From a virus: a stretch of 37,177 bases of DNA. The notes under the pieces are model-generated. The model was not told where the DNA came from. It did not search any database and was given only the letters and a program-made list of their open reading frames with translations. The stretch is from positions 1 through 37,177 of the IMG/VR virus record IMGVR_UViG_3300033064_001011; one strand, written 5' to 3'. The position numbers were made by a program, and so were the translations under genes. Below, piece after piece: positions 1 to 37,177 of the stretch; the first letter of the stretch is position 1, and the number at the start of each line of letters is the position of its first letter.

Positions 1-1
1 G

Positions 2-37
2 TTCGCCTCTCTCGATGTGTTCGAGGATGTGAGCTAG
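2..37 (+). CDS. 3' end of an unidentified upstream gene (partial)
   Basis: The reading frame starting at base 2 gives FASLDVFEDVS and stops at TAG 35-37, eight bases before the next ATG. The position just before a tail-collar protein suggests a tail or baseplate gene. Eleven residues are too few to assign a family, and the frame could be accidental. Confidence 0.4.
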   Translation, partial: FASLDVFEDVS

Positions 38-44
38 GTGCACT

Positions 45-1094
45 ATGGTCGATAAAGGACTTACTCCGGTCAAGAAGGGCGATCCGCTTGAGATCCGTCA
101 CGAAACGTGGAACGCAATGCTCGCGGCCGCGAGGCGTGGCCAGGCTAATCAGAACAACCTCGCGACCCCTCCGCCCGTGGAGAACGATCGGGATACCGTC
201 TGGGTCCAGAACGACAGCGGCGGGGATCTCTCCAGGTACGCGGTGCTCGGCGTATCCGGAATCATCTTCACGCCGGGCGACGAGGGGTTCGATGATAGTA
301 TCGCACTCACAGGCGTGGCGCCCGTAGCGGGAACCCACGAGGGCAAGTTCGTCGTACTTATAGACGCGATACCATCCAGCGAGATCGGGCGGGCGGTACT
401 GATCGGTGCGACGGTGTGCCAGGTCGCGGTAACAGATACCGATCACGAGTACGCGGAGATCGCGAACGGCGTGACCGCAACGCTGGCCAGTGCTTCAACC
501 GGCAGTGCTCAAATCATATGGGCTGAGGCGGGGACCGGGACCAAGTGGGCTATCGTACGGTTGGGTAATGAACTGACACCGAGTGCGTCGGCCGACAAGA
601 CACCGGCGGGCGCCGTGATCGAGACAGCGAGCACCAGTGCCACTGCTCCCGATGGATGGTTGTTCTGTGATGGCGGATCGTACACGACAGCGGGACAACC
701 AGCGTTGTTCGCGGAGATAGGTTACACGTACGGCGGGTCCGGAGCGAATTTCAACGTGCCCGATATGGGCGGGCGAGTACGCCGCGGATTCATCGACAGC
801 GACCCGCTGGGATTGTTCGATACGGTAGGGGTCGATGCAGGGATAGAGATACTGGATCTGATGCATAACCATAGTTTCGGCAGCGGGACCAGCGTGCCAA
901 CCGGGCCATCAGCGTTCTTCGCTGTGCCGTTCAGCTCAGGCACGTCGAATACTATCGCGTGGAACGGGGCCAGGGACGCACCTGTCGTCGATCGTCCTGA
1001 TGATTCGTTTGATGGATATCCGCTATACGGCGGCGACAATCGCGTAGACAATCGCGGCCCGTACATTGTAATGCGGTCGATTATCAAGACCTGA
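45..1094 (+). CDS. Tail fibre protein with phage tail-collar domain
   Basis: A 349-residue virion protein. Residues about 205-250 carry the tail-collar signature (Pfam Phage tail collar): PAGAVIETAS, then APDGWLFCDGGSY, then an aromatic-rich stretch ending FNVPDMGGRVRRG. This domain is known from distal fibres and collar proteins that contact the host. The first 200 residues look like a beta-rich shaft or attachment region and match nothing I recognise. The His in MHNHSFGSG fits the histidine-containing tips seen in such fibres. The gene is preceded by the end of another gene and followed by a non-coding gap, so it likely ends the tail module. Family assignment is good; the receptor is unknown. 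Confidence 0.82.
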   Translation: MVDKGLTPVKKGDPLEIRHETWNAMLAAARRGQANQNNLATPPPVENDRDTVWVQNDSGGDLSRYAVLGVSGIIFTPGDEGFDDSIALTGVAPVAGTHEGKFVVLIDAIPSSEIGRAVLIGATVCQVAVTDTDHEYAEIANGVTATLASASTGSAQIIWAEAGTGTKWAIVRLGNELTPSASADKTPAGAVIETASTSATAPDGWLFCDGGSYTTAGQPALFAEIGYTYGGSGANFNVPDMGGRVRRGFIDSDPLGLFDTVGVDAGIEILDLMHNHSFGSGTSVPTGPSAFFAVPFSSGTSNTIAWNGARDAPVVDRPDDSFDGYPLYGGDNRVDNRGPYIVMRSIIKT

Positions 1095-1206
1095 CCACCG
1101 CCCTCAGTCATTTTGTAAGAAAATTTTTTCTATCTATAATCGCTTGCTCGCAAAATACTTGCGTGCGTCGATCTCCATTTCTCGTACATCGTCGAGAGTT
1201 TTCATG

Positions 1207-1235
1207 TTGACAATATCCGGCGGCGTGCCGATAAC
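1207..1235 (+). promoter_or_regulatory. Candidate sigma70-type promoter
   Basis: A perfect TTGACA at 1207-1212 is followed 17 bases later by GATAAC at 1230-1235 (4 of 6 matches to TATAAT). It lies in the gap between the tail-fibre gene and the pentapeptide gene, about 50 bases before the latter's start, as expected for the first promoter of the early region. Confidence 0.45.
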
Positions 1236-1286
1236 TATCTGTAGATCAAGCGGCACTCATTCGAGGTATACAGGAAAGGTTTTGAT

Positions 1287-1808
1287 ATGAACGCAGAAGA
1301 AATCGCAACAATCATAAGCCTGCATAGTAAATGGCTGAAAAACGAATCCGATGGCAAGCGTGCCGACCTGTACGGTGCCAACCTGCGAAGTGCCAACCTG
1401 TACGGTGCCAACCTGCGAAGTGCCGACCTGTACGGTGCCAACCTGTACGGTGCCGACCTGCGAAGTGCCAACCTGTACGGTGCCAACCTGTACGGTGCCG
1501 ACCTGCATGCGTTTCAGATATGCCCAGAAGAGGGGGGTTTTATTGGCTGGAAAAAACTGCTAAACGGTATCATATGCAAACTATTGATTCCATCTGATGC
1601 AAAAAGAACCTCGTCGCTTATCGGTCGCAAGTGCCGCGCTGAGTTCGTAAAAGTTCTTGATGGCGAGGGCGTCGATGGTCACACAGGAAAGCTAAGATAT
1701 TCCCCCGGCGAGATCGTGAGGCCCGATTCATATGACGATGATATACGTGTGGAGTGCACGCATGGAATCCACTTCTTTATCACTCGTGACGAAGCCGAGA
1801 AATGGTAA
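1287..1808 (+). CDS. Pentapeptide-repeat protein with DUF5758-like C-terminus
   Basis: A 173-residue protein. Residues 1-24 form a short helical lead. Residues about 25-71 are ten pentapeptide repeats of the A(D/N)LYG / A(D/N)LRS type, predicted to fold as a square beta-helix. The C-terminal half ([24 protein letters not shown] ... [17 protein letters not shown], given in parts) resembles DUF5758, a domain often found after such repeats in phages and bacteria. The start is set by AGGAAAGG at 1272-1279. Some pentapeptide proteins mimic DNA and inhibit gyrase, but nothing here proves that role. The repeat tract is unusually uniform at DNA level, suggesting recent expansion. Confidence 0.8.
1361..1505 (+). 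repeat. 15-base tandem repeat array coding for pentapeptides
   Basis: Near-identical units of the form TGCCAACCTGTACGG / TGCCAACCTGCGAAG repeat about ten times. Because 15 is a multiple of three, all frames stay open across the array on both strands. Only the frame of the pentapeptide protein has flanking sequence that looks coding. Confidence 0.9.
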
Positions 1809-1826
1809 CCCGAAAAGGATCTTAAT

Positions 1827-2300
1827 ATGAACCCACTGGAAACATGTATTTTAATCACAACCGCCTTCGCAGCTCTAGCCCTCGTGCAGACCGCCAAGCT
1901 CGCCAAGCAAAAACACCTGACCGCCCGAGCACACATGACGATCACGCAAACAGTCAAGGATACAATGGAGCGTTACGCCTATCTATGCGAATACCACGCT
2001 CAGAGATATTCTGAGATCATTGAGAGCCTTGGCGATACACCAAGCGGCATCCCCGAACTGCGAGATATTCATTTAGAACGTGCCCGCGAGACTCGCGATC
2101 TACTCGCCTGTTGCACCGTAGATAATGACTCGCTGAGAACCGAGTGCCCGTGCGGCTGTGACTGGCCCGTGAGCGATGCTCTGTTCTGCGAACGCTGCTG
2201 TTCGCAGTTCTGCGAACATTGCATGGACGATAATTATATCTGTAAATACTGCGGGTTCGACATGGACGCTGAGTACGCCGAAACCGAAGGAGCCAAGTAA
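1827..2300 (+). CDS. Hypothetical membrane-anchored Cys-rich protein
   Basis: A 157-residue protein of unknown function. Residues about 5-23 are a hydrophobic N-terminal segment that may be a membrane anchor. A helical middle follows. The C-terminus has a dense Cys cluster (CPCGC, CERCC, CEHC, CKYCG), which probably binds one or two zinc ions in a ribbon or treble-clef fold. AAAAGGAT upstream serves as ribosome binding site. It may be a membrane-attached regulator or host-takeover factor; no homologue is recognised. Confidence 0.7.
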   Translation: MNPLETCILITTAFAALALVQTAKLAKQKHLTARAHMTITQTVKDTMERYAYLCEYHAQRYSEIIESLGDTPSGIPELRDIHLERARETRDLLACCTVDNDSLRTECPCGCDWPVSDALFCERCCSQFCEHCMDDNYICKYCGFDMDAEYAETEGAK

Positions 2301-2302
2301 TC

Positions 2303-2662
2303 ATGCCGGTAACCTACCTCTCAAGAAAGCAATTTAAGGAAGCCGTGGCCGCTGGCCACATCCCTGATCTTCCGTCGCTACAAGTTTACCCGGTGAGCAC
2401 CCGTGACGCCGCGAACGAGCTGAGGCTCCGTGGATTGAACGTCAATCATCATCAGCTAAAGTACATCGCCGAGAAGCGTATCGTCACTCCCAACGGCGGC
2501 GGTGGCAAGGGGTACAAGTATCTCTGGCGACGAGCGGACATCGACGCAGCGGCACGGCACCTCGCATCGTCCAACTACTTCACTGAGGATGCGATCGTCG
2601 CGAGAGCCACTGGCCAGCCGTTCGCCGAGTTCATCGAGAAGCGATTCCAGCAAGTTCAATAA
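2303..2662 (+). CDS. Helix-turn-helix DNA-binding protein (MerR/excisionase-like)
   Basis: A 119-residue protein. Residues about 31-80 fit a winged helix-turn-helix of the MerR/excisionase type: DAANELRLRGLNVNHHQLKYI, split around the turn, then a glycine-rich wing before YLWRRADIDAA. The start sits two bases after the previous stop, with GAAGGAG at 2286-2292 as ribosome binding site, so it is co-translated with the Cys-rich gene. Likely roles are transcription control of the early operon or a DNA-architectural function. An excisionase role is not supported because no integrase is visible. Confidence 0.65.
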   Translation: MPVTYLSRKQFKEAVAAGHIPDLPSLQVYPVSTRDAANELRLRGLNVNHHQLKYIAEKRIVTPNGGGGKGYKYLWRRADIDAAARHLASSNYFTEDAIVARATGQPFAEFIEKRFQQVQ

Positions 2663-2694
2663 TCAACCGAAACCCAAACCGAAGGGATGTGCGT

Positions 2695-3498
2695 ATGTAT
2701 ACGTTAGATCAGATCATGAGCGGCAAGCGAATCCGGGCGCCACGGATAATCGACATAGGCGTCGAGAAGGTCGGCAAATCCAGTTTCGCCGCGGGAGCCC
2801 CGAACCCGTTCTTTCTCCCGATCAAGGGCGAAGAGGGTATTGACGATCTCAACGTCAAGCACTCGCCGGTATGCGAGACATTCGCCGACGTGCTCGGATG
2901 GCTCGGATACCTCTACCACGAAAAACACAAATTCGAGACCGTCGTGATCGATTCGATGAGTACCCTGGAGCCCCTGATCTGGGCGGCGACATGTGCACGC
3001 CACGGCGTCACGAACATCGAAGAGGTTCTGGAAGGATTCTCCAAGGGGTACAAGGAAGCACTCACCGAGTGGCGTATCCTCACCGACTGGCTCGATGCTC
3101 TCCGTAACGATCGGAACATGACAGTCATACTCATCGGCCACGTTGAGATCGGCAAGGTCAACGAACCGCCGCTCGAGGCCTTCGATACGTTCCTGTTCGA
3201 CATCCACAAGAAGGCGGCGGCACAGCTCTCCAGGTGGGCCGATAGTATCGTGTTCTGCAACTACAAGACGATCGTCACGAAAGAGGCTTTAGGGTTCGGC
3301 AAAGAAAAGGGGATCGGCGTTGACATGGGCGGCGGCGATCGGTTCCTGTTCACACGCAAGACACCCGCTCACCCTGGCGGCGGTCGAGGCGTGTACGGTC
3401 GGCTCCCCGATGAACTCCCGCTCAACTGGCCAGCGTACGCGGCGGCGATCAAAGCACAGATCGCAGCGGAGAAGAACCCGCCGGCCGCGGTCGAGTAG
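2695..3498 (+). CDS. Sak4-like RecA-fold recombinase ATPase (AAA_24)
   Basis: A 267-residue ATPase that probably promotes strand annealing or exchange in phage recombination. The P-loop is DIGVEKVGKSS (residues 20-30, Lys28 and Ser29), and FETVVIDSMSTLEP supplies the Walker B strand. These and the overall length match the phage AAA_24 / Sak4 group. An in-frame GTG six bases upstream (2689) is only about one base from the GAAGGGA site at 2681-2687, so ATG 2695 with seven-base spacing is preferred. The next gene encodes a DUF669 protein, the usual partner of Sak4-type proteins. Confidence 0.82.
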   Translation: MYTLDQIMSGKRIRAPRIIDIGVEKVGKSSFAAGAPNPFFLPIKGEEGIDDLNVKHSPVCETFADVLGWLGYLYHEKHKFETVVIDSMSTLEPLIWAATCARHGVTNIEEVLEGFSKGYKEALTEWRILTDWLDALRNDRNMTVILIGHVEIGKVNEPPLEAFDTFLFDIHKKAAAQLSRWADSIVFCNYKTIVTKEALGFGKEKGIGVDMGGGDRFLFTRKTPAHPGGGRGVYGRLPDELPLNWPAYAAAIKAQIAAEKNPPAAVE

Positions 3499-3542
3499 TA
3501 TTCACTTAGCAACTAACCCAACAGACCACAGGAGATCGTAGT

Positions 3543-4187
3543 ATGTCACAAGTACAAGGAAACATGGGCGGTCAGTTCGACGCCAACAAGGTCGCACCGA
3601 AGAAAGCGTTCGAGCCGATCCCGACATCGTGGCAACCCGCCATGATGATCAAATCAGAGATCGTTGCGGTGGACGGGAAAAAAGGCAAGGGCTCCGGAGC
3701 CAAGCTCACTTGGCAGATCACTGACGGCCCGCACAAGGGTCGCCAGGTATATGATTTCGTGAACCTGAAGAACACGAACCCGAACACTCAGGCGATGGGC
3801 GATGCTCAGACCTCCGCGATATGCCACGCCACAGGGTTCATGATGCCGCAGGATACCAGCCAGTGGCATAACCTCCCGTGCTATATCCGCGTGAAGCCGA
3901 AGCCCGCGAAAGACGGATACGATGCCAGCAACAGCGTCGGCGACTACAGACCCCTGAGCGATCCTCCGAAACAACTCGGAGCACCGGCAGCGGTATCTGC
4001 AGCCGCTCCGGCTCCCGCTCCGGCTCCCGCACCACAGGCGGCGCCCGCCGCAGCACCTCAACCCGCACCGGCTCCGGCACCGGTCGCGGCACCGGCCGCG
4101 GCGCCTGTAGCACCCGCTACGCCTACTCCCGAGCCCGCACCGCCGGCGACCGATGCTGACGCGGCTACGCCGACGTGGATGCAGTAG
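3543..4187 (+). CDS. DUF669 single-strand DNA-binding-like protein
   Basis: A 214-residue protein. Residues about 1-125 match the DUF669 family (WQPAMMIKSEIVAV, LTWQITDGPHKGRQVYD, NLKNTNPNTQAMGDAQ). This family is found beside phage recombinases and thought to bind single-stranded DNA with an OB-type fold. Residues about 140-205 are an Ala/Pro-rich linker, and the end carries the acidic DADAATPTWMQ, reminiscent of the partner-recruiting tip of SSB proteins. AGGAG at 3530-3534 sets the start. With the preceding Sak4-like ATPase it probably forms a recombination pair. Confidence 0.8.
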   Translation: MSQVQGNMGGQFDANKVAPKKAFEPIPTSWQPAMMIKSEIVAVDGKKGKGSGAKLTWQITDGPHKGRQVYDFVNLKNTNPNTQAMGDAQTSAICHATGFMMPQDTSQWHNLPCYIRVKPKPAKDGYDASNSVGDYRPLSDPPKQLGAPAAVSAAAPAPAPAPAPQAAPAAAPQPAPAPAPVAAPAAAPVAPATPTPEPAPPATDADAATPTWMQ

Positions 4188-4553
4188 ATCGCTGGCGTGG
4201 ATGTCTCGTCTTCGTACGAAAGGGATTCATGGATTCGCGAGTCCTGAGTTCAAGTAGGTCCTGGTCCGGGTTATGGGACGTTCAATTAGTTCCGCCTATT
4301 TCGAGACATCCTCGCTGGCTCGATTGATCGTAACGTGCTGGCGTGCAGTCTGGGTTGTTTCCGGCCATGCAAAAATCAGGACTGTCAAGGAAGCGATGGC
4401 CACGCCAGCACACGAACTTGTCCTCCTGAGAAGAACATGGACCCCGACGTGGTTCAGGCGAAGCGTCGGATCAAGCGGGCACGGTATGCTTGTGCGAACT
4501 TGCCTGTGCAAGAAGCCCGACAATGCGAGTGACAGCCGGGAGAGACCGGCGGT
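4188..4553 (+). other. Long stretch without a convincing gene; RNA-structure-rich
   Basis: This 366-base gap lies between the DUF669 gene and the tRNA. It holds only very short reading frames: 4229-4327 (32 codons, AAAGGG four bases before the ATG) and 4437-4532 (31 residues beginning MDPDVVQAKRRIKRARY, no clear ribosome site). It also holds several inverted repeats: the 11-base arms at 4335-4345/4401-4411, CTTGC/GCAAG near 4491-4509, and GCCGG/CCGGC at 4535-4550. It could be an untranslated RNA, a processing leader for the tRNA-tmRNA transcript, or decayed genes. I cannot decide between these. Confidence 0.5.
4335..4411 (+). repeat. 11-base perfect inverted repeat (RNA stem candidate)
   Basis: GTGCTGGCGTG (4335-4345) is the exact reverse complement of CACGCCAGCAC (4401-4411). 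Inside it CAGTC (4346-4350) can pair with GACTG (4380-4384), extending the stem with an asymmetric loop on the right side. There is no U-tract, so this is not an intrinsic terminator. It may be part of a structured RNA. Confidence 0.55.
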
Positions 4554-4645
4554 TCATCGGTAGCTCAGATGGTAGAGCACGCGGCCCAAGTAGCGATAGC
4601 GAAAAGATAACCGTGATGTCGCGGGTTCGATTCACGCCTGATGAA
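4554..4645 (+). tRNA. tRNA-like gene with a 26-base anticodon loop
   Basis: The fold is canonical apart from the anticodon loop. The acceptor TCATCGG (4554-4560) pairs with CTGATGA (4638-4644) with one G-T pair. T8 A9 are followed by D-stem GCTC/GAGC. The anticodon stem is CGCGG (4580-4584) / CCGTG (4611-4615), the variable loop ATGTC, and the T-arm GCGGG-TTCGATT-CACGC has one G-A mismatch. The discriminator is A4645 and no CCA is encoded. The anticodon loop has 26 bases (4585-4610) instead of seven, a 19-base excess. Removing bases after CCC or CCCA would leave CCCATAA (anticodon CAT, but C33 rather than T33); other cut points give GAT or CAA, so the isotype is undecidable. It lies 16 bases before the tmRNA and is probably co-transcribed. 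Possible readings are a tiny intron, a decayed tRNA or a tRNA mimic. Confidence 0.65.
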
Positions 4646-4661
4646 GTTTAAAACTGAATAC

Positions 4662-4974
4662 GGGCGTGAAATGGTTTCGACCGGACGAATGACGGTCACG
4701 ACTACACCGACTGGAATGGCAAGGCAGGCCAGTATAAAAGCCCTCCGAATTTGTAATTGCTAACACGCAACTACTGAAGGCTGCATAGCAGCTTTCCCCC
4801 AGCCTTCGACTCCGATGGGAGATGCTGGGGCAACATCGGACAGTTTCTCGTTTCAGGAAAACGAGTGGTGGAGGTTGCCGGGCTGTAAGGTAAACCGCCA
4901 TGACCTACGGCGGTAGCGGTGTGATGTCTGATTGAAAGCGTGCCGGGACTCGGGTTCGACTCCCGGCACGTCCA
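4662..4974 (+). ncRNA. ssrA: Transfer-messenger RNA (tmRNA)
   Basis: tmRNA rescues stalled ribosomes by acting first as an alanyl-tRNA and then as a short message for a degradation tag. The 5' end GGGCGTG (4662-4668) pairs with CACGTCC (4967-4973) as a seven-base acceptor with one G-T pair, followed by discriminator A4974. The T-arm is TCGGG-TTCGACT-CCCGG. The 5' D-like region ATGGTTTCGACCGG is typical. The resume codon GCT at 4759, preceded by TTGTAATT, opens a tag frame encoding ANTQLLKAA and ending with TAG at 4786-4788; the terminal Ala-Ala is the usual protease signal. CCA is not encoded. The length of about 313 bases without CCA is normal. It is a complete one-piece tmRNA, unusual but not unknown in phages. 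Confidence 0.93.
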
Positions 4975-4998
4975 TTATATTACAGCTGATACTGAGAC

Positions 4999-6186
4999 AT
5001 GACACATATGGGCAATCTAACCGAACACATCCAGGCTGACAGCAGAACCGTGCGAGCGATCTACGAAAGCCACAAGACCCGTGGAGTATCCGCAGCCCGG
5101 CAAGAGTGCATGGATGCATCAAGTATCGGAACGGAGTGCTCCCGGGCTCTGTGGTATACCTTTCGCCACTGCGATCGAAGTGCGGTGACCGGGTTGGAAT
5201 ATGCATCTCGGAAGGCGGGCGGATTGGCCGTGTCGCGACTATCGCTGGATCTCACGGCGATTGGCTGCGAGGTGCACGACGAGAACCCTGAGACAGGGCA
5301 CCCGTTCACGTGCTCGGCTGTCGCCGGCCACTTCGGCGGGCAGATGGATGGATGTTGCAGGGGTATCCCAGAAGCTCCTATGGCGTGGCACGCAATCAAG
5401 TACGCCTCTCACGACGCCAAGGCGTTCAAGAAGCTGGCCCGCGATGGCGTTCTCAAGACGGACCCCGAGGGGTATGCCGAGTGCATGGTTCATATGCATT
5501 TCTTCAAGATGAAGCGTGCGTTGTACCTGGCCGTCAACCGGAAAACCGGCGAGCTGTACTCCGAGCGAATCAGGTACGACAAGAAACAAGCACTCGCACT
5601 GAACGCCAGAGCCGAGATCATCGTATCGGCGACGGTCCCGCCAGCAAAACTATCCGACGAGCGAGGCTCGTGGCAATGCCGATCGTGCTCGTTCAAGATG
5701 CTCTGCCACGGATCGGAACCGCCGATCGCTGCTGTATCGTGTGTCGTCGGCTGTCGGAACTGCGTGCACTCTACGCCCGAGATGGATATGACGACTGGCC
5801 GGTGGAGTTGTGCGAAGTACAGTATCACACTGAGCCGCGAGCAGCAGGATACCGCGTGCACCGATCACCTGTTCATACCCGACTTGATTAATTTCGCAGA
5901 ACCGATCGGAGCCGAGTACGATCCTGTCAACGGCGATTGGACCGAGTACAAGAACCACGCTGACGGTGCGACCTGGCGGCAAGGCAGGAACACTGCCGAG
6001 GGCCACTACACGAGCCAGGAGTTAACGCTCCTCCCAGGCCCGCTGGTAGCCGCCGGAGAGATCGAACTATTAATGAACGCTCTGGCCGCTGAGTTCATTC
6101 GGGTACGGCCGCACGAGGACGATCCGGATTGGAAGGCACACGACGCCAGGCTCGACGAGTTTAACAGGAGAAATCCCGGATTATGA
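4999..6186 (+). CDS. Cas4/RecB-like PD-(D/E)XK nuclease-fold protein
   Basis: A 395-residue protein of the phage exonuclease group related to Cas4/AddB. The N-terminal SIGTECSRALWY supplies Cys47, and CRSC...LC supplies Cys227, Cys230 and Cys236, a four-Cys set typical of an Fe-S cluster clasp. GGQMDG gives the metal-binding Asp117. Where relatives, from memory, carry an E-x-K motif before the AKxFK segment, this protein reads HAIKYASHDAKAFK, so the catalytic Glu/Lys pair appears to be missing. A second Cys-containing region (residues about 250-290, CRNCVHSTPEMD) is also known in this family. It overlaps the helicase gene by four bases (ATGA) and probably works with it in end processing or recombination. 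Confidence 0.75.
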   Translation: MTHMGNLTEHIQADSRTVRAIYESHKTRGVSAARQECMDASSIGTECSRALWYTFRHCDRSAVTGLEYASRKAGGLAVSRLSLDLTAIGCEVHDENPETGHPFTCSAVAGHFGGQMDGCCRGIPEAPMAWHAIKYASHDAKAFKKLARDGVLKTDPEGYAECMVHMHFFKMKRALYLAVNRKTGELYSERIRYDKKQALALNARAEIIVSATVPPAKLSDERGSWQCRSCSFKMLCHGSEPPIAAVSCVVGCRNCVHSTPEMDMTTGRWSCAKYSITLSREQQDTACTDHLFIPDLINFAEPIGAEYDPVNGDWTEYKNHADGATWRQGRNTAEGHYTSQELTLLPGPLVAAGEIELLMNALAAEFIRVRPHEDDPDWKAHDARLDEFNRRNPGL

Positions 6187-7250
6187 GCATCGTACTAACA
6201 GAATCCCAGGAGCACGCCGTAAGCCAGGCGATCGAAGCATTCGAGCGGGGTGATCCCCTGTTCAGGATCGGCGGTTACGCGGGCACCGGCAAGACCACGA
6301 TCGCCAAGGAAATCGTAGCTCGTATGCCCGGGGCGGTCGAGGTCTGTGCGTTCACCGGGAAGGCCGCGAACGTATTGCACCAAAAGGGACTACAGGGCGC
6401 CCGTACGATCCACCGCACGATATACGATTACGATGAACGCTTTGAAACATTCGTTCGGAAGCCCGCGTTGCACGCCAAGGCAATATTGATAGACGAGGGC
6501 TCCATGGTCAGCGATGTGCTCTGGGAGGATCTGCAGCAGTTCGGGTTACCGATCATCGTGATCGGGGATCCCGGGCAGCTCGAACCCGTGGGTAACGATC
6601 CGAGGCTCATGCACGATCCGGATATCGTGCTCGAAGAGATCCACAGGCAAGCCGCCGAGTCGCAGATCATAACGCTGGCCAACCATATACGGAAGGGCGG
6701 TCACATCCAAAGAGGCGAGTGGCGTGACGTCCAGGTGCTCCCGAAGTATCTTGCAAACAATGATCTACTGTGGGCTGATCAGGTGCTCTGCGGATACAAC
6801 GCTACGCGGGTTCAGGTCAACAACTTCATCCGCCATGAACTCGGGTACGCCGGCGATAGCGTCGTGGTCGAGGGCGAGCGGATAATATGCTTACAGAACA
6901 ACCGGGAACTCGGCGTATTCAATGGGCAGATGTTCATAGTGGATCAGATCATTAAAGAAGACAAGTATCGGATCGAAGCCAAGGTGATCGGCGATGACGG
7001 CCAATCGCGGAAGATGGATCTGTGGCCAGGTCACTTCGGGCTCGAACAAAAGATCGGATTCGATGTGCTCCGCAAGGTACGCGACCGGGTTGTGGCCGAT
7101 TACGCTTACGGGATCACCACACATAAATCCCAGGGCAGCGAATGGGCCAAGGTCATTGTTCTCGATGAACAGTGCTCCGTATGGGATCCAGTTCGATGGC
7201 GGTATACAGCAATCACGAGAGCAGCGAGCGAGCTGCATTACTACGTTTGA
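6183..7250 (+). CDS. RecD/Dda-like SF1B DNA helicase
   Basis: A 355-residue ATP-dependent DNA helicase, expected to move 5'-3'. Motif I is GGYAGTGKTT (residues 30-39, Lys37), motif II ILIDEGSMV, motif III GDPGQLEPV, motif V GITTHKSQGSEW and motif VI RYTAITRA. Length and motif order fit the short phage Dda/RecD2 type. The ATG overlaps the stop of the nuclease-fold gene (ATGA), which implies translational coupling and a shared recombination or replication-restart role. Confidence 0.92.
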   Translation: MSIVLTESQEHAVSQAIEAFERGDPLFRIGGYAGTGKTTIAKEIVARMPGAVEVCAFTGKAANVLHQKGLQGARTIHRTIYDYDERFETFVRKPALHAKAILIDEGSMVSDVLWEDLQQFGLPIIVIGDPGQLEPVGNDPRLMHDPDIVLEEIHRQAAESQIITLANHIRKGGHIQRGEWRDVQVLPKYLANNDLLWADQVLCGYNATRVQVNNFIRHELGYAGDSVVVEGERIICLQNNRELGVFNGQMFIVDQIIKEDKYRIEAKVIGDDGQSRKMDLWPGHFGLEQKIGFDVLRKVRDRVVADYAYGITTHKSQGSEWAKVIVLDEQCSVWDPVRWRYTAITRAASELHYYV

Positions 7251-7269
7251 ATACAAAGGAACTGAGGCA

Positions 7270-7998
7270 ATGGATCAAAGAGACAATATTTATGTAGAGA
7301 CCCGTATGGGCCGTATGGTATCGCTACTCGACCCCGAGCCCGAGACGATATGTCTCCAGGATATCGCGGCGAGCCTGGCGAACATCAACAGATTCAACGG
7401 CCACTGCCACACGCAGCACAACGTAGCGGATCACAGCATAGCCGTGGCCATAGCGGCCAAGCGGTTCAGCTACGATGCTCAGGGCCAGCTCGCGGCACTC
7501 CTGCACGACGCACACGAGGCGTACATCGGCGATCTGAGTTCGCCGATGAAAGCGTATCTCAAGGTGCATTGCCCCGGTGTGATCGAGGCACTCCAAGAGA
7601 ACTTCGACCGCGTTATATGGGAGGCACTGTGCCCGGGGGTCCCGATCTACGATGGAACAGCACTCAAGCAGATCGACGATATGCTCCTGAACGACGAAGC
7701 TGGCCGACTCATGCACCCGGATGGCGTCGGCCGCTCGTGGAAAGTACAACCCGCTGGCGTGACTCCGCTCGCGTTCTCGATGCGGTCACCGGAAGCCGCC
7801 GAGGCAAAGTTCATTACCGTATTCAACAGGTTGTTCGCCGAGGCGACGGTGGAGCAAGCGGCGGATAATGATGCTTGCGAAGAACTCTCGGGGATCATGG
7901 ACGAGGACGATACGGTTCCCGGCCGGCCGGAACTCACTGGCGGGCATCCCGACGACGAACCCGACGACGAACCCGGCGAATACTCGGAAGCAGAATAA
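7270..7998 (+). CDS. HD-domain phosphohydrolase (5'-nucleotidase YfbR-like)
   Basis: A 242-residue metal-dependent hydrolase that likely removes phosphate from deoxynucleotides, helping to tune the nucleotide pool. The metal-binding residues are visible: His in TQHNVADHS, the HD pair in LLHDAHEAYIGDL, and a later Asp in LKQIDDMLLNDE. The region beyond residue about 210 is an acidic tail rich in D, E and P (PDDEPDDEPGE), outside the usual domain. The frame is open further upstream, but ATG 7270 follows AAAGGAACTGAGG and keeps the conserved domain complete. An HD-type endonuclease or ppGpp hydrolase is less likely. Confidence 0.78.
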   Translation: MDQRDNIYVETRMGRMVSLLDPEPETICLQDIAASLANINRFNGHCHTQHNVADHSIAVAIAAKRFSYDAQGQLAALLHDAHEAYIGDLSSPMKAYLKVHCPGVIEALQENFDRVIWEALCPGVPIYDGTALKQIDDMLLNDEAGRLMHPDGVGRSWKVQPAGVTPLAFSMRSPEAAEAKFITVFNRLFAEATVEQAADNDACEELSGIMDEDDTVPGRPELTGGHPDDEPDDEPGEYSEAE

Positions 7999-8041
7999 GC
8001 CGCTTGTAGCGGTATCCCATGGCGGCGGAAGGTGTAGAGTC

Positions 8042-8125
8042 ATGTCCGCTGACCGTCGCCCTGGGAGCGTGCGTCTGGCATATGAGGCAGATGCAAGGGG
8101 GTGCGGGTTGCCCTTAAACAGTTGA
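8042..8125 (+). CDS. Possible 27-residue small protein
   Basis: ATG 8042 follows GGAAGGTG (8030s) and encodes 27 residues starting MSADRRPGSVRLAYEADARG, ending at TGA 8123-8125. The end overlaps an inverted repeat, GCGGGT (8103-8108) / ACCCGC (8125-8130), which may instead be the functional element as an RNA hairpin ahead of the next gene. The product is not recognised. Confidence 0.3.
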   Translation: MSADRRPGSVRLAYEADARGCGLPLNS

Positions 8126-8157
8126 CCCGCATCCCTGTGTTTTACGAAAGGCGAGAG

Positions 8158-9525
8158 ATGAACAATCGACAATACAGGTCATTCATTAAAAAGAAATCCC
8201 AGGCTAATACCATGGATGGATTCAAGCCGATCCACATGCCGGATTTTCTATTCCCGTTCCAGGCCGATCTCGTGGAGTGGGCGATACGCAAGGGTCGCGG
8301 TGGGATCTTCGCTGACTGCGGGTTGGGCAAGACCCCGATGCAATTGGTGTGGGCTGAGAACGTGGTTCGCAAGACCAATAAACCCGTACTCATCCTGTCG
8401 CCGCTGGCGGTATCCCCCCAGACCGTGCAAGAGGGTGAGAAGTTCGGGATACAAGTAACCAGGTCGTCGGACGGTAAGCACAAGGGCGGGATCGTGATAA
8501 CCAATTACGAACGGCTCCATCATTTCGATCCCAACCAGTTCGCCGGCGTGGTGTGCGATGAATCATCGGTCGTCAAGCACGCCAAGGCGACGAGGCGACA
8601 AGAGATAACCGCGTTCACGCGTAAGCGTCAGTATCGGCTCTTGTGCACGGCGACAGCGGCGCCGAACGATTTCATAGAACTCGGCACATCCTCGGAGGCC
8701 CTCGGGTATCTCGGCAATCAGGATATGATAACGAAGTTCTTTAAACAGGACACAAGCAAACAATACAACGTAGCCTGGGGGCGGCTGAAGTACAGGTTCA
8801 GGGGTCACGCTGAGACACCGTTCTGGCAGTGGGTTTGCTCATGGGCTCGGGCTTGTCGCAAGCCATCGGATATGGGGTACAGTGATGATGGTTTCAAACT
8901 CCCGCCCCTGATCGAAACAGAACACAAGATCGAATCCGGAGCGGTCCGAGATGGATTCTTGTTCACTATGCCCGCTACGGATCTCAACGAACAGCGAGCC
9001 GAGCGAAGATCGACTATCCAAGATCGATGTCAAGCTGTCGCTGATCACGTATCAAAGATCAAGGGGCCGACAGTCTCATGGTGTCACCTTAACGACGAGG
9101 GCGACTTGCTGGAGAAACTTATTCCCGATTCGATCCAGGTCAAGGGTACGATGTCGATCGACGCCAAAGAAGAGGCCCTGATCGCGTTCCAGAATAAGAA
9201 GATCAAACGACTGATCATCAAGCCTAAGATCGGGTGTTTCGGTTTGAACTGGCAGCATTGCAGCAACGTGACGACATTCGTGTCGCACAGTTATGAACAG
9301 TACTACCAATCAGTTCGCAGGTGCTATCGGTTCGGCCAGAAGAAAAAGGTCAAGGTTGACATATTCTCAACCGAGGGAGAGATCAGAGTGCTCGAAAACC
9401 TAAAGCGGAAATCCGCCCAGGTCGCCGCCATGTTCGAGTCGCTCGTGCAGCAAATGAACGACGCGAACAGTGTACAACGAGACTATGAATTCAACAAGAA
9501 AACGAAAGGTGTATCATGGCTGTAA
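8158..9525 (+). CDS. SNF2-like SF2 DNA helicase
   Basis: A 455-residue helicase or translocase of the phage SNF2/DEAD group. Motif I is ADCGLGKTP (Lys58), the Walker B box reads CDESS instead of DEAH, motif III is TATAAPND, and motif VI is QSVRRCYRFGQKKKV, which is characteristic of SNF2-like enzymes. The frame extends upstream from a GTG at 8101, but GAAAGGCGAGAG directly before ATG 8158 makes that the start. It overlaps the methyltransferase gene by ten bases. The SNF2-helicase/methylase pairing recurs in phage genomes, but its exact role (replication or protection of phage DNA) is not settled. Confidence 0.88.
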   Translation: MNNRQYRSFIKKKSQANTMDGFKPIHMPDFLFPFQADLVEWAIRKGRGGIFADCGLGKTPMQLVWAENVVRKTNKPVLILSPLAVSPQTVQEGEKFGIQVTRSSDGKHKGGIVITNYERLHHFDPNQFAGVVCDESSVVKHAKATRRQEITAFTRKRQYRLLCTATAAPNDFIELGTSSEALGYLGNQDMITKFFKQDTSKQYNVAWGRLKYRFRGHAETPFWQWVCSWARACRKPSDMGYSDDGFKLPPLIETEHKIESGAVRDGFLFTMPATDLNEQRAERRSTIQDRCQAVADHVSKIKGPTVSWCHLNDEGDLLEKLIPDSIQVKGTMSIDAKEEALIAFQNKKIKRLIIKPKIGCFGLNWQHCSNVTTFVSHSYEQYYQSVRRCYRFGQKKKVKVDIFSTEGEIRVLENLKRKSAQVAAMFESLVQQMNDANSVQRDYEFNKKTKGVSWL

Positions 9526-10511
9526 TGGATCAAACGATAACCGACGATTATGCATTGTACAACGGCGACTCGTGCGAGGTGCTGCCGACGATCCCCGACG
9601 AATCGATAGGGCTGGCCATCTACTCCCCGCCGTTCGCAACCGCATCGGGCGGAGCACTGTACACATACTCGTCGTCGCCCCGGGACCTGTCGAACGCCTC
9701 GACCTACAAAGAGTTCTTCGATCATTACTCGGTGATCGTCGCGGAGATAGCCAGAGCACTGAAGCCCGGCCGGATCTCGGCGGTTCACTGCACGGACATC
9801 CCGAAGGCTGGAGCGAACATCTCGGGGCACACCGATTTTCCCGGCGACATCATACGACTGCACGAGGAACTCGGGTTCGATTACCTTCCGAGGATATGCA
9901 TCTGGAAAGAACCGTTCGGCGTACGACTACGGACGATGGCCAAGGCTCTAACTCACAAGACGATCGTGGACGATGCGACACTGGCCAACGTAGCTTGTGC
10001 CGATTACCTGATTCCGTTCCGCAAGCGTGGTGAGAACCCCGAGCCGGTTATTCATGAGAAGGGATTCACTCATTACGCCGGCGAGCGAGAGGTTCCCGGC
10101 GATCTCCTGGAGTACAAGGGGTTCAAGGGCGAACAGATCAAGAACAAATACTCCCAGTGGGTATGGCGTCAGTACGCCTCGTGCTTCTGGGATGACATAC
10201 GGCTCGGCAACGTGTGCCGGTACAAAGAGGGCCGCGATGACAAAGACGAGAGACACGTTCACCCGCTGCAACTCGACGTTATCGATCGAGCCTGTCAGAT
10301 GTGGACTAACCCCGGCGATGCTGTGTTGACTCCGTTCATGGGCGTGGGCTCCGAAGTGTTCGGGGCTGTGTCGAACGGCCGCAAGGGTATCGGTATCGAA
10401 CTGAAGCCGAGCTATTATCGCCAGGCCGTCAAGAACTGTGAGAAGGCGGAAACGCGATATCAGGACATGGCAGAGAAAGCCGCTGGACTCTTTGACGATA
10501 AAACAGAATGA
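9516..10511 (+). CDS. Beta-class N4/N6 DNA methyltransferase
   Basis: A 331-residue S-adenosylmethionine-dependent DNA methyltransferase. The catalytic motif is IYSPPF (residues 35-40), near the N-terminus. The SAM-binding motif TPFMGVGSEVFGA lies near residue 271, followed by GIGIEL. This order (catalytic motif first, FxGxG later) is the beta class. SPPF is more common among N4-cytosine enzymes, so cytosine-N4 is slightly favoured over adenine-N6. No restriction partner is adjacent, so it is an orphan enzyme, plausibly guarding phage DNA against host restriction. AAAGGTG precedes the start. Confidence 0.88.
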   Translation: MAVMDQTITDDYALYNGDSCEVLPTIPDESIGLAIYSPPFATASGGALYTYSSSPRDLSNASTYKEFFDHYSVIVAEIARALKPGRISAVHCTDIPKAGANISGHTDFPGDIIRLHEELGFDYLPRICIWKEPFGVRLRTMAKALTHKTIVDDATLANVACADYLIPFRKRGENPEPVIHEKGFTHYAGEREVPGDLLEYKGFKGEQIKNKYSQWVWRQYASCFWDDIRLGNVCRYKEGRDDKDERHVHPLQLDVIDRACQMWTNPGDAVLTPFMGVGSEVFGAVSNGRKGIGIELKPSYYRQAVKNCEKAETRYQDMAEKAAGLFDDKTE

Positions 10512-12217
10512 ACCTACTCGCCACACAACGATCGACGATGGTTCCCAGGCCCTACCAGGAGGCGGCACTGCGGGCTCTGCACCATCATATATGTCACAGC
10601 GATACCAATCCCTGCGTAGTGCTCCCAACGGGCTCGGGTAAGTCGCCGGTCATGGCGTGGGCGATCGAGGGATGGAGTAAGCAGTGCCCGACGTTCCGGT
10701 GTGCGGTACTCGCTCACACCAAGGAACTCGTGCATCAGAACGCCGACAAGATGTCGCTGGTCTGGCCGGGTGCGGACATAGGCGTGTACTCGGCTGGCCT
10801 ACGCCGCCGAGACATGTACAACGCGATAACATTCGCGAGCATTGATAGCGTATTCAGGCGGGCAACCGATTTCGATCCGTGGGACATGATATTCGTTGAC
10901 GAGGCCCACAGGATCCCCGCGAAAGCCGAAGGCAAGTATCGGCGGTTCATCGAGGAGGCCAAGCTCAACAACCCTAAACTCCGCGTCGTGGGTATGACGG
11001 CGACCCCCTACCGGATGGGCGTCGGAAACATATGCCACGAGAACCATGTGCTGAACGAGATATGCTACGAGGCGAACGTACGGGATCTGATCGACGACGG
11101 ATATCTGTGTCGGTTACGATCCAAGGTTGGCCAGCATACGCCGGATGTATCCAAGGTGCACAAGCGTGGCGGCGAGTATATCCCCAGGGAACTGCAGGAA
11201 GCTGTTGACCATGGCGGGATCGTCGCCGACGCTGTAGCCGAACTCGTGAGAATAATCAGGACAGAGGAACGGAACGCAACGATCGTGTTCTGTGTTGGCG
11301 TCGAGCACTGCAAGCACGTATCTCGGGAGTTCGCCAGGCACGGGATAGACGCACCGGCACTCACTGGCGGGACCCACGTAACCGTACGCGATCGAATCTG
11401 TCGCGAATTCAAACGAGGTGGTCTAAGTGTATTATGTAATGTTAACGTGCTCACCGAAGGATTCGACGCCACTCGCCTGGATTGCATTGGATTGCTCAAG
11501 CCCACCGAATCAAAGGGGCTGTACGTTCAGATGGTCGGGCGAGGGCTCCGCATCGACGAGCGAAAAGAAGACTGCCTTGTCCTTGACTTCGCTGGTTGCA
11601 TCGAACGCCATGGCCCGATTGATGCGATTGATGCGGGGAATAATGCTATCGAGTTCTGCCCTGAATGCCAGGAGGCGTTCAGCAGAGCGGTACGCCGCTG
11701 CCCGGCGTGCGGATGGAGTATACCCAAGGAAAAGATTGAGATCGCCGAGGCGGCTGAGGCCGAGGCGGCTGAGGCCGAGCGGAAGCTGCACGGGCGGAAG
11801 CTGCACGGGCGGAAGGCGGCAACGCACTCCATATTATCGGGCAAGCCGGAGTCCTACGAGGTCACGACGGTATCCGTCAACAATCACCTCAAACTCGATA
11901 GCCCCGATTCCTTGAAGGTCTCTTATCGATGCGGGCTCCGGACGTTCAACGAATGGATATGTCTCGATCACGAGGGGTACGCCGGCCGAAAAGCTGGCCA
12001 GTGGTGGATACGTCGATTCGGATCAAAGGCTGTCGTGCCGAGCGTAGCGGGAGCCCTGGAGAACTTGTTTCTCGGGCAGCATCTATCCGAGATCACGAAG
12101 AGCATACAAGTACGCAAGGACGGCAAGTACTGGAAGATACAGGGAGCCGTAATGAAGTGGGACGTACAAGCCGAGAAACCGAAACCCGAGACAGTAGAGA
12201 AAGAAGGTGTGGTATGA
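10508..12217 (+). CDS. RadD-like DEAD/DEAH SF2 helicase with zinc ribbon
   Basis: A 569-residue helicase. Motif I is PTGSGKS (residues 40-46), motif II VDEAH (Asp131-His134), motif III GMTATPYR, and motif VI QMVGRGLR. After the helicase core a zinc ribbon (CPEC ... CPACGW) and an AEAAEA/KLHGRK repeated linker lead to a C-terminal domain of about 120 residues. This layout matches RadD/YejH-like repair helicases. The linker DNA has two pairs of short direct repeats (about 11750-11816). The start overlaps the methyltransferase stop by four bases. It probably assists recombination-dependent replication or repair. Confidence 0.87.
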   Translation: MNLLATQRSTMVPRPYQEAALRALHHHICHSDTNPCVVLPTGSGKSPVMAWAIEGWSKQCPTFRCAVLAHTKELVHQNADKMSLVWPGADIGVYSAGLRRRDMYNAITFASIDSVFRRATDFDPWDMIFVDEAHRIPAKAEGKYRRFIEEAKLNNPKLRVVGMTATPYRMGVGNICHENHVLNEICYEANVRDLIDDGYLCRLRSKVGQHTPDVSKVHKRGGEYIPRELQEAVDHGGIVADAVAELVRIIRTEERNATIVFCVGVEHCKHVSREFARHGIDAPALTGGTHVTVRDRICREFKRGGLSVLCNVNVLTEGFDATRLDCIGLLKPTESKGLYVQMVGRGLRIDERKEDCLVLDFAGCIERHGPIDAIDAGNNAIEFCPECQEAFSRAVRRCPACGWSIPKEKIEIAEAAEAEAAEAERKLHGRKLHGRKAATHSILSGKPESYEVTTVSVNNHLKLDSPDSLKVSYRCGLRTFNEWICLDHEGYAGRKAGQWWIRRFGSKAVVPSVAGALENLFLGQHLSEITKSIQVRKDGKYWKIQGAVMKWDVQAEKPKPETVEKEGVV

Positions 12218-12528
12218 GCCAAGTATGCCCCGAGTGCGGGATAGAAGGCGTGTGCCTGGATAGCGGATCGATCGTTGTACTAGATGGACCCCGTAAGGGC
12301 GTGCACTTCTTCGGTGGGTACGAGTGCCTCGTGCGGCAGGTCGCTGATCTGAAGGCGGAACGGGATCGGTATACCGCAGCTCTGACGCCATCGATATACA
12401 CAAAGCGATCGTACATGGGCGAGTTCGAATTGGTGCCCGGTGTGCGGTCTGGAGATTTCGTCCCGTGGACCACGATCAAGGATATCATGAAGGCGATACG
12501 CGAAGCGGCACAGAAGGGTCAGGGTTAA
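12214..12528 (+). CDS. Hypothetical small protein with N-terminal CxxC motif
   Basis: A 104-residue protein. The N-terminus MSQVCPECGIEGVCLDSG contains CxxC and a further Cys, likely a small zinc site. A short helix (residues 45-58) follows. The rest has no recognised motif. ATG 12214 overlaps the helicase stop (ATGA), with AAGAAGGTG upstream, which outweighs a longer frame extending into the helicase gene. Function unknown. Confidence 0.65.
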   Translation: MSQVCPECGIEGVCLDSGSIVVLDGPRKGVHFFGGYECLVRQVADLKAERDRYTAALTPSIYTKRSYMGEFELVPGVRSGDFVPWTTIKDIMKAIREAAQKGQG

Positions 12529-12530
12529 TC

Positions 12531-12731
12531 ATGAAACAGATAACTATCAAAAAGAGCATCGGGCGGCTCGAATTCGCGTTCGGTTATCGCAGCAAAGATA
12601 ATGCCTGGGGCCGGTTCGGCGGTGGTTGGAACTGGAAACTCGGTGTTCAGATTGGCGGGGCGACCGTTCTCATAAACCTTCTGATTTGCTCACTCAGGAT
12701 AAGCATCAGGAAAAGAGAATCCAATGACTAA
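12531..12731 (+). CDS. Hypothetical small protein with hydrophobic segment
   Basis: A 66-residue protein beginning MKQITIKKSIGRLEFAFGYR. Residues about 38-57 (VQIGGATVLINLLICSLRIS) are hydrophobic and could anchor it in a membrane. The start lies two bases after the previous stop, and CAGAAGGGTCAGGG supplies a ribosome site. Small proteins of this kind are frequent in phage early regions; no role can be given. Confidence 0.6.
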   Translation: MKQITIKKSIGRLEFAFGYRSKDNAWGRFGGGWNWKLGVQIGGATVLINLLICSLRISIRKRESND

Positions 12732-12933
12732 CCCCGACTACTCCGACTCCCCGTACGCGATGGCCATGAAGCTCGCGGATCCCTGCGACTGCGGGAGTAC
12801 TAACCTCGCGGGACCGCCAAACCAGTCTATAATCATCTGCGGCGATTGCGGCCGGCAGAGCAAGCCCACACGAACCCTCGACTGGGGCCAGGCGGTTCGG
12901 AATTGGAATACGTGGCCAAAGGTGAAACGATGA
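12724..12933 (+). CDS. Lar-like restriction-alleviation zinc-ribbon protein
   Basis: A 69-residue protein with two Cys pairs (CDCGS and CGDCG) about 18 residues apart and the closing pattern DWGQAVRNWNTWP. This matches the Lar family layout (CPxCG ... CxxCG ... AxxAWNxR). Lar of the Rac prophage lessens EcoK restriction. Here the first pair is CDC instead of CPFC. It overlaps both neighbours by a few bases. Restriction alleviation fits the two nearby methyltransferases but is inferred from similarity only. Confidence 0.65.
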   Translation: MTNPDYSDSPYAMAMKLADPCDCGSTNLAGPPNQSIIICGDCGRQSKPTRTLDWGQAVRNWNTWPKVKR

Positions 12934-13205
12934 GCTGGACACATTTAAACGACACCAAACCCAAAGCTCGCAAGCGATACCGATGCGTGTTGTGTGACCA
13001 CTTCATAGCCAAGGGCGAGATCCATGTAGCTCGGCGAGGTATAGGCGACGATGGGCCATGCACGGCCAGGATGCACACGCTATGCGAATCGCTTACGCAC
13101 GATTGGGATTACACCGATTGGGAATGCTACGAGCCAGGGGCATTCCGGCAAGAGGTCGAGGAACATCTCGCGGAGATCAAACAGGAAGGCGATACCACGG
13201 CATGA
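12930..13205 (+). CDS. Phage zinc-finger-like small protein
   Basis: A 91-residue protein. CVLCDHFIAKGEIHVARR followed by MHTLCESL gives a Cys3-His pattern of a treble-clef type zinc site often seen in short phage proteins of unknown role. The C-terminus (residues 60-91) is acidic and helical. AAAGGTG seven bases upstream supports ATG 12930, which overlaps the preceding stop (ATGA). Function unknown; nucleic-acid binding is possible. Confidence 0.65.
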   Translation: MSWTHLNDTKPKARKRYRCVLCDHFIAKGEIHVARRGIGDDGPCTARMHTLCESLTHDWDYTDWECYEPGAFRQEVEEHLAEIKQEGDTTA

Positions 13206-15502
13206 CCCTCACCGAAGCCGCTTTACAATACGCTACCCGAGGCTGGCCGGTACTCCCTCTGCACAACATGCACGCCGGCCAGTGCTCTTGTGGTCGGGAT
13301 GGATGCAAGAGCAAGGCCAAGCACCCGAGGACCCGGCACGGGCTCACAGACGCCTCGATCGACGAAACCGTGATTCGCGGATGGTGGGGTAAGTGGCCCA
13401 ATGCGAATATCGGGATCACCACCGGCGACAGGTCGTTTGTGGTCGTGGATCTGGATACCAAGGAGCACGACGGTATACAGGCATTCAACGATCTGAGAGA
13501 TACCAATCTCGGATCTGGCGCCAAGATGGCCCAAACACTGATCGCCAAGACCGGCGGCGGTGGTATGCACTTGTGTTTCGAACCCCGATCCGAGGTACGC
13601 AATACCCAGAGCGATCTGGCGCCGGGGATCGATACCCGCGGCGAGGGCGGGTACATCGTAGTGGCTCCCAGCGTGCACGAATCGGGCGAGGTCTACAAAT
13701 GGCTCTCCCCCCACGATACGCCGCTCGCACCGATACCCGAGTGGCTTGTGCCCCGCAAGACCCCCGTGGTTCCCAAACCGCCTCCGGTGGCTCCCAGCAC
13801 GCCTGTGCCGGTCGATCAGGCGATGCAGCGAGCACAAGCATACATCCAACAGATGGAGCCCGCAGTACAGGGTTCAGGCGGTCATGGGGCGTTGTACGCA
13901 GCGGCAACCGTGCTCGTGCACGGGTTCGATCTCCCTGATTACCAAGCGATCCAACTACTCACCAACGAGTTTAACCCCAGGTGCATGCCTCCGTGGGATC
14001 TCAGTATCCCGGCCGAATCCAAGGACTTCCGCCGCAAGGTGACCCAGGCCCGGGCTCAGGAGCACGATCAGCCGCGAGGGTGGCTCATCGCCGCCCAAGG
14101 GTTCCAAGAGCCCACCACGGCAGCGGTAGCCCACGGGAGGACCGTTGCTGAATCGATACTACAGGGCCCTAACCAAGTAACCTTACCCAGTAACCTCCCG
14201 GCCGAACCTGATAACCCCGAGCCACAGTGCGAGACGGTCCAGGTCCCCACCATGCCCGAGCACCTCCTGAAGCCGCCCGGGTACGTCGGTCGCCTCGTTG
14301 AGTGGATGAACGGTACAGCGTACGTACCTCAACCGATCCTCAACCTGGCCAACGCTCTCGCCTTCTGGGGCGCCGTAGTCGGGCAGAAGGTTCGCGACGA
14401 ATCAGATCTGCGAACCAATCTGTATTGTCTGGGAGTCGGCGACTCAGGGTGCGGTAAGGACCACTCACGCAAGTGCATCAAGAAACTATGCAAAATGGCG
14501 GGTATCGATAAAGACGTACTCGGCGGCGAGGATATCGCATCGGACGCGGCGATCCTCTCCGCGGTCGAACGCCGGCCATCCCTAATATTCCAACTCGACG
14601 AGATTGGACACCTGCTGGCCAGCACATCATCGAAACAAGCGGCGACATACCAAAAGGCGATACCCGTGACCCTCACCAAGCTATTCTCCAGTGCCTCGAC
14701 CACGTTCATCGGCAAGGAGTACGGCGGGGAACGCGAGCGGATCGACATAGACCAACCGAACGTATGCCTGTACGGGACCACGGTTCCCGATCGGTTCTTT
14801 GAGGGCATTACGACCGCCGAGGTCCGCGATGGGTTCTTGGGGCGGATGCTCGTGTTTCAATCGACTGAGCCCGACCCGGAGCCATGCGAGCACGTTGTAA
14901 CCGATGTGCCCGGCGATCTCGTGATGATCGTCCAAGAATGGATCAAGAAGAAAATCGAGGTCCCTGGGGCGAACCTGCTGCCGTTCCTGATCGCTCAACA
15001 GATGGTTATCAAGCTGGACTCGGGTGCATCCCGTATATTCCAGGCGTTCCAGCGGCACGCCCGCAAGACCCGTATGGATGCACGATCGGCGAACAACCAG
15101 GCCGCTGCGTGCCTGTGGTCCAGGGCGTACGAGAATGCTCGGAAGATCGCATTGACGATTGCCGCCGGCGAGGGGGTGGAGAACCTGGTTATCAATGCCC
15201 AGCACGCCGAGTACGCTATACAGCTCGTCACGTTCCTCGTAGAGCGACTTATTCAATCAGTGGCGGACAATGTGGCGGATAACGAGACCGAGCGAGCCAA
15301 GGCGAAGATAATGGCCCTGGTCGGCAAGCACAAAGGCCGGGTCACCAAGAGCATGATAACCCGGCGGATACGAGTACCCCGGCGGACCCGCGAGGATGCG
15401 ATAAAGGATCTGATCGAGGGCGAGCAGCTCGCCACGATGATATCCCAGGGAGCCACGAAGTCAACGATCATCTACTGCTTTCCGAGCCTGGCTCCCAAAT
15501 AG
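13202..15502 (+). CDS. Primase-polymerase (Prim-Pol) fused to DUF3987-like helicase
   Basis: A 766-residue replication protein. Residues 1-190 are a bifunctional primase/polymerase (Prim-Pol) domain: the metal-binding DLD (Asp83, Asp85) in VVVDLDTKEHDG, the active-site His123 in GGGGMHLCFE, and the conserved GEGGYIVVAPS. A Pro-rich linker (about 185-205) follows. Residues about 360-690 form an ATPase/helicase related to DUF3987: P-loop GVGDSGCGKDHSRK near residue 410 and Walker B LIFQLDEIGHLL. The C-terminal 70 residues look like a winged helix. The start is ATG 13202, overlapping the previous stop; a longer upstream frame lacks a ribosome site. With no other polymerase in view, it may prime and perhaps extend DNA at the adjacent AT-rich block. 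Confidence 0.88.
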   Translation: MTLTEAALQYATRGWPVLPLHNMHAGQCSCGRDGCKSKAKHPRTRHGLTDASIDETVIRGWWGKWPNANIGITTGDRSFVVVDLDTKEHDGIQAFNDLRDTNLGSGAKMAQTLIAKTGGGGMHLCFEPRSEVRNTQSDLAPGIDTRGEGGYIVVAPSVHESGEVYKWLSPHDTPLAPIPEWLVPRKTPVVPKPPPVAPSTPVPVDQAMQRAQAYIQQMEPAVQGSGGHGALYAAATVLVHGFDLPDYQAIQLLTNEFNPRCMPPWDLSIPAESKDFRRKVTQARAQEHDQPRGWLIAAQGFQEPTTAAVAHGRTVAESILQGPNQVTLPSNLPAEPDNPEPQCETVQVPTMPEHLLKPPGYVGRLVEWMNGTAYVPQPILNLANALAFWGAVVGQKVRDESDLRTNLYCLGVGDSGCGKDHSRKCIKKLCKMAGIDKDVLGGEDIASDAAILSAVERRPSLIFQLDEIGHLLASTSSKQAATYQKAIPVTLTKLFSSASTTFIGKEYGGERERIDIDQPNVCLYGTTVPDRFFEGITTAEVRDGFLGRMLVFQSTEPDPEPCEHVVTDVPGDLVMIVQEWIKKKIEVPGANLLPFLIAQQMVIKLDSGASRIFQAFQRHARKTRMDARSANNQAAACLWSRAYENARKIALTIAAGEGVENLVINAQHAEYAIQLVTFLVERLIQSVADNVADNETERAKAKIMALVGKHKGRVTKSMITRRIRVPRRTREDAIKDLIEGEQLATMISQGATKSTIIYCFPSLAPK

Positions 15503-15826
15503 ATCGTGCCGAATACTACGCATTAGAGTTGTAAGCCATTTTGACACGTATTAGATAACAGTAAGGCGTTACAGTATGAAGCGTTACAACAGAAACCAAG
15601 GCATAACACGCAAGTTCCCGCCCCCCTATTTATTTCTGGAGAGAATTGGGGGGAATGAAAAATGTGTCAGAAATAAATAGGGGGGAAAAAGAGTGTGTTA
15701 TTATATATTATATATTATATATACTTATTATATATATACTTATATAAACTAAATAGTTGTTGAATAGTTGTATACTTCACAAGCCGAAAAGCCATACTAA
15801 ACCCATAGGAATAAAGGGATATTAAA
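15503..15826. other. Candidate replication origin: AT-rich, repeat-rich non-coding block
   Basis: This 324-base stretch has no gene. In order it holds two GCGTTACA copies about eight bases apart (near 15567 and 15581), an 18-base perfect inverted repeat (15621-15685), a direct repeat beginning GGGGGGAA (15648 and 15680), then about 60 bases of almost pure A/T with repeated TATATATACTTAT and a doubled AATAGTTGT. It directly follows the Prim-Pol/helicase gene. Iteron-like repeats, a large hairpin and an unwinding element are what phage and plasmid origins look like. Function is inferred. Confidence 0.6.
15621..15685. repeat. 18-base perfect inverted repeat
   Basis: CCCCCCTATTTATTTCTG (15621-15638) is the exact reverse complement of CAGAAATAAATAGGGGGG (15668-15685), separated by 29 bases that contain a third G6 run. 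An A5 run, not T, follows on the + strand, and no T-run follows on the other strand, so an intrinsic terminator is unlikely. A cruciform or primase-loading hairpin is more plausible. Confidence 0.85.
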
Positions 15827-16087
15827 ATGAAATTCATGAGCGTAGAAGAGAAGATTCTGAGAGCACGAGCCAAGGACGTGATGGGCAATGACGACAAGGC
15901 GGTCAAGTGGGCTGTCAGCGAGATCGAGAAGCTGAGACAGGAACTCGCGATCGCCATAGATGCCGTCTTAGCGATCCGAGAGGTGGCCTGTGGTGAGAAT
16001 CAGGTTGCAGATGACGACTCCGAGGGCATGGGCTGGATCTACAGGCGATGTGAATCGGCCCGAGCCAAACTGAAAGTGACGCTATGA
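15827..16087 (+). CDS. Hypothetical helical protein
   Basis: An 86-residue protein, mostly alpha-helical (VEEKILRARAKDVMG, VSEIEKLRQELAIAIDAVL). AAAGGGA lies eight bases before the ATG. It is the first gene after the candidate origin and so may start the next operon. No family is recognised. Confidence 0.6.
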   Translation: MKFMSVEEKILRARAKDVMGNDDKAVKWAVSEIEKLRQELAIAIDAVLAIREVACGENQVADDDSEGMGWIYRRCESARAKLKVTL

Positions 16088-16107
16088 ACGAACGGCTGAC
16101 CCCATGA
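16084..16107 (+). CDS. Possible seven-residue coupling mini-cistron
   Basis: ATG 16084 overlaps the stop of the preceding gene (ATGA). Seven codons (MNERLTP) then end in a TGA that overlaps the RusA start (again ATGA). RusA itself has no good ribosome site, so the mini-cistron could hand terminating ribosomes from one gene to the next. This is an inference from geometry only. Confidence 0.3.
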   Translation: MNERLTP

Positions 16108-16511
16108 CAAAACCCAAAATCATCGAATCCGTTACTCTGGTGCTCCCGCTGCCCGACAAGAAGCTGTCACCGAACAAGCCCTGCGGGAGTCGAGGTAGCC
16201 GATTGGCCAAAGCTCGGATCACCAAGCGATATCGCCAGACCGCATGGGCGATCGCCCTGAACGAGCGGGTCGCCACTGGCCCATGGGGACGGGCTCAAGC
16301 GACTCTCGTGTTCTACTGGCCCGATCGGCGGTGCCGAGACATCAGGAACGCTGAGGCGGCGATGAAGGCGGCGTACGATGGCATAGTGGACGCTGGGATA
16401 CTCACAAACGACTCGTACGACGTACTGACCCACCAACCAACACGATTCGAACTCGATCGGGTACACCCGCGAGTAGAGATACTTATTCAACGACTAGAAC
16501 AAGGAACATGA
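16104..16511 (+). CDS. rusA: RusA-like Holliday-junction resolvase
   Basis: A 135-residue endonuclease that cuts four-way DNA junctions produced by recombination. Family features are LSPNKP near the N-terminus, the acidic metal-binding set in DRRCRDIRNAEAAMKAAYDG and VDAGILTNDS, and the closing VEILIQ strand. The length is normal for RusA (about 120-140). The start overlaps an upstream mini-frame, and no Shine-Dalgarno is evident. It fits with the Sak4/DUF669 recombination genes and would resolve branched DNA before packaging. Confidence 0.83.
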   Translation: MTKPKIIESVTLVLPLPDKKLSPNKPCGSRGSRLAKARITKRYRQTAWAIALNERVATGPWGRAQATLVFYWPDRRCRDIRNAEAAMKAAYDGIVDAGILTNDSYDVLTHQPTRFELDRVHPRVEILIQRLEQGT

Positions 16512-16813
16512 GCATGAGCAGCAAGAAAACTAACATCCGAAACCAAGAACTTGAACGCCTGAACACGAAGCTCCAAGGCATGCTATCGGGGTCAAGGACC
16601 GCCAGGGCGGAATTGTACACCGAGTACGTCAAGTCGGTCGTGCAGAGCCTCGACGTGACCAAGGCCCTTTGGCGATACGAAAGCATGTGGATCTTCAGAG
16701 CACTGAGGTGGGTATTCAGGCGACAGGGACCGACGGCGGTGCTCATGGAGAAGTGGGCGACGGATGTGACGCCGGCGGAAGAGGTGGTCGAGGATAAGGA
16801 CGGTGCGGAATGA
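16508..16813 (+). CDS. Hypothetical helical protein
   Basis: A 101-residue protein. The basic N-terminal half (MSMSSKKTNIRNQELERLNT) could form a coiled coil, and an amphipathic region WRYESMWIFRALRWVFRRQG follows. The C-terminus is acidic. AAGGA is four bases before ATG 16508 and ten before ATG 16514, so the second may be used. It overlaps the RusA stop by four bases. No family recognised. Confidence 0.6.
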   Translation: MSMSSKKTNIRNQELERLNTKLQGMLSGSRTARAELYTEYVKSVVQSLDVTKALWRYESMWIFRALRWVFRRQGPTAVLMEKWATDVTPAEEVVEDKDGAE

Positions 16814-17181
16814 GCGATAAACCCGAAGACATGAACGACGAGCAGCTAACGCGGTTCCTTGCTGTGGAGGTTATGGGGTGGACATTAGGCAATGGAACAG
16901 AATATTACGCTGATGAGTGGTTTGAGGGTAAGGCATTCGCCCCGTTTGAGGGTGTATGGGACCCTCTAAATAACGCCTATCACATGCTGAGGCTGATCGA
17001 GGCTATGCGGGAGAAGGATTATCTGATTTGCGTTAATCCTGCAATCAAGGCAGGATATGAGGCGAAGGCGATTGACCGAATAACCTTATCGTTCAGGACA
17101 TGGACCAAGCAGGACACCGCCCAACGAGCCGTGGCCCTTGCTGCGGCCAAGGCAGTACAGAGTATGAAGGATCAATCATGA
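16810..17181 (+). CDS. Phage ABA-sandwich domain protein
   Basis: A 123-residue protein resembling the phage ABA sandwich family: an N-terminal TRFLAVEVMGW, a middle WDPLNNAYHMLRLIEAM, a strand region, and the ending AQRAVALAAAKAV. Members are common early phage proteins of unknown function. The start overlaps the previous stop (ATGA). Confidence 0.65.
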   Translation: MSDKPEDMNDEQLTRFLAVEVMGWTLGNGTEYYADEWFEGKAFAPFEGVWDPLNNAYHMLRLIEAMREKDYLICVNPAIKAGYEAKAIDRITLSFRTWTKQDTAQRAVALAAAKAVQSMKDQS

Positions 17182-17354
17182 AGAAACGGTTCTGGGAGAC
17201 CATCAACAGGTTCGCTGAGTGGCTTGAGGATATCGGCCCGCCATGGGATGCGGCTGTGATCTGGAGTATCGTACTGACAATACTAATCGGTGGCATGTGG
17301 CTGATGGTCTGGATCATGTGGATCATCGCCATACAAACGGGAACAGGACAATGA
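17178..17354 (+). CDS. Small membrane protein, possible holin
   Basis: A 58-residue protein with an amphipathic start (MKKRFWETINRFAEWLED) and one long hydrophobic stretch (about residues 24-54, many Trp, Ile and Met). AAGGA precedes ATG 17178, which overlaps the previous stop. Size and layout suit a class III-like holin or a small membrane modulator. The lysozyme gene lies 5 kb away, so a lysis role is not supported by position. Confidence 0.6.
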   Translation: MKKRFWETINRFAEWLEDIGPPWDAAVIWSIVLTILIGGMWLMVWIMWIIAIQTGTGQ

Positions 17355-17362
17355 GCACTGTA

Positions 17363-17391
17363 TTGACACGCATTAACAAAGATCATAGAGT
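17363..17391 (+). promoter_or_regulatory. Candidate promoter upstream of the HNH gene
   Basis: TTGACA at 17363-17368, a 17-base spacer and TAGAGT at 17386-17391. The first 13 bases (TTGACACGCATTA) nearly repeat the sequence at 15541 in the origin block, which lacks a matching -10 element. Confidence 0.5.
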
Positions 17392-17420
17392 GTAGGCGTA
17401 ATGGTCAGGATAAAATTAAC

Positions 17421-17508
17421 AAAGGTCTGTTGTCGGCAACACGTAACCATTTTGTTCGTCAAGAACAGTCTGGCCATTACAAACGTGTTGCCGATAACAG
17501 ACCTTTTT
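17421..17508 (+). terminator. 24-base inverted repeat followed by T5 (terminator or attenuator)
   Basis: The arms 17421-17444 and 17483-17506 pair over 24 positions with a single G-T pair; the loop has 38 bases with an inner TGTTC/GAACA hairpin. T5 follows at 17504-17508, as in an intrinsic terminator, and the HNH start codon is 15 bases later. An upstream GTAATGGTC (about 17399) can also pair with GGCCATTAC inside the loop, offering a competing structure. It may attenuate the HNH gene or mark the end of an inserted element. Confidence 0.65.
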
Positions 17509-17522
17509 AATGGAGATCTATC

Positions 17523-18011
17523 ATGTCAGATGTGAAAACGTGCGGTCGTTGCAAAGAGATTAAACCTGTCGGCGAGTTCTATCGAGATCGTTACAGGAAT
17601 GATGGCTTGATGAACAGGTGCAAGGCATGTGATTCCAAACATCATTCCGATAGCTACATGTCTGATCATGAGAAAAGAAAGCAGATGAAGAGAGATGACT
17701 ACGCACGGAATAGATTGTGGTATATATCGTATCACAAAAAGTACAGAGAGAAGAACCTAAAGGCCAGTAGGGCCAGGATGCTGTGTGCTTTGGCTATCGC
17801 ATCAGGTGAACTGAAGCCGCAACCGTGCGAAGAGTGTGGCAAGAAGCTGGCCATCAATGCTCATCATGATGATTACGATAAGCCTCTGGATGTTCGATGG
17901 CTCTGTGACAAGCATCACCAGTCGTTCCATGCTGCCCTGAGAGCGGCTACTCAATCAAAACAGAACATTGTGATAGAAACTGAATATGTTAGCAGCAGAG
18001 AGCCTGTTTAG
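17523..18011 (+). CDS. HNH endonuclease-like protein
   Basis: A 162-residue protein. The N-terminus has two CxxC pairs (CGRCKEIKPVGEFYRDR and CKACDSKHH), a zinc-ribbon layout common in phage HNH proteins. The HNH core is CEECGKK ... INAHHDDYDKPLDVRWLCDKHH. GGAG at 17512-17515 sets the start. It stands apart from the operon: its own promoter and a large hairpin precede it, a gap follows, and its codons are visibly richer in A/T than its neighbours. These point to a mobile homing-type endonuclease that arrived by transfer. A DNA-packaging HNH partner of terminase is the alternative, since terminase lies about 0.8 kb downstream. Confidence 0.82.
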   Translation: MSDVKTCGRCKEIKPVGEFYRDRYRNDGLMNRCKACDSKHHSDSYMSDHEKRKQMKRDDYARNRLWYISYHKKYREKNLKASRARMLCALAIASGELKPQPCEECGKKLAINAHHDDYDKPLDVRWLCDKHHQSFHAALRAATQSKQNIVIETEYVSSREPV

Positions 18012-18031
18012 AGAAAAATCTCGAAGGTACT

Positions 18032-18057
18032 CCTACAAGGTTTGTTCGCGTTGTAGG
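18032..18057 (+). repeat. Hairpin after the HNH gene
   Basis: CCTACAA (18032-18038) and TTGTAGG (18051-18057) form a seven-base stem with a 12-base loop. No T-run follows, so it would be a poor intrinsic terminator. A smaller GAGA/TCTC hairpin lies at about 18011-18022. Confidence 0.45.
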
Positions 18058-18101
18058 CCTGCGGAACTAGTCGATTGTATTAACTCTCTTTCTTTCTTGG
18101 G

Positions 18102-18130
18102 TTGAGGCTAGATATGAATATGGTTATATA
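18102..18130 (+). promoter_or_regulatory. Candidate promoter for the C5 methyltransferase-terminase operon
   Basis: TTGAGG at 18102-18107, a 17-base spacer and TATATA at 18125-18130, 28 bases before the methyltransferase start, in a locally AT-rich gap. Confidence 0.45.
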
Positions 18131-18157
18131 TCAGAATAGAACGATTGGAAAATCGGC

Positions 18158-18847
18158 ATGATATACGGATCTGTATGCTCCGGCATCGAAGCCGCAAGCG
18201 AAGCCTGGAGTACTCTCGGCTGGCGCCCTGCGTGGTTCTCCGAGATCGACAAATTCCCTTGCGAGATCCTGAAGGCTCATCATCCCGACGTGCCGAATCT
18301 AGGGGATATGTCCGCTCGTGACTTCGCGGCTCGAGCCAAGGCGATCGCTGAGATAGATGTATTCGTTGGCGGCACGCCGTGCCAGGCATTCAGCGTTGCC
18401 GGCAATCGCGAATCACTGGCCGACGAGCGGGGCAATCTTTCACTGACTTATACGGAGCTATGCCATGAACTCGATCCCCGGTGGGCTGTTTGGGAAAATG
18501 TCCCAGGAGTCCTTAATACCAAAGACAATGCTTTCGGTTGCTTCCTCGCTGGATTGGTGGGAGACACGCGACCCGTTGAATCCTGGCTGGACGGCGGAAG
18601 GTTCCCTGTCGCGGGTATGGTTATTGGACCCTGCCGCTCCGCAGCATGGCGGGTACTCGACGCTCAATACTTCGGAGTGGCTCAACGTCGGCGGCGTGTG
18701 TTCGTCGTTAGCGGACGTACTTCAGATCGGACCAATCCCGCGGCAGTACTTTTTGAGCCCGAAAGCGTGTGCGGGAATCCTCCGAAGATGATGGAATGCA
18801 ATACGGTATTGATCGACGGGCACGCGGGGGCGAATCCGATTGGCTAA
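18158..18847 (+). CDS. C5 cytosine DNA methyltransferase, short form
   Basis: A 229-residue Dcm-type enzyme that would methylate cytosine at carbon 5. Motif I is SVCSGIEAASEAW, motif IV GGTPCQAFSV with the catalytic Cys, motif VI WENVPGV, and motif VIII QRRRRVFVV. After LFEPESVCGNPPKM the protein ends; the target-recognition remainder and motifs IX-X (a GNS/VAP-like segment) are absent. Full-length family members usually exceed 300 residues. The stop overlaps the terminase start. It may be a truncated remnant, or an enzyme completed by a gene elsewhere. No such fragment was found in this window. Confidence 0.85.
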   Translation: MIYGSVCSGIEAASEAWSTLGWRPAWFSEIDKFPCEILKAHHPDVPNLGDMSARDFAARAKAIAEIDVFVGGTPCQAFSVAGNRESLADERGNLSLTYTELCHELDPRWAVWENVPGVLNTKDNAFGCFLAGLVGDTRPVESWLDGGRFPVAGMVIGPCRSAAWRVLDAQYFGVAQRRRRVFVVSGRTSDRTNPAAVLFEPESVCGNPPKMMECNTVLIDGHAGANPIG

Positions 18848-21029
18848 AGCCTCATCCAAAAATGAATCAGTCTCGGACGCCGGCCAGGCTAACCGGGAAC
18901 GCATGGCTCGAAAGTCTCGCGAGCAATCCAAGGCCGTCGCGGATATCGGGGACATCCCCGAGGTAACTGACCCCGCGAGGCGTGAGGCGTGCAAGGCTGA
19001 TCCAGAGCTATTCGCCAAGACGTATTTCAGCCATGTTCCGTACGGCACGTTCATGCCGATCGAGGGTATGCACCGCGAGATCCTCGGCGACTTCGATGAG
19101 GTAGCGATGCACGGCGGGGCGGTCGCGATCGCAGCTCCCCGCTCTGGCGGAAAAACAACGTGTGCCATTATCTCAATCATCCGTGCTCAAGTCTACGGGT
19201 TCGTCAAGTCCGATGTGTACGCTTGCGAGAATAAGGATCTCGCCATAGACCGCCTGGCCCTGATCAAGCGAGCGTACGAGACAAACGATCTGCTGCTTGA
19301 GGATTTCCCCGAGGTGTGCTTTCCGATCCGCTGCCTGGAGGGCAAGCCGCAACGCCAGACATCCCAGATGTGCAACGGCGAACTCACTGATATACGGTGG
19401 ACCACTACGCAGATCGCATTGCCTAAGATACGCGATGAGAAGACAGGCAAGCTCACGCCATCATCGGGATGCCGGTTGACCGTGGCCGGTATGGAGTCGG
19501 GCGTACGCGGGGTACTCGACGAGGTAGGGCGACCCGATCGGGTTATCATCGATGACCCCCAGGGTGATGATGCTGCGTCGAGTCTCGTGATGAGGAACAA
19601 GCGGCGGAAGATAATAGGTAAGGCTCTCGGCGAACTCGGAAGCCAATACACTAACCTCGCTATGATAATGCTGTGCACGATCATCGAGCCTGATGATATC
19701 GCCGACGAGTTCACTGATCGCGAGCCGCGACCGGAGTGGATGGGGCGGCGGTACCAATACCTGGCCAGCATGCCCAAGCGTATGGATCTGTGGGACAAGT
19801 ACATCGCGATGCGGCAAGAGGATCAGCGGGGCGGCGATCGGTATGCTCGCCGTGCTCACAAGTTCTATCTGAAGAACCGGAAAAAGATGGACGCGGGTGC
19901 GGTGTGCACGCTGCCGAATGCGTACGCTGGCCGGCACGTTGTTATCCCGCCGATGACCGAGACCAAGAACGTACTACCGGACGGTACGGAGATCGAGGCG
20001 TCGGCGATACAGTCAGCGTTCAACGTGATCGCCAAGCGTGACGGTCTGGAGATCTTCGCGTGCGAGTATCAGAACGATCCGATACTCCCGGAGGCGAGCG
20101 ATCACGATCTGAACGTCAAGGATCTGGCTATGCGTACCAACGGGTACAAGCGGAACCAAGTCCCGCTCGACGCACAGACGATCACGACGTATACCGATAT
20201 CCAGGGACGGCTATTGTATTACGTGGTGATAGCATGGGCTCAGGATTTCACCGGGTACGTTATTGACTACGGAACGTGGCCCAGGCAGAAGAGTAAGCGG
20301 TTCACTGCGGGGACCGCGAAACAAACTTATGCGAGAGCGAAGCCCGGGGCGGGGTTCGAGGGCCGGTTGTATAATGCTCTTGAGAAGTTCACTGATGAGA
20401 TTATGGATAAGACGTGGAGGCGGGAGGATGGGGCGAGGCTCCAGGTATCGCTGGGCATGTATGATGCTGCGTGGGGCGAGTCTACTGATATCGTGTTCCA
20501 GTTCTGCCGACAGTCGAGGCACTCGGCGAGGATCATGCCCGCGTTCGGCAAGTACTACGGCGCCAAGAGTAAACCGTTCAACGAGATCAAGCAGCAGAAA
20601 GCCGAGATGCGGGGACTCCGATGGAAGATACCGAGCCCCAAGAGCAAGAGGCAGGTCCGGTACATGCTGATCGATACAAATTTCTGGAAGACGTTCACGG
20701 CGGTACGCCTGAAGACCGCTATCGGCGATCGCGGCTCGCTGACGTTCTTCGGAGACCGGGGCACACCGAACGCGGGGGCGGAACACGAGATGTACCTGGA
20801 GCACCTGGCCTGTGAGAAGTGTACCGAGGTCGAGGCCAAGGATCAGAAGGTATCGGAGTGGGACGCACCGCCGCACGCGGAAAATCACTGGGGCGATTGT
20901 ACCGTGGGGTGTGCTGTCGCCGCCTCGAAGTGCGGAGTCAAACTCGCGGGATCAGTGCACCCGGAGAACAACGCCAGACCCAAACGAAAGAAAATGTCAC
21001 TAGCCGCAGCAAGGAACCGACGACGATGA
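18840..21029 (+). CDS. terL: Terminase large subunit
   Basis: A 729-residue packaging motor. The ATPase P-loop is AAPRSGGKTT (about residues 98-106), and RVIIDDPQGDD supplies a Walker B-like strand. The C-terminal half should be the RNase H-like nuclease, probably starting at TYTDIQGRLLYYVVIAW. A Lys/Arg-rich C-terminus (NARPKRKKMSLAAARNRRR) follows. TTG 18840 is preferred as start because the conserved basic lead before PEVTDPARREACKAD lies between it and the next ATG (18903). No small terminase subunit is recognisable next to it; a nearby small gene or the HNH protein could assist. Length is large for the family. Confidence 0.85.
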   Translation: MAKASSKNESVSDAGQANRERMARKSREQSKAVADIGDIPEVTDPARREACKADPELFAKTYFSHVPYGTFMPIEGMHREILGDFDEVAMHGGAVAIAAPRSGGKTTCAIISIIRAQVYGFVKSDVYACENKDLAIDRLALIKRAYETNDLLLEDFPEVCFPIRCLEGKPQRQTSQMCNGELTDIRWTTTQIALPKIRDEKTGKLTPSSGCRLTVAGMESGVRGVLDEVGRPDRVIIDDPQGDDAASSLVMRNKRRKIIGKALGELGSQYTNLAMIMLCTIIEPDDIADEFTDREPRPEWMGRRYQYLASMPKRMDLWDKYIAMRQEDQRGGDRYARRAHKFYLKNRKKMDAGAVCTLPNAYAGRHVVIPPMTETKNVLPDGTEIEASAIQSAFNVIAKRDGLEIFACEYQNDPILPEASDHDLNVKDLAMRTNGYKRNQVPLDAQTITTYTDIQGRLLYYVVIAWAQDFTGYVIDYGTWPRQKSKRFTAGTAKQTYARAKPGAGFEGRLYNALEKFTDEIMDKTWRREDGARLQVSLGMYDAAWGESTDIVFQFCRQSRHSARIMPAFGKYYGAKSKPFNEIKQQKAEMRGLRWKIPSPKSKRQVRYMLIDTNFWKTFTAVRLKTAIGDRGSLTFFGDRGTPNAGAEHEMYLEHLACEKCTEVEAKDQKVSEWDAPPHAENHWGDCTVGCAVAASKCGVKLAGSVHPENNARPKRKKMSLAAARNRRR

Positions 21030-21220
21030 GTAAGAATATCAACGAATATGATTATGGTATCGGGTGCCCGGACTGCGGGTGCAAGCACCACGAGACCAAG
21101 TACACGCGGAAGCGTGCGAAGGGGCGAGTAATCCGCAGGCGGATATGTCGGAATTGCGGCCGGGAGTTCTCCACGTACGAAACTCGTCCAGGGAACAAGA
21201 TCGAATCGAAAGAATCTTAG
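21026..21220 (+). CDS. NrdR-like zinc-ribbon protein
   Basis: A 64-residue protein equal to the zinc-ribbon half of the NrdR regulator: CPDCGCKHHETKYTRKR, then IRRRICRNCGREFSTYET. The ATP-cone domain of true NrdR is absent. Such stand-alone ribbons are common in phages and may bind DNA. It overlaps the terminase stop (ATGA) and is probably translationally coupled to it. Confidence 0.75.
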   Translation: MSKNINEYDYGIGCPDCGCKHHETKYTRKRAKGRVIRRRICRNCGREFSTYETRPGNKIESKES

Positions 21221-21302
21221 AAAAAACTTTTCTTACAAGTCTTGTGGTTCGTGGGGTTTATGGCGGTCGCTAATTTAGTCGTGAATAAGCGGGGTTATTC
21301 TC

Positions 21303-21331
21303 TGGACAATAGAGCGTGAATAGACGATACT
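21303..21331 (+). promoter_or_regulatory. Candidate promoter
   Basis: TGGACA at 21303-21308, a 17-base spacer and GATACT at 21326-21331. A small palindrome GAATAA-GCGGGG-TTATTC just upstream (about 21283-21300) could be an operator. The next gene starts at 21382. Confidence 0.45.
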
Positions 21332-21381
21332 CTTAGTAGATGAAGAACACAACGAACAACACGAACTTGAAAGGCAACACC

Positions 21382-21717
21382 ATGAAAACTATCAACGCAC
21401 ACGTTAATCAAATGCTGTCTGACGAACTCACGCTATCGAACGGCGACGGTCTGGTTATCACCTGCACCTATAGCAAGAGCCGCAAATTTGTTGTCGCCCG
21501 CTCGGCGGTTCAGACGGACTGGATAGACGTTGAAGCTGACAAGTTCGAAGAGTCCGACGTTTCTCCGCGTGAGGCCGTCGAAGAACTGGCCCGCACCGTT
21601 CCCGGCGATATGGATTTCGTTGACGACAAGTTTTCGGTTATCAACTCCGACAACGAACTGTTCGTTCTCGTCTGGGTTGAGAACGGCAACGGATGCTGCC
21701 TTGACGTTATCCGATAA
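21382..21717 (+). CDS. Hypothetical acidic protein
   Basis: A 111-residue protein with alternating strands and helices and a net negative charge (ADKFEESDVSPREAVEELAR, GDMDFVDDKFSVINSDNELF). An in-frame ATG at 21340 lacks a ribosome site, whereas AAAGG lies about seven bases before ATG 21382. It has its own candidate promoter and is followed by a strong hairpin, so it may be a single-gene unit. No family recognised; a DNA-mimic or host-takeover role would be speculation. Confidence 0.65.
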   Translation: MKTINAHVNQMLSDELTLSNGDGLVITCTYSKSRKFVVARSAVQTDWIDVEADKFEESDVSPREAVEELARTVPGDMDFVDDKFSVINSDNELFVLVWVENGNGCCLDVIR

Positions 21718-21733
21718 CAACTAACCACCAAAA

Positions 21734-21760
21734 GCCCGGCCCGAGCGAATCGGGCCGGGC
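21734..21760 (+). terminator. Very stable GC hairpin without + strand U-tract
   Basis: GCCCGGCCCGA (21734-21744) pairs perfectly with TCGGGCCGGGC (21750-21760) around GCGAA. On the + strand no T-run follows. Four A bases precede it, so it would act best as a terminator for opposite-strand transcription. It may still terminate weakly or protect mRNA 3' ends. Confidence 0.6.
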
Positions 21761-21791
21761 GACAGAAACACCACTCACAGGAATCAACGAC

Positions 21792-22202
21792 ATGGCAACT
21801 AACGACAACAGCAAAGTAAACGCCGCCGCCAGCATCGCCGCAAGCAAGAGCGACATTAAATCTCTACTGATGCTGGTAGACCACGCTGCCAGCGACATCG
21901 AGCCCAACGGAACATGGGCCGAGGCTGGCAGTGCTGCCAAGATAGCAAGTAGCCTGCTTGAAATCGTAGACTTCCTCGGCGGCGGCGACGGCAAAGGCCG
22001 CTCGCGACTTGAAGACGATTACAACCGTGAAGCTGGTGGAGCCTCCATCGCAGCCCGCGGAGTAAAGAACATGGCGATCGCAGCTATCGCCACGACGACG
22101 CTCAACCTTCTCGACTTTTCCGCCCAATCGGTCTGGAATATCGAAAAGGCATTGGGTCTTGCATACGACGCCGGACATCGCAACGCAAAAATAGCTTCAT
22201 AA
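21792..22202 (+). CDS. Hypothetical Ala-rich helical protein
   Basis: A 136-residue, mainly helical protein (KSDIKSLLMLVDHAASDIE, AEAGSAAKIASSLLEIVDFL, VKNMAIAAIATTTLNLLDF). The later helix is fairly hydrophobic but not a clear membrane segment. AGGAA nine bases upstream gives the start. Function unknown. Confidence 0.6.
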   Translation: MATNDNSKVNAAASIAASKSDIKSLLMLVDHAASDIEPNGTWAEAGSAAKIASSLLEIVDFLGGGDGKGRSRLEDDYNREAGGASIAARGVKNMAIAAIATTTLNLLDFSAQSVWNIEKALGLAYDAGHRNAKIAS

Positions 22203-22219
22203 CACAAGGAACCCAACCC

Positions 22220-22549
22220 ATGATTACGATCTGCGTAAACCACGAAGTGAACCGCGAGATACTGGTCGAGGCCCTGATTGACGCGGGGCTCCCGGAGAGC
22301 AAGGCTCGACGGTTACATGATACTCGCAAACACCGTATATGGACTGATGTATTTGATAGCGTCAATGATAGCCCGTTGGGTACTGACTACAGGATCAGCG
22401 GCCGGTATGAATCATGGAACGATGGGCGGTACACGACATCCGGATGGCGAGAGGGAATCGTGCATAGTGATCTGTGTCAGAAGGAAGCTGACAAAGCCGC
22501 TGCGGTTCTCGCTGCTCTACTGGCCAGCGTTTGCAAAACATGGCTGTAA
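22220..22549 (+). CDS. Hypothetical protein
   Basis: A 109-residue protein starting MITICVNHEVNREILVEALI. The middle is rich in Tyr, Trp and Gly (DYRISGRYESWNDGRYTTSGW), the end is a helix (KEADKAAAVLAALLASV). ACAAGGAACCCAACCC precedes the ATG, almost the same leader as that of the next gene. No family recognised. Confidence 0.6.
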   Translation: MITICVNHEVNREILVEALIDAGLPESKARRLHDTRKHRIWTDVFDSVNDSPLGTDYRISGRYESWNDGRYTTSGWREGIVHSDLCQKEADKAAAVLAALLASVCKTWL

Positions 22550-22573
22550 ACCCTCATGACAAGGAACCCCATC

Positions 22574-23071
22574 ATGATCCGTATGATAATCCCGTTTGTG
22601 ATCATCGTTCTAATCGCTCATATTCTCGTGCGTACACCTGTGTACGTCACTCACGAACCCGCAGCACCACAGGCGACCGGGCACCGCACGGAGCAACCCG
22701 AGATCCCCGTTCCCTACTCGTTCCGTGAGTTCATGGATGCCCTCGTGCACGTCGAGAGCGGAGGTGATCTCAGGGCGATCGGCGACAACGGTACTCGCCG
22801 CGGGCCATACCAGATATGCCGATCGTATTGGATCGACGGCGGTGGTACGGATTACGACTCCGGTGTGTGGGACAAGCGAGCATCAGAATCCGTGATGCTC
22901 CGATACTGGGCGAGGTACTGCCCGGGCGCCCTGCACGCGCTGGAGTACTCAACGCTGGCCCGCGTGCACAACGGCGGACCACGGGGCGATAGCAAAGAAT
23001 CAACTATTGGATATTGGAACAAGGTCCGAGCCAGAATGCTGGCCGGCCGTAACAAGGAGTCACAGAGATGA
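22574..23071 (+). CDS. Membrane-anchored invertebrate-type-lysozyme-like endolysin
   Basis: A 165-residue cell-wall hydrolase. Residues about 1-20 (MIRMIIPFVIIVLIAHILV) form a signal anchor. The catalytic region FREFMDALVHVESGGDL supplies a Glu. GPYQICRSYWIDGG and ARVHNGGPRG...YWNKV match the GPFQI...YW and HNGGP...YW signatures of the i-type lysozyme/destabilase fold. AAGGA at 22561-22565 lies eight bases before ATG 22574; an earlier ATG at 22556 precedes the ribosome site and is disfavoured. The anchor suggests export by the host Sec system and later release, as in SAR endolysins, so holin need not be essential. Confidence 0.75.
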   Translation: MIRMIIPFVIIVLIAHILVRTPVYVTHEPAAPQATGHRTEQPEIPVPYSFREFMDALVHVESGGDLRAIGDNGTRRGPYQICRSYWIDGGGTDYDSGVWDKRASESVMLRYWARYCPGALHALEYSTLARVHNGGPRGDSKESTIGYWNKVRARMLAGRNKESQR

Positions 23072-23805
23072 ATATGAAGATGAATATATTGACAGCGAAG
23101 ATCGCACGCGACGGAATGACGATACAGAAGATCGGTAGCAATCATCAAGCGGGGTCCTGGACCTTGCGGCCGTATGGATACGAGTGGAAAATACGAAGCT
23201 GTATATCAGGCAACTCGATCAAGCTGCCCATCGATCAGTTCGATCAGTGGGGTATCGTAGGGCTCCCCGCTAAGGCAGGACCCTTGACCGCCGACGATGT
23301 GTACAAGGTCTACCAGGATACCGCGACGGCGGCGATCGCAGCGGCGAGTGAGTTGAGAGAGGCGTATGCATCCGTGAATATGTTTGTAGGCGATCTGCGA
23401 TTCCATGCGGCGAGCGTGCATCAAGTGCGGGAATCTCGCAAAGCTGCTCAGGTCAGGGATGCCGATACGATTCCCGAAACAGTATCCACGATGATCGCCG
23501 TGACAAGGATATCAGAGCGAATATATTCGGCTGCAAGATACGCCAAGAATGCTTTTGATTGTGCTGTCGATGATGCCCTCGACACTGGCAGTGCGATGGA
23601 AAATCAATTACAACCCAACATTAATATGTGCTATACGCACGCGAAGTCACACCAGCGGATCGCCGAGATAAAAGCGTGCCATGTCGAAAAGGCTGCCGTC
23701 GAGATCCTGGAGATAATCAGGCTCGAAAAATCAAAGCACGAGAAACCTGAAGGTCGCCAGATGAACGGCGATATGGATATCAGTGCGGAAGGATTGGAAG
23801 TATGA
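23068..23805 (+). CDS. Hypothetical 245-residue protein
   Basis: The N-terminal 70 residues appear beta-rich (GSWTLRPYGYEWKIRSC). The rest is helical with regular Ala/Glu spacing, possibly a coiled coil (TATAAIAAASELREAYASV; KAAVEILEIIRLEKSKHEK). AAGGAG upstream sets the start, which overlaps the lysozyme stop by four bases. It is codirectional with the repressor-like gene after it. Function unknown. Confidence 0.6.
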   Translation: MNMKMNILTAKIARDGMTIQKIGSNHQAGSWTLRPYGYEWKIRSCISGNSIKLPIDQFDQWGIVGLPAKAGPLTADDVYKVYQDTATAAIAAASELREAYASVNMFVGDLRFHAASVHQVRESRKAAQVRDADTIPETVSTMIAVTRISERIYSAARYAKNAFDCAVDDALDTGSAMENQLQPNINMCYTHAKSHQRIAEIKACHVEKAAVEILEIIRLEKSKHEKPEGRQMNGDMDISAEGLEV

Positions 23806-24032
23806 AAATCGGAGCTACGATAAAACATATCCGTCGCGACATTCAACAGAAAAATTACCTTACTAATACTGAGCATAAAAGCTATACGCAGCGAGCGTGT
23901 GCCGATCGCTGCGGGATCTCCGAGGGCTCCTGGCGGGACCTCGAAGCTGATCGGCACTCACCGAGTATCGATACCGTCGAGCGAGCCCTGAAAGTGCTCG
24001 GATGGCGGATCCGTATCGAACCCGTAGAGTAA
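23802..24032 (+). CDS. XRE-family helix-turn-helix regulator
   Basis: A 76-residue DNA-binding protein consisting of a single HTH domain: IGATIKHIRRDI, then YTQRACADRCGISEGSWRDLE with the turn at CGIS, then PSIDTVERALKVLGW. This is the Cro/CI-like layout. A strong terminator follows, then an 8+8 base palindrome and the promoter of the structural operon, so it may regulate late transcription. Its start overlaps the preceding gene (ATGA). Confidence 0.82.
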   Translation: MKIGATIKHIRRDIQQKNYLTNTEHKSYTQRACADRCGISEGSWRDLEADRHSPSIDTVERALKVLGWRIRIEPVE

Positions 24033-24056
24033 AACATATTCACGCCGCACACATGG

Positions 24057-24084
24057 ACGCCGCCCTCACGGGTGGCGTTTTTTT
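24057..24084 (+). terminator. Intrinsic terminator
   Basis: The stem ACGCCGCCC (24057-24065) / GGGTGGCGT (24070-24078) has one G-T pair and a TCAC loop, followed by T7. It closes the early/middle operon 25 bases after the XRE gene. Confidence 0.92.
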
Positions 24085-24090
24085 ATTCCC

Positions 24091-24112
24091 TTTGTTACAC
24101 ATGCGTAACAAA
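24091..24112. promoter_or_regulatory. Palindromic operator candidate
   Basis: TTTGTTAC (24091-24098) and GTAACAAA (24105-24112) are perfect inverted copies around ACATGC. The location between the XRE-gene terminator and the structural promoter is typical for a repressor site. The XRE protein is the obvious candidate, by inference. Confidence 0.55.
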
Positions 24113-24146
24113 ATACGCACATCGCCCCAATTCTCCCATTTCCCTA

Positions 24147-24176
24147 TTGACTGGCCAGCCACATGGTTCCAATACT
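24147..24176 (+). promoter_or_regulatory. Candidate late promoter for tRNA and structural operon
   Basis: TTGACT at 24147-24152, an 18-base spacer and AATACT at 24171-24176. It is the best match between the terminator and the initiator tRNA, about 75 bases before the tRNA. Confidence 0.5.
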
Positions 24177-24252
24177 TGTGTACTGAAGCATATGAATCGC
24201 CGAGTATCAGGAATCAGAATCATGGGTCGATAACACAAACACAACGGTATCC

Positions 24253-24327
24253 CGCAGGGTAGAGCAGTCTGGTCAGCTCGTTGGGCTCATACCCCGAAGG
24301 TCGAGGGTTCAAATCCCTCCCCTGCAA
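24253..24327 (+). tRNA. Initiator tRNA-fMet (CAT)
   Basis: The cloverleaf has bacterial initiator hallmarks. C1 and A72 do not pair (24253, 24326), while acceptor pairs 2-7 (GCAGGG/CCCTGC) are perfect. The anticodon stem ends with three G-C pairs (G29-G31/C39-C41). The D-stem has A11-T24 instead of pyrimidine-purine. The anticodon loop is CTCATAC. The T-arm is GAGGG-TTCAAAT-CCCTC and the discriminator is A73. CCA is not encoded. C1xA72 blocks deacylation and EF-Tu use, and the G-C pairs direct the tRNA to the ribosomal P site. It lies at the head of the head/tail operon, and the first gene starts two bases after it. Confidence 0.93.
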
Positions 24328-24329
24328 TT

Positions 24330-24536
24330 ATGGCAACAGCATCAACAGATTCAGACGCAGCACTCGCCGCGGCGGCTACAGCCCCGAAGCGGGTGGTCTC
24401 TGATAATACGTCAGCGGAAGCCCACTCGCTATCCGATTTGATTGAGATGGACAAGTATCAGATCAACAAAGCCGCGAGGGGCAACCCCGCGGGCATGTTG
24501 ACGAATGTTAAACTCGTACCACCGGGCACCACATGA
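24330..24536 (+). CDS. Small head protein preceding portal (hypothetical)
   Basis: A 68-residue protein between the tRNA and the portal gene, the position of lambda W. The N-terminus is Ala-rich; the end LSDLIEMDKYQINKAARGNPAG then KLVPPGTT resembles short proteins found before portals in other phages. I do not see gpW signatures. There is no Shine-Dalgarno; the ATG is two bases after the tRNA, so cleavage of the tRNA 3' end would leave a nearly leaderless message. Confidence 0.7.
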   Translation: MATASTDSDAALAAAATAPKRVVSDNTSAEAHSLSDLIEMDKYQINKAARGNPAGMLTNVKLVPPGTT

Positions 24537-26044
24537 GCAAAGCGGTCTCAAAATCTAAAAAGGCTACAAAGGCTGCAAAGCCCACAAGCGTACGCCGCAC
24601 TGCTTCTCTGCCTGTCCGGGCTCGGTACGACGCCGCACAGACCACCGCCAACAATCGACGGTACTACGTGAACGCTGACGCACTCTCGGCGAACGCCAGT
24701 AACTCCCCCGAGGTCCGAGCGGTTCTCCGCTCCAGGGCCAGGTACGAGGTAGACAATAACTCGTGGGCTAAGGGGATGTCTCTGACCCTCGCCAAGTCGA
24801 TCATCGGCAAGGGTCCCCGATTGCAGATGAACGAAACGAACCGGACACTGAACCGACTCGCCGAATTGGAGTGGATCAAATGGTCTCGCAAGATTCGATT
24901 CGGTTCGAAGCTCCGGACCATGAGAAAATCACGACTCTCGGATGGCGAGGCGTTCGGTATCATTGGAATAAACAAGGGGCTCAGTGGCCCGATCAACGTG
25001 GACCTCCGATTGATTGAAGCCGATCAGGTCGGGAGCCCCGAGCGATCGTATGAGGCGGTACTGAGTAATAACGAGATCGTCGATGGAATCGAGTACGATT
25101 CTTTCGGCAACGAGACATACTTCCATATCCTGCAATCTCACCCGGGCAGCGAATCGCTTGATCTAGGACTCTCGTCGCGGAGGATCGCGGCCCGGCAAAT
25201 AATCCACTGGCAGCGAGAGGATCGTGCCGGTTTACACAGAGCTACGCCAGAGATCACGCCGGCACTCCCCCTGTTCGGGATGCTCCGGCGCCATGCACTG
25301 GCTGTAGTGGACGCAGCGGAGACCGCAGCGGATTACGCGGTCTTGTTCTCGACGACTCTCCTGGGGCAAGACGCTACGGCCACGGAGGTCCCTGAAGCCA
25401 GCGAGTTCGGCGAGATGGAACTCGCTCGCCGGATGGGTACATTCTTGCCAGAGGGCTGGACCGCCAACCAGATGAAGGCCGAGCAACCTACTACGGTGTA
25501 CGACGAGTTCACCAAGAGTATTCTCAACGAGGTCGCCAGATGCTTGGAGATGCCTTTGAATATCGCGATCGGGAACTCCGGCGGGTACAACATGGCGTCG
25601 GGAAAACTCGACGGCACGATCTTCCGCGACTTCGTTGACGTCGAACGCGACGACAGCGAGATCATTGTTGTCGATCGGATGTACGATGTATTCATCAGCC
25701 AGCTAGCATTACTCCCCGAGTTCGCCGAGTGGCGTGGTCGCGAGGACGATCTGAAGCATCAGTATTTCTGGGATGGCCGGAAGCCCGTTGATCCCACCAA
25801 GCAATCGACGAGCGAGAAAATCGACCTGTCGAACGGCTCCACGAACCTCGCAGAGATCCAGGCCGGCAAGGGTCGGGATTGGGAACCGCAGCAAGAGCAG
25901 GGCATCCGCGAGAAACTCCAAGAGGTTCAGACGGCCAAGGACCTGGCCAGCGAATACGATCTGACTCCCGAGGAAGCTATCGCGATCGTGACCAAAGAGA
26001 ACCCGATAAGCATCTTTATCGAAGAAGAGAAAGAGCCATCATGA
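24533..26044 (+). CDS. Portal protein (lambda B-like family)
   Basis: A 503-residue portal, the dodecameric ring through which DNA enters the head. The N-terminal region (YDAAQTTANNRRYYVNADALSAN, split) followed by RYEVDNNSWAKGMSLTLAKSIIGKGPRLQ, the SDGEAFGIIG segment and NVDLRLIEADQVGSP match the lambda-type portal family. The ATG overlaps the previous stop (ATGA). The length is usual for the family. Confidence 0.9.
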   Translation: MSKAVSKSKKATKAAKPTSVRRTASLPVRARYDAAQTTANNRRYYVNADALSANASNSPEVRAVLRSRARYEVDNNSWAKGMSLTLAKSIIGKGPRLQMNETNRTLNRLAELEWIKWSRKIRFGSKLRTMRKSRLSDGEAFGIIGINKGLSGPINVDLRLIEADQVGSPERSYEAVLSNNEIVDGIEYDSFGNETYFHILQSHPGSESLDLGLSSRRIAARQIIHWQREDRAGLHRATPEITPALPLFGMLRRHALAVVDAAETAADYAVLFSTTLLGQDATATEVPEASEFGEMELARRMGTFLPEGWTANQMKAEQPTTVYDEFTKSILNEVARCLEMPLNIAIGNSGGYNMASGKLDGTIFRDFVDVERDDSEIIVVDRMYDVFISQLALLPEFAEWRGREDDLKHQYFWDGRKPVDPTKQSTSEKIDLSNGSTNLAEIQAGKGRDWEPQQEQGIREKLQEVQTAKDLASEYDLTPEEAIAIVTKENPISIFIEEEKEPS

Positions 26045-28215
26045 TAAAATTCAGGAACCCATTTAAACGGTTACCCGTTGGGAAACTCATTGAAGCTCAG
26101 GACCCGAAGACGCCTGACGATCTGGCGATGGGATTCGCGGCCGATGTCGATATCACCGCAGCGGCCGGCGACGATGGCAAGCCGGATCCCGCGAAGCCAA
26201 AGAGTTTCTCGATGACCGCCTACACCGGCGGACCCATGAAGCTCGCCGGATGGTTCTATCCCGTGGTCGTTGACCTGGAGGGGCTGGCGTTCAAGGCTCC
26301 TATGACGATGCTCGGCAACCACACCAACGATCCCGATTGGGCAGCGGGCATCGCTGACAAGATCGAGATCGAGGGTACGAACCTCCGGATCTCCGGCCAG
26401 GTGTTCGCCGCGGGCACAACCCCGATGGCTGATAAGATCGCGAAGCTCAGTGCCGCCGGCATGAAGTGGCAAGCGAGTATTGGTGCTGTCGCTGACACAA
26501 TCGAATTCGTCGAGGCGGGCAAGAAGGCATCCGCCAACGGTCAAACTTTTAACGGTCCCATGCACATCGCTCGCACGAGCACATTGCGTGAGACATCTTT
26601 CGTAGTCATTGGCGCCGACTCAGATACGTCGGCTAACGTAGCGGCGTCAAAGACGCCAGAGAAAAACACAGGAGATTCAAAAATGAACCCCGAACTGAAA
26701 AAGTGGCTCATCGCCAACGGTTTCGATGTCGATATCGTCGCTGGTAACGAAACGCAGCTCTCGTACCTTACGGCCAGGTGGACGGCTGACGTCGCCGCCG
26801 AAGCTGGCGGAACGCCGCCGATCAAAGCCACACCGCCCGAGACTCCCCCCGCCGAGCCGAATACGGAGATACTGGCCCGCCTCGATCGCATGGAACGTGA
26901 TACTCAGATCAACGCGATCTGCGGTTCGGACCATGACGAGATCAAAGCATGTGCCATCAAAGATAACCTCGATGTCGAGGTTGTACGCGGCATGGTCGCG
27001 AACGCGGTCAAGGCCAAAGAACTGGAAGCCGGTTTCCGTATGCCCGCGATCAACCTGGGCAAGGACGGCCCGAGCCCCGCGAGCGTTATGGAAGCCTCGA
27101 TGTGCTTGACCGGCGGGCTGCAAGAGGACGACATCGGCAAGTCGTACGGCGAGAAGGTAATGAACGCCGCACTCACCCGCGACTTCCGCGGATTCGGACT
27201 CTCGGCTCTGATCTTTGCGAGCCTCGCATCAGCCGGTATGTCCGCTCGACCCGGAGCGATCACCGACGATACGATCCGAGCGGTGCTCCAAGCCGACAAG
27301 CGGCAGATGGAAGGTGCGTTCTCGACTCAGAGTTTCACCGGACTACTGAACAACGTGGCGAACAAGGTTCTGCTGAAGGCGTACCAGAGCGTAACGTCCG
27401 CACTCGACCAGATCTCATCGAGTCAGTCGGTCCCCGACTTCAAGCAGATGCAGAGCTACTCGCTGACCGCAGACGGCCAGTTCACTGAGGTCGGTCCCGA
27501 TGGCGAGCTGAAGAACATCAGCCTCCAGGATACTCAGTACACCAACCAGGCCCAGACCCAGGGTGCGATCATCGCACTCACCCGAGAGGTGATGATCAAT
27601 GATGACCTGGGTGCGTTCATGCGTATCCCCGAGATCCTCGGGCGTCAAGCCGCACTGGCCAAAGAGCGGGCCGGGTTCACTGTTCTGCTGAATAACACAG
27701 GCAGTTTCTTCTCATCCGCCCACGCTAATACACTGAGCGGTGCGGGCACCGCATTGCAGATCAGTGCTCTGACCGCGGCCGTCGCTCAGTTCGAGAATCA
27801 GACCGACGAGAACGGCGATCCGATTGTGATCGTGCCGAATATCCTCTTGGTCCCGCCGGCACTGAAGGTCGTGGCTCAACAGTTGTTCAACGAGACCCGC
27901 GTCAACGAGACCACCACGACGAACAAGCCTAAGCCCGCGAACAATCCTCACGCCGGATTGTACCGCCCGGTATCCAGTCCGTTCCTGTCGAACACTACGT
28001 TCAACTCGAACGCGACGACAACCGGCTGGTATCTGTTCGGGAACCCGCAGGACATCGCAGCCCTCCAGATCGTTTATCTCCAGGGCAAGCGTACACCGAC
28101 GATCGAACGCGGCGAGGTCTCGTTCGACAAGCTCGGCGTGGCGTTCCGCGGTTACTTCGACTTCGGCGTGGCGTTCCAGGATTACCGTGCTGCCAACTGG
28201 CAGGAAGGTGCATAA
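26041..28215 (+). CDS. Prohead protease-scaffold-major capsid fusion protein
   Basis: A 724-residue polyprotein. Residues about 50-205 look like a prohead protease (MTMLGNHTNDPDWAAGIADK, then GMKWQASIGAV; the His and Ser are candidates for catalysis). Residues about 215-330 form a Pro-rich, charged scaffold-like segment (ILARLDRMERD). Residues about 390-724 are an HK97-type capsid protein (FSTQSFTGLLNNVANKVLL, ITLTREVMINDDLG-like segment, ending GYFDFGVAFQDYRAANW). No stop separates the parts. Fusions of this kind are known in some phages. The start ATG 26041 overlaps the portal stop; an open frame extends further upstream inside the portal gene but is not used. Confidence 0.88.
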   Translation: MIKFRNPFKRLPVGKLIEAQDPKTPDDLAMGFAADVDITAAAGDDGKPDPAKPKSFSMTAYTGGPMKLAGWFYPVVVDLEGLAFKAPMTMLGNHTNDPDWAAGIADKIEIEGTNLRISGQVFAAGTTPMADKIAKLSAAGMKWQASIGAVADTIEFVEAGKKASANGQTFNGPMHIARTSTLRETSFVVIGADSDTSANVAASKTPEKNTGDSKMNPELKKWLIANGFDVDIVAGNETQLSYLTARWTADVAAEAGGTPPIKATPPETPPAEPNTEILARLDRMERDTQINAICGSDHDEIKACAIKDNLDVEVVRGMVANAVKAKELEAGFRMPAINLGKDGPSPASVMEASMCLTGGLQEDDIGKSYGEKVMNAALTRDFRGFGLSALIFASLASAGMSARPGAITDDTIRAVLQADKRQMEGAFSTQSFTGLLNNVANKVLLKAYQSVTSALDQISSSQSVPDFKQMQSYSLTADGQFTEVGPDGELKNISLQDTQYTNQAQTQGAIIALTREVMINDDLGAFMRIPEILGRQAALAKERAGFTVLLNNTGSFFSSAHANTLSGAGTALQISALTAAVAQFENQTDENGDPIVIVPNILLVPPALKVVAQQLFNETRVNETTTTNKPKPANNPHAGLYRPVSSPFLSNTTFNSNATTTGWYLFGNPQDIAALQIVYLQGKRTPTIERGEVSFDKLGVAFRGYFDFGVAFQDYRAANWQEGA
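26670..26685 (+). promoter_or_regulatory. Internal ribosome binding site and in-frame start within the capsid fusion
   Basis: AGGAGA at 26670-26675 lies seven bases before an in-frame ATG at 26683 (Met215), at the boundary between protease and scaffold-capsid parts. Initiation here would give a 510-residue scaffold-capsid protein in excess over the protease fusion, comparable in principle to the nested C/Nu3 start of phage lambda. Confidence 0.7.
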
Positions 28216-28238
28216 GCCGAACCCGTAAGCCGTCAATC

Positions 28239-28268
28239 CGCCTGGCGGTCGAGAGTGACCGCCAGGCG
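28239..28268 (+). terminator. 12-base perfect hairpin after the capsid gene
   Basis: CGCCTGGCGGTC (28239-28250) pairs with GACCGCCAGGCG (28257-28268) around GAGAGT. No T-run follows, so it may be an mRNA-stabilising or partially terminating structure that raises the yield of capsid message over downstream genes. Confidence 0.6.
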
Positions 28269-28301
28269 ATAACCCAAAAAGCGTAAGCAGGAGATACAAA
28301 A

Positions 28302-29135
28302 ATGGCCCAGACATATCAGGGTAAACGAGTCGCAATGGGACAGAACATCGATTACACGCCGGGCGTCGCTGTGGAAGCGGGGCAGGTCGTGGTACAAGAT
28401 AACCTGGTTGGCATCGCCAATCTGGATATCGCAGCAGCCGCACTCGGAGCACTGTCGATTGATGGTGTATTCGATGTTGTCAAAGCCGAGGAAGCACTGG
28501 CCACGGTCGGTGCGGAGATCTTCTGGGACGCCGATGGCGATCCCTACGAGGGAACCGCTGGCACCGGTTGCATCACTGCTACGGGCTCGGGCAATACGTT
28601 CATGGGCGTTGTGCTCGTGGCTGCGATCTCGGCATCCGAGAAGGTCAGGGTACTTCTCAGGAGTTCGGTAGCGATCTCCACCGAGAGCCTCGCACTCGCC
28701 AACCTTTCGGACGTTGGCGCCACGGCGTACGCAGCTGGCTCTCTGCTGGTTGCTGATGGCAACTCGTACGAAGAGGTGGCTGTATCCGGTCCGCTCGCGT
28801 TGGGCGCCACAGGTCTTTTGCGGCTCGCTTCAGCGACCGTAGCGGCCACAGGATCGGGACAGGGCGATGCGGCGGCAGTCGCCGAGGGATTCACCCTTGT
28901 GACTGCCGCGGACGCGACCAAGGCAGTATTGCTGCCCGCCGCGGCCGCTGGTGCGATGTGCTTGATCAAGAACGAGGACTCCGCTAACGCGGTGCTCCCG
29001 ATCTTCCCGGCGTCGGGCGATGCGATCAACGCACTGGCCGGCGATGCCTCGCTGGATATCGCTGCAAAGACCGCTGTGTTGCTTGTAGCGTACGATGCCA
29101 CTACGTGGTACTCGCTGCCCTTGCTTGCCTCGTAA
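28302..29135 (+). CDS. Capsid decoration protein (DUF2190-like) with C-terminal extension
   Basis: A 277-residue protein. Residues about 1-125 match DUF2190: MGQNIDYTPGVAVEAGQVVV, LVGIANLDIAAAALGALS, and GVFDVVKAEEA. Members decorate phage heads. The second half (from residue about 125) is Ala/Gly-rich beta sequence ending AVLLVAYDATTWYSLPLLA, a pattern seen in fibre-like appendages. It directly follows the capsid gene, with GCAGGAGA as ribosome site. Confidence 0.8.
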   Translation: MAQTYQGKRVAMGQNIDYTPGVAVEAGQVVVQDNLVGIANLDIAAAALGALSIDGVFDVVKAEEALATVGAEIFWDADGDPYEGTAGTGCITATGSGNTFMGVVLVAAISASEKVRVLLRSSVAISTESLALANLSDVGATAYAAGSLLVADGNSYEEVAVSGPLALGATGLLRLASATVAATGSGQGDAAAVAEGFTLVTAADATKAVLLPAAAAGAMCLIKNEDSANAVLPIFPASGDAINALAGDASLDIAAKTAVLLVAYDATTWYSLPLLAS

Positions 29136-29150
29136 CAGCGGGTAACCGGC

Positions 29151-29504
29151 ATGGTAGACTTGCTTTCAACTGGAGCGGCCTGGCTGGCTGGTGTGCTTAA
29201 AACGCACGCCAGCCAGGAGGTCGAGTATCGCCGTGGAGCCGTGACGTTCTTGGTTCAGGCTACGTTTGCGATAACCCAGAGAGAGTTGAATGACGCTGAC
29301 GGGTTTACTGTCGCCACGTTCGTTACCGACTTCTTGATAGCGTATGCTGATCTCGGAGAGGACCCTGTTTGCGGTGATATCATCGTTGCGAACGGAGAAA
29401 AGTTCGAGCTGCTGGAGCTTGGCGATCAGGGATGCTGGCGATGGACGGACGGGCATCGGAATATGGTTCGGATACACACAAAGGATATTGGAATTGATGA
29501 CTGA
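29151..29504 (+). CDS. Head-tail connector candidate
   Basis: A 117-residue protein located where head-completion proteins are encoded. Features are EVEYRRGAVTFLVQAT, a middle helix, and ELGDQGCWRWTDG...RIHTKDIG. These recall short neck proteins of siphoviruses, but I cannot name the family with certainty. The stop overlaps the next gene by eight bases. Confidence 0.65.
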   Translation: MVDLLSTGAAWLAGVLKTHASQEVEYRRGAVTFLVQATFAITQRELNDADGFTVATFVTDFLIAYADLGEDPVCGDIIVANGEKFELLELGDQGCWRWTDGHRNMVRIHTKDIGIDD

Positions 29505-29772
29505 GATAACACAGCTTATCGTGGCTATCTGTGCGGGACTAACATTATTCGGTAGCGTCGGCTGGTGGATCGTCAGTTCGGCGATCGGGTTGAAAACGAA
29601 GATGATCGCAAACGCCGTGGCCATCGAATCGCTACGCAGTGATATTAAGGGCATCCACTCGCTGTGTCACAGCCGCGAATTGTGGATGAAGGAGATCGCC
29701 GAGACAACGATTCGCACGGACAAGAACGTGGTGAAGATCGCCGCGAAACTGGATATCAATATCGAATCATGA
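29497..29772 (+). CDS. Small membrane protein with coiled-coil tail
   Basis: A 91-residue protein. Residues about 7-31 are a membrane segment (LIVAICAGLTLFGSVGWWIV), followed by a helical, probably cytoplasmic region. The layout resembles holin/haemolysin-XhlA-like or other phage membrane proteins, though the order of regions is reversed relative to XhlA. ATG 29497 has GGA six bases upstream. Its position among neck genes is unusual for a holin. Confidence 0.6.
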   Translation: MTEITQLIVAICAGLTLFGSVGWWIVSSAIGLKTKMIANAVAIESLRSDIKGIHSLCHSRELWMKEIAETTIRTDKNVVKIAAKLDINIES

Positions 29773-30215
29773 GCAGCTTACCGATCGACATTGCGAAGGC
29801 CGTTGTCGTCGCGTTGAATGCCGAGACATTCACGCAGACGTTTACAGCCGAGTGGCATGCGGTGGTGCGGCTGAAGCTCGCTGCCGGCGATCTCGACAAT
29901 CTACTTGTGAACGTCGTGGCCGCATCCAGATCGATGCTGGCGGTGGATAGGGAGAGCGATCAGAACGATTGCGTTATCTCGATCGGCATTCAGAAAAAGA
30001 TAGGCATACGAACTACGAATCGCGATACGAACGTCGAGACATTGTGCGGGTTCGTCGAGGAACTGATCGGCTCGCTATCGCGATTGCAGCTCTCTGGCAT
30101 ACCCTCGCAGTACGTGGGTATCGAGAACGAGCCGATATACGATACGGATCAACTCGTCGAGGATGGCGTGTTCACGAGTATACTGAACGTGACGTACAGG
30201 ACGATGACGGAATAA
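29769..30215 (+). CDS. Tail terminator / neck protein candidate
   Basis: A 148-residue protein starting MSSLPIDIAKAVVVALNAETF, with strands (DCVISIGIQKKIGIRT), a helix (VETLCGFVEELIGSLSRLQL), and a final strand (TSILNVTYRTMTE). This alpha-beta arrangement ending in a strand resembles tail-terminator proteins. The start overlaps the preceding stop (ATGA). The family call rests on position and fold pattern. Confidence 0.55.
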   Translation: MSSLPIDIAKAVVVALNAETFTQTFTAEWHAVVRLKLAAGDLDNLLVNVVAASRSMLAVDRESDQNDCVISIGIQKKIGIRTTNRDTNVETLCGFVEELIGSLSRLQLSGIPSQYVGIENEPIYDTDQLVEDGVFTSILNVTYRTMTE

Positions 30216-30228
30216 AAAGGAATATATT

Positions 30229-30594
30229 ATGCCCCCAGCAATAACAAAGATAGTCACTGATCCGATCGCTACGGCGTTGCTCGCCCAGATTCTTGCCGCG
30301 GCCGGCGGTGCTGGGAATAATCCTGTGTCCGGGTTCGAGGCCACTGGTGATGATGACAATGCGTACAATGACATCGTGACCGCAACCGAACTCAGCTCAC
30401 GCATGCACGTAGCCACTGGCGACGGTGGCGTAAGGGTCAGCCTCGATGGCGGCTCGACCGTTGCGTTCTATGTGCCCGCTAATGTCGAGAGATCGTTCGA
30501 CGGATTGGCCATCGCGGTGGGAGTGCCTGTTAAGATCAAGAAATACGTTGATGGTGGAACAATACCAACCAACACAGCCGTAAGCGTTTGGTAA
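30229..30594 (+). CDS. Hypothetical virion protein
   Basis: A 121-residue protein with an N-terminal helix (ATALLAQILAAAGGAG) and a beta-rich remainder (MHVATGDGGVRVSLDGGSTV). AAAAGGAA is nine bases upstream. It directly precedes the beta-helix spike and could link it to the particle. No family recognised. Confidence 0.55.
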   Translation: MPPAITKIVTDPIATALLAQILAAAGGAGNNPVSGFEATGDDDNAYNDIVTATELSSRMHVATGDGGVRVSLDGGSTVAFYVPANVERSFDGLAIAVGVPVKIKKYVDGGTIPTNTAVSVW

Positions 30595-30605
30595 GGAGTT
30601 GTATC

Positions 30606-32387
30606 ATGGGAATTGACAGAGTTAGAATGCCGGATGTTGTTGTGTCGGCAAGCGATTCGGCTGCTAATGCCAAGTTTGTTGCCGATTATCTTTGCGATGG
30701 TGTTAATGATGAGGTTCAGATAAACGCCGCCCTCCTGGCGGTAAGTGCCGCTGGCGGCGGGGTTGTACTGCTGCCTGCGGGCACATTCTCGATTGACGAC
30801 GCCATCTTGATGCAGGACGACACAACCCTTCGCGGTAGTGGCTGGCAAACCAAGCTCGTATTCGTAGACCACTTGGGCGCCGACTCAAGCCACCCGGTGA
30901 TATCGAACGTCGACCGAACCGGCGGGAATTCAAACATCGTCGTCGAGAATCTGTACTGCGACGGGAACAAGGGCACTACAGGCACGCCTAAACAGGTTGG
31001 ATGGGATACTACTGCGTTCCCGGACACAGACGGCCAGGGCAATCGCGGTTGCTTTAGCTTCCGAACTGTCACGAATATCACGGTCAATAGATGTAGAATT
31101 GACGAGGCGTGGGCTACTGGTATTGAGTTAGAACAATGCACCGATTTTGATATCACAAGGAACCGGATACATAAGTCCGCTGACGATGGGATTGGTATCA
31201 ATATCGGGTCCAGCGAGGGATCTGTGGCTCAGAACATTATCTCGGAAGTCGCCAAGGATCGGGCTTATGGCGGCGGCAGTGGCATCGAGATACAAGACGG
31301 GGTGTTCGGGGTAACTGTCGCTGGTAATACAATCAAGGACTTTAGCGTGTCCGGGCCGCAGGGCATACAGATCAGCAGTCATACTGGCGAAGACCCGTGC
31401 TACGAGATTGCGGTAACGGGCAATGCCATAACCAATATTCACTTCGGCATAAATGTTGGAGGCGATCCAACCCCCGCCCATGATATTACAATCTCAGGCA
31501 ATACTATCGCGGTTCTTGACCGCGGCATTGATGTGCTGGTATGCGAGAAGGTCGCAATCACAGGTAATACTATCGTGAGTTCGGGTGCAAGTGGCGAAGG
31601 GATATATGCACCCAACACAAGCAGCGATATAGTCGTTTCTGGCAATATGATCGTGACAACCGCTTCAGCATCATCTGGAATACATTTCGATACTACTGGA
31701 ACCTTCACTGCGTGGTCTGTTGTTGGGAATAATATTCAGGCGGCATACGCTGGGATACAGAGTCAGGATAAGGGAGCGATGGTTGATATGGTGTTTGCTC
31801 GAAACACCTTCAACGGTGGATTGAGTGGTGCCGGATTCTTTATGCGGATGGGGACTGCGACGTTTTCTGGGTGTCGTTTCGAGGACAATACATTCGATGT
31901 TGATGTCAACGTACCGATACGCCCATACAATAGCGGCGAGGTTGATATTCCCGTGGGTTGGTCGGTTGCTAGAAATCAGAATGCTCAGGCGGAGCATACG
32001 AGAGAGTTTTTGGACCTCGAAAACCACAGCGGCGTGACAAGCCAGGCCGGTTGGGTTGTGATTGATAGTTCACCAAACACCAATGATATCGGGTACTCTA
32101 CAACGACCGCCGCAGGTGATTCGATGGTGGTTGGTGTTGTGGATAAGAATACCGCAAATGGCAGCGTCGGAAAGGTCCAGGTCGGCGGCAAGGTTACGAA
32201 TCTCAAGGTCGACGGAACCAACGACATCGCTATTGGCGACCTCTTGTCAACGTTCACAACAGCGGGCATTGCACAAAAGGCGACTGCTGGAGATATAGCT
32301 TTTGCTTATGCCCTGGAAGCGTATTCAACAGATGATTCAAGCGGCGTCATCGACGCATACTTGATAACGCCGCGAACATTGCCTTGA
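30606..32387 (+). CDS. Right-handed beta-helix spike/appendage protein
   Basis: A 593-residue protein. The N-terminus AADYLCDG-like segment (FVADYLCDGVNDEVQINAAL) and GGGVVLLPAGTFSI are typical of pectate-lyase-like phage spikes. Residues about 110-440 hold many turns of the NTI/NxI type (DITRNRI, VTVAGNTI, IAVTGNAI, ITISGNTI, VAITGNTI), the parallel beta-helix signature. The last 110 residues (VGKVQVGGKVTNLKVDG ... GVIDAYLITPRTLP) resemble the C-terminal domain of head-decoration/fibre proteins. AAGGAG nine bases before ATG 30606 sets the start. Codons are richer in A/T than the neighbours, which suggests acquisition. It may bind or cleave host polysaccharide. Confidence 0.8.
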   Translation: MGIDRVRMPDVVVSASDSAANAKFVADYLCDGVNDEVQINAALLAVSAAGGGVVLLPAGTFSIDDAILMQDDTTLRGSGWQTKLVFVDHLGADSSHPVISNVDRTGGNSNIVVENLYCDGNKGTTGTPKQVGWDTTAFPDTDGQGNRGCFSFRTVTNITVNRCRIDEAWATGIELEQCTDFDITRNRIHKSADDGIGINIGSSEGSVAQNIISEVAKDRAYGGGSGIEIQDGVFGVTVAGNTIKDFSVSGPQGIQISSHTGEDPCYEIAVTGNAITNIHFGINVGGDPTPAHDITISGNTIAVLDRGIDVLVCEKVAITGNTIVSSGASGEGIYAPNTSSDIVVSGNMIVTTASASSGIHFDTTGTFTAWSVVGNNIQAAYAGIQSQDKGAMVDMVFARNTFNGGLSGAGFFMRMGTATFSGCRFEDNTFDVDVNVPIRPYNSGEVDIPVGWSVARNQNAQAEHTREFLDLENHSGVTSQAGWVVIDSSPNTNDIGYSTTTAAGDSMVVGVVDKNTANGSVGKVQVGGKVTNLKVDGTNDIAIGDLLSTFTTAGIAQKATAGDIAFAYALEAYSTDDSSGVIDAYLITPRTLP

Positions 32388-32460
32388 AACTGTCGCTGCT
32401 GGCGGCGGTGGAACGCATGTGCTGGCAAGGTGCGTATTGCACTTTGACTAGGAATTGATG

Positions 32461-32958
32461 ATGGCTATCGGAATGAAATTCAAGCCGCTGCGAGGCGTCA
32501 AGTTCTTTGACTCCAAGCCGGTGATCGAGAATACCGACAAGGCGACTCGCAGGAACCTCAGCAAGTTCGGTGCGTTCACCAGCAAGACCGCGAAGCGATC
32601 GATACGGAAGCGTAAACGAATCAGTGCACCTGGCAGACCGCCGAGCAGTCATGAGGGCACGCTGAAGAAACTTATCTTCTTTGGTTACGAGCCACGACGG
32701 CGTAGCGTAGTGATCGGCCCGTTGCCCAAGAGGTCCGGCCATTCCGCTGGCAAGGTCCCGAGGGTACTTGAGGAAGGCGGTACGATCCCGTTCCTGGCGT
32801 TCCAGAACGCTCGGATCTCGAAGCGTAGCGGCCGGGTTCGGATCGATGTAGTACGCAAACAGAATATATTTATTAAGGCTCGTCCCTACATGGGGCCAGC
32901 ATTCAAAAAAGAGCAATCCAAGCTATCAAGCATATGGCGAAACTCAATAACTTCATGA
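32461..32958 (+). CDS. HK97 gp10-like head-tail protein
   Basis: A 165-residue protein of the gp10/tail-completion group: basic RSIRKRKRISAPGRPPSSHEG, the central VVIGPLPKR, VPRVLEEGG, and the closing ARPYMGPAFKKEQ. The ATG pair at 32458/32461 is ambiguous; AGGA is four and seven bases away, so 32461 is favoured. The position between connector genes and the tail tube agrees. Confidence 0.8.
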   Translation: MAIGMKFKPLRGVKFFDSKPVIENTDKATRRNLSKFGAFTSKTAKRSIRKRKRISAPGRPPSSHEGTLKKLIFFGYEPRRRSVVIGPLPKRSGHSAGKVPRVLEEGGTIPFLAFQNARISKRSGRVRIDVVRKQNIFIKARPYMGPAFKKEQSKLSSIWRNSITS

Positions 32959-32971
32959 GGAGTATACGAAA

Positions 32972-33709
32972 ATGGCAGCACCGAAAAGGTATCAACTAGG
33001 TATGAACGGCAGTCTCATGTACGGGGCTGCGGAGGCCGCGTTGTCCGCGTTGCTCGTGGTCGGCAAGGTCAAGGATCTCACTCTGACCCTGGAGGCGGGC
33101 GAGGCGGATATCACCACTCGCGACAACGACGGATGGGAGGCTATCGCAGCTACGCTCCGCAAGTGCGGAGCCGAGTTCGAAGTGCTTTACAATCCCAATG
33201 ACCGAGGCGTTCAGGCTCTCAAGACAGCGTTCCTCGCGAGTACTCCGCTGCGTATGGCGGTTCTCTCCGCACCGATCGCGGAAGAGGGTTCGGGCGGTCC
33301 GGTCGGCGACTTCGTTGTCAGTAACTTCGGACGCAACGAGCAGCTCGTCGAGGGCATGATGGTCCCGGTGACCATCAACCTCAACCAGTGGAGCCAGTGG
33401 CTCGAGCCGCCGATCACCTACGACCAGACAGGTTCCGTCGCTGCTGGAGCTGCTGACGCGACGGTCGTAGGCACGCCTGTCGCCACGCTCGGTTCAGATA
33501 TGACCGGTGAGGTAATCGCGTATACGATCGACAGCCAGACCGTGGCCGGCGTGTTCGCTATCGACGCGGGCGACGGTGAGGTCACCGTGCTCCTGAATAC
33601 GAATCTCGGGGCTGCGGGAACCGTGCACGTCGTTACCGTGAAGTACGCTTACGTTACGAGCGGGCTCCCCTTCGCACTGGCCAACTACACTATCACTGTC
33701 ACCGCATAA
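32972..33709 (+). CDS. Major tail tube protein with cadherin/Ig-like C-terminal domain
   Basis: A 245-residue protein. Residues 1-148 look like a tail tube monomer (GKVKDLTLTLEAGEADITTRDNDGWEA, split, and MMVPVTINLNQW). Residues about 155-245 form an added beta-sandwich: ATVVGTPVATLGSD, then VIAYTIDSQTVAGVFAIDAG, EVTVLLN, which resembles a cadherin repeat. Such surface domains are known on several tail tubes. GAGGAGTATACGAAA precedes the ATG. Confidence 0.78.
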   Translation: MAAPKRYQLGMNGSLMYGAAEAALSALLVVGKVKDLTLTLEAGEADITTRDNDGWEAIAATLRKCGAEFEVLYNPNDRGVQALKTAFLASTPLRMAVLSAPIAEEGSGGPVGDFVVSNFGRNEQLVEGMMVPVTINLNQWSQWLEPPITYDQTGSVAAGAADATVVGTPVATLGSDMTGEVIAYTIDSQTVAGVFAIDAGDGEVTVLLNTNLGAAGTVHVVTVKYAYVTSGLPFALANYTITVTA

Positions 33710-33732
33710 ACTTTTTCAGGAAACCGGCAATA

Positions 33733-34215
33733 ATGAAAACATTCAAAGACAATCAAGATCGCGATTGGCAGATCGCGATAAACATCGGCACGGCTAAACG
33801 AGTCAAAGAAAAGCTCGACGTCGATCTCCTACAACCGGAGATCGGCGAGCCGCCGCTGTTGACCAGGCTGGGCACCGACGAGCTGCTATTGGGCGAGGTC
33901 ATATGCTGCTTGCTGGAAGAGCAGTTCGAAGCCCTGGATATGACCGCAGACGATATGCGGAAAGTATTCGAGGGTAAACCGCTGCTCGATGCTCACATGG
34001 CGTTCTATGAGGACATGCTAAATTTCTTCCGAGCCCGAGGCAGAATAGATCGGGCGGCAATGGTGGAGAAACAGACCAAGATCCTGACGGCGGCGATCGC
34101 GAGAGCAACGACGGTCGTGGACGGCGTGAAGGTCAAGACGGTAATCGACGAGATATTCGGCAAGGTCAAGCCGAAGAAGAAAAAGAAAGCCAAGAAGCGA
34201 GTCAAGAAGAAGTAG
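33733..34215 (+). CDS. Tail assembly chaperone, short product (gpG-like)
   Basis: A 160-residue protein ending in a very Lys-rich tail. It lies between tail tube and tape measure, where the lambda G/GT pair is found. The body starts MKTFKDNQDRDWQIAINIGT, is helical and ends in an A/G-rich codon run encoding KPKKKKKAKKRVKKK. That run holds the slippery sequence used to make the longer form. The short product ends at TAG 34213-34215. Confidence 0.85.
   Translation: MKTFKDNQDRDWQIAINIGTAKRVKEKLDVDLLQPEIGEPPLLTRLGTDELLLGEVICCLLEEQFEALDMTADDMRKVFEGKPLLDAHMAFYEDMLNFFRARGRIDRAAMVEKQTKILTAAIARATTVVDGVKVKTVIDEIFGKVKPKKKKKAKKRVKKK
34179..34185 (+). other. -1 programmed frameshift site
   Basis: The heptamer G AAA AAG is in phase with the chaperone frame (AAA 34180-34182, AAG 34183-34185). 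Slipping back one base continues in an open frame to 34493 with no intervening stop. Downstream GC-rich sequence could give a stimulatory structure. Confidence 0.75.
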
Positions 34216-34493
34216 ACCGCTGGGGAGATGTCTGGCGGCGTGCCGGCGTCGTCGGCATCAACCCGGAGCCGCTAACGTATCGCGAACTGATTTGGATGTC
34301 TCAGGGAGCCTGGGATACGGCGGCGAGCAACATGGCCCTGCTGGCCAACATCAATCGGGATCCTGACAAGACCGCAGCGTACGAGCCGGATGATTTTAAC
34401 CCGTACGTAGAATCGCTCGAAAAGGTCGATCCGAACGTGATCAAGGTTACACCCGAGACTATGGCGGATTTCAAGAATGCGTTTACGAGATAG
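34185..34493 (+). CDS. Tail assembly chaperone -1 frame extension (gpT-like)
   Basis: After the slip the protein reads ESQEASQEEVDRWGDVWRRA, then GVVGINPEPLTYRELIWMSQ, then a helical segment with LLANINRDPDKTAAYEPDDFNPY. The WGDVW...GINPEPLTYREL and NRDP...F.P.DF.PY patterns are typical of the second chaperone gene. The fused product would have about 253 residues (151 plus 102). An internal ATG at 34296 would start in the middle of the conserved segment with no ribosome site, so frameshifting is the better explanation. Confidence 0.85.
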   Translation, partial: ESQEASQEEVDRWGDVWRRAGVVGINPEPLTYRELIWMSQGAWDTAASNMALLANINRDPDKTAAYEPDDFNPYVESLEKVDPNVIKVTPETMADFKNAFTR

Positions 34494-34504
34494 GAGTATC
34501 TGAG

Positions 34505-34786
34505 ATGATGCGATTAACTTTGATAATGGCGATGGCACTAGCGGCGTGCGTTGTGGTCCAGGGATGTGCTCCGCTCGGCGGTCAGGCTGTCGTGGCGTAC
34601 GCCAAGGACGAGGCTCAGGTTAATATGTACGTTTACATCATTGACGGCGGCACGGATCTCGGCGGTTTGTTCTACCGCCCGAGCGGCGGAACCCTCGTGA
34701 GGGGCGAGCAGGGATTCGATCAGGCCATGCAACCGCCCAAGAAACCTGAACCCACGACGCAGCCGACTACGCAGCCCTCGGAGTAA
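34505..34786 (+). CDS. Small phage lipoprotein with TQP-rich tail
   Basis: A 93-residue secreted protein. The signal peptide spans about residues 1-20; both LAAC (Cys15) and VQGC (Cys21) could be the lipobox, with Cys21 giving the more usual signal length. The C-terminus is Pro/Thr/Gln-rich (PPKKPEPTTQPTTQPSE). It could be an outer-membrane spanin subunit or a superinfection-exclusion lipoprotein. No matching inner-membrane spanin is seen. AGGAG lies seven bases before the ATG. Confidence 0.75.
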   Translation: MMRLTLIMAMALAACVVVQGCAPLGGQAVVAYAKDEAQVNMYVYIIDGGTDLGGLFYRPSGGTLVRGEQGFDQAMQPPKKPEPTTQPTTQPSE

Positions 34787-34791
34787 ATCCC

Positions 34792-35217
34792 ATGGACTTC
34801 ACTGGCAAGACAGTTGATTTCGATGGTCCGGAGATCCAGCCGTTCGGTGATGAATGGATACTGATCTCGGAGTACCGGGTTATTGTTGGTGCGGAATCGC
34901 ACAAGCTAATATGTCCGAAGGGTATGCTGACTGACGGGGCGAGCATCCCCAGGTTCTTCTGGCGGATCATAGGGCACCCGATGAACTTGCCGGCGGTGAA
35001 AGCCGCAGTGATCCACGACGGAGGGTATAGCGGCGATCTCGAATGGTATCGATGGGTCACTGGGCAAGGTTACGTCATCGAAGATTTCACCCGCAAGGAA
35101 GCCGATGAGCTGCTGAGGGAACTACTGAGAGTGCTCGGTGTATCCTGGTGGCGTCGGCAAGCGATGTATACGGCTGTCAGATGGTTCGGGCGATCACGAT
35201 GGACCGAAAGGGCCTAG
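34792..35217 (+). CDS. DUF1353 protein
   Basis: A 141-residue protein with the DUF1353 hallmarks: ICPKGMLTDGASIPRFFW, IIGHPM...AAVIHDGGY, ADELLRELLRVLGV and YTAVRWFG. The conserved Asp/His set suggests a metal-dependent enzyme. The biochemical role is not known. It lies between tail chaperone and tape measure genes. Confidence 0.85.
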   Translation: MDFTGKTVDFDGPEIQPFGDEWILISEYRVIVGAESHKLICPKGMLTDGASIPRFFWRIIGHPMNLPAVKAAVIHDGGYSGDLEWYRWVTGQGYVIEDFTRKEADELLRELLRVLGVSWWRRQAMYTAVRWFGRSRWTERA

Positions 35218-35224
35218 ATAGAAT

Positions 35225-37177
35225 ATGGCGACTTCTGGAGCAATTAGAGCGGGTCGAGCGTTTGTCGAGTTGTTCACGGACAACACGAAGCTCGTACGCG
35301 GACTACGCCAGGGCGAGACTCAGATAAAGGCGTTCGGCAAGAAGGTCACTGCGGTCGGCCGGCAACTGCTGGCCACCAGTGCGATCGCCGCGGCACCACT
35401 CGCGATAGCGACCAGGACGTTCGCCGGGTTCGCTGATCAGATGGATCAGGTCAAAGCGGTTACCGGTTCGGCCGGCCAAGGATTCAACAATCTCACCGAG
35501 CAAGCCAAGGAACTCGGACGCACGACATCATTCACCGCGGCACAGGTTGCGGGGGCCATGACCGAGTTGGGCCGGGCGGGATTCCGCGGCGGGCAGATAC
35601 AGGCATCGATTGACTCGGTGCTTGATCTGGCCCGCGCGACATCAACGGAACTCCCCAGGGCAGCGGAGATCGCCGCTGCTGCTATGCGAGGGTTCAACTT
35701 GGGTGCTGAGGATACCGTGATGATCGCGGACGTCCTGACGGCCACAGCTAACAATTCAGCACAGACCCTTGAGGATCTCGGCGAGTCCTTCAAGTTCGTT
35801 GCTCCGCTCGCCGTTGAAGCGGGCAGCACGATAACCGAGACCGCGGCCGCACTCGGGGTGCTCGCGAACAATGGTATCAAGGGCTCGGCGGCGGGCACAG
35901 CACTGGCCCGTGCGTACAAGAACATCGCCGCCGGCAAGGGTGCTCAGATCTTCAGGGATCTGGGGATTACGGTTGCCGACTCCAGTAACAACCTCCGGGC
36001 GATGGCTGATATCCTGACTGAGTTGGGACAGAAAACAAAAGGGCTCGGCAGTGCTTCGAAGCTCGGGATATTCGAGACCCTGTTCGGTCGTGGATCGGCT
36101 GCGGCTCTCAAGCTCTCGGGTAAAGGTCAGTTCGAGGGGATGCGAAAATCTCTTGACGACGTGAGTGGGACCGCCAAGAAAACCGCTGCGGTCATGGATG
36201 ATGTACTCGGCGGATCGTTCCGTAAAGTATTCTCTGCTGTCGAGGGCGTACAGATCGCGATCGGCGAGGCTCTCTCATCGACCCTCCGCGAGTGGAGCGA
36301 TACGATCATCGACGTCGCGGGGGCAACTACTCAATGGGTCAAGGATAATGACGGCATTGTTCTATCCGTAGGCAAACTGGTTGTCGCGGGGCTCGCGGCG
36401 GGTGCTGCTCTGGTTGCGTTGGGCGTGACTATCAAAGGCGTAGGGATCGCTGCTGGTTTTGCCACAACGTCATTGGCCAGCGTTGCAGGTGCGATCGCGT
36501 GGGTAAAGGTCGCGGCTATATCCGCAACGAAAGCACTCTCGTTTGACGGCTTGCTTGCTGCGTTCGTTGCTATTCAGGCACATCCTGTTATCGCCGCACT
36601 GACCGCGGTCGCAGCGGTCGCAGCGGTGATTGCGTTTGCAATGAGCAATTCTGCTGCGGCGATCAAGGATACGACCGACGCATCAGCGAAGTTAGTTTCC
36701 AAGGGGCAAGAACTCAGGAAGAACGATCAGCTCCGATTGGACTTGCTGAAGAAACTGGCCGCTGCCCGAACCCTTGATTCTGCCCAACGTAAGACTGCGG
36801 CAAAAGAGATCAAGACCCTGACCGATAGATACGGCGATCTCGGTATCAGGATAGATGGGCTCACCGGCAAGATAACCGGCGTGGGTAATGCTCAAGGCAA
36901 GGTCAATGCTCTGTTCCGCAAAGGAGCGGCACTCGAACTAGATGCCCAGATACTATCGCTTTCAAACAAGTTCGACGCTCTCACTAATGAGATGGCTACC
37001 ACTATCCAATCTGGATTCTTCATGTGGGAGGGGGCCAAAGCCAAATGGGTTGAGGGCATGCAGAAACAGCTTAACGTGGTACTCGCACAGATGAATGCCG
37101 CACTAGCCCACAAGAAAGCGTTGACCGCTGGCGATACGGGAGCCCTGTTCGGTGCTCCAAAGCCGGAACGCGATCGA
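35225..37177 (+). CDS. Tape measure protein (5' part, runs off the window)
   Basis: An open frame of 651 codons with no stop at the window end. Residues about 65-260 match the TP901-type tape-measure core: DQMDQVKAVTGSAGQGFNNL, then LGRTTSFTAAQVAGAMTELG, then GVLANNGIKGSAAGTALARA. Further on are hydrophobic stretches (about residues 380-470), then a helical coiled region with KFDALTNEMATTI. The protein sets tail length and helps DNA entry. ATG 35225 lies seven bases after the previous stop. Confidence 0.93.
   Translation, partial: MATSGAIRAGRAFVELFTDNTKLVRGLRQGETQIKAFGKKVTAVGRQLLATSAIAAAPLAIATRTFAGFADQMDQVKAVTGSAGQGFNNLTEQAKELGRTTSFTAAQVAGAMTELGRAGFRGGQIQASIDSVLDLARATSTELPRAAEIAAAAMRGFNLGAEDTVMIADVLTATANNSAQTLEDLGESFKFVAPLAVEAGSTITETAAALGVLANNGIKGSAAGTALARAYKNIAAGKGAQIFRDLGITVADSSNNLRAMADILTELGQKTKGLGSASKLGIFETLFGRGSAAALKLSGKGQFEGMRKSLDDVSGTAKKTAAVMDDVLGGSFRKVFSAVEGVQIAIGEALSSTLREWSDTIIDVAGATTQWVKDNDGIVLSVGKLVVAGLAAGAALVALGVTIKGVGIAAGFATTSLASVAGAIAWVKVAAISATKALSFDGLLAAFVAIQAHPVIAALTAVAAVAAVIAFAMSNSAAAIKDTTDASAKLVSKGQELRKNDQLRLDLLKKLAAARTLDSAQRKTAAKEIKTLTDRYGDLGIRIDGLTGKITGVGNAQGKVNALFRKGAALELDAQILSLSNKFDALTNEMATTIQSGFFMWEGAKAKWVEGMQKQLNVVLAQMNAALAHKKALTAGDTGALFGAPKPERDR

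Follow-up and report, generated by a model that had tools for sequence, protein, structure and literature searches.

The window, which is the whole stretch of 37,177 bases analysed here, is an IMG/VR viral record of a tailed phage whose contig is possibly incomplete. The contig encodes Sak4-like and single-strand DNA-binding (SSB) proteins, a Cas4-type exonuclease, helicases, methyltransferases, a primase, and terminase, portal, capsid, decoration and tail proteins. Between the SSB and Cas4 exonuclease genes lies a one-piece, ssrA-like tmRNA gene, preceded by a tRNA-Asn-like gene that ends 16 nt upstream of it (Table 1). The tmRNA gene is phage-borne: it is flanked on the same contig by the terminase, portal, capsid, tail, SSB and Cas4 exonuclease genes. 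A gene for SmpB was looked for and not found on the contig, possibly an incomplete one, so the phage would rely on host SmpB. The tmRNA region has no DNA match in 50,697 phage records, its tag pattern gave no match in viral contigs, and no relative of the Cas4 exonuclease was confirmed in viral contigs.

Three further loci of the window are recorded here. A tRNA gene with anticodon CAU (24253-24327, plus strand), located between the regulator and portal genes, shows a C1.A72 mismatch and a GGG/CCC anticodon stem, which are features of the initiator tRNA-fMet. A gene at 1287-1808 (plus strand) encodes a pentapeptide-repeat protein with a DUF5758 domain, with repeats in the DNA that leave long reading frames open on either strand. 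DNA methyltransferases of two types are encoded at 9516-10511 and 18158-18847 (plus strand): one matches phage DNA methyltransferase families and the other is a short C5 cytosine methylase.

Table 1. Features of the tmRNA locus, with positions in the window and the evidence for each.
Feature	Position	Strand	Evidence or detail
SSB gene, upstream neighbour	3543-4187	+	phrog_6015
tRNA-Asn-like gene, 26-nt anticodon loop, no usable anticodon	4554-4645	+	Rfam RF00005, 43.3 bits; ARAGORN '???'; comparison with planctomycete tRNA-Asn
tmRNA gene, one-piece, ssrA-like, 313 nt	4662-4974	+	ARAGORN; Rfam RF00023, 65.3 bits, E 2e-23
Acceptor stem, 5' strand GGGCGTG	4662-4668	+	pairs with 4967-4973 (CACGTCC); G3 pairs with U at 4971
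PK1	4710-4742	+	S1 4710-4714/4729-4733 (5 bp), S2 4718-4720/4740-4742 (3 bp, weak); helix list, pair check
Tag frame GCT AAC ACG CAA CTA CTG AAG GCT GCA TAG, ANTQLLKAA*	4759-4788	+	ARAGORN, sequence
PK2	4797-4840	+	S1 4797-4803/4824-4830, S2 4811-4817/4834-4840, each 7 Watson-Crick bp; shuffle test
Hairpin CTCGTTT/AAACGAG at the PK3 position	4847-4865	+	helix list
PK4 candidate	4866-4911	+	S1 4866-4871/4895-4900, S2 4882-4887/4906-4911 (6+6 bp); shuffle test
T-arm TCGGG TTCGACT CCCGG	4950-4966	+	Rfam, pair check
Acceptor stem, 3' strand CACGTCC, and discriminator A	4967-4974	+	CCA not encoded, next bases TTATAT
Cas4-domain exonuclease gene, downstream neighbour	4999-6186	+	phrog_1990, E 1e-66

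Structure of the tmRNA gene and the adjoining tRNA-like gene

A sequence-only reading of this DNA had proposed a complete tmRNA at 4662-4974, to be checked with ARAGORN and the Rfam tmRNA model, and both programs place a tmRNA there. ARAGORN returns identical coordinates on the plus strand with the tag ANTQLLKAA*, and RF00023 matches 4662-4977 over model positions 1-374, its 65.3 bits (E 2e-23) lying above the gathering cut-off of 47 and below the scores of planctomycete tmRNAs. The gene is complete at both ends, and the tmRNA strand folds with an MFE z-score of -3.9, a stability equalled by none of 100 shuffles. The permuted two-piece tmRNA model (RF04321), with a threshold of 47 bits, scored no more than 21.9 and 15.9 and was rejected, and an antisense match to PtaRNA1 (4936-5005, minus strand) was below its own threshold and was read as chance. 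A scan with the sigma-70 consensus, which may not suit the host, showed no promoter, and the terminator scan gave nothing.

The acceptor stem, the T-arm, the resume codon and the stop-ended tag frame with an Ala-Ala end, all named in that reading, are present. The acceptor stem carries the G3-U70 pair, a known alanine identity element, and its pairs 4 and 6 differ in the alignment from those of the tmRNA of a Phycisphaerae MAG (L027), with both partners changed and the pairing kept. GTAATT stands before the resume codon GCU and places a U at -5 and an A at -4, the same as in E. coli. The pseudoknots, whose lack would have spoken against the gene, are borne out in part: a knot as strong as PK2 appears in 0 of 1000 dinucleotide shuffles of the region, whereas PK4 (equalled in 130 of 1000 shuffles) and PK1, through its S2, are within chance level on their own, and PK3 is reduced to a hairpin. 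PK1 and PK4 are putative assignments by homology and position, their own statistics aside. All 75 pairs of the model are standard. Because that model was adjusted to a single sequence, the present one, its pair count is no proof in itself, and the weight lies on the Rfam score and PK2. The locus holds a complete phage-borne tmRNA with a predicted function in ribosome rescue, and the earlier view of it as likely functional is upheld as probable.

The body of the upstream tRNA-like gene resembles planctomycete tRNA-Asn, with the start UC..CGGUAGCUCA, the stem GCGGC and a 3' UAACCG. Its anticodon loop, CCCAAGUAGCGAUAGCGAAAAGAUAA, has 26 nt instead of seven and contains the direct repeat TAGCGA TAGCGA. 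This gene and the tmRNA are probably in the same transcript. The tRNA-like gene could be the decayed remnant of a tRNA, a decoy, or an artefact of assembly.

Host and distribution

In one scan of a genome collection, tags of the type ANTQ[FL]xxAA were found in Acidobacteria (e.g., ANTQLALAA) and in the Phycisphaerae MAG L027 (ANTQLRMAA), and the tags in the class of the latter include ANTQLRMAA, ANSQLRMAA and GNYQLRMAA. Relatives of the terminase are present (E <= 1e-20) in 43 of 343 genomes of the phylum of L027, Planctomycetota, the best with 38-42% identity over nearly the full length, and in none of 347 genomes of Acidobacteriota, the phylum of the Acidobacteria MAG L013. Acidobacteria, candidate hosts by their similar tags, were rejected on this count, and a planctomycete host is probable, not certain, since two phyla were compared and viral contigs often carry this terminase family. 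Many of the relative regions share the order Sak4, SSB, helicase, primase, terminase, portal and capsid, and some regions with a terminase relative are on megabase contigs, so the relatives include Planctomycetota prophages.

ARAGORN found no tmRNA in the 40 related prophage regions that were fetched. Eleven of these contain both the SSB and helicase genes, usually close, with no tmRNA between them, and the 10 lysogen genomes checked all have their own full-length tmRNA elsewhere. The terminase relatives of viral origin also gave none (0 of 80), and the Rfam tmRNA cut-off was reached by 0 of 40 whole related viral records, records which in both cases may be fragments. Since it is absent from the relatives, the tmRNA is an addition in this lineage and accessory, and so would be dispensable for the phage group.

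The addition might be a passenger, a host ssrA copy without a function of its own that was carried off when a prophage integrated at ssrA was excised imprecisely. Integration at tmRNA genes is common, and pieces of ssrA are found in prophages (PMC9004378, PMC12656738); the group, with its relatives on megabase contigs, includes prophages. However, the gene is complete, lies inside the replication genes and away from the genome end, and is accompanied by no integrase among the proteins scanned. A recent capture should also be nearly identical to the host gene, whereas the BLAST alignments with host tmRNAs are confined to some 30-45 nt at the 3' end and, for the best subjects, a further 25-35 nt or so at the 5' end. 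This distance argues against recent capture from the host, and a passenger origin is regarded as quite unlikely.

Predicted trans-translation and alternative roles

The preferred reading, held at a probability of about 0.85, is that the tmRNA, intact and one-piece, is accessory cargo of a tailed phage with a probable planctomycete host, and that it would act by ordinary trans-translation. The evidence covers the gene, its structural elements, its context and its distribution; the steps that follow, with host factors, are predicted. The tmRNA would be transcribed within the replication-gene operon, its 5' end would be cut by RNase P, and the host CCA-adding enzyme would supply the CCA. Host AlaRS would charge it with alanine through the G3-U70 pair, and SmpB and EF-Tu of the host would bring it to ribosomes halted on broken mRNA. 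Translation would restart at GCU, (A)ANTQLLKAA would be added, and the ribosome would stop at UAG and be freed; the tagged fragment would be degraded, perhaps less efficiently than fragments tagged by the host. The phage would likely gain by having more free ribosomes available in the course of infection. PMC12656738 cites lambda-immP22 as a phage known to need tmRNA, and upkeep of translation, recycling of host proteins and sensing of stalled ribosomes are roles suggested for phage tmRNAs (PMC9004378, PMC7162821).

The tag has a lysine at position -3, which is unusual. Planctomycete and acidobacterial genomes gave 36 distinct tags, and none has lysine there, the residues seen being L, M, F, Y and Q. 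Among the matches listed for IMG/VR, a set of tags called by ARAGORN alone in which a few look spurious, it is found in one of 82 other distinct tags (ADSYYQLKAA), and V, I and other ends are also seen. ADSYYQLKAA belongs to the tmRNA at 8458-8810 (plus strand) of the IMG/VR contig L134, a gene whose T-arm and acceptor 3' end closely resemble those described here; the contig shows no detected similarity to proteins of the present phage. In six other viral tmRNAs (L128, L131, L138, L140, L154 and L193) the tags are long, about 20-30 residues, and end in VAA, e.g., ANAQIEANMNKVFSLLREEVAVAA; they are near-identical in more than one contig and would be atypical degrons.

The rarity of lysine at -3 is consistent with a different emphasis, in which the tmRNA rescues ribosomes but LKAA works poorly as a degron, letting tagged proteins survive or outcompeting the tagging by the host. 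In E. coli, ClpXP has a modestly higher KM when the antepenultimate Leu of the tag is mutated, and the two final Ala also contribute (PMC7652416). The modest size of this effect, its measurement in E. coli when planctomycete ClpX may differ in specificity, and the terminal Ala-Ala kept here, which provides the main ClpX contacts, all weigh on the other side. LKAA may be a weaker degron; the full proposal, with persisting products or outcompeted host tagging, is unlikely.

Equally doubtful is the hypothesis of a counter-defence, raised in the sequence-only reading and compatible with the findings, in which the tmRNA undoes the stalling caused by mRNA-cleaving toxins of the host. The non-stop mRNAs that such toxins produce are, as generally known, substrates of tmRNA rescue; no defence or toxin link was found at this locus, and PADLOC, run on ten neighbouring and other proteins, reports essentially methyltransferases. 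The upstream tRNA-like gene has a changed anticodon loop, and such changes in phage tRNAs have been connected with evasion of anticodon nucleases (PMC10264068). The tRNAs in question, however, are assumed to remain able to decode, unlike the one here, whose 26-nt loop also abolishes decoding. Still broader, and very improbable, is a phage RNA kit against translation-blocking defences formed by the tmRNA and the odd tRNA-Asn-like RNA, in which ribosomes are freed, the LKAA tag spares the products a rapid proteolysis and the tRNA is a decoy for anticodon nucleases.

This case adds a phage from a planctomycete-associated group to those phages that have a ribosome-rescue RNA of their own. The relatives devoid of the tmRNA provide a natural comparison of phages with and without it, and the tag, with its unusual lysine, could serve as a test case of a degron.

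Comparison with known tmRNAs

The gene shares with bacterial one-piece tmRNAs (RF00023), above all those of Planctomycetota, the tRNA-like domain, the G3-U70 pair, the layout of PK2 and of the putative PK1 and PK4, the resume codon and a short tag of the ANTQ...AA type that ends in AA and a stop. It differs in length (313 nt; the planctomycete genes seen have roughly 350-380), in the hairpin at PK3, in the acceptor stem GGGCGTG and in the tag end, which is KAA here and LAA or MAA there.

Phage-borne tmRNA is an uncommon but known phage cargo. The sequence-only view that phages seldom have one is fair, as it was found in 402 of 18,146 phage genomes (2.3%; PMC9004378), yet this was already known. 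A pattern scan of IMG/VR gave at least 120 loci, and ARAGORN calls a tmRNA in 92 of the 120 among the matches listed. Phage tmRNAs are established in cluster C1 mycobacteriophages and in huge phages (PMC7162821 for the latter). With the tmRNAs of these phages, of Melnitz and the pelagimyophages, and of Bradyrhizobium elkanii phages, the present one has in common that it is complete, belongs to a tailed phage and adjoins a tRNA-like gene. It differs from the marine phage tmRNAs, which are two-piece, in being one-piece, and from the known tmRNA phages in that it comes from a 37-kb contig of an uncultured, planctomycete-associated group.

Follow-up and report, generated by a model that had tools for sequence, protein, structure and literature searches.

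The head operon of the virus analysed here opens with an initiator-type tRNA gene whose 3' end lies 2 nt from the start codon of the first protein-coding gene, where many relatives carry a Shine–Dalgarno (SD) sequence instead. The tRNA, its placement, the 2-nt abutment, the replacement of the SD and selection on both fold and anticodon can all be read from sequence comparison. The interpretation to which we give slightly better than even credit is that the gene serves as a dual-purpose leader, in which 3' processing would free an initiator tRNA and, at the same time, leave a near-leaderless mRNA. What phage tRNAs are for has been an open question for more than 50 years, and most proposals regard them as supplements acting in trans. 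In the present case, just one type of tRNA, the initiator, is positioned to the nucleotide before one gene and stands in for the SD on several branches, which makes a combined cis and trans role directly testable. If true, the tRNA punctuation of mitochondria would have an equivalent in a bacterial virus, and it would offer a natural setting for learning how near-leaderless mRNAs arise and are translated in Planctomycetota.

The window is the whole 37,177-bp IMG/VR virus record IMGVR_UViG_3300033064_001011. Its late region runs from a terminator through a promoter to the tRNA, the first feature after both, and continues with a gpW-like ORF, the portal gene, a protease–capsid fusion, a cement protein and tail genes (Table 1). 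An earlier note on this DNA had the tRNA leading the structural operon, and the gpW-like ORF and portal downstream bear this out. The label gpW-like is given by position, and the ORF found no family match in Pfam or PHROGs. The portal start overlaps the gpW-like stop codon (ATGA), so the portal is probably translationally coupled to the gene before it; the true start of the protease–capsid fusion probably lies downstream of the mechanically assigned TTG. Two features of the junction, which reads CCCTGCAA-TT-ATG, had been overlooked: the tRNA 3' end (24327) and the ATG (24330) are separated by only 2 nt, and the gene behind the tRNA has no SD. Its SD duplex energy of +2.2 kcal/mol is the weakest of the 30 window genes examined, most of the others falling between -4 and -10. 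A tRNA that abuts a start codon in the place of an SD points to a cis role in translating the first gene of the operon.

Table 1. Features of the late leader and the start of the head operon in the window.
Feature	Coordinates	Strand	Evidence or remark
Intrinsic terminator, parting upstream genes from the late leader	24055..24080	+	ahead of promoter and tRNA
Dyad TGTTACACATGCGTAACA, upstream of the promoter	24093..24110	+	common to window, L006 and L005
Predicted promoter TTGACT-N18-AATACT	24147..24176	+	identical hexamers in L002 and L006
Initiator-type tRNA(CAU), head-operon leader	24253..24327	+	ARAGORN; Rfam; cloverleaf is the minimum-energy structure; model R1, 81 bits
2-nt spacer TT, tRNA 3' end to start codon	24328..24329	+	sequence; exactly 2 nt in 24/27 abutting relatives
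gpW-like gene (68 aa), first in the head operon	24330..24536	+	without Shine–Dalgarno; homologue before portal in 313/325 loci
Portal protein (lambda family)	24533..26044	+	PF05136, E 2e-41; phrog_21
Prohead protease and major capsid protein fusion	25879..28215	+	PF25209; phrog_4523

At up to one mismatch, the dyad occurs in the window, L006, L005 and two loci lacking a tRNA, and in 0 of 741 shuffles; it is possibly an activator site. Its TGT-N12-ACA form led us to consider an Ogr-like activator, but L005 encodes, on the upstream side, a small zinc protein whose match is the NrdR zinc ribbon (PF22811), and no activator is named. This NrdR-type protein (L005:2835-3038) lies just before the late leader, a similar one is present in the L190 lineage, and the L005 protein may regulate late genes through the GTTAC...GTAAC dyad. 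Elsewhere in the window, the phage encodes its own tmRNA (4662-4977; ARAGORN tag ANTQLLKAA), preceded by about 15 nt by a tRNA-like gene of 92-94 nt with an odd anticodon loop (4554-4645; ARAGORN, Rfam).

The leader tRNA is well supported as an intact tRNA of the bacterial initiator type, as the earlier note had proposed. ARAGORN called a tRNA-Met(CAT) with boundaries at exactly 24253-24327 on the plus strand, and the same segment matched Rfam RF00005 (61.8 bits, E 3e-11). In the unmodified RNA, the cloverleaf is the minimum-energy structure, at -27.7 kcal/mol. A folding test on the whole unprocessed leader found no special stability (z +1.2). Read from the sequence, the tRNA has a C1xA72 mismatch, A11-U24, a GGG/CCC anticodon stem (G29-G30-G31/C39-C40-C41), a CAU anticodon and the discriminator A73, and CCA is not encoded. 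Positions 1:72, A11-U24 and the anticodon stem rule out an elongator Met or Ile2 identity. The three G-C pairs, listed in the earlier note among the defining initiator features together with C1xA72 and A11-T24, hold for the window but are found in only 7 of 33 relatives and vary in Planctomycetota host initiators too.

We gathered relatives by portal queries against IMG/VR and Planctomycetota assemblies (Phycisphaerae, Pirellulales and others). An initial contig scan of genomes with a narrow portal query returned no matches, and a broader query led to prophages of Planctomycetota. The finding of relatives in Planctomycetota assemblies indicates that these are the hosts. Among the best-listed matches, the portals of named phages reach at most about 26% identity to the portal of this family, which thus appears, within those matches, to have no cultured phage in the named-phage collection. 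Leader tRNAs were detected with a covariance model (R1) built from leader tRNAs and run over the relatives' loci, and counts are based on 247 non-redundant loci, from viruses and prophages of Planctomycetota, with enough upstream sequence. The earlier note had suggested looking in related phages for the same gene ahead of the terminase or portal genes: a leader tRNA precedes the gpW-like gene in 49 of these loci and is missing from 198. Since the same element occupies the same place in 48 other non-redundant relatives, its placement is beyond chance. Among the 49, the spacer to the start codon is 5 nt or less in 27 (exactly 2 nt in 24), 10 nt or more in 22 and never 6-9 nt. On a portal tree of 245 rows, presence and absence of the tRNA require at least 27 changes, 16 of them on well-supported branches. 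The cultured species Rhodopirellula rubra and Rubripirellula obstinata carry portal loci (L256, L254, L255) in which a search with R1 detected no leader tRNA.

Chance abutment was ruled out by scanning IMG/VR and host genomes for the generic pattern 'T-arm...acceptor 3' strand + NN + ATG'. It was retrieved from 97 contig stretches in 2.9 million viral contigs (IMG/VR), of which about 20 lead into a gpW-like gene, and downstream portal homology was confined to those. Most of the remaining stretches end in CC-ATG and have either a very short ORF or none, and a few have longer ORFs without portal homology. The same pattern gave one match, a CCATG, in 392 Planctomycetota genomes.

The tRNA and the SD replace each other: the SD is absent where the tRNA abuts and present where it does not. 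The median SD energy at the gpW-like start is -0.2 kcal/mol behind an abutting tRNA, compared with -7.0 behind a spaced tRNA and -5.8 with no tRNA. Of eight independent pairs on the portal tree, an average of about 7.6 show the weaker SD in the abutting partner and none the stronger (sign test p 0.008), although the absence of the SD is not independent of abutment, because the C-rich 3' half of the tRNA fills positions -20 to -3 and so makes the lack of an SD partly automatic. Even so, the operon is started there, with its SD site filled by the tRNA. The exchange is visible between tree neighbours whose portals are about 90% identical, L026 having the tRNA followed by TTATG and L030, L048 and L032 having GAGGGACATATTTTTTTATG. 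The abutting arrangement appears in the place of the SD on several separate branches, and the two features are separable, because 22 relatives carry both.

Conservation was assessed in 42 distinct leader tRNAs (25 abutting, 17 spaced), 33 of which are of canonical type and were used for stem analysis. The CAU anticodon is kept in 40 of the 42, comprising all 25 abutting and 15 of the 17 spaced members. All 42 have an unpaired or weak 1:72 position (one U-A, three U.G; 41 not Watson–Crick), and A73 is found in 41. Within the canonical set, A11-U24 occurs in 29 of 33 and compensatory changes affect stem positions 27, 28, 29, 50 and 51. These patterns indicate that the fold and the anticodon are under selection. 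The two members that have lost the anticodon, L027 (a CTAG tetraloop) and L035 (an extended hairpin), are spaced and bear an SD, yet keep the acceptor, D and T arms and the 1:72 mismatch, suggesting that the fold is of value in cis.

We infer the remaining steps, namely tRNA processing, leaderless translation, and charging and use of the tRNA in initiation, from this sequence evidence. The late promoter would yield tRNA and mRNA as a single RNA, from which host tRNA maturation would excise the initiator tRNA, with RNase P cutting on the 5' side, an RNase Z-like endonuclease cutting behind A73, and CCA being added. The 3' cut should fall after A73 because host initiators, too, lack an encoded CCA. 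The freed tRNA would be charged, formylated and used in trans as an initiator, and the same cut would set the 5' end of the head mRNA about 2 nt before the AUG (5'-UU-AUG). As the promoter lies upstream of the tRNA, such a 5' end beside the AUG would need processing. The near-leaderless mRNA would then be started by 70S ribosomes with fMet-tRNA and no SD, and translation of the portal would follow that of the gpW-like gene through the stop/start overlap. Ordinary 30S loading would be hard to picture with a tRNA still folded at -3. Extra initiator (fMet-)tRNA strongly favours leaderless mRNA and hardly affects canonical mRNA (PMC9031893), and comparative work has described leaderless signals in Planctomycetes (PMC5397173), so the two products, tRNA and mRNA, would support each other. 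Against the dual-purpose leader count, besides the partly automatic lack of an SD and the 22 relatives that carry both tRNA and SD, the following points. An ordinary leader suffices in the 198 relatives lacking the tRNA, and 3' maturation by exonuclease alone would leave no leaderless mRNA; the RNase Z matches in host genomes are divergent, the best scoring 41-72 bits per genome, under the 293-bit cut-off. More tentatively, and with odds that we place below even, the initiator tRNA may work as a translation-start device: its excision would supply an initiator with a nuclease-resistant loop and give the capsid mRNA its leaderless 5' end, so that capsid synthesis would be tied to tRNA maturation, to the phage's advantage when SD-led initiation or the host initiator tRNA is compromised.

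A purely trans role, in which the phage supplies an initiator tRNA resistant to anticodon nucleases to replace or supplement host tRNA-fMet during late expression and the abutment is compaction without function, is in our judgement unlikely. In its favour, the initiator features are conserved, and loop positions 37-38 read AA in every one of 78 host initiators, identified with a pattern that left both positions free, but differ from AA in 33 of 40 leader tRNAs (AA in 7; AC in the window), a contrast inflated by relatedness. Its direction fits nuclease evasion and matches the published anticodon-loop changes by which phage tRNAs escape VapC-type nucleases (PMC10264068); PIN-domain proteins are encoded in 7 of 10 host genomes. 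The earlier note's suggestion that the tRNA replaces host tRNA cleaved by defence thus gains indirect support from the loop and the PIN proteins, but no nuclease is linked to the window tRNA, and PMC10264068 finds tRNA-fMet genes to be generally avoided by phages if the nuclease targets the anticodon itself, as in the VapC-LT2 case. Supply in trans also fails to explain why the spacer is exactly 2 nt in 24 loci belonging to different structural subtypes and why the tRNA and the SD stand in an either/or relation, and the initiator tRNAs that other phages carry between terminase and structural genes encode CCA and abut no gene.

The converse, that a tRNA-shaped RNA handle is cut or folded to set the mRNA 5' end and frees no working tRNA, would suit the anticodon-less L027 and L035 and the D-arm variants L043, L186 and L320. 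We consider it improbable: a handle function by itself would not preserve initiator identity, CAU is universal among abutting members, and both losses fall in spaced members with an SD. Finally, tRNA genes are frequent attachment sites of temperate phages, and some relatives lie in bacterial contigs, so the tRNA could be the remnant of an integration site or a recent, functionless capture from the host. This seems very improbable, given that a complete tRNA sits within the late operon rather than marking the end of a prophage, none of the window proteins examined was recognised as an integrase, host genomes retain separate initiator genes, and the stems covary across portals of about 40-75% identity. 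An attachment-site origin was accordingly rejected on position and on the separate host initiator genes.

Among known systems, the nearest parallel in operation to the proposed dual-purpose leader would be the tRNA punctuation of animal mitochondria, where a tRNA also directly precedes the start codon. Mitochondrial start codons lie at or very near the mRNA 5' end, according to the work of Ojala, Montoya and Attardi (1981) as cited in PMC5203842. Animal mitochondrial mRNAs initiate with fMet-tRNA and no SD, as we propose for the phage head mRNA. Unlike in mitochondria, the phage case concerns one tRNA, specifically the initiator, and one viral operon in an otherwise SD-using bacterium, with processing that we postulate. 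In content, the nearest parallel would be the E. coli metY-rimP-nusA-infB operon, in which a tRNA-fMet gene likewise stands ahead of the protein genes of an operon and is cut out of the RNA (PMC6511841). In contrast to the phage leader, metY is cellular, its excision is attributed to RNase III (with RNase E as a possible substitute) and its 3' side carries an additional promoter, P2; PMC6511841 does not describe metY as abutting a start codon. The leaderless lambda cI mRNA (PMC9031893) resembles the predicted head mRNA in having no SD and an AUG near the 5' end and in being favoured by high fMet-tRNA, but its 5' end comes from transcription starting at the AUG, whereas that of the head mRNA is predicted to come from tRNA processing. 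The leader shares an anticodon loop that differs from the host's with the phage tRNAs that evade anticodon nucleases (PMC10264068), but those form a cluster, while the leader is a single initiator tRNA at an operon head. Among open-licence papers, we found no report of an initiator tRNA abutting a phage head operon.

Initiator-like tRNA genes are also found in the named phages Caulobacter CcrColossus, Xanthomonas DoCa5 and Erythrobacter ZS04. That of CcrColossus is not at the head operon, unlike the leader tRNA. Those of ZS04 (L180:3001-3074, between terminase and portal) and DoCa5 (L179:1656-1728) are unannotated, lie directly after the terminase, and differ from the leader tRNA in encoding CCA and abutting no annotated gene. 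An initiator tRNA near the terminase may be recurrent across unrelated phages. One Planctomycetota prophage has a second kind of tRNA-Met(CAT), with CCA encoded, roughly 7 kb downstream of its portal gene (L185:16443-16517).

Other elements were observed in the leaders of relatives. In L309 (2676-2754), the leader tRNA has the palindromic repeat CCTGCCTGCCGGCAGGCAGG instead of its T-arm, and similar palindromes occur in other leaders of the clade (L017, L021); a mobile palindrome may be breaking the tRNAs of this clade. Many relatives have a structured RNA, mostly 113-124 nt long, that follows the late promoter region and precedes the leader tRNA or gene. It is present in L012:3445-3560, L186:7579-7699, L213:91-207, L035:399-515 and about 40 more distinct loci, though absent from the window. 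It had no Rfam match in the loci scanned. Its form is GACAACC...CUGAUC...hairpin with a U-run...GGUUGUC, with both-sided changes in 14 of 24 predicted pairs, and it resembles a terminator set within a larger structure.
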